In this document: positions 1 through 25,910 of the stretch, piece by piece
Position numbering within the stretch: the first letter of the stretch is position 1
How the letters are laid out: each line of letters starts with the position of its first letter
Source: a virus
IMG/VR virus record: IMGVR_UViG_3300034012_002567
Coordinates: 1 to 25,910 of that record
Length of the DNA: 25,910 bases
Direction: 5' to 3' (one strand)
Made by a program: the position numbers and the translations under genes
The notes under the pieces: model-generated
What the model was told of the DNA's origin: nothing
Seen by the model: only the letters and a program-made list of their open reading frames with translations
The model's database searches: none

Positions 1-234
1 CGAGAATTTGGTCTGTGCCTTGCCCACCGGCCGCACCTCGGCGAGTTCTTGCAGGACAAGCCAAGTGGACGAGCATTCGTCATCACGGTCCGCCAATGGG
101 ATTTCGGAGTTGTCCCACCAGTCCGCAAAGTCGCGCTTGATAAATGCCTCCGCTGCCGCGCGGGTCTCAAATGGTCCCTTCACCTCTCGCGTGGAGCCGC
201 CGAGGCTCTCGGTCTCAATAGCCCAAAATTTCAT
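1..234 (-). CDS. Hypothetical early protein, cut by the window edge (N-terminal 78 aa)
   Basis: This reading frame starts at the ATG at 234-232 and stays open to base 1, so its C-terminus lies outside the window. It begins MKFWAIETESLGG and continues with an acidic, Trp-rich stretch (DWWDNSEIPLADRDDE). The start is supported by an ATGA overlap with the stop codon of the 39-aa gene before it. I recognise no family. The N-terminal style (a short beta strand, then a PFETRAAAEAF helix) is common in small phage proteins that handle a single folded domain, but no function can be assigned. It is the fifth gene in the leftward early operon that begins at the GGTGCACC control region. Confidence 0.7.
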   Translation of the reverse strand, partial: MKFWAIETESLGGSTREVKGPFETRAAAEAFIKRDFADWWDNSEIPLADRDDECSSTWLVLQELAEVRPVGKAQTKFS

Positions 235-350
235 CGCGCGATCCTCCAAGTTGCCCAGCCAAGACCGACGAGCGGGGCGATGATTCCGATGTATTGGATG
301 AAGTAGCCGATGGATCGGCAGACGGATTGTGGGTCGTTTATATCAATCAT
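231..350 (-). CDS. 39-aa predicted single-span membrane peptide
   Basis: A 39-codon gene beginning MIDINDPQSV, with a hydrophobic segment from about residue 14 to 35 (IGYFIQYIGIIAPLVGLGWA) and a basic end (RIAR). That is the layout of a single-pass inner-membrane peptide with the C-terminus in the cytoplasm. Both ends are fixed by ATGA overlaps: its start overlaps the stop of the 51-aa gene and its stop overlaps the start of the next gene, which is good evidence that it is translated. No family is recognised. In an early phage operon such peptides may act in superinfection exclusion or membrane signalling, but that is only a guess from position. Confidence 0.65.
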   Translation of the reverse strand: MIDINDPQSVCRSIGYFIQYIGIIAPLVGLGWATWRIAR

Positions 351-502
351 AATTTGGTTGGGATGACATGGGTGGCTTGGAGCCGGTGTTTGAGAAAAAA
401 CTGGGTTTTTGCATCGCCGAATCCGGCGGCATGGATGAGGTCGCGAATGCGGCCAGTGAGCGGGCAGTAGCCCTCGCAAAGAAAAAGGCGTGGGGATTTC
501 AT
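347..502 (-). CDS. 51-aa hypothetical early protein
   Basis: Starts at the ATG at 502-500, overlapping the TGA of the excisionase-like gene as ATGA, and ends in a second ATGA overlap with the membrane peptide gene. The protein begins MKSPRLFLCEGYCPLTG and has two cysteines four residues apart (CEGYC), a helix (RIRDLIHAAGF) and a basic tail. A longer in-frame version starting near 550 is possible but would overlap the upstream gene by about 50 bases. The family is unknown. Two cysteines alone are too few to call a zinc site. Confidence 0.6.
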   Translation of the reverse strand: MKSPRLFLCEGYCPLTGRIRDLIHAAGFGDAKTQFFLKHRLQATHVIPTKL

Positions 503-702
503 TTCGATGGCCTCCGGTTGGATGTCTCGCCGATGCGGGCAGACCACCATTGATTGAGCGACTCGGTAAAAATCCGCCAGCCACCGCGATTCCCCAGCGG
601 CTTGGTTGCCGAGAAGCTGCCCTTGTAGATGTGCATTTTGATCGTCCAAGGGCAGGCCCCGGTCAGCTCGCACGCCTCCCGAATGGTCATCGTGCCTTTC
701 AT
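499..702 (-). CDS. Excisionase-like / MerR-type helix-turn-helix protein
   Basis: A 67-aa DNA-binding protein. Residues about 5-60 match the HTH_17 (excisionase, MerR-like winged helix) pattern: an initial TIREACELTG helix, a recognition helix around PWTIKMHIYKG, a basic wing, a GGWRI strand and a closing SLNQWW helix. Family members bind att-site or operator DNA as small architectural proteins, often directing excision or repressing early genes. It lies 0.8 kb from the integrase gene and in the divergent leftward operon, which fits a Xis or control role. The first ATG (702) overlaps the stop of the RHH gene as ATGA. A second ATG at 690 (MTIREA) is also possible. Whether it is the true excisionase cannot be decided from sequence alone. 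Confidence 0.75.
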   Translation of the reverse strand: MKGTMTIREACELTGACPWTIKMHIYKGSFSATKPLGNRGGWRIFTESLNQWWSARIGETSNRRPSK

Positions 703-860
703 TTCCGCGCCCTCCGTTTGTTAGTGCGCTGAAACATTTCCCGAACCGCCTGCACGATCACCTTGCTTGGTGTGGTGCTTTCGGCGTCCGCCTTCGCTTG
801 GATTTGCTCCCAGAGTTCAGCCGGGAAGCACGCTCCTTGTTTTCTGCTCGTCGCTGTCAT
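699..860 (-). CDS. Ribbon-helix-helix-like small regulator, first gene of the leftward early operon
   Basis: A 53-aa basic protein beginning MTATSRKQG. The layout is that of an Arc/CopG-like ribbon-helix-helix dimer: a short beta strand (GACFP), helix A (AELWEQIQAKADAE), the STTPSKV turn that joins the two helices in this fold, and helix B (IVQAVREMFQR), followed by a very basic tail. I chose the ATG at 860 because upstream in-frame starts (872 ATG, 896 TTG) fall inside the GGTGCACC palindrome that would be its operator. The gene is divergent from the 125-aa protein across about 180 bp containing four GGTGCACC sites, so autoregulation is likely. It ends in an ATGA overlap with the excisionase-like gene. 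Confidence 0.7.
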   Translation of the reverse strand: MTATSRKQGACFPAELWEQIQAKADAESTTPSKVIVQAVREMFQRTNKRRARK

Positions 861-863
861 GCG

Positions 864-887
864 GTGCACCATTTTATTTTGGTGCAC
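864..887. promoter_or_regulatory. Operator candidate O1/O2: paired GTGCACC / GGTGCAC sites
   Basis: GTGCACC (864-870) and its inverted partner GGTGCAC (881-887) are separated by a 10-bp A/T-only spacer (871-880). Each half is part of a GGTGCACC-type palindrome, so this may be two binding sites one helical turn apart in addition to one large dyad. It begins four bases upstream of the ATG of the leftward RHH gene, so a bound protein would block its transcription or translation. Confidence 0.7.
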
Positions 888-939
888 TTTTATCAATAAA
901 AAAAGTCAATGGGGTGTTCTCCCCATACGAAGATTTCTA

Positions 940-945
940 TTGACA
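940..945 (+). promoter_or_regulatory. Possible -35 box (TTGACA) of the rightward promoter
   Basis: A perfect TTGACA stands 99 bases upstream of the rightward 125-aa gene and upstream of two GGTGCACC palindromes. I see no good TATAAT at 16-18 bp spacing, so this is only a partial promoter match. Confidence 0.3.
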
Positions 946-980
946 TCCGCATGGACACTAGGTTTGCGGGCGAAAATTTA

Positions 981-1000
981 TTTTTCGGTGCACCGAAAAA
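981..1000. promoter_or_regulatory. Operator candidate O3: perfect 20-bp palindrome centred on GGTGCACC
   Basis: Bases 981-1000 form a perfect 20-bp palindrome (TTTTTC-GGTGCACC-GAAAAA when bounded by its A/T flanks). The core is at 987-994. It lies between the TTGACA at 940 and the start codon at 1044, where a repressor would stop rightward transcription. Confidence 0.75.
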
Positions 1001-1012
1001 AAGCAGGATTGA

Positions 1013-1026
1013 AAAGGTGCACCTTT
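1013..1026. promoter_or_regulatory. Operator candidate O4: AAAGGTGCACCTTT palindrome
   Basis: A perfect 14-bp palindrome with core GGTGCACC at 1016-1023. Its centre is 29 bp from the centre of O3, close to three helical turns, so proteins bound at both would sit on the same DNA face. It lies 18 bp upstream of the ATG of the 125-aa gene. Confidence 0.7.
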
Positions 1027-1043
1027 GCGATTAGGTTCCGAAT

Positions 1044-1421
1044 ATGGGTAGAAATAAGAAGCCGGAGAGTGAAAAGGCAACGAAGCCAGGCGTGTCATTA
1101 GACCACGAATGCCGCATTATTTTGAGCAAGATTTTAGAGTGGGAGCTTTCCGTTCAAAACAACGATCTGACCGCCTCTCAAGCCATTCGCAAGTGCATGC
1201 GCATTGCATGGCAGAGCCACTACGAAAAAATTTTTTCCGAGTATGAAGCCAAACAAATTATGGATGGCGTGGCATTGCTAAACGAAGAATCTCCGCAAAA
1301 ATCTTCAAGCAAACCGTCCAAAGTCTCCACCAGTGTGAATGCCAAAGTCGTGAAAGGCTCAGAGAGTTCCGTTGGTGGGTTCTCCAAAGCTACGACGGAC
1401 CGCTCCCGGAAGACTGGATAG
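1044..1421 (+). CDS. 125-aa rightward protein of the control region, possible RHH-like regulator
   Basis: The only convincing plus-strand gene in the window. It starts at the ATG at 1044, right after the O4 palindrome. The N-terminus is basic and disordered (MGRNKKPESEKATKPG), followed by a strand and helices (SLDHECRIILSKILEWEL, then LTASQAIRKCMRIAWQSHYEKIF) arranged much like a ribbon-helix-helix regulator. The last 40 or so residues are Ser/Lys-rich and look disordered. Its divergent position opposite the RHH/Xis-like operon fits a repressor or switch protein, but I do not recognise a named family. The open -1 frame beneath its 3' end is described as a separate finding. Confidence 0.7.
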   Translation: MGRNKKPESEKATKPGVSLDHECRIILSKILEWELSVQNNDLTASQAIRKCMRIAWQSHYEKIFSEYEAKQIMDGVALLNEESPQKSSSKPSKVSTSVNAKVVKGSESSVGGFSKATTDRSRKTG

Positions 1422-1515
1422 CAGAAGTGATCGACCTCACCACCCACGAAGAATGCGGGGGGGGGGGTAACTTGTTGTCTTTTATCGTTTTACCAATGCT
1501 TCTCTGCGCGTAGCA
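1422..1515. other. Convergent intergenic region with an 11-base poly-G run
   Basis: This is the gap between the rightward 125-aa gene and the converging integrase gene. It holds a run of 11 G at 1457-1467. I see no clear bidirectional terminator hairpin here. Long mononucleotide runs mutate by slippage and are prone to length error in sequencing. Confidence 0.6.
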
Positions 1516-2541
1516 TTAAACGGCCCACCAAGCCCGCCAATCTGCCCGCCGCGAAGGCACGGCGTAGACCCGCTTCACCATGGCCGTCGTCGAGTGTCCA
1601 AGCTGGTGAGCGGTCTTTCCAGCATCCTGTCCGCGCCCCAAATGGTAGGTTGCGTAAGAATGCCGCAGGGCGTTTTCTGGAAACTGCGACCACGGCACCT
1701 TGTCCGCCTCGTGCAGCCGCCTGATGAGCGCCTGACGCTCTTGATAAATGCGCAACGATGCCGGTGGCAAAATCAGCCCTTTCTTTTTATCGCCTGCAAA
1801 AAACGCCGCCCGCTTCGTGAGCGGCTCGGTGAAGTCCACGATACGCTCTGGCAGTCCGGTGCTCTGTTTTGAAACTTCCCGCCTCACCTCGATCTCTCCC
1901 CGTGCCGCGTCAATATCCTCCCACCGCATCCGCCGCACCTCGATAGACCGCAGGCCCGCAAATCCACCCAGCAGAAACCACGCCCGCAGCTCGTCGCTCA
2001 TCTCCTCGGCCAAGATCGTCACCATTTCCCCGGCTGTGACGAGCGACCGCTTCGCCTCCGCTTTCGGCGCTCGTATCCTCCGCAGCGGATTCCGATCCAG
2101 TAGCTCCATATCGACGCACCAAGCAAAGAACCCGCTCGCGTAGCGATGCCAGCCCGCCCGTGTCGTAGGTGAACCCTCGATGCCGTCAAACCACTTCCCC
2201 GCCTTGAGCGGCGTCACATTCGCCACCGGCCCATCGAACGCCTCCAGCAGCTTGCCGCAAACCCGCTCGACCTTCGACTTGTGCTCTTCCGAGGATTTGG
2301 ATTTGGTAGCAATGTAATCACGCACCGCCGACCGCATCGAAAGCCCTCCCTGATCCTTTTCCCGCAGTCCATCCGTTCCCGACTTCTGAAGAGTCTCCAA
2401 AAGCGCAGGCCCAGCCGCCCAAGCTTCCGCCTCCGTGGAGAAGAAGCGCCTGATCCTGTTGCCCGAAACAGCCGCCGGAATCTCCAGCTTCCAAGTGCCA
2501 GGACGAGACGCATTAGGAGAGACAAAATATCGAGCCTTCAT
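1516..2541 (-). CDS. int: Tyrosine recombinase / phage integrase
   Basis: A 341-aa site-specific recombinase that would join attP to a tRNA-Leu attB. From the ATG at 2541 it has an N-terminal arm-binding type region (1-65), a SAM-like core-binding domain (about 68-160) and a catalytic domain (about 165-341). Visible catalytic positions are Arg198 (GLRSIE), a possible Lys225, Arg293 (ALRHSYATY), His316 (QLGHS) and the nucleophile Tyr326 (RVYA). The usual first His of the HxxR box is Asn290. The frame stays open upstream to 2769, but that part translates the tRNA fragment (GFESRRRHW), so 2541 is the start. No Shine-Dalgarno sequence is present. Instead, three TGTTGCCC arm-like repeats abut the start codon, which suggests autoregulation. 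Confidence 0.95.
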   Translation of the reverse strand: MKARYFVSPNASRPGTWKLEIPAAVSGNRIRRFFSTEAEAWAAGPALLETLQKSGTDGLREKDQGGLSMRSAVRDYIATKSKSSEEHKSKVERVCGKLLEAFDGPVANVTPLKAGKWFDGIEGSPTTRAGWHRYASGFFAWCVDMELLDRNPLRRIRAPKAEAKRSLVTAGEMVTILAEEMSDELRAWFLLGGFAGLRSIEVRRMRWEDIDAARGEIEVRREVSKQSTGLPERIVDFTEPLTKRAAFFAGDKKKGLILPPASLRIYQERQALIRRLHEADKVPWSQFPENALRHSYATYHLGRGQDAGKTAHQLGHSTTAMVKRVYAVPSRRADWRAWWAV

Positions 2542-2571
2542 TGTTGCCCAAAACTGTTGCCCGTGTTGCCC
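2542..2571. repeat. Integrase arm-type site candidates, left arm (three TGTTGCCC)
   Basis: TGTTGCCC occurs at 2542-2549, 2555-2562 and 2564-2571. They run from the base next to the integrase start codon towards the tRNA-derived core. Direct repeats of 7-10 bp on both sides of a core are typical of the arm sites bound by the N-terminal domain of lambda-type integrases. Confidence 0.65.
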
Positions 2572-2680
2572 GATTTCGCAACATAAAACCCTACGACAAC
2601 CAAAAACAACAAACGCGAGCAAACAACAACAAAACCCCGCAGACCCGCACCCACAGCGGCAAAGAAGCCCACCCAGCCAG

Positions 2681-2733
2681 TGCCGGCGGCGGGACTCGAA
2701 CCCGCACACTCCTTTCGGAATAAGGGATTTTAA
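2681..2733 (-). other. attP: attP core: 3' part of a tRNA-Leu(UAA) gene
   Basis: Read on the minus strand, 2733 to 2681 gives the anticodon-loop bases TTAAAA, the 3' anticodon stem TCCCT, a long class II variable arm (TCC-GAAA-GGA), a perfect T-arm (GCGGG-TTCGAGT-CCCGC), the 3' acceptor strand CGCCGGC and discriminator A. This matches tRNA-Leu(UAA). The bases to the right (2734 onward) do not form a 5' half, so the gene is not functional. Tyrosine integrases commonly cross over in an anticodon loop and carry the rest of the tRNA as the core. Phage genes lie on both sides, so I call attP rather than a prophage end. Confidence 0.8.
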
Positions 2734-2765
2734 GTCGTTTTTGCGTGTTTGATAATCAACGACTT
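2732..2765. repeat. 8-bp inverted repeat at the core boundary
   Basis: AAGTCGTT (2732-2739) is repeated inverted as AACGACTT (2758-2765) with an 18-bp A/T-rich spacer. It overlaps the anticodon-loop edge of the tRNA-derived core. It could be an accessory protein site (Xis or IHF-like region) or a hairpin. Confidence 0.45.
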
Positions 2766-2772
2766 GCAAGGC

Positions 2773-2790
2773 TGTTGCCCGCCGTTGCCC
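2773..2790. repeat. Integrase arm-type site candidates, right arm (GTTGCCC x2)
   Basis: TGTTGCCC at 2773-2780 and CGTTGCCC at 2783-2790, spaced 10 bp apart, with a weaker ACTGCCC at 2796-2802. The orientation is the same as in the left arm. They complete a P-core-P' layout around the tRNA fragment. Confidence 0.6.
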
Positions 2791-2793
2791 TGT

Positions 2794-3069
2794 TTACTGC
2801 CCTTTTGGCCTGTAAAAGTTCACATTTTTGCGCTTCCCGCCGAGCATGATTTTGACCGTTCTCTTTTCAAGTTTACCTTCGCGGACGGCGGCATCGGCGA
2901 TTTGTCTGCCTGCGCAAAATTTGAGTTTCGAGAGCGCGGCGATTTCTTCGTTCGTCATCCATCCCTGCTTTTTGAGTTCGGCGGGGTCGCAGACTGCGAC
3001 TTCTTCAAAGAAGGCGCTCCAGGCGGATTCTATGGCAGGAGCCACGGCTGGTTTTTTTGTCTTTCGCAC
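2794..3069 (-). CDS. Small hypothetical protein with winged-helix-like C-terminus
   Basis: The frame ends at 2794. Starts are GTG codons at 3108, 3069 or 3045, giving 104, 91 or 83 aa. I list 3069 (VRKTKKPAV) as a compromise between a basic N-terminus and a modest overlap with the phosphoesterase gene. The C-terminal half reads GWMTNEEIAALSK, then AGRQIADAAVREG and KRKNVNFYRPK. This helix-turn-helix-wing order suggests a small DNA-binding domain, but no family is named. It is the last gene of the leftward late region before the attachment site. Confidence 0.6.
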   Translation of the reverse strand: MRKTKKPAVAPAIESAWSAFFEEVAVCDPAELKKQGWMTNEEIAALSKLKFCAGRQIADAAVREGKLEKRTVKIMLGGKRKNVNFYRPKGQ

Positions 3070-3761
3070 AGGTTCACGCTGGTTGAGTTGTCGGTGTAGT
3101 ATCCCCACGCGAATCCGTTGGAGTGAGCGAGGGAGGCTCGGCGCGAGGAGCTGTATTCCATGTCCAAATTGCAGATGGCGCCGAGGCAGTATCCGGTTGG
3201 CGAGTCAATTCGCCTGCCGCGCTCGATGCCTACGCGGTGCAGATGCGCCATAAGGACCTTTCCATATGTCTCTGCGTGATCCCTCACGGCAGATACGTTG
3301 CAGCTATAACCATGCACCAGCGCGAGGTCTCCGAGGCGGTGGACGCCCTTGCTGTTGTGGTATGGGTAGATTTTTGCTTTGAGCTTTTTGGCGCAGTCGC
3401 CGAGTTCGTTGAGCACGGTCATGGCGGCGTGCGCGTGGACGGCATTAGGAGAATCTGCCATGCGATTCAGTCTGGCCTCGTGGTTGCCGAGCATTATGAC
3501 ATTCGGCGAAAATTCATAAAGGAACGAAATGCCTTCGCTCACATCTTGGGCGATGTTCCGCGCGCGGTCTTTGCTGTCCACATCCGAGGACACGCCGCCA
3601 CGCATGGCTGCAAGGTCTATGAAGTCGCCGAGATGCGCCTTGAAGTCTGGCTTGAATTTCTTGGCAAAATCCAAAACGGCACGGCGGCTTTCGGGGCAGA
3701 TGAGTTCACCGTGGCTGCATCCGACGGCCATCCACTTTTTCCATTTTTTGATTGGTGTCAT
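3030..3761 (-). CDS. Calcineurin-like metallophosphoesterase
   Basis: A 243-aa protein with the ordered metal-binding blocks of the calcineurin-like superfamily: GCSHGE (14-19), GDFID (45-49), GNHE (92-95), VHGY (149-152) and AHLHR (172-176). These enzymes use two metal ions to cleave phosphodiesters or phosphomonoesters, and phage versions may act on nucleotides, RNA 2',3'-cyclic ends or DNA. The first block is normally D-x-H. Here the Asp position holds Cys15, a change that may alter metal use or define a subfamily. The start overlaps the stop of the 85-aa gene as ATGA. It follows the lysis cassette, so it is probably an accessory rather than a virion gene. The substrate cannot be predicted. 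Confidence 0.9.
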   Translation of the reverse strand: MTPIKKWKKWMAVGCSHGELICPESRRAVLDFAKKFKPDFKAHLGDFIDLAAMRGGVSSDVDSKDRARNIAQDVSEGISFLYEFSPNVIMLGNHEARLNRMADSPNAVHAHAAMTVLNELGDCAKKLKAKIYPYHNSKGVHRLGDLALVHGYSCNVSAVRDHAETYGKVLMAHLHRVGIERGRRIDSPTGYCLGAICNLDMEYSSSRRASLAHSNGFAWGYYTDNSTSVNLCERQKNQPWLLP

Positions 3762-4015
3762 GGGAGGTCAGGGATTTCTCTTTCCCGGCGCATTTCCCAA
3801 ATGTAGGAGCGGACCTTTTCAAGTGTGGCGTCGCACCCCGTGCGGGTCTCGCCTTCGTCATCGCGCCATTCGCGGAATTCGCCAGCGCCGTGTTTAAGGA
3901 ATGAGCGTATTTCTGAAATAAGGTCATCCAGTATTAAAATCGCGTCCATTCCTTTGACGGCGCAAATGTGCTCGGTGCGTTCTTCGGGCAGGGTGAATTC
4001 CAAAGTGGCCTTCAT
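3758..4015 (-). CDS. Conserved phage hypothetical protein, 85 aa
   Basis: The sequence opens with MKATLEFTLPEERTEH, followed by an acidic helical body with DAILILDDLISEIRSFLKH and a C-terminal helix (EKVRSYIWEMRRERE). This type of short acidic protein recurs in many environmental phages, but I know of no assigned function. It overlaps its upstream neighbour as ATGA and its downstream neighbour, the phosphoesterase, likewise. The three genes from 4266 to 3030 therefore look translationally coupled and probably work in the same accessory process. Confidence 0.8.
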   Translation of the reverse strand: MKATLEFTLPEERTEHICAVKGMDAILILDDLISEIRSFLKHGAGEFREWRDDEGETRTGCDATLEKVRSYIWEMRREREIPDLP

Positions 4016-4266
4016 GCTTCGGCTTCTTCGTCCTCTTCTTCGTCGTCATCGAATGGCCAGAGTATGCACTCGGCGTCACCGGCGAGGCTGCGGCAGGCGT
4101 ATTCGTTCCCGTGTTTTGTGTGCATGTGGAATGTTTCTCCGCCGTCTTCCCATGAGACGATTACGATTCCGCAATCAAAGTGTTCGGCGAGCAGTTGCCG
4201 GACTTGTGAAAGGATCTCGCTGCGGTCTGGCGGCGGAGTGGCTTTTGCTGATTGCTTGCGGCTCAC
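4012..4266 (-). CDS. Hypothetical acidic protein, 84 aa (GTG start)
   Basis: Starts with GTG at 4266 (VSRKQSAKATPP) and ends in a strongly acidic tail (FDDDEEEDEEAEA). The middle looks like a small alpha/beta fold: a helix (SEILSQVRQLLAEHF), then strands (GIVIVSWEDGG, FHMHTKHG). An AAGG sits only 3-4 bases before the start, too close for a strong ribosome site. TTTTGACA precedes it at 4281-4288, a near match to the motif seen at other gene junctions. The role is unknown. The acidic tail resembles that of DNA-mimic or chaperone-like proteins, but this is not diagnostic. Confidence 0.65.
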   Translation of the reverse strand: MSRKQSAKATPPPDRSEILSQVRQLLAEHFDCGIVIVSWEDGGETFHMHTKHGNEYACRSLAGDAECILWPFDDDEEEDEEAEA

Positions 4267-4290
4267 AGCCTTGGCTGTTTTGTCAAAAGA

Positions 4291-4770
4291 TTAGGCGAGA
4301 ATATCCACTTTCTCTGCGACTCGGCGGCGGAGGCTGGCGAGGAGTTCGCGCTCGGTCATGTTTTTTGACCAGGCGGGGCGGAATTGGTAGTGGGGTTCGT
4401 CGTTGAACTTCCAGCGACCTCCCCACTCGAACCCGAGCGATTCGCCGAGGGGGCCGAGTTCGCGGTATAAAGGATGGTCGCCGTGGTAGTTCTTGCCGTC
4501 CTTTGAAAAGACTCCGAGATCGATGGCGAGGCCGAAGTTGTGCATGGAATGGCCTGCGGGGGCTTTGGTGACGATCTTGCCGGGGGCTGTGCGGCCTTTG
4601 GCGTAGAGGGCGGCTTGCTCGTCGTAGGAGCGCAGGCCGCAGATGCACTTGACATCGAGGTTGCGCTGGGCGGCGAGGTTCTTGGCGGCGGCGACGAATG
4701 TGGCGGCGCGGTGATGGAGGTCGGGGTGGAGCGTGGCCAGATTGCGTTCGCTGCGTTCGTCGAGGGTCAT
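4291..4770 (-). CDS. Endolysin: L-alanyl-D-glutamate peptidase, M15 family
   Basis: A 159-aa zinc peptidase that would cut the peptide stem of peptidoglycan at the end of infection. It is full length for single-domain M15C endolysins of the T5 type. Zinc ligands are His77 and Asp84 in the SMHNFGLAID block and His127 in EPHYQF, with Glu125 as a possible catalytic base. An upstream GLRSYDEQAALYAKGR block is also typical. It has no signal peptide, so it needs a holin to cross the membrane. That holin gene lies immediately upstream and overlaps as ATGA. Confidence 0.93.
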   Translation of the reverse strand: MTLDERSERNLATLHPDLHHRAATFVAAAKNLAAQRNLDVKCICGLRSYDEQAALYAKGRTAPGKIVTKAPAGHSMHNFGLAIDLGVFSKDGKNYHGDHPLYRELGPLGESLGFEWGGRWKFNDEPHYQFRPAWSKNMTERELLASLRRRVAEKVDILA

Positions 4771-5174
4771 TTTGCGTTCACTCCTCTGATTTTTTCGAGG
4801 GTTCGGAGGGTTCCTAATCCGAGCATTCCCAAGAGTGTTGTCATCAGCATTTCGGTTGGGAGTGCTATGACTGGAGCGGGTTGTTTAGTAATAAGCACAT
4901 AGGTCCAACTAAAGAGCGGCTGGCCGACGCAGACCCATGCGAAGGAGGCGGCACATACCCAGCCTACGGCGGGTCGCCACCCGGAGACGAAGAGGGAGGC
5001 ATGGGCGGCTTCGGCGGTGTTGGTCTGGCTTTGATGGGTTGCTTCCTGTGCGGCGATTTCGAGCACACGGAGTTGCCAGGCTTCTTGCGCTTTGCGCTTG
5101 GCTTCGGTATCCGGCACAACCTTATCGATTATCTCGAGGCCGGTGCGCACCATCGCTGGAATGTCCCAAGTCAT
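4767..5174 (-). CDS. Holin, 3-TM gene-transfer-agent type
   Basis: A 135-aa membrane protein. An amphipathic, charged N-terminal region (about 1-60, with KRKAQEAWQLRVLEI) is followed by three hydrophobic segments: around SLFVSGWRPAVGWVC (62-80), AWVCVGQPLFSWTYVLI (about 80-96) and ALPTEMLMTTLLGMLGLGTL (about 103-122). The SLFVSGWRP...GWVC pattern matches the holins of the GTA_holin_3TM family (PF11351). It would form the lesion that releases the endolysin. Both neighbours overlap as ATGA, giving a compact cassette of membrane protein, holin and endolysin. Confidence 0.85.
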   Translation of the reverse strand: MTWDIPAMVRTGLEIIDKVVPDTEAKRKAQEAWQLRVLEIAAQEATHQSQTNTAEAAHASLFVSGWRPAVGWVCAASFAWVCVGQPLFSWTYVLITKQPAPVIALPTEMLMTTLLGMLGLGTLRTLEKIRGVNAK

Positions 5175-5431
5175 TGCTTGCGCTCTATGGCTCTCAGCCT
5201 GCCTTCGTGGTCTGCAAGGAGAATGTCGTGGCGCTTGTCGGTCTCGGCGTTGGCCTCCATGCGAATCAAGACGGCCTCGATTTTTTCAACGCGGCCGCTA
5301 AGTTTTTCGGAGGCTGTTTCAAATTCACTTCGGCTCACGAACTGGCTTTGCAAAATTATCACCACGAGTATCCCGATGGGAGTGACCCACCGGGATGCGA
5401 GGTCGAGGGCTTTGGCGACGCTATCGCTCAT
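5171..5431 (-). CDS. Small membrane protein with coiled coil, lysis-associated (possible spanin or holin partner)
   Basis: An 86-aa protein: a short cytoplasmic N-terminus, one transmembrane segment at about 16-32 (VTPIGILVVIILQSQF), then a long charged helix (EFETASEKLSGRVEKIEAVLIRMEANAETDKR) likely to be a coiled coil. That shape is shared by Rz-type i-spanins and by phage membrane accessory proteins. The start shares bases with the previous stop (TAATG) and the end overlaps the holin gene as ATGA, so it belongs to the lysis cassette. No o-spanin lipoprotein is evident nearby, so the spanin reading is tentative. Confidence 0.7.
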   Translation of the reverse strand: MSDSVAKALDLASRWVTPIGILVVIILQSQFVSRSEFETASEKLSGRVEKIEAVLIRMEANAETDKRHDILLADHEGRLRAIERKQ

Positions 5432-5985
5432 TAGCTGTTCGCCTGGGCGATGAGGTTACCCACGATGGCCGTGGTAGCCACATTGGCGAGGCGCTCGGTG
5501 TTGAGGGCCGAGACTTTGGCGAGTTCGGCGGTCAACTCCGTGCGGACTTGGCTGGCCACGGTGGCGGCGCTTGGGGCTGTCGCACCGCTGACTGGTGCAT
5601 CGATGCGGGCGAGTTCGGTGGCGAGTTCCACGCGGACTTCGTCGGCGATGGCTGCTGCGCTGGGGACAGACGGAGCGTTGGTCAAGGTTGTCGTGGTGGC
5701 GCAGAGTGTCACATTAGCCACTGCATCTGACGCAGCGTTGAATGTGCTGGCTGGCACTTCGGCGCTACCGCTCCACACGATGCTGCCGCTGCCGACATTG
5801 GCTCCGGCGGCGCGGAATGCGATTTGGTAGGTTCCTGCGCTGCCTGCCATGTTTCCGCTGTAGAATCCGGTGCTGCCGGTTTCGGGGCAAGAGATGGCAG
5901 AGCCTACGGCAGATCCGTTTTGGTATGGCTGGGCGGTGACGGCGAGGCCGGTGGTGGCGAGGGCGATGTTGAGTTCGTTTGGCAT
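5431..5985 (-). CDS. Tail fibre / baseplate-type structural protein, 184 aa
   Basis: The N-terminal half (1-80) is a beta-rich domain with many Gly, Ser and Thr (TGFYSGNMAGSAGTYQIAF). The C-terminal half carries two related repeats: VPSAAAIADEVRVELATELARI and APSAATVASQVRTELTAELAKV, each a Pro-Ser-Ala helix start followed by a VRxEL-xxEL helix. This repeat is widespread in environmental phage fibre and baseplate proteins and probably builds a trimeric helical stalk. It is the last structural gene before the lysis cassette. The leader CCTAACCAAACACGACC directly precedes its ATG in place of a Shine-Dalgarno sequence. Confidence 0.7.
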   Translation of the reverse strand: MPNELNIALATTGLAVTAQPYQNGSAVGSAISCPETGSTGFYSGNMAGSAGTYQIAFRAAGANVGSGSIVWSGSAEVPASTFNAASDAVANVTLCATTTTLTNAPSVPSAAAIADEVRVELATELARIDAPVSGATAPSAATVASQVRTELTAELAKVSALNTERLANVATTAIVGNLIAQANS

Positions 5986-5997
5986 GGTCGTGTTTGG

Positions 5998-6237
5998 TTA
6001 GGAGTTAGCGGGAATCCACTGGCGCTCGACGCGGTCGGCGAACCAGACGATGTTCGGTTCCCAGTCGCCGCTTTCGGGTTGATCTATTTTGACGAGGGGG
6101 ACGATCATTGGATCAACCCAATCTTCCGGGCAGGGGTATGGGCGGATGGTGTCGATGCGTGGCTCGTCGTTTTCGTCCAGCACGATGCTGGCGAGTTCCT
6201 TGCGTCCGTCTGCGAATATAAGTCCGTATGTTCTCAT
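5998..6237 (-). CDS. Hypothetical protein, 79 aa
   Basis: The frame is open from 6279, but the ATG at 6237 (MRTYGLIFADGRKELASIVL) avoids overlap with the upstream fibre gene and has the A/C-rich leader CCAAAACCACACC just before it, so I use that start. The protein is acidic and compact, with a beta hairpin start and several Trp/Pro residues (CPEDWVDPMIVPLVK, WFADRVERQWIP). No family is recognised. Its place between two fibre genes suggests a small virion component or fibre chaperone. Confidence 0.6.
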   Translation of the reverse strand: MRTYGLIFADGRKELASIVLDENDEPRIDTIRPYPCPEDWVDPMIVPLVKIDQPESGDWEPNIVWFADRVERQWIPANS

Positions 6238-6250
6238 GGTGTGGTTTTGG

Positions 6251-7546
6251 TTAAGTTCCGAATGCAATTTCGACGGCATCGACGCTGGCTACCCAGCGCC
6301 AGATGGTGGAGGCTGTGCCGGTGACGCTGACTACGAGCGCGTCTGACGCATCGCTCGCGGAGAGTGCGATGGATGTGCCTGCGGCGTTGTCGGTTCCGAT
6401 GGTGACGGGTGCGTAAACCTCGCTGGTCGTGCCAGAGACATTCTTGAGAGCATACTGCCGCATGTAGTGCGCCACTGCTGCTCCTGTGCTGGAGATGCCT
6501 GTGATGTTAATGGTGAGGCCGAGGACTTTGCCAGATGGGATCGTGAGGCGTGTCGAGGAGCCGTCCAGAAATAGCTCGACTGCGCTGTTCGTTGTCGTCT
6601 TGTTGCGAAGCACGAACCTGGCGCGTTGGGCATCGCCTTTGGCTGCAAAATGTCCACTCGCATGTGCCTGCATTCCACGACGATCTGCTAAAGCATTTGC
6701 TCCTCCCAAAATTCCAGAATTAAGGCCGGTATTTTGGTTTGAGTCGCCTCCTCCTAAAAATGCAGTCCCCGCAGACGACCTGTTGTAATAACCACCAACA
6801 ATTACTTGGCCTCCGCCTGTGCCAGAAGTTGCATTGTCGTAACCCCCCAAAACGACTCCCCAAGGGGAGCCAGCCGCATTTAGTCCACCAGCTCCAACGA
6901 AAGCGTTTTCGCTTGTTGCAGAATTTGAATTTCCCCCACAAATAACTGTTCGCGGCGCGTTGCAGCTATTATTTAGCCCGCCGCATATCACCGAATTGGC
7001 TCCGCTTGCTACTTGTGCCGCAGTTGAGCGTTGGAGCTGCAAATCGACCGCAAAATTTCCTCGCGCATTCCCTCCGGCGGGAGTGCCGTTAGGCTTATGA
7101 GCAATCAACGCACCAGTGCCTTTTGGCGTAAGAACTAAAGCGGAGTTAGTTTCGGTGGTGTTTTGCGAAATGGCCACATTTGCTTGGATGGCGATGACCG
7201 TTCCGGCAGTGATGTTGGTCGTGAAATTGATGGCTGCGCCGCCGCTGGTGGTCGAGAGTTGGAAGGTGTTCCCAGATGGGTTGTGGACGAAATAGACGGT
7301 GTTTGCGGACAACCCAGCGCCACCAGTGATGGCGCTGAAAATGACGGTCTGGTTTGCCGTGTAGATATGACCGGTCGCAGTGATGACATCCGTGGCGGCA
7401 TCGCCTGTCACGGAGTATGGCACGACGGCATCGTCCACAATGAGGCCGGAGGATTGCAGGATTGTGCCGTCCGTGCCGTCTGCGCGGAGGATGGCGTTGT
7501 CAACTGAGCCAGCGGTGAGCGGGCGAGGGAGTGCGTTTGCGATCAT
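6251..7546 (-). CDS. Tail fibre / adhesin with trimeric beta-roll-like repeats, 431 aa
   Basis: The N-terminal part (1-130) is beta-rich and Thr/Gly-rich (LSANTVYFVHNPSGNTFQLST). The middle (about 175-300) holds repeats of the type SGANSVICGGLNN, NAFVGAGGLNAAG, GVVLGGYDNATSG and VIVGGYYNRSS. Their spacing resembles the left-handed beta-roll of YadA-like trimeric adhesins. The C-terminal 130 residues form a further beta domain (LTINITGISSTG, TIWRWVASVDAVEIAFGT). It probably recognises a host surface structure. The DNA of the repeat block (about 6660-7140) is more A+T-rich than either end, as if the receptor-facing part had been exchanged. Confidence 0.75.
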   Translation of the reverse strand: MIANALPRPLTAGSVDNAILRADGTDGTILQSSGLIVDDAVVPYSVTGDAATDVITATGHIYTANQTVIFSAITGGAGLSANTVYFVHNPSGNTFQLSTTSGGAAINFTTNITAGTVIAIQANVAISQNTTETNSALVLTPKGTGALIAHKPNGTPAGGNARGNFAVDLQLQRSTAAQVASGANSVICGGLNNSCNAPRTVICGGNSNSATSENAFVGAGGLNAAGSPWGVVLGGYDNATSGTGGGQVIVGGYYNRSSAGTAFLGGGDSNQNTGLNSGILGGANALADRRGMQAHASGHFAAKGDAQRARFVLRNKTTTNSAVELFLDGSSTRLTIPSGKVLGLTINITGISSTGAAVAHYMRQYALKNVSGTTSEVYAPVTIGTDNAAGTSIALSASDASDALVVSVTGTASTIWRWVASVDAVEIAFGT

Positions 7547-7549
7547 GTT

Positions 7550-7930
7550 TTAGCTGTAGGTGAGAGATTGTTTGTTCGACCACGCGCCGGTGGCGCTGGA
7601 TTCGGTGCTGGTGGTGCCTGCGGCGTTGAAGATGGTGCGGGAGATTTCCCAGGCTGCGCTGTCGTAGACGCTGCCGTTGTTGGGAAAGTCGGCGTAGAGG
7701 AGGAAGCCGAGGAAGGTGGTGGTGCCGTCGCTCGAAAGGTCGAAGGCCCAGACGCGGTCGGGTGCGTCTTTGGTGCCGGCCAATTTATACACCTCGCCTG
7801 TGCTGGGGTGCTTGGCGTAGATGCGGCGGTCGGTGTGGTTGACCGAGATGGCGCCGGGGGCGAGCTGGTCGGCGGTTGGGATTTTGCCCGCGACCGTCGA
7901 GAGTTTGGGAACTATTTGTGTGGTTGCCAT
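7550..7930 (-). CDS. Small fibre-tip protein, 126 aa, with a domain shared with the 305-aa fibre at 9200-10117
   Basis: The N-terminal 50 residues (IPTADQLAPGAISVNHTDRRIYAKHPSTGEVYKLAG) form the 'GAIAVN-DRKLYV' type attachment segment common at the start of phage fibre proteins. The rest (about 55-126) aligns by eye with the C-terminus of the fibre at 9200-10117: WAFDLSSDG, WEISRTIFNAAG and GAWSNKQSLTYS, against YAFDQSSNG, WTIRRSTLNAAG and GSWLNRETLSYA. The shared domain suggests a duplicated tip or multimerisation module. Three bases separate its stop from the start of the 431-aa gene. Confidence 0.75.
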   Translation of the reverse strand: MATTQIVPKLSTVAGKIPTADQLAPGAISVNHTDRRIYAKHPSTGEVYKLAGTKDAPDRVWAFDLSSDGTTTFLGFLLYADFPNNGSVYDSAAWEISRTIFNAAGTTSTESSATGAWSNKQSLTYS

Positions 7931-7959
7931 GTGGCGTTTTTATTCGGCGGATTTTTTAA

Positions 7960-8005
7960 ACTCCCCCCGCTTGGCGAGGCGCTATGGAGCGCCCCGCCGG
8001 GGAGT
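7960..8005 (-). terminator. Stem-loop after the Mtd-N fibre gene, terminator-like
   Basis: On the minus-strand RNA an outer stem (ACTCCCC, 8005-7999, with GGGGAGU, 7966-7960) encloses an inner 11-bp stem GGCGGGGCGCU/AGCGCCUCGCC with one G.U pair and loop CCAU. It is followed by UUUAAAAAA. The G.U pair works only on the minus-strand transcript. The structure fills the 83-bp gap between two fibre genes. The U-run is weak, so it may be an mRNA-stabilising hairpin rather than a full terminator. Confidence 0.5.
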
Positions 8006-8013
8006 GGTTGCGG

Positions 8014-8931
8014 TTAGTAGGTGCCGCCGTCGATGGTGGACTCGAGAGCACTGATGCGTGTCTCGTGGTCGGCCACATCGGCTTCGACTGCGCTCAGGCG
8101 GCTGTCGGCGCTGGCTCCTTCGAGGGCCGTGATCCTGTTGCTCAACGAGGTGTCGGCTGTCGCACGGGTCGAAGCCTCGGCTGTGACCGAGTTTTGCACG
8201 CCGGTGATGGCCGCTGCCCTGGTGGATGCCTCGGAGGCGATGCTGCCTTGAACGCTGGTGATCGCGGCTGCGCGGTCTGCCACTTCGTCGAGGATGTCTT
8301 GCTCGGCTGCGGAGACTCTGGTGGTGAGCGCGGTGGCGGCTGTGACTACGCCGTCGATGCGGATGCCGAGATTGGTGTCGCCTGTTTCACGCGAGCTGAT
8401 TTCGCTGGCGAGTGCGGCGTTGTTCGATGTCACATAACCGGCGAAGGCTTGGTCGTTGGTCGTGTCGACGCTATTGATGAGCGAGACGATTTCAGCGAAA
8501 GAATCGGAATTTGCCCCTGCGGCTGACAGGATGGCGTCCACACGATTTTTCTCAGTGGTGATTTTCGCGTCGAGAGCGTTATCGCCAGAAACACGCGAGG
8601 AGGCTTCTGCTGAAACAGCCGCGGCACGATCAAGAAGCTCTTGAGCAAGGTTAGCGGCGATTACGTTTTCGGCGTTTGTGGCGCGCGAAATTTCCGAATT
8701 CAGATTCGTTGTGAGGGTCGAATCCGCTGCGGAGCGAAGCGAAGCCTCGGCTGCTACGGCGTCAGAAACGAAGGTCTTCTTAGCGAAGACATGCTCGCCG
8801 CCGATTGGCAGGACGCCTTCGGCTGTGCCGATGAAAAGGGATTTGTTGAGTGTGTCGAATGCGACTTCACCAGTTTGAAGCGAGACCGGAGAACCGGAAC
8901 CGCGCTTGATGCGAATGATAGGATTGGCCAT
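8014..8931 (-). CDS. Trimeric tail fibre with Mtd-N-like head and coiled-coil stalk, 305 aa
   Basis: The ATG at 8931 (MANPIIRIKRGSGSP) is chosen because residues 1-45 then match the N-terminal domain of major tropism determinant-type fibres: IxxKRGxxxP, LQTGEVAFDT, KSLFIGTAEG. The rest is an Ala/Ser-rich stalk with recurring EASxRxxADxxLxxxI units (for example SEASTRAAAITGVQN and AEASTRATADTSLSNRI), typical of long trimeric coiled coils. It ends abruptly at STIDGGTY with no globular tip, so another protein may supply the receptor-binding domain. The leader contains AACCCAACCAAC and no Shine-Dalgarno sequence. Confidence 0.8.
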   Translation of the reverse strand: MANPIIRIKRGSGSPVSLQTGEVAFDTLNKSLFIGTAEGVLPIGGEHVFAKKTFVSDAVAAEASLRSAADSTLTTNLNSEISRATNAENVIAANLAQELLDRAAAVSAEASSRVSGDNALDAKITTEKNRVDAILSAAGANSDSFAEIVSLINSVDTTNDQAFAGYVTSNNAALASEISSRETGDTNLGIRIDGVVTAATALTTRVSAAEQDILDEVADRAAAITSVQGSIASEASTRAAAITGVQNSVTAEASTRATADTSLSNRITALEGASADSRLSAVEADVADHETRISALESTIDGGTY

Positions 8932-8975
8932 GTGATTAGTGGGTTGTTGGTTGGGTTTCGTTCTTGGGGAAATTG

Positions 8976-9203
8976 TCAAAAATTGCCGCAGTCGATGACG
9001 GGGATAGTGAGCGCGTAGGCGCTTGCTGAGGGCGACCAGCGGTAGGGCATGCCTTCATCCATCGCCATATACAGGCGGTCGGCTTTTCCGATGCTCGGGA
9101 AGCTCAAGCGGTTCGGGTATTCGACGATGACGGGAGGCAGGCTGAGGTTGAAGCCAGAGAGATCGAGCGTCTGCGTGAGGTTGGATTCGGTGATCGTTGT
9201 CAT
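8976..9203 (-). CDS. Small fibre-associated protein, 75 aa
   Basis: Starts in an ATGA overlap with the 305-aa fibre before it. The sequence NRLSFPSIGKADRLYMAMDEGMPYRWSPSASAYA resembles the short fibre segment 'FPxxGxxxxLYxAxDxxxxYRWxxxxxxY' found near the ends of many phage fibre polypeptides. Here it stands alone as its own gene. It is probably a detached fibre module that assembles with one of its larger neighbours. The stop lies inside TTTTTGACAA (near 8976), close to the TTTGACAC motif at other junctions. Confidence 0.65.
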   Translation of the reverse strand: MTTITESNLTQTLDLSGFNLSLPPVIVEYPNRLSFPSIGKADRLYMAMDEGMPYRWSPSASAYALTIPVIDCGNF

Positions 9204-10117
9204 GCGTAGGACAATGTCTCCCGGTTAAGCCACGAGCCGACGGACGAGGTGGTTGAAAGCACGCGGCCGGCGGCGTTGAGTGTCGAGCGGCGGATGGTCC
9301 AGCTTGTGGCGGTTTCTGGCAGTGCTGGCGCGGCTGGGCGGTTGGCGTTGAGCAGGCGGCCGCTGTAGGTAGTGAGGCCGTTGGAAGATTGGTCGAACGC
9401 GTAGATGTAGAGGGTGGGGTCGATCGGGCGTTGGACGCTGCGGAGGCCGAGGGCGGTGGCGACGAGGAGTTGACCGGCGGCGGGATACCCATCGAGGAAA
9501 ATGATTTTTCCCGTGGCAAAGTTCACGATGTAGTCCACTCCTGGAGCTTGCACGACGCCGTTGAGGGTCACGATGACATGGGAGGGGTTTGCCGAAGCGA
9601 GGCCGCTTACGGAGTAGGTGTCGGCGAGGCCGTCCGCCGTGTGCGTGGTGGTGGTGATGGAAAGCTCAGGCGCAGAGGCGACAACTGCGGCCGCAAAGTC
9701 AGTTATCTGGTTCGCTGTGTGGGTGTGGACGGCTGGAGCTTTGCCGTCGAGCTGGGTCTGGAGGCTGCCGATCGATGCGGCGGCTTCGGCGATGGAGTCG
9801 AGGGCTGCGGGGTCCAGGTTGGCCGTGATGTAGTCGATGCGCTGGCCGAGGGCTGTGTCTGCGGATGCAAGAGCGGCGAGGTCGGCAGGCAGGCCGGTGA
9901 TCTCGCTCTTAAGGTGCTGGTGGGCAGATGGCGGGAATGTGGCAGGCTTGCCGGTGATCGCCTCCCACCTCGTAGCCAAGCTGGTGACGACGCCCGATGC
10001 GTCGATGGTCGCAAAGTCGCCGTTCGGCAGGAGGTAAAGCCGCTTGCCGGAGGCGGGAACCTGTGGCGCACTTCCGGCGATGCCGAAATTGATGTAGCGG
10101 ACGAGTTGCTCGCTCAT
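9200..10117 (-). CDS. Tail fibre protein, 305 aa
   Basis: The ATG at 10117 (MSEQLVRYINFG) overlaps the preceding stop as ATGA and is preferred over an in-frame start at 10204. Domains in order: an N-terminal attachment segment (KRLYLLPNGDFATIDASG), a stalk region with AHQHLKSEITGLP and AVHTHTANQITDF (the His-containing HxH-xxxITxLP motif common in fibre shafts), a central beta domain (SHVIVTLNGVVQAPGVDY), and a C-terminal domain shared with the 126-aa protein at 7550-7930. It probably forms part of the host-binding tail apparatus. Confidence 0.8.
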   Translation of the reverse strand: MSEQLVRYINFGIAGSAPQVPASGKRLYLLPNGDFATIDASGVVTSLATRWEAITGKPATFPPSAHQHLKSEITGLPADLAALASADTALGQRIDYITANLDPAALDSIAEAAASIGSLQTQLDGKAPAVHTHTANQITDFAAAVVASAPELSITTTTHTADGLADTYSVSGLASANPSHVIVTLNGVVQAPGVDYIVNFATGKIIFLDGYPAAGQLLVATALGLRSVQRPIDPTLYIYAFDQSSNGLTTYSGRLLNANRPAAPALPETATSWTIRRSTLNAAGRVLSTTSSVGSWLNRETLSYA

Positions 10118-10656
10118 GGCGTGGTCGGTGCTGGCATGAATCCGATGCCTGCGGAGGAGTTGAATGCGGCGATCGCTTGTTTCGTGCGCAGCGGGGTCAT
10201 CCACTTGGTGTGGTCTGTGCCTGCTTCAGCTTCGGCTTGCGTAGACTTGCCATCGGGGATGGTCGCGGGTGTGCCTTCGGTGCCGAGAATGACGCTGTTT
10301 TGAATTTCTACCTGTAGCGTGGCCGTGCGAGTAGCCTCGCCCGTGCGGGTGTAGCGCACCTCGAGGAGGGCGTCGGCGCTGGCAGTGCTGCCGGGAAAGA
10401 GGTCTTCCACGGCGGTGGTGTAGAGGTCGAGCGTGCCGGAGTCGGCCACGGCGAGGAAATTAGCGTCCGAGAATTTGCTTTTGAGCGCAATGCGGCTGGT
10501 GGTGCCTGATGGCGTGGCGACGGCGGCTCCTCGCTGAACGAATATGACCTCTACCGGCATGACATCGCGGCGCTTCAGCACGAGCGTCGGCAGAGCGGCC
10601 GAGGAGGCTGCGCTCTTGACGAACCGCCGAGATGTGAGATCGATGAAAAGTTTCAT
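10114..10656 (-). CDS. Fibre / baseplate-upper-type protein, 180 aa
   Basis: The N-terminus (MKLFIDLTSRRFVKSAASSA) and the following beta domain (LPTLVLKRRDVMPVEVIFV, then SRIALKSKF) look like a fibre head that attaches to the tail. The C-terminal part contains GTDHTKWMTPLRTKQAI, the well known fibre motif 'TDxxKWMTPLRTxQAI' that precedes or caps fibre tips. A 6-bp stem hairpin (10657-10673) touches the ATG, and TTTGACAC lies 19 bases upstream at 10683-10676. The gene ends in an ATGA overlap with the next fibre gene. Confidence 0.75.
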   Translation of the reverse strand: MKLFIDLTSRRFVKSAASSAALPTLVLKRRDVMPVEVIFVQRGAAVATPSGTTSRIALKSKFSDANFLAVADSGTLDLYTTAVEDLFPGSTASADALLEVRYTRTGEATRTATLQVEIQNSVILGTEGTPATIPDGKSTQAEAEAGTDHTKWMTPLRTKQAIAAFNSSAGIGFMPAPTTP

Positions 10657-10673
10657 GCCGCTACGCGAGCGGC
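10657..10673 (-). promoter_or_regulatory. Hairpin abutting a start codon (GCCGCT-loop-AGCGGC)
   Basis: A perfect 6-bp stem, GCCGCT and AGCGGC, with the 5-base loop CGCGT on the minus strand ends directly at the ATG of the 180-aa fibre gene. Folded in the mRNA it would cover the ribosome-binding region, so it may limit translation. Twelve of its bases (GCCGCTACGCGA on the plus strand) recur at 19504-19515. Confidence 0.5.
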
Positions 10674-10686
10674 AGGTGTCAAATCA

Positions 10687-10711
10687 CTCCGCTTCGCTCA
10701 CGGAGCGGGAG
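10687..10711 (-). other. Imperfect stem-loop at the end of the cysteine-rich 137-aa gene
   Basis: CTCCGCT and AGCGGGAG pair around a roughly 10-base loop and span the stop codon at 10698-10700. No U-run follows, so this is a palindromic 3'-end element rather than a proven terminator. It belongs with the short CGCT...AGCG palindromes seen at other junctions. Confidence 0.35.
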
Positions 10712-11111
10712 GGAGCGGCACAGCCTCCCACTTGCCTATCGGGCAGCGCTCGGTGGCCATGCGGAGCTTTGCCCAGGTCGAGCATTTGCAAATCTGGCAG
10801 CGGCCGGTGGAGTTGAGCGCCTGCGCGTCCCACTCCGGGCATGCGCGGCAGGTGGATTCGCGGGCGGCGAGGATGTCTGGCGGTGTGGCGGTGAAGCCGC
10901 TGGATGTCCAGTTTAGGAGGGATTTGCCGAGGCTCGCGGCTTGTTGCGGGAGGCTGGGAGGGGCGGCTTTGACCTGAGCGGCGTGCTCAGGCGTGTTCTC
11001 GCCCCGCTCCATGCAGCGGGCGCATACGCCTTTGCTGGGGCGTCCGCCGTGCAGGCCGAGGGCGCAGGTGTTTGCGTGAGCTGAGATCGGCGTGGCGTGG
11101 GGGCAGGTCAT
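10698..11111 (-). CDS. Cysteine-rich protein, probable zinc-binding, 137 aa
   Basis: Ten cysteines in three clusters: C3 with C16, the pair CARC near 30-33, and a C-terminal set TCRAC...GRCQICKC...RCPIGKW. The last two pairs are spaced like a zinc ribbon or treble-clef fold. The CPxGKW ending recurs in small proteins of environmental phage tail regions. The middle (AAQVKAAPPSLPQQAASLGKSLLNW) looks like a flexible linker. It overlaps its upstream neighbour as ATGA and lies in the tail-tip/fibre block, so a structural or assembly role is more likely than DNA binding. Confidence 0.7.
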   Translation of the reverse strand: MTCPHATPISAHANTCALGLHGGRPSKGVCARCMERGENTPEHAAQVKAAPPSLPQQAASLGKSLLNWTSSGFTATPPDILAARESTCRACPEWDAQALNSTGRCQICKCSTWAKLRMATERCPIGKWEAVPLPPAP

Positions 11112-11803
11112 GAGATGGTAATGGTGCCTGAGCGCGTGAATGAGGTTGAGGATTCACATATCGGGTCATTGGTCTCGGGGTCATATCCAACAGTCCCAGC
11201 ATAAACAGTGCATGAGATTTGATGTGATCCGATTATTTGATTTGGAGGTATTGGGTAAAGGTTTGGTGAAGAGACAACCCAGCCAAAAGCGCCAAACATT
11301 TCGCCCCCACTTAAAACTAACCAATATGCACATTTTGCTTCTGGGCTTGTGTCTGGCACCAGTCCATTAATCGCAAAAGGTCCACATGGCGAATCAGTGT
11401 TAGTGAATGTTTCTACTTTGTATTTTCCAATAACGATGGTTGCAGTGACAGATGATCCATAGCCTCCGGGGCAACTCGGTTCGTATTCTTCTACACACCC
11501 GTCCTGACTGTAGCATCTAAAAACACCCCCCACGCCTGTAGAACATACGATTTCATTGGCAGGTTGCTCGATAGTGCCGGACAAGGCGCTCCCATCACCA
11601 CAAGCGAGGTTTCCAGTCGTGAGCGAAAAAGACGCAGACCATGCCAGGCTCGTTGGCTTTACCGGAGGAGTTCCTGTAGCGGGCAAGGCTCCGATAATCG
11701 TCGGACACCCACCGCAAGGGCCACAACAATCACACTCCACCGCGCGGAGGCCGCCGTCGGTTTTGATCTTGAGCTTGTTGTCGGAGGTGCGGCCCAGCGT
11801 CAT
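11108..11803 (-). CDS. Cysteine-rich structural protein, 231 aa
   Basis: The ATG at 11803 follows the previous stop by one base (TGA-A-ATG), so I prefer it to the in-frame start at 11860. The N-terminal 23 residues (MTLGRTSDNKLKIKTDGGLRAV) resemble a fibre attachment segment. Then comes CDCCGPCGGCP, followed by a beta-rich, Gly/Ser/Thr-rich domain with nine more cysteines, an even number in all (14). Such a pattern fits metal binding or disulfide bonding in an extracellular virion part. The coding DNA changes from G+C-rich at the N-terminus to clearly A+T-rich from about 11560 leftward, which suggests replacement of the distal domain. Confidence 0.65.
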   Translation of the reverse strand: MTLGRTSDNKLKIKTDGGLRAVECDCCGPCGGCPTIIGALPATGTPPVKPTSLAWSASFSLTTGNLACGDGSALSGTIEQPANEIVCSTGVGGVFRCYSQDGCVEEYEPSCPGGYGSSVTATIVIGKYKVETFTNTDSPCGPFAINGLVPDTSPEAKCAYWLVLSGGEMFGAFGWVVSSPNLYPIPPNQIIGSHQISCTVYAGTVGYDPETNDPICESSTSFTRSGTITIS

Positions 11804-11804
11804 T

Positions 11805-12590
11805 TCAGCATTCCTCCGTGGCGATCCATTGCAGCGCGCCGTCCACCGCGCCGAGGACATGGGTGCCGGATGTGGGCGGAGCAGTAAAAGGCACCCACCC
11901 GCCGGACTGGGCGACGAGGAGTTGGCCGTCCACTACGCCTCGGCCAAAAGGCTCCCAAGTTTCGTCAGTTGCATTCCAGCGAAGTAGTTCGTTATTAATC
12001 GTGCCAGAGGGGCCGGGCACCCAGTTTTTAGCAATCGCATCCCACTTTAAGAGTTGGCCTGCTGCCGTTCCCGCGCCCTGCGACTCCCAGCCGTTGGTTG
12101 CGTCCCATTGCAGAAAGGCTCCCTCTGCGCTGCCGGAAAAAGGCACCCAGTTTTTACTAATCGCATTCCACTTTAAGAGTTGGCCTGCTGCCGTTCCCGC
12201 GCCCTGCGACTCCCAGCCGTTTACGGCGTCCCATTGTGGGAATGCTCCCTCTGCGCTGCCGGAAAATCGAAGCCATTTTTTCGCAGAAGAATCCCAGCGC
12301 AAAAACTGACCTTTGAAATTTCCTTTTTCCAACGGTTCGGACCAAGACAAGTCGGCTTTTAGAAATAAACCTTCCGCTTCCTCCGGTGGGTTGGGAATCT
12401 TGAGCCTGCGCGCGCTATGACCACCCGCGCCAGTTGTTTGATCAACAAGACCATCTGCGACAACCAATGATGCAAAAACAAAATTTTTATCTAAGTCGGT
12501 GCCGCGAATTTGGTATGGGTAGCCTCCGTTTGCCGGATTCCCACCAGATTTGGCGGCTTGCTCAAAGGAGACTGGAGGGTCGCTCGTCAT
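11805..12590 (-). CDS. Tail protein with 42-residue tandem repeats, 261 aa
   Basis: The N-terminal 80 residues (PYQIRGTDLDKNFVFASLVV) are a fibre-type head. The centre has repeats of about 42 residues: GQLLKWNAISKNWVPFSGSA, EGAFLQWDATNGWESQGAG and so on, with regularly spaced Trp residues (KW, NW, QW, GW). Each unit reads as two WDA-xxxxW blades, as in beta-hairpin stacks used for carbohydrate contact. The C-terminus (SGTHVLGAVDGALQWIATEEC) repeats the same theme and ends in Cys. The near-identical DNA copies imply recent duplication. It overlaps the Ig-repeat gene as ATGA. A carbohydrate-binding role is inference only. Confidence 0.7.
   Translation of the reverse strand: MTSDPPVSFEQAAKSGGNPANGGYPYQIRGTDLDKNFVFASLVVADGLVDQTTGAGGHSARRLKIPNPPEEAEGLFLKADLSWSEPLEKGNFKGQFLRWDSSAKKWLRFSGSAEGAFPQWDAVNGWESQGAGTAAGQLLKWNAISKNWVPFSGSAEGAFLQWDATNGWESQGAGTAAGQLLKWDAIAKNWVPGPSGTINNELLRWNATDETWEPFGRGVVDGQLLVAQSGGWVPFTAPPTSGTHVLGAVDGALQWIATEEC
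12016..12265. repeat. 126-bp tandem DNA repeat, about two copies
   Basis: The block starting GGCACCCAGTTTTTA at 12016 recurs at 12142, giving a 126-bp (42-codon) period. Within it, stretches such as TTTAAGAGTTGGCCTGCTGC and CCCTGCGACTCCCAGCCGTT are identical between copies. The copy number could change by recombination without breaking the frame. Confidence 0.85.
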
Positions 12591-15028
12591 AATTGAGTGA
12601 AAACAACTTCGTAGGCTGTTGTAACTGTAACCTCATCGTAATCGCCATAGGGCACTACATCGTATCGCTCCGTGAATGCGGTGACTGATTTGCCATATCC
12701 AGCGATGTCTTCTACGCCAGCCTCCCCTTCAGGGCTTCCAACAGAGTCCTTATATTCAACAGTGCGGCGCACGGTGTGGGTGTTTGCAAAAATATTTACG
12801 CTTCGTTCACTGTAACTGCCCATCCATACCGGGGAGCCTCCTCCAGGTGGAACAACTAGAATTTTATCCCGCACTTTTGCGCTCTGGATGCGTGATTGAG
12901 ATCGCCGGTGCTCACCACCTGTGCGGCCGTAAGCAGTCACAACCATTTCGACAAAGCCATTATCCACACTTCGAAAATCTGGTGCCGGAAATATTTTAAG
13001 GTCGGAAATCGATGTGCTTTCTGTATCTAGAGTTGCGCCTTCTGCAAAGCGAGCTCGAGCTGCGGATTCGTTCAGAGGACGCATTTTGTAAGTCTCGCTT
13101 ACAAGCACAAGCCCAGATGGGAAAGTTTTAACGGTTCTTCCAGGTTGAAGGACTGGCGTCGTTTGTCCGTAGAAAAACGGTCCCGTGATTTGAATTGAAA
13201 CTTCTGCGCTATCCTCTCCGTAGTTGTTTTTGCCGATTACAGTGAACTTGCCTTCATACGGATTTGAAAGAGTGCCGCTTATATTACCAAAAGAATCGAT
13301 CTGGATGCCGCCCGGTAGACCTCTGGCATCCCAACTTTCTACGGGTCGTGAGGCCAAGTCGTTAAGCGAAATTTGAAAAGAAAATTTGCGATCCGTCTTC
13401 GCTTTTAAAACTTGATTGCGCTTGATAGACGGAGCTGCAAAAGCAACATCAAAAGTGATGGTGGCAGAAGCCGAATCCCATTTGTTTTTTGCAAAGACTG
13501 TTACTGTGTATGATCCAGATTTAGTTGCGCGGCCCGAAAATTTACCTTTTGAAAAGGTAATCCCTGGCGGCAAAAATGAAGTCGTCCATTCCTCAACTAT
13601 GGAGCGTCCAGCGGTAATTGTCGGCACGGTAAAATCAACATTTTCGTTTAAAGATAATTCCAGCCCGGCATCTAATGGCGTAACAATTTTCGCCCCAATA
13701 TCGATAGTGCATTGCGCAGTTGTTTGGTAGCCAGTCGCTCCTGTGGCGGTGGCTGAAAATACGCTGCGAAGAGGGTTGGCTGGCGTGCCTGTAATTTTCC
13801 CAGTTTGAGAATCTAAAACCGCCCACGCTGGCAAGCTTGAACATGCCCAGCTTACGGCTCCAGTAGCGCTCAGATTTTGAGAAAACAATTTCCCTGCTGC
13901 ACCAACAAAGTTTTGCGAAACAAAAACAGGCGGGCCTGAGACGATGTTAATTGTAATCGTAGCCGATGACGCTCCGAGAGCGTTTGTCGCGGTGAAAACA
14001 ACAGTGAAAACGCCCGCCTTCAGCGGAGTGCCAGTAAGTCGCCCGGTGTTAGCATTAAGCGTTAATCCCTGCGGCAGTCTGTTGGATGACCAGAATTTTA
14101 CAAAACTTTGATTACTAGTCTCGAGCGTGTAATCCAATGCCACCCCAACATTTGCGGATATTTGCGTTGATACAATATCTGGCACCGTCGCGGTCTGCGG
14201 AATCACCTCAAGGTGAACCGTATCATTGTCCACTCCTCCCGGACCTGTCGCTGTTATTAAAAACGAAAATTCGCCGGATTCAGGTGCGGTCGCCGTCAGC
14301 TTCCCTGTGGATGCGTCAAGCTGCACCCATGCCGGAAGGTTTAACGAGGAATAATTGGTGATGGGAAACGAAGATTGCGACTCTTCAAAGCTTGCTCGAC
14401 TTTGAATGTTTCCTTCAAAAGCAACTCCTTTTACAAGTGAAAATGTTTGATTTGGAAGTAGCTGCGGAGCGCCATAGTCAACCAATATGGTGACCAGTGC
14501 GGAGCCAGCCCCCGTTGCATTGGTAGCCGTTACGGTGAAGGCATAGCTCCCCACATATGGTGGAGTGCCAGACACGACTCCTGTTGCTTGGTTTATTGTG
14601 GCCCAAAAAGGTAAGTCTTGAGCAAAAAAGCCTTCCCAAGCTCTATCGCCTGCGGGACGGTTTACAGTATCCTGAAGAATTATTTGTTGGCTAAAAGGCA
14701 GATCCGCTCGAGCATTGCAAACTTGCCCTGTCGTAATGATCGGCGCGCCGACGGCAATCGAAATCTTAAATCCTCGTGTATACGGTATATAGTTGTTATT
14801 TATTGAACCAGTAACTTGAGGAGTAAAATTGCCCACCTCGAGGGGCCTACCTTGAATTACGCCTGAAGCACTTATTTCCAGCCCATTGGGCAATCCAGAG
14901 ATATTGCCCCAAAACAAAGGACTTGGAGTAGAACGGAGCTGGTAGCTAAAAAGCTCATTGAAAATGCCTTTCTGATCTGGCACTTCGTAGATGTAGATTA
15001 AACTTTTATTTTGGCCGTCAGATAGCAT
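12587..15028 (-). CDS. Multi-Ig-repeat tail protein (putative-Ig / He_PIG-like), 813 aa
   Basis: Seven repeats of about 80-90 residues follow one another (roughly 8-95, 98-187, 188-277, 283-366, 367-446, 448-531 and 533-617). Each has the He_PIG pattern LPxGLxIxxxTGxIxGTPxxxGxYxFTVTATNxxG. A C-terminal domain of about 195 residues (618-813), rich in charged beta strands, follows. Ig-like domains on phage virions usually bind host surface polysaccharide weakly. The gene lies directly after the tape measure, where a distal tail or tail-tip protein is expected, so it may be the hub or be fixed to it. The DNA is much more A+T-rich than the tape measure gene, a sign of separate origin. Confidence 0.8.
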   Translation of the reverse strand: MLSDGQNKSLIYIYEVPDQKGIFNELFSYQLRSTPSPLFWGNISGLPNGLEISASGVIQGRPLEVGNFTPQVTGSINNNYIPYTRGFKISIAVGAPIITTGQVCNARADLPFSQQIILQDTVNRPAGDRAWEGFFAQDLPFWATINQATGVVSGTPPYVGSYAFTVTATNATGAGSALVTILVDYGAPQLLPNQTFSLVKGVAFEGNIQSRASFEESQSSFPITNYSSLNLPAWVQLDASTGKLTATAPESGEFSFLITATGPGGVDNDTVHLEVIPQTATVPDIVSTQISANVGVALDYTLETSNQSFVKFWSSNRLPQGLTLNANTGRLTGTPLKAGVFTVVFTATNALGASSATITINIVSGPPVFVSQNFVGAAGKLFSQNLSATGAVSWACSSLPAWAVLDSQTGKITGTPANPLRSVFSATATGATGYQTTAQCTIDIGAKIVTPLDAGLELSLNENVDFTVPTITAGRSIVEEWTTSFLPPGITFSKGKFSGRATKSGSYTVTVFAKNKWDSASATITFDVAFAAPSIKRNQVLKAKTDRKFSFQISLNDLASRPVESWDARGLPGGIQIDSFGNISGTLSNPYEGKFTVIGKNNYGEDSAEVSIQITGPFFYGQTTPVLQPGRTVKTFPSGLVLVSETYKMRPLNESAARARFAEGATLDTESTSISDLKIFPAPDFRSVDNGFVEMVVTAYGRTGGEHRRSQSRIQSAKVRDKILVVPPGGGSPVWMGSYSERSVNIFANTHTVRRTVEYKDSVGSPEGEAGVEDIAGYGKSVTAFTERYDVVPYGDYDEVTVTTAYEVVFTQL

Positions 15029-15030
15029 AA

Positions 15031-17643
15031 TTATACAAGGGCTGCGACCGGCAGCTTGGGTTCAAGTTTTTCAACGACGCACCGTTTTAGCTCTTCAACG
15101 AATCCGCGAATCTCTCTGAGGATGCCGCTCGTGCCGCTCTTCGCAGAGATGTCGAGTTCGATGCCTTCCTTGAGTTGCTGGCGGATGTTTTCGATGGAGT
15201 TCTCTGCGTCGAGTTCGACGGCGACGCCTCCGCCGAGGCCGGCGAGTTGCTCTTGGGCTTTGGTGGTGTCGGCGTCTACGGCGACGGTCTTGGGATTCGC
15301 CAGGGAAGCGACTTGCTTCTCGGCGGTGGTGGTGTTGGCCTCGAGCGGGAGGATGGTTTTCTTGCCGGTGATGGTGTCTTGGATGCCCTGCCAGGTTGAG
15401 TTGAAGGCATCCGAGTCGATTGGGTTGACGGCCAGTTTGTCTTTCGACTCTCCGACAAAATCGATGATCGCTTGGAGCTGTTCCTTGCCGGTCAGTGAGA
15501 GATCGCTAACGCCGAGTTTTTTGGCGATGTCGGCAAAAGACATATTTTGCAAATCGACATTCATGTATTCGCCGAAAGCCTCGATCTCGGCGCGCGCGGC
15601 CTGCGCATCGAGTTTAGCCTCTTCGACGGCCTTGGATTTTTCGATCTTGCCCATCGCCTCAAGGAAGGACTTGGAGCCTCCGAGCGCGTTTTCCATGGCC
15701 TGCGCATCTTCCTTAGCGGTGGTAAAGGCTGGCGGCTTGATGTTGTCGGCGTTGATTTTCGCGGCGGCGAGGTTGTTGGCAAATGCAGCGGCTTGCTCCT
15801 CGCCCATGCCGGAGGCGATGGCTTTCTTCCAAGCGTCGAGCCATTCCTTTTTCTTGGTAAGGTATTCGATTTCCTCCTTGTTACCGGTGCCTTTGGCTTC
15901 GGCGAGTTCCAACTCGACTTGCAGGGCGGCTTGAGCTTGCGCTGTGCGCTCGGCTTCTTTGGCCGCAGCCTCAGCTTGTTTGGCAGCAACTTCTGCGGCC
16001 TTCTCGGCATGCTTGCCGTATGTATCGACCAGCGTTTTTGCAAGCTGATCTTGCACGGAGAGCTGTTCATTCAGACCACCAAGGGATTGGCTTTGCTCCT
16101 CGGTTTTGCCCACAAGGGATTCGCCGAGCGACAGATTGCTGGAAAGCAGTTCTTGGTTGCCGGTGACCTGCTCGTTGACGCCTGCCCAGGCTGAAGCCAC
16201 ACCGTCAAGTTGAGGTGCAAACTCTGCGTTGAGTGAAAATGAGGAAGCGATGCTCTCGCCGGTGGCATCCGCTTGCGTCCCGAGCGCGCCGACCTTGCCA
16301 GTGGCCGTGTCGGAGGCTGTGCCAACTTCGCCGATTTTCCCTGCCGCCGCCGTGGCGGAGTCCCCTGCATTGTCGATGCCTTGGGCGGCGGAGTCTTGGC
16401 TTGCGCGCAAATCTTTGCCACGGCTAGCAAGCGTCTCCATGAGGAATCCAAATGGAGTGAACTTATTAAAAGAATCGGCCATCATTTTATTGAAGCCATC
16501 GAGCGATGTCGTGACTCCACGGTATGCGGTGCCGAGGATGCCGGTGTCATTGGCCGCTTTGGTATTCGCATCTCCAAGCTCGCCCAAAATGTCAATGGCT
16601 CCGCGTGTGGCGTCTGTGAGATTAACCAAGATGGGAGTCAGATATTCCCCCACCCTCTGGCCAAGCCCGGCAGCGTCCACCTTCTCCATGCTGGAGCCGA
16701 GGTCGTCCACGGCAGGGATCACCTCGGATAAAACGCCTGCCGCAAATGCGGCCATCTTGCCTTTCACTGCGTCGATTTTTTCACCGGCGGCGTCAAAGGT
16801 TGCGGCGTTCTCATCCATGACCTGCTCCATGGAGCCGACTTTTTCCCTGGCATCGTCAAGCGCCGGGGAGAAATCCGTAAGGAGCGGCAGGAGTTTCCCG
16901 CCGAGCTTGTCGCCGAAGACATCCGAAGCCGTCGCAGCGCGCTGCGTGGGGTCGTCGATCGCGGCGATCTTGTCAGCAAAAATCTGCATCTGCTCGGTGG
17001 GCGTCTTCCCTTGAAGCTCGGTCATGGAAATGCCGAGGCGCTTCATGGTGTCGACCTGCTTGTCGCCTCCATTGGCCGCATCCTGCATAAAATTTTGCAG
17101 CTTGTTAATTGAGGTGCCAACCGTCTCTGCGCCGAGACCTGCATTTTTGAAAGCAGTCTCCAGCACAAGTAATTTGCCTGCCGATTCCCCTGTGCGGGCG
17201 CTGAGTTCGCTCAAGCGGCCGCCAAGATCAAGTGCATCTCCAAAGCCCTGCACCACGGACTGCGCTGCTGTAAATGCAAGATCCACCGCTTTGTTGAACC
17301 CAGCGGCGGCGATGTTGCCGACAGACACGGCACCTGCCATTTTGGCAAATGATTCGTCGAAGAAACCTCCGAGACCGCTGACTTTAGCGCCCACACCTTC
17401 CAATTCTTTGCTCAGGTTGTCGACCTTCGGGGCTGAGATTGCAGACTCATCACCGATAGCTTTAAGCTTTTTTTCAAGACCTTCGGCTTGGCCGATTTTG
17501 CGCATCGTGCGCTCGAGTTCATCGAAGGAAAGTTCGCCGCCTTTTACCTTCCCTTGCAGGTCGGTCATCTCGGCTTGGATCGTCTTGAGCGTCTTTTCAA
17601 GACCGACATCCTGCGCGCCAAATTCTACTGATACATCAGCCAT
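15031..17643 (-). CDS. Tail tape measure protein, 870 aa
   Basis: The longest gene of the window; its product runs inside the tail and sets tail length. The N-terminal 80 residues are coiled coil (LEKTLKTIQAEMTDLQGKVK). Then come an Ala/Gly-rich hydrophobic part (AVSVGNIAAAGFNKAVDLAFTAA, about 108-130) and the typical TP901-like core with ADKIAAIDDPTQRAATASDVFGDKLGGKLLPLL (about 225-260). Long Ala/Glu/Lys helices (AEVAAKQAEAAAKEAERTAQ) follow. At about 1.5 angstrom per residue, 870 residues would match a tail near 130 nm, in the siphovirus range. It follows the assembly chaperone genes, as expected. Confidence 0.92.
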   Translation of the reverse strand: MADVSVEFGAQDVGLEKTLKTIQAEMTDLQGKVKGGELSFDELERTMRKIGQAEGLEKKLKAIGDESAISAPKVDNLSKELEGVGAKVSGLGGFFDESFAKMAGAVSVGNIAAAGFNKAVDLAFTAAQSVVQGFGDALDLGGRLSELSARTGESAGKLLVLETAFKNAGLGAETVGTSINKLQNFMQDAANGGDKQVDTMKRLGISMTELQGKTPTEQMQIFADKIAAIDDPTQRAATASDVFGDKLGGKLLPLLTDFSPALDDAREKVGSMEQVMDENAATFDAAGEKIDAVKGKMAAFAAGVLSEVIPAVDDLGSSMEKVDAAGLGQRVGEYLTPILVNLTDATRGAIDILGELGDANTKAANDTGILGTAYRGVTTSLDGFNKMMADSFNKFTPFGFLMETLASRGKDLRASQDSAAQGIDNAGDSATAAAGKIGEVGTASDTATGKVGALGTQADATGESIASSFSLNAEFAPQLDGVASAWAGVNEQVTGNQELLSSNLSLGESLVGKTEEQSQSLGGLNEQLSVQDQLAKTLVDTYGKHAEKAAEVAAKQAEAAAKEAERTAQAQAALQVELELAEAKGTGNKEEIEYLTKKKEWLDAWKKAIASGMGEEQAAAFANNLAAAKINADNIKPPAFTTAKEDAQAMENALGGSKSFLEAMGKIEKSKAVEEAKLDAQAARAEIEAFGEYMNVDLQNMSFADIAKKLGVSDLSLTGKEQLQAIIDFVGESKDKLAVNPIDSDAFNSTWQGIQDTITGKKTILPLEANTTTAEKQVASLANPKTVAVDADTTKAQEQLAGLGGGVAVELDAENSIENIRQQLKEGIELDISAKSGTSGILREIRGFVEELKRCVVEKLEPKLPVAALV

Positions 17644-17645
17644 GG

Positions 17646-18437
17646 TTACGCAGCCTCCAGTTTGAGTTGGCGTTTCTTAAGAATGGTCTCCATTTGCTTT
17701 TTCATTTTTTGAGCGACAAATGCCATGCCGTGCAGTTGCTCAAATGGAGTGAGCACTTTGTCGGCCCATGGCGTGTTGTTTGTTAAAGTGACCGTTGGCG
17801 CTTTTAAGTTGGCTGTATTGTCGATAACAGACCCGAGACCGGCTTTGTGGCGCGTCACCCATTTGGGAAAGTCGTATGTCTGAGACTTCTTGATGACTTT
17901 TTTGAGCTGGTTTGCGCAATCTGCCCACCCCGATTTCGAGAGTCCTACCTTTTTTTGCCGCTCTTCAATGTAGGTGTTGAGAGAGGACGCATCTTCTCCC
18001 AAATAAAACGAGTGCGGGCGTAATGCACGGCCTGTGGCTCTGCTTCTGTGCGATTTGTGCACGCCTGCGTAATCCTTGGGGCCGAGCACAGAAAAAGCAT
18101 CTGAACCCATTTTCACGGCGGCCAATGTGGATTTGAGTTTTGCCCAGTCCCTAGCTGCAAATTTTTTCTTTAGATATTTTTGCAGTCGGGGATTGGTTGT
18201 TTTTTCCAAAAACTTGAGGAAGTAAACGGGAGGCTTGATGATGCTCAGAATGTCTTTTTTAACTCGCGCTGTGCCTACCTGGTCATCCTTTCCGAATGGC
18301 TGGGTCCGGCGCGCAAACTCGGCACACAAAAGACGAGCATTCAGATGGACTGCATCCGGGATCGTTGTTTCCCGGATCGTGGCGTAGTCCTTCATGATCT
18401 GCTCGAATTTCAGGTTCTCGAATTTGAATTTAGCCAT
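17646..18437 (-). CDS. Hypothetical tail-region protein, 263 aa
   Basis: A basic protein (many Lys and Arg) with no hydrophobic segments, placed between the tail assembly chaperone and the tape measure gene. Its first eight bases overlap the end of the chaperone's -1 extension. Residues about 195-235 (FPKWVTRHKAGLGSVIDNTANL) and PTVTLTNNTPWADKVLTPFEQ resemble the 'N.. YA..ve.G' end of minor tail / tail-completion proteins of the HK97 gp10 kind, but the match is weak and the position is unusual for one. The gene is slightly more A+T-rich than its neighbours. Function left open. Confidence 0.7.
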   Translation of the reverse strand: MAKFKFENLKFEQIMKDYATIRETTIPDAVHLNARLLCAEFARRTQPFGKDDQVGTARVKKDILSIIKPPVYFLKFLEKTTNPRLQKYLKKKFAARDWAKLKSTLAAVKMGSDAFSVLGPKDYAGVHKSHRSRATGRALRPHSFYLGEDASSLNTYIEERQKKVGLSKSGWADCANQLKKVIKKSQTYDFPKWVTRHKAGLGSVIDNTANLKAPTVTLTNNTPWADKVLTPFEQLHGMAFVAQKMKKQMETILKKRQLKLEAA

Positions 18438-19061
18438 TTTTTATTTTCTCAATCGCAGCGTCTAATTCGGCCACGGAGTCAAAAACGGACTGCGAGTTGT
18501 TTCGCGCCCAGTATTTTTTCTGCCCATTTGCCCAGGCGTCGGCGTGTAGGAGTTGCAAGCCTGCGGAGAATGGCAGCTCCTCCATGATTTCGCGGAAGCC
18601 CCAGCCGGTGATCTTGGCGAGTCGGTAGACATAGCCTGCGAGCCAGTTGGGGCCATTTAGTTTCCCGCTGAATTTCCCTGCGAGTGGGTGGAGGCGGACA
18701 TGTAAAGCTCGAAGGCTTCATCCATCGCCTTGGAGAGCGTCTGCACATCGTCGCGGTGCAGGATGTTCTTCTCGATCCACTGATCCACGGTGATCATGAA
18801 AGCGTCGTTATCGTTCACCACGCTGCGCACCTTGGGAATCGGCTCGCTGTGGAGGAACATGAAGGCTGCGCATTTCCAGATGAGGTCGCGGCCTTCGCCG
18901 AAGAATTTGTTGCGCTGCATCCATGAGAGCGTGAGCGCGGAGATCGGGCGGAGTTCGCGGCCGGCGACTTGCTTGGGGCCGTCCTCCATGCCTTGGATGC
19001 GGAGGATTTCGTCGTCCGTGGTGAGTTCGTCTGTTTCTGTATTTTTTGGTTTTTGTTTCAT
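18430..19061 (-). CDS. Tail assembly chaperone fusion (G-T type) made by -1 ribosomal frameshift, 210 aa
   Basis: The 134-aa frame from 19061 ends at TAA 18659-18657. The last bases before that stop contain two heptamers in X XXY YYZ phase, GGGAAAT (18678-18672) and GGGAAAC (18666-18660). A -1 slip at the second continues as LNGPNWLAGYVYRL and on for 76 codons to TAA 18432-18430. This stretch has no start codon of its own but reads as good protein (KITGWGFREIMEELP, DSVAELDAAIEKIKNG). Lambda uses GGGAAAG in the same way to make gpGT. The extension would bind tail tube and tape measure proteins during tail assembly. Position before the tape measure gene agrees. Confidence 0.85.
18657..19061 (-). 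CDS. Tail assembly chaperone, unshifted form (G-like), 134 aa
   Basis: The product made without frameshifting. It is acidic and helical: a charged start (MKQKPKNTETDELTTDDEIL), a central RPISALTLSWMQRNKFFGEGRDLIWKCAAFMFLH block and VDQWIEKNILHRDDVQTLSKAMDEAFE. The 'lrPlsalsl..l..nk...g' block is typical of the gpG-like family of siphoviruses. The start overlaps the previous stop as ATGA. It would coat the tape measure with the fusion form and be lost from the mature virion. Confidence 0.8.
   Translation of the reverse strand: MKQKPKNTETDELTTDDEILRIQGMEDGPKQVAGRELRPISALTLSWMQRNKFFGEGRDLIWKCAAFMFLHSEPIPKVRSVVNDNDAFMITVDQWIEKNILHRDDVQTLSKAMDEAFELYMSASTHSQGNSAGN
18660..18678 (-). promoter_or_regulatory. 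Programmed -1 frameshift site: GGGAAAT and GGGAAAC
   Basis: Two slippery heptamers 12 bases apart, both in the phase needed for tandem -1 slippage, lie just before the zero-frame stop codon. A stop codon immediately after the slip site (AAC TAA) favours pausing. Confidence 0.8.
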
Positions 19062-19465
19062 AGGAATTTTGCAAAGCGTTTTTTATCTTCGTCGGTGGCG
19101 TGCTCAGAGATGGCGATGGTCTTGCCGTTGCGCTCGATCACGCACATGCGCGGCGTGCGCTTCACGACGCCCACCAGCTCGTCGCGGTTCATCAGGGCGG
19201 CGCGCATGTAGGCGACCGGGTGCTCGGGGTTCTTCTCACAAAAGTCGTCGCCCTCGACGGTCATCCAGCGGTTGACTTGGTCGGCAGTCTGGCCGGTTGT
19301 GGGGTGCAAGGCGTGGAACCAGAAGACCGTGCTTTCGTTGCCATTCTGGCGAGCGACGCGGGTCACTGGGGCGGCGTCGTTTTCAAAATTAAAACCGAGC
19401 GCCGTGAGGACTGACGCGACCTTGAGGTTCTGCGTCGAAAAAAGTTGGAGTATCTGTTTGCTCAT
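19058..19465 (-). CDS. Hypothetical tail-region protein, 135 aa
   Basis: Begins MSKQILQLFSTQNLKVASVLTALGF and continues with a beta strand and helix mix: STVFWFHA, PVAYMRAALMNRDELVGVVK, RMCVIERNGKTIAIS. I know no named family. It lies between the tail tube gene and the assembly chaperone and overlaps the chaperone as ATGA, so it is probably a virion assembly factor or minor tail component. The start codon follows a 73-bp gap that contains a strong stem-loop. Confidence 0.7.
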   Translation of the reverse strand: MSKQILQLFSTQNLKVASVLTALGFNFENDAAPVTRVARQNGNESTVFWFHALHPTTGQTADQVNRWMTVEGDDFCEKNPEHPVAYMRAALMNRDELVGVVKRTPRMCVIERNGKTIAISEHATDEDKKRFAKFL

Positions 19466-19494
19466 TATTTCTGGCCGGTTCGCCCGGTGGGCCT

Positions 19495-19524
19495 GCCGGG
19501 GAGCCGCTACGCGACTGCCCCGGC
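19495..19524 (-). other. Stem-loop downstream of the tail tube gene
   Basis: GCCGGGG and CCCCGGC close a stem that continues as AGUCGC/GCGGCU (with one G.U on the minus-strand RNA) around the 3-base loop GUA, with a single-base bulge. No U-run follows. It sits in the short gap between the tail tube gene and the next gene, as 3' stabilisers of highly expressed phage mRNA often do. Confidence 0.5.
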
Positions 19525-19538
19525 GAGGAGGTGAGGAA

Positions 19539-19904
19539 TTAGGCAGCGGTCATCGTGGTGCCGTAGTGGCGAGCGGTGAGGCTCATCGACTCGAACTGCT
19601 CGGCAGCAAAGGTCGTGTCGAGGCCAGTGACGATCGTGGTGCCGCCGGAGGGGAGACCTGCGCCGGAGATCGAGAGCGTGCCGCCCACGGTGGCCGCGAA
19701 GGTGCCGGTGCGCATGCCTTCAATCGAAATTTCGGTGACTGGTTCCGATGCTGCCACGGCGACCACACTGCCCTGGTCGTCTTTGACCTCGGAGAGCGAT
19801 GTAGACTCACTTTTGGTGAGGCCGGTGACGATGAGGCCAGACACATCGGGAGTGCCGAAGGTGGCCGAGGAAACTGCAGATGAGCGGTAAATAGAAGCTG
19901 CCAT
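19539..19904 (-). CDS. Probable major tail tube protein, 121 aa
   Basis: A small all-beta protein, rich in Thr, Ser, Gly and Val (IVTGLTKSESTSLSEVKDDQG, FAATVGGTLSISGAG, SLTARHYGTTMTAA), with no cysteines or hydrophobic segments. Order argues for the tail tube: it follows the head-tail joining genes, precedes the chaperone and tape measure genes, and is set off by its own leader and a 3' stem-loop, as befits a very abundant protein. At 121 aa it is short for the class. The leader has GAACCCAACACACT before the ATG and no Shine-Dalgarno sequence. Confidence 0.6.
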   Translation of the reverse strand: MAASIYRSSAVSSATFGTPDVSGLIVTGLTKSESTSLSEVKDDQGSVVAVAASEPVTEISIEGMRTGTFAATVGGTLSISGAGLPSGGTTIVTGLDTTFAAEQFESMSLTARHYGTTMTAA

Positions 19905-19933
19905 AGTGTGTTGGGTTCACACGGCAGCGGGTG

Positions 19934-20335
19934 TCAAATTTGCGTCAGCCCGAGGACGATTTCCGAGGAGGTCAGCCACCGCTCGTTGGCGGTGGATTGG
20001 GAGAACGAATTGAGCACAGCACCGGCGAGGTGAAGCGAGGGCGGCAGGAAATCGACAAGCGCGGACGGGTCCAAAATCTCAGCCTTCAGCGCGTCCGAAA
20101 GTGCCTGATGAGTCGGCAGGGATTCTTCCAGCACGCATGGCGTGGAGATGACGATCTGCGCGGTGACTTTGTAGAGGCCAAGCGCCACCGGCTCGACGGT
20201 CTCACACGCGCAAAAGACAACAGGCGCGTCACCGGGGATGGTCTCGGCGCTCTGGCCAGTGAAGATTGCGGAGTCGGCGAACGGGACGGTTGAGAGGAGC
20301 CACTCGCGGAGGGATGATTCGATGGAGGCGTTCAT
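19934..20335 (-). CDS. Head-tail joining / tail terminator-like protein, 133 aa
   Basis: A mixed alpha/beta protein: an N-terminal helix (IESSLREWLLSTVPF), strands (APVVFCACETVEP, LYKVTAQIVISTP), then a helix (LPTHQALSDALKAEIL) and final strands (RWLTSSEIVLGLTQI). This order, with an edge strand leading into a long helix, is that of tail terminator proteins of the lambda gpU kind. The position between the head closure candidate and the tail tube supports it, but sequence alone does not prove it. The stop codon lies within TTTGACAC (19938-19931). Confidence 0.6.
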   Translation of the reverse strand: MNASIESSLREWLLSTVPFADSAIFTGQSAETIPGDAPVVFCACETVEPVALGLYKVTAQIVISTPCVLEESLPTHQALSDALKAEILDPSALVDFLPPSLHLAGAVLNSFSQSTANERWLTSSEIVLGLTQI

Positions 20336-20655
20336 AGTGAGGAGCCGGGGACGATGGTGGCGACGAATTCGAAGGGCGTGCCGGTCTGCTCGCGCACGGT
20401 GGCCACGGTGTAGGTCTTGCCATCCACAAGGATTTGCTCGCCACGGCGGGGAGCGGATTGCAGGGCGGAGGCGAGAAAGCGCGCGGTGAACTCGCCGCCT
20501 TGGCGCAGGCCGCCGGTTTCGAGATCAAGCCCGATGGCGATGGCAGACAGGCCGACGCGGATGCTCTGCCCGCGAAAGGTGGCGGGCTTGCCGAGGAGCG
20601 TATTGCGCGCGGTGGCGGCGAGGTTTTCGAGGTGGTCTTTTTGCGCGGGCGACAT
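20332..20655 (-). CDS. Head closure / head-tail adaptor-like protein, 107 aa
   Basis: Begins with a helix (SPAQKDHLENLAATARNTLL), then a beta barrel-like second half: KPATFRGQSIRVGLSAIA, RGEQILVDGKTYTVATVRE and PFEFVATIVPG. The 'G..i.vdG..Y.V..v' hairpin is typical of head closure proteins that plug the connector after DNA packaging. It is the first gene after the capsid-region terminator and overlaps the next gene as ATGA. TTTGACAC lies 12 bases before the ATG. Confidence 0.6.
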   Translation of the reverse strand: MSPAQKDHLENLAATARNTLLGKPATFRGQSIRVGLSAIAIGLDLETGGLRQGGEFTARFLASALQSAPRRGEQILVDGKTYTVATVREQTGTPFEFVATIVPGSSL

Positions 20656-20678
20656 GCCAGAGCGGATGTGTCAAAAGA

Positions 20679-20711
20679 AAACGCCCACCGGATAAGGTCC
20701 GGCGGGCGTTT
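20679..20711 (-). terminator. Intrinsic terminator after the capsid genes
   Basis: On the minus-strand RNA, AAACGCCCGCCGGA pairs with UCCGGUGGGCGUUU (14 bp, with one G.U) around the loop CCUUA, followed by UUCUUUUG. The G.U pair would be an A/C mismatch on the other strand, so the hairpin is built for leftward transcripts. It fills the 80-bp gap between the 78-aa gene and the head closure gene. Confidence 0.85.
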
Positions 20712-20735
20712 GCGGCTGGCGCGGGGAATGCGCTG

Positions 20736-20972
20736 TTATTTTTTCTTTTTGGGTGACTCTTCGACTTCGACGGGCGCGGGTGCGGCGGATGGCTTCTTCG
20801 CGTGGCGCTTGAGAGTATCGTTAAGGGATACAACGAGCGTTTCGTCTGCGGTGAATTCGCCGGCGACTTGCTTGGCCTTGAAGTCTGCGAGCTGCTCGCC
20901 GAGCGGGACGCTTGGCAGGTGCTTGACCTGCCAAGTGTCGCCGGTGCGAGTGAGCGTGATTGCGAGGCGCAT
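20736..20972 (-). CDS. Small capsid-associated hypothetical protein, 78 aa
   Basis: Six bases after the capsid stop, followed by the terminator, so it would be co-expressed at capsid level. It starts with two beta strands (LAITLTRTGDTWQVKHLP), has a helix (LGEQLADFKAKQVAG) and ends in a Pro/Ala/Glu linker and a Lys run (PAPVEVEESPKKKK). Co-expression and the extended basic tail would suit a minor capsid or decoration protein, but no family is recognised and the tail could equally contact DNA. Confidence 0.65.
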   Translation of the reverse strand: MRLAITLTRTGDTWQVKHLPSVPLGEQLADFKAKQVAGEFTADETLVVSLNDTLKRHAKKPSAAPAPVEVEESPKKKK

Positions 20973-20977
20973 GTGGC

Positions 20978-21883
20978 TTAGGCCGAGACGATGCGCTTGA
21001 GGGCGGCGGCGTGGCCGAGGGCGTAGCCGTAGTTGACCTCGAGGACTTGCTTCTCGGTGTCAGTGTCGGGGTCTGCCCAGCTACGATACTCGATGGTCAG
21101 GCCAGTCTCTGGATCGACTGCGGTCTCGTAGGCTGTGAGGTGGTTGAGCACGCCGGGTGATGGCTTGATTGGTGAGAAGGCAACCAAGATTGCCTCTGGG
21201 AGCGCGACCATGCCGACGAGGTTTTGGCTGTTGCCGGGGATCAAGTTGGTTCCGATAACATCGAAGCCAGCGATCTGTGGCAGGCGGCCGTTTTGGATGG
21301 CGCTTGCTGTGCCGACTGCGGCGGCGTTCTTGATGCTGGCGTCTTTGAGGAGCGCACCTTCATAAGCGTTGTCGAGGATCATGACGCGGCTGGACTTTGC
21401 CCACTTGGCTTGGTCGAGAGCGGTCTTGATCGTGATCATGTCGTCGGAGTCGAAGGCAGAAGCTGCGCCGGTGTGGATCGCTGCGCCGTAGTTGGCGAGG
21501 GTCACGACGGAGAGAATGTCGCGGAGGATGTCCTCGGCGAGCTTGCGGCCTTTCTGGAAGCCGAATTGTTCGGCGTTGAAGTAAGGCTGACGGGCGAGTT
21601 CCGAGCTGGTGAAGCTCAAGGCTTGATACTTGCGCTTGTTGACCGTGATCTCGCGGGAGTTGATCGCGTTGGAGTCGTTGAAAGCGTAAGTGCCGTTGAA
21701 GTCGCTCGTCGCATCAGTGGCGAGAGGGTAGAACGGGACGCTGATCTTGTCGGTGCCTTGGAGTGGGACCGAGTTGAAGACGGTCGAGAAGGCGTTGATA
21801 GGAAGAAGCGATTCACGCAGGGCCATGAGGGCGCTGTCGAGAACCACATTCAGTTTCAGTTCGGATGAGATGGTGGTGGCCAT
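20978..21883 (-). CDS. Major capsid protein, 301 aa
   Basis: This is a head shell protein of the HK97-fold type. Visible features in order: an N-terminal arm (MATTISSELKLNVVLDSALM), the strand run with DKISVPFYP, an E-loop-like part rich in Asn and Thr, the spine helix region (ELARQPYFNAEQFGFQKGRKLAEDIL), the P-domain part with SRVMILDNAYEGALLKD and the A-domain end (TGLTIEYRSWADPDTDTEKQVLEVNYGYALGH). It follows the protease and scaffold, as expected. The leader is the longest A/C-rich one in the window (AACCCAACCAACCACCTAAC then ACACC before the ATG), with no Shine-Dalgarno sequence. Confidence 0.88.
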   Translation of the reverse strand: MATTISSELKLNVVLDSALMALRESLLPINAFSTVFNSVPLQGTDKISVPFYPLATDATSDFNGTYAFNDSNAINSREITVNKRKYQALSFTSSELARQPYFNAEQFGFQKGRKLAEDILRDILSVVTLANYGAAIHTGAASAFDSDDMITIKTALDQAKWAKSSRVMILDNAYEGALLKDASIKNAAAVGTASAIQNGRLPQIAGFDVIGTNLIPGNSQNLVGMVALPEAILVAFSPIKPSPGVLNHLTAYETAVDPETGLTIEYRSWADPDTDTEKQVLEVNYGYALGHAAALKRIVSA

Positions 21884-21916
21884 GGTGTGTTAGGTGGTTG
21901 GTTGGGTTTTCGTGAT

Positions 21917-22423
21917 TTATTGCGGTGTCAAATTTTTGGCCGCGATTTCGAGCGCCTTGCGGTTTGCGCGGAAGATGCGGGTCTTCTCGGCGCCGGTGGC
22001 GTTCTTCCACTGGTCGTAGATGTTTTCCGCGTTCTGCGTGGTAAGGACTTCGGGAATTTCGCGGGCGGCTGAGAGGCCGAGGCTGCGCTCCAGGCGAGCG
22101 AGGGATTCGCGCTCGGCGGCGATTTCGCTGCGGAGGAATTCGATATTCGCGCTGGCTTCTTTGAGTCCGGCCACGGCTGCGTCGCGCTCTGCGATGACGG
22201 CGTTGTATTTGGCGAGGATGCTGTCAGCGGCGGCGAGCTTGGCTTGAGGCTCGGCGGGAGCTTCGACAACTTCGGGTGCGGGAGCTTCGACAGCTTCAGG
22301 TGCTGGTGTCTCGGCGACAACTTCAGGAGCGGGTTCGATGGCGGGTTGCTCGGCAGGAGCGGATTCGCTCACGACGGTGGCGGCGACTTCTGGCTCGATG
22401 GCGGGTTGGTTTTCGTTTTCCAT
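21917..22423 (-). CDS. Internal-start scaffold protein nested in the protease gene, 168 aa
   Basis: Within the protease frame, an ATG at 22423 (MENENQPAIEPEVA, residue 206 of the long form) is preceded by AAAAGGAAAACCT. This is one of the few good Shine-Dalgarno-like sequences in the window, with a 6-7 base spacing. The product would be just the linker and coiled coil, as in the lambda C/Nu3 arrangement where a scaffold starts inside the protease gene in the same frame. TTTGACAC stands 19 bases upstream of this ATG, as at other gene junctions. Abundance of the short form cannot be judged from DNA. Confidence 0.65.
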   Translation of the reverse strand: MENENQPAIEPEVAATVVSESAPAEQPAIEPAPEVVAETPAPEAVEAPAPEVVEAPAEPQAKLAAADSILAKYNAVIAERDAAVAGLKEASANIEFLRSEIAAERESLARLERSLGLSAAREIPEVLTTQNAENIYDQWKNATGAEKTRIFRANRKALEIAAKNLTPQ

Positions 22424-23038
22424 AGGTTTTCCTTTTGCAAAGGTGTCAAAACGAGCGCGCAACTGGTCAGGCGTGACGCTGGCAGCGGCGGCGACGCCTT
22501 CCTCGATGGCGTCGGCAAATCCGAGGGCCACGGCTTCGACGGCATCGAGCCAAGTCTCGGCGTCCATCATTGCGCCGATTTCTTCAGCGTTGATGCCGGT
22601 CTTGCGGACATAGGCGTTGCGGAGATTGACTTTGAGTTTGTCGAGAAGGTCGGCTTCTTTGCGTAGGTCTTTGCTCTCGCCCATGCTCACCGTCCACGGG
22701 TTGTGGATCATCAGGAGGGCATTGTCGGCCATGTAAACGGGAGCGCCTGCCATTGCGATGACGCTGGCCATCGATGCGGCCATAGCGTCGATGTGGACAG
22801 TCAGACCGCCTTCGTGTCGACGGAGGGCGTTGTAAATGGCCGTGCCTTCGATGACGCTGCCGCCCGGAGAATTGATGCGGAGGTGGATGTGTTGGCCTGC
22901 GAGCTTGCCGAGGTCAGCGAGGAACTCTTTCGAGCCTGCGCCAAAAGCACCGATCTCGTCGTAGAGAGTGACCGTGGTTTCGTTGTCAGCGGTTTTTTCC
23001 AGAGCATAAAATTTCGGGGTGGATGTGGGTGTGGTCAT
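21917..23038 (-). CDS. Head maturation protease (ClpP-like, S14) with C-terminal scaffold domain, 373 aa
   Basis: Residues 1-190 are a ClpP-type serine protease of the phage S14 family: RINSPGGSVIEG (54-65), the nucleophile Ser89 in DAMAASMASVIAMAG, His112 in LLMIHNPW, and the acidic end ETWLDAVEAVALGFADAI. It would cut the scaffold, and possibly the capsid and portal, during head maturation. Residues 206-373 are a linker of repeated Pro/Glu/Ala and Val (EAPAPEVVEAPAEPQ) and a long coiled coil (VIAERDAAVAGLKEASANIEFLRSEIAAERES), typical of a scaffold. The start overlaps the portal stop as ATGA. An internal start (see next entry) could make the scaffold separately. Confidence 0.9.
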   Translation of the reverse strand: MTTPTSTPKFYALEKTADNETTVTLYDEIGAFGAGSKEFLADLGKLAGQHIHLRINSPGGSVIEGTAIYNALRRHEGGLTVHIDAMAASMASVIAMAGAPVYMADNALLMIHNPWTVSMGESKDLRKEADLLDKLKVNLRNAYVRKTGINAEEIGAMMDAETWLDAVEAVALGFADAIEEGVAAAASVTPDQLRARFDTFAKGKPMENENQPAIEPEVAATVVSESAPAEQPAIEPAPEVVAETPAPEAVEAPAPEVVEAPAEPQAKLAAADSILAKYNAVIAERDAAVAGLKEASANIEFLRSEIAAERESLARLERSLGLSAAREIPEVLTTQNAENIYDQWKNATGAEKTRIFRANRKALEIAAKNLTPQ

Positions 23039-24759
23039 GGTTCGGTTGGGTTGTCTTCGGGAGTGGGGTTAGTGGTGGCATCTGCGCCCGCGAGTTCACT
23101 GCTCAGAGTGATCGGCGAGCGGATTGGGTTTTGTTGCCATTCGGACAAGACATCCGATCCCATTTCGGGCAGCGCCAAGGATTGGCGGACGGACTGCTCG
23201 AGCGCTTGCTCTGGAGTCAAAACGCCAGCGCGGACAGCAACGCCGATGGCGTCGAGTTTTTCCTTGGCTTGAAGATCGGAAATGGCGGGAGATTGATTAG
23301 AGTCGTCGTCATCCGGCTCGGCGGGTTGTTGCGCGGCGATGCCGTTGCGGAGGGCGTTGGGGAAGACTTCGGAAATGTTCAGGCCGAGCGCGTCGCACTT
23401 GGCTTTGCGGCGGAGGAAGGTGTCGATCACATCGTCCTCTTCCTCTGTGGCGCGGAGGCCGAGCATGTTGAAATATCGGGTCGGCGAGAGGTGGCCCTTG
23501 TCGAGTTGTTCGCTGTAGGCGCGGGCGTCGCGGCCGCTGTCCACGGTGATCTTGCGCGGTGCGAGCCATTCGTGCCTCCACCAGTCATCGCCGGGGTATT
23601 CCAAGCGACCAGCCTGCATTTCATGCCAGAGCCAATATTTGTAAAACGGCCGGCAGAACTGATCGATGACCTGCTGTTGCAGGCGCTCGAGGAAATTCTG
23701 AGTGACCTCGAGGACGGCGCGCTGCTCAGTGCCAGCGAGGCCGACATTGACCATCATGGCTTCGGGTGGGAGGCCGATGGCGAAGGCGACATCGCTGCGG
23801 AGGGCGCGCATCACGGCTTCGTAGGTCTGGCCTGGGATGTCGTTCTTAAAGGCTTCGAGTTTTTCGCCTGGTTTAAGGCGAGGGAGAAGGATGCCGTTTG
23901 GTAGGTCGGTGGTCTGGAGGTCGCCGACTTCGTTGGTGGTGGATTTGAGTCCGGCACCGAGGCCGATCTTGGCGACTTCCGTTGATGTCACCATGTAGCC
24001 GATTTGCGCACCTGCTTTGTATGCGCCTTTGACGAAGCCATTTATTTCGGAGATGTCGCGGAGGTTGGAGACTGCGGAGTGGAGCCACGAGACGCCGCGC
24101 GGCTGGCCGTGCCTGCGGATGTGCCGCATGTGCAGCACTTGGTCGGCAGAGATTTCTTTTCCGCCAATCGTGTAGGCTGCGGGCGCTCCGAATTGATCGA
24201 GGCGCACGCCGTCGTGCGTCATGTCATCCGGGTTGCCGAAGCTGGCAGAGCCGCCGATGGCTTCGCCGCCGATGAAGCGGACGCGGGCGGCACCTTCTCT
24301 GGTCTTGAGGAACTGAGCGAAAAAGTCGCCGTCGATGGCGACTTGGCGAAGGATGAGAGATTGCGCGGTGTAGAAATTCACCTGTGCCGATGCGTCGAAT
24401 GCCCATGCCTCTGCGCAGACGCGATCCTCGAAATACTGATCAACTTTCTTGTTCCAAGCGGTGTTCGATGTTTTCGGCTGAACCACGATGCCGGTTCCGA
24501 CGGCGCGCTGTGCCAGATGCTCGACGAGGTAGGTGGCCTGCGGCGCGTTGTTGTAGAGCCAGCGCGCGAGGCGCAGGATTTCCATCCGCGTGTAAGCCGT
24601 TAACTCCCTCTTTGGGTCTGTGGTCGGCACCCATACGAGGCCGCGATTCAGCGAAGGTTGCGCGGCTTCAAATGCCGCTGCTTTTGCGTCGAGCTTGCGC
24701 GGGCGACCTGCTCCGGGGCGAGTTCCTCCCCAACTTGATTTTTTTGATTTTGACGGCAC
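23035..24759 (-). CDS. Portal protein, lambda family, 574 aa
   Basis: The dodecameric DNA gate of the head. It matches the phage lambda portal family (PF05136): LARWLYNNAPQATYLVEHL near the start, AIDGDFFAQFL, ADQVLHMRHIRRHGQPRGVSWLHSAV (split over 212-237), the stem helices GQTYEAVMRALRSDVAFAIGLPPEAM and the clip/crown region to the C-terminus. The N-terminal SSWGGTRPGAGRPRK is a basic AT-hook-like motif seen in small terminase-type proteins and unusual here, perhaps a DNA contact or a fused piece. The start is GTG at 24759, 12 bases after TTTGACAC. The end overlaps the protease gene as ATGA. Confidence 0.93.
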   Translation of the reverse strand: MPSKSKKSSWGGTRPGAGRPRKLDAKAAAFEAAQPSLNRGLVWVPTTDPKRELTAYTRMEILRLARWLYNNAPQATYLVEHLAQRAVGTGIVVQPKTSNTAWNKKVDQYFEDRVCAEAWAFDASAQVNFYTAQSLILRQVAIDGDFFAQFLKTREGAARVRFIGGEAIGGSASFGNPDDMTHDGVRLDQFGAPAAYTIGGKEISADQVLHMRHIRRHGQPRGVSWLHSAVSNLRDISEINGFVKGAYKAGAQIGYMVTSTEVAKIGLGAGLKSTTNEVGDLQTTDLPNGILLPRLKPGEKLEAFKNDIPGQTYEAVMRALRSDVAFAIGLPPEAMMVNVGLAGTEQRAVLEVTQNFLERLQQQVIDQFCRPFYKYWLWHEMQAGRLEYPGDDWWRHEWLAPRKITVDSGRDARAYSEQLDKGHLSPTRYFNMLGLRATEEEDDVIDTFLRRKAKCDALGLNISEVFPNALRNGIAAQQPAEPDDDDSNQSPAISDLQAKEKLDAIGVAVRAGVLTPEQALEQSVRQSLALPEMGSDVLSEWQQNPIRSPITLSSELAGADATTNPTPEDNPTEP

Positions 24760-24774
24760 GCCACGGGCGGCGTG

Positions 24775-25050
24775 TCAAACGGCGGTGCCGTATCGGGAGC
24801 GGTCGGCGATGGCAAAAAGTTGGCGTCCGTTCGGGCCTTCCGCGAGGAGTTCTTCGACTGCTTGAAGAAGCAGCCATTTCGGAAAAGAGACCTGTCCGCC
24901 TGTGCCGGTGCCGTCGCTGGAAAGCGATGTGATGACGACTTCCTCGGTGGCGCTGGCGAATGTGGCGAGCGCGAGGGCTTCGAGTTCCTGCGTTGTCTTG
25001 GTGCGGCGTAGGAAGGATTTCACGCCGGAGATTTTGTCGAGGTCGGTCAC
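24775..25050 (-). CDS. Small protein in the gpW position between terminase and portal, 91 aa
   Basis: Starts with GTG at 25050 (VTDLDKISGVKSFLRRTKTT), 12 bases after TTTGACAC. It has a helical first half and then EEVVITSLSSDGTGTGGQVSFPKWLLLQAVEELL, a beta hairpin followed by a helix. That order, and the place just upstream of the portal, fit the head-tail joining protein gpW, though its length and motifs are not a firm match. A small head completion or packaging co-factor is an equal alternative. Its stop codon is the TGA inside the next TTTGACAC, 12 bases before the portal start. Confidence 0.6.
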   Translation of the reverse strand: MTDLDKISGVKSFLRRTKTTQELEALALATFASATEEVVITSLSSDGTGTGGQVSFPKWLLLQAVEELLAEGPNGRQLFAIADRSRYGTAV

Positions 25051-25080
25051 GCCTCGGCGGGCGTGTCAAAATGGATTAAC

Positions 25081-25105
25081 CACGGAGGACACGGAGAGCA
25101 CGGAG
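25081..25105. repeat. CACGGAG x3 at 9-base spacing
   Basis: CACGGAG occurs at 25081, 25090 and 25099. The unit CACGGAGGA is known to me as a dispersed, spurious-ORF-generating repeat of many environmental bacterial genomes (translations such as TTEDTESTEG). In a phage genome it probably came from a host. Confidence 0.7.
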
Positions 25106-25341
25106 GGGGAAAGACCGTCGTAGAGGTGGTGAGCTTTTTAAGGAGGCACAGCACGCCTTCCCCACTTGCGCCGGTCAAAGTTGGCAGGGACGGCGTGCAC
25201 TTCCTTTTCAAGCGTGGGCCTTCGGGAGTCTTGGGTCATAAATGACCGCCCATCCCACCGTCGTCAGTGTGCTTCTACGAGAGGCCGCTTCGGTCGTGTG
25301 TCCGCCTGCCTGCATGAAGGCGGGAGAGTCAAAGTTTACAA

Positions 25342-25374
25342 AAGAAAAACACTACACTCGGCGAGTGTAGTGTT
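25342..25374 (-). terminator. Intrinsic terminator with a perfect 12-bp stem
   Basis: On the minus strand AACACTACACTC and GAGTGTAGTGTT form a perfect 12-bp stem with a 3-base loop, followed by TTTCTTT-type residues (plus-strand 25342-25349 is almost all A). It would stop leftward transcription coming from the terminase and the promoter-like box at 25507, before the gpW-position, portal and capsid genes. Confidence 0.85.
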
Positions 25375-25500
25375 CGGGATGATTAGAATCTGCGCGGCAG
25401 TTCAAGCGTGGCTTGAGTTCTCCGGTCACTTTCTAAACTTGTTGAAAATACAGACCTGTTTTTTCAACAAGCCTGATGAGGTATACGGCAACAAAGATAG
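25348..25500 (-). ncRNA. Candidate phage small RNA of about 150 nt
   Basis: A possible independent transcript runs leftward from a start near 25500, shortly after TATAAT (25512-25507), to the perfect terminator at 25374-25348. It would contain three stem-loops: CTTGTTGAAAA/TTTTCAACAAG (25438-25471, 11 bp, 12-base loop), TCAAGC/GCTTGA (25402-25416, 6 bp, 3-base loop) and the 12-bp terminator. No ORF is needed to explain it. The -35 region is weak (3 of 6 bases), so initiation is uncertain. A leader that regulates the structural operon is the main alternative. Confidence 0.35.
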
Positions 25501-25507
25501 GCTTTGA

Positions 25508-25527
25508 TTATACCGCATGAGGTATAA
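25508..25527. promoter_or_regulatory. TTATACC-N6-GGTATAA operator-like dyad overlapping a -10 box
   Basis: TTATACC (25508-25514) is inverted as GGTATAA (25521-25527) across a 6-base spacer. On the minus strand the left arm is part of TATAAT. ATGAGGTATA also recurs at 25476-25485 and 25517-25526. This is what a repressor site on a leftward promoter looks like. Confidence 0.45.
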
Positions 25528-25579
25528 GTCATAAAAATTATGTCGGAAATCTGTATGCTTTTTTCTGACAAAACATCAA

Positions 25580-25597
25580 TTTCGTGACGCCACGAAA
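25580..25597 (-). other. Stem-loop after the 70-aa gene, weak terminator candidate
   Basis: TTTCGTG (25580-25586) and CACGAAA (25591-25597) form a 7-bp stem with a 4-base loop just after the stop codon of the 70-aa gene. The following T content on the minus strand is low, so termination would be partial. Confidence 0.4.
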
Positions 25598-25601
25598 ATG
25601 C

Positions 25602-25814
25602 TCAGAACATGCCAAAGATTTTGCGAAGATCGTCCACGGCTTTTGAGTCGTTTACCGGCGCGTGTTCGATCTCCGGCTCGCCGTGCTCGTAGGCCAAGTC
25701 CCATGTTTGGTCGAAGAGTTTTCGCAGGCCGCGCGCGCTCATCGTGATGTTGCCGTCTCCCGCGAAACTGGGATTTTTTGCCGTGTAGATTTTCCAGAGT
25801 TGGGATTTTTTCAT
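25602..25814 (-). CDS. Conserved phage hypothetical protein, 70 aa
   Basis: The sequence MKKSQLWKIYTAKNPSFAGDG with ITMSARGLRKLFDQTWDLAYEHGE resembles a small conserved protein I associate with the terminase/portal region of environmental siphoviruses. It starts three bases after the terminase stop. A helix-rich fold with the recurring GLRKLFDQTWDLAY segment suggests a protein-protein contact, perhaps in packaging. No function is established to my knowledge. Confidence 0.8.
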   Translation of the reverse strand: MKKSQLWKIYTAKNPSFAGDGNITMSARGLRKLFDQTWDLAYEHGEPEIEHAPVNDSKAVDDLRKIFGMF

Positions 25815-25817
25815 GCG

Positions 25818-25910
25818 TCAGTTTTTCAAGATGTGCCAGGCGACATGGCAGAGTTTCACGGCGTCCATGTAGTGATCTTGCGCGACGGATTTCCACACGA
25901 ACTCTTGGCC
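25818..25910 (-). CDS. terL: Terminase large subunit, C-terminal end (partial)
   Basis: The window edge cuts this gene, leaving 30 codons and the stop at 25820-25818. The translation GQEFVWKSVAQDHYMDAVKLC with VAWHILKN matches the C-terminal tail of large terminases, where a conserved D/NHxxDA motif provides a metal ligand of the nuclease domain. This position, upstream of the portal and head genes, is the expected one. The remainder of the gene, with the ATPase domain, lies outside the window, so the call rests on one short block and gene order. Confidence 0.7.
   Translation of the reverse strand, partial: GQEFVWKSVAQDHYMDAVKLCHVAWHILKN

Follow-up and report, generated by a model that had tools for sequence, protein, structure and literature searches.

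Can a lysogeny switch be built without a CI/Cro pair, from two small proteins of the ribbon-helix-helix (RHH) type? Dissected phage immunity regions mostly use HTH repressors. The question is raised by a divergent regulatory region in a 25,910-nucleotide stretch of viral DNA (IMG/VR record IMGVR_UViG_3300034012_002567, positions 1 to 25,910; hereafter the window, meaning this whole stretch). An earlier note, made from the sequence alone, had picked out four operator-like sites between an RHH-like protein gene and a gene for a 125-aa, possibly RHH-like protein facing the other way, and had proposed such a switch. Here, we examine these two genes, A and B, the gap that separates them and the corresponding loci of related phages. 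We consider it likely, from sequence comparison, that A and B are RHH repressors acting on shared GGTGCACC operators in a lysogeny switch, and that the types of locus found among relatives are matched sets of proteins and operators. A broader reading, to which we give about an even chance, is that two homologous RHH repressors make the primary lysis-lysogeny decision throughout the clade, with at least five heteroimmune specificities produced by swapping the pair and its operators into a fixed frame.

Four operator sites in a divergent gap

The features of the region are as follows, in window coordinates.

499–702, minus strand: HTH_17 (excisionase/MerR-like) gene, overlapping the end of gene A (Pfam HTH_17, E 9e-7; phrog_66 excisionase, E 1.4e-4)
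699–860, minus strand: gene A, a 53-aa RHH protein with its ATG at 860, first in the leftward (early) operon; candidate Cro-like lytic repressor
863–870, no strand: operator site 1, GGTGCACC, its nearer edge 2 bp upstream from the gene A start codon
881–888, no strand: operator site 2, GGTGCACT, 18 bp from site 1
940–967, no strand: core element TTGACATCCGCATGGACACTAGGTTTGC, 28 bp, between the operator pairs and common to all five operator types
981–1000, no strand: operator site 3, GGTGCACC at 987–994, within the 20-bp perfect palindrome TTTTTCGGTGCACCGAAAAA
1013–1026, no strand: operator site 4, GGTGCACC at 1016–1023, within the 14-bp perfect palindrome AAAGGTGCACCTTT
1009–1037, plus strand: candidate gene B promoter, TTGAAA (1009–1014), 17-bp spacer, TAGGTT (1032–1037), found by eye from the alignment
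1044–1421, plus strand: gene B, a 125-aa RHH-like protein with a disordered tail; candidate lysogenic repressor
1284–1421, plus strand: C-terminal tail of gene B, residues ~81–125, predicted disordered, with DNA-level matches in types II and III
1516–2541, minus strand: tyrosine integrase (PF00589, E 5e-9; PHROG integrase, E 3e-31), open frame to 2769
2681–2707, minus strand: attP candidate GTGCGGGTTCGAGTCCCGCCGCCGGCA, 27 bp, the 3′ end of a tRNA-Leu(TAA), upstream of the integrase

A pattern scan of the window returned exact GGTGCACC at sites 1, 3 and 4, and site 2 contains GGTGCAC at 881–887. The four sites claimed earlier, one of them a base shorter than the rest, are therefore where they were said to be, and the long perfect palindromes around two of them are equally real. 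Within the pairs, the sites lie 18 bp (sites 1 and 2) and 29 bp (sites 3 and 4) apart, and gene B starts 20 bp past the end of site 4. The 18-bp spacing holds in all type I loci, the type to which the window belongs, and the start-to-start distance of the first two sites, as read from the gap sequences, is also 18 bp in types II and III.

Outside the four-site region, the 25,910-base record holds no further exact copy of GGTGCACC, which excludes the equal density elsewhere that the earlier note had named as refuting its reading. The 183-bp gap contains four copies of GTGCAC, where 0.014 would be expected, and the remaining 25.7 kb contain two (P ~2e-9). When one mismatch is allowed, GGTGCACC is counted 9 times across the whole window against 11.3 expected, so the operator signal lies in clustering and exactness rather than in abundance. 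Exact GGTGCACC was found at most twice in each type I record among 13 longer related records, and never in those of other types. In nearly all types, these phages contain fewer palindromic hexamers (GTGCAC, CTGCAG, GTCGAC, GAGCTC) than expected, which suggests restriction avoidance. Because this avoidance of palindromes is general across the types, the rarity of GTGCAC outside the switch is not evidence of operator function, and decoy avoidance was rejected as its cause, types II–V and other palindromic hexamers being depleted too. The same avoidance makes the retention of four GTGCAC within 183 bp more striking.

Conservation singles out the same positions. Among the gaps of 15 distinct type I relatives, 23 of the 24 GTGCAC columns are invariant; for the remaining non-core columns the figure is 56 of 136. 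In the 15 distinct type I relatives, GTGCAC is invariant at site 1, as are all eight bases of GGTGCACC at site 4; site 3 retains GTGCAC in relatives with the sole exception of ATGCAC in the relative L048.

Other elements occupy the space between the sites. Few stretches of the region are conserved as well as the core (940–973, TTGACATCCGCATG...TTTGCGGG), which in the window holds CCGCA-N13-TGCGG; it could serve as a promoter or be bound by another regulator. An inverted repeat, ATGGGGAGAACACCCCAT (909–926), lies between site 2 and the core in many relatives, not in all, and it was scored as terminator-like on the minus strand in the same scan that was used for promoters. By consensus, that scan found no sigma-70 promoter in 700–1520, and the gene B promoter is a tentative one, placed by eye; site 4 falls inside the spacer of the candidate TTGAAA-17-TAGGTT promoter.

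Folds of the two proteins

The gene A protein matches the PHROG profile phrog_6506, ‘Arc-like repressor’ (E 3.6e-5), and a profile built from A proteins matches CdbA in the PDB (E 2.9e-4), which is an RHH protein according to the available text of PMC7156744. The AlphaFold model of A (pLDDT 83) has helices at residues 14–26 and 31–52, preceded by an N-terminal strand that is extended and unpaired in the monomer. Its best Foldseek matches are RHH chains (probability 0.97–0.99), VIA-align gives Z scores of 5–5.7 to RHH chains, and the structures that it resembles in these comparisons are Arc, PutA and CopG together with the antitoxin RHH domains of Rv0298, MazE and TacA. By profile and by model, gene A thus has the short N-terminal strand and two helices of the RHH (MetJ/Arc) superfamily, and its first description as RHH-like is borne out.

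Gene B required a more indirect assignment. The model of the type I protein shows a putative strand at about residues 14–19 in an extended N-terminus, helices at 21–38 and 44–80, and the disordered tail. Similarity of type I B to A is weak (hhalign E 0.015, probability 3%). Foldseek returned no confident match for the model; VIA-align, applied to Foldseek's own matches, gave a low Z of 2.9 to NikR over 40 residues; Pfam and PDB profiles gave no match to type I B; and the B profile matches MetJ weakly. In types II–V, the B proteins at the equivalent position show clear RHH homology to A (hhalign probability 98%, E 1.6e-13). We therefore term type I B ‘RHH-like’, since its own similarity is weak but the B of other types is clearly RHH. 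The length and divergent orientation first given for this 125-aa protein stand, while for type I B the suggested fold is matched weakly. The tail of B is an exchangeable module common to operator types, with up to 98% DNA identity; type I shares tails with types II and III, with type IV and with type V.

Five linked sets of proteins and operators

Relatives of A were found on 22 contigs, which have a B gene and a gap with the four sites. Relatives reached through the tail of B encode different RHH proteins and have no GTGCAC, with the same central core. A scan with the core TTGACANCCGCATGNNNACNANNNTTGC identified 54 contigs of viral origin and one from a Verrucomicrobia MAG, and a relaxed core pattern recovered the same 54 contigs with none added. 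A scan of 384 genomes from the class of this host MAG gave nothing beyond the MAG itself, and for neither A nor B of type I or II were relatives found in 50,697 phage records.

These loci fall into five operator types: GGTGCACC in type I, GGTGCTACC in type II, TACTACC..GGTAGC in type III, TTGCCAA/TTGGCAA in type IV and GGTnnTACC in type V, with a GGT..ACC theme common to types I, II and V. Both genes are present in 53 of 56 loci, window included, divided among types I–V as 19, 23, 5, 4 and 2 (types III, IV and V being represented by 5, 4 and 2 contigs). The type of A, the type of B and the type of operator are fully linked, with no mixtures in the 53 loci; because the loci are related to each other, these counts are not independent events. 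Across the types, A is RHH and B is RHH or RHH-like, and no type I B was found outside the type I contigs. The A side and the B side share a type-specific operator-like string in types I, II, IV and V (reached by 0–1 of 300 shuffles); for type III, the string shared by the two sides was not significant in the shuffle test.

Residues on the predicted recognition strands follow the same division. Alternating polar and buried residues can be read from the alignments on the predicted strands of both proteins, and in the Arc register the exposed residues are K7-G9-C11 in A (register from VIA-align) and K14-G16-S18 in B (aligned by hand). The central recognition position is Gly in type I only, in both A and B, and Ser or Asn in the other types. 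As type I alone has the central Gly, and has it in both proteins, this correlation, which covers one evolutionary type, suggests a common operator for the two.

Apparent exchange of specificity within a constant frame

The frame into which these sets are placed is conserved. The gene A start codon lies 78–81 nt from the core in all five types, and several types have in common the core, the C-terminal tail of B, the gene after A, the integrase and the tRNA-Leu attP. Gene families behind A also cross types, one being found in types I and II, a second in types I, II and III, and a third in types I, II and V; the family of the gene after A varies independently of operator type. The window aligns with the type III relative L036 at 19–722, 940–985 (98%) and 1290–1893 (94%) and not in between, so the replaced segments are both operator pairs, the N-terminal portion of A and the RHH portion of B; the core, the B tail and the integrase side have been retained. 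Judged by co-variation, repressor and operator specificity appear to have been exchanged together between related phages. With constant flanks and swapped operators and RHH parts, these are the marks that an exchange of immunity type is expected to leave, and we infer that the five types are heteroimmune specificity cassettes, that is, putative immunity groups.

Genomic setting

The gene after A encodes an HTH_17 protein in the window and in L048, and a small protein that is HTH_17-like by sequence in nearly all other loci. In L048, the operon behind A continues from HTH_17 to RecT, a PD-(D/E)XK exonuclease-like protein and DnaB; gene A leads an early recombination/replication operon.

On the other side, the listed frame of the integrase (to 2769) runs through the attP candidate, and its true start is therefore probably the ATG at 2541. 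The attP candidate is the same or nearly so in type I and II relatives and in one type III relative. Of the 26 genomes in the host MAG's family, 17 have a single copy of this sequence, lying in a tRNA-Leu in all four examples examined, and this tRNA-Leu copy is likely to be attB. Two other identifications were discarded: a weak match of the attP region to tmRNA is explained by the shared T-arm, and the conserved C-terminal tail of gene B was rejected as attP, the tRNA 3′ end upstream of the integrase fitting better. As in a temperate immunity region, the divergent regulatory genes adjoin the integrase and att site, and one of them leads the early operon.

Farther along, the window encodes a portal protein, a tape measure protein and a peptidoglycan peptidase. 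A ClpP-like protease (21917–23038; PF00574, E 2e-32) adjoins the lambda-family portal protein (23035–24759) and is probably the prohead protease. The window appears to represent a temperate tailed phage whose host, on the basis of one binned contig and the attB match, is probably a member of the Verrucomicrobia/Verrucomicrobiota.

In 12 related records, some perhaps incomplete, we found neither an S24 peptidase nor an HTH_3 match over the cut-off; sub-threshold HTH_3 matches of 21–26 positions occur in longer open frames of 7 of the 12. At least two relatives (L083:1153–1740 and L084:1336–1866, minus strand) encode a 176–195-aa protein with an isolated HTH-like stretch (AEVARELGVTRALLSHY/ALVSHY), so another regulator is possible.

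Model of the switch and alternatives

Taken together, the linked A, B and operator types, the early operon led by A, the integrase with its attP candidate, and the lack of S24 or full HTH_3 matches in the 12 records support a lysogeny switch without a CI/Cro pair, as the earlier note had proposed. In such a switch, both proteins would most likely act as dimers on a common set of GGTGCACC palindromes, two of them set against the start of gene A and two upstream of gene B. Each protein would repress the other's gene, its own or both, resulting in two exclusive states. Occupancy of the sites could block both genes, as site 1 adjoins the start of A and site 4 lies 20 bp before B. Gene B, transcribed toward the integrase end, would most likely encode the lysogenic repressor, and gene A, first in the early operon, would take the position of Cro. 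Binding by both proteins, their site preferences, the places of the promoters and the direction of the switch are what we infer from sequence.

The roles could be divided differently if A were the only operator-binding RHH repressor, autoregulating the early operon and repressing B, with B co-inherited and either not binding DNA or binding elsewhere. The RHH fold is far better supported for A than for type I B, but the B of types II–V are clearly homologous to A as RHH proteins, the operators and the RHH part of B have been replaced together whereas the B tail has not, and all type I B are confined to the type I contig set; we judge this arrangement unlikely. The nearest precedent is immI of P22, a secondary immunity region where the RHH repressors Arc, used in the lytic state, and Mnt, used in the lysogenic one, control the antirepressor gene ant beside the immC/c2 region (PMC7549136, PMC2629481). 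By analogy, the present pair might provide a secondary immunity that controls an antirepressor or accessory function, with a separate repressor maintaining lysogeny, and the relatives do carry the protein with the isolated HTH-like stretch. However, in P22-like phages the ant region forms a moron within the late operon (PMC2629481), whereas A leads a recombination/replication operon by the integrase and attP; no antirepressor adjoins A, the next gene being HTH_17 or HTH_17-like; and the 12 related records, with the reservation that some may be incomplete, have no S24 peptidase or over-threshold HTH_3. We regard a role of this kind as rather improbable.

The likeness of the A model to CopG and to the antitoxin RHH domains of Rv0298, MazE and TacA could also point to a plasmid-style RHH system, acting in partition, in copy control or as the antitoxin of a toxin-antitoxin pair. 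The neighbours argue otherwise, as no toxin or ParA-like gene adjoins A or B and the surrounding genes are HTH_17, integrase, RecT, exonuclease and DnaB, and the operators are common to two divergent RHH genes, which leaves a plasmid-style function very improbable. Finally, the sites might be thought a chance or restriction-related cluster, GTGCAC being palindromic and hexamers of that kind being rarer than expected in these phages. This is hardly conceivable, as other phages of the group hold different operators at the same places, a co-variation that refutes it, and the site columns are nearly invariant.

Comparison with known systems

In the lambda CI/Cro and P2 C/Cox switches, a divergent repressor and an early-gene repressor are arranged around shared operators beside the integrase, and heteroimmune variants of the lambda and P2 type swap their repressors together with the operators. 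Those switches use HTH proteins. The present locus has the same layout, but its specificity proteins are RHH or RHH-like; if our reading is true, the same two-repressor logic can arise from a different fold, in paralogous RHH proteins. RHH dimers read short palindromes by a two-stranded sheet, and MetJ reads 8-bp met boxes; unlike abutting boxes, the sites here are 18 and 29 bp apart. MetJ, CopG and PutA are RHH repressors of known structure and are not phage immunity proteins.

A small RHH protein with repeated short operators controls lysogeny in the archaeal fusellovirus SSV1. According to the available text of PMC9608457, the 55-aa RHH protein F55 keeps lysogeny through the operators ATAGATAGAGT, which lie in several SSV1 promoters, that of F55 itself included. 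F55 differs from the pair described here in being a single RHH repressor of an archaeal virus, and no divergent RHH partner or swapped types are described in that text.

The five matched sets in one frame resemble interchangeable locks and keys. They constitute a natural data set for the RHH recognition code, with Gly set against Ser or Asn at the central position, and, if the proposed switch is true, superinfection immunity groups could be predicted from sequence in uncultured phages.

A literature search that took in few subscription journals found, among the titles and passages covered, no primary phage switch built from an RHH pair. An RHH pair is already known from a secondary switch, P22 immI, and what is new here is an apparent primary switch with five matched sets. 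The two systems would be alike in having two small RHH or RHH-like proteins in one immunity region, with repression here proposed from sequence, and the gene A model matches Arc itself in VIA-align. They differ in that the present pair leads the early operon beside the integrase and attP with no ant gene adjoining, and in that at least five operator specificities occupy a single frame.
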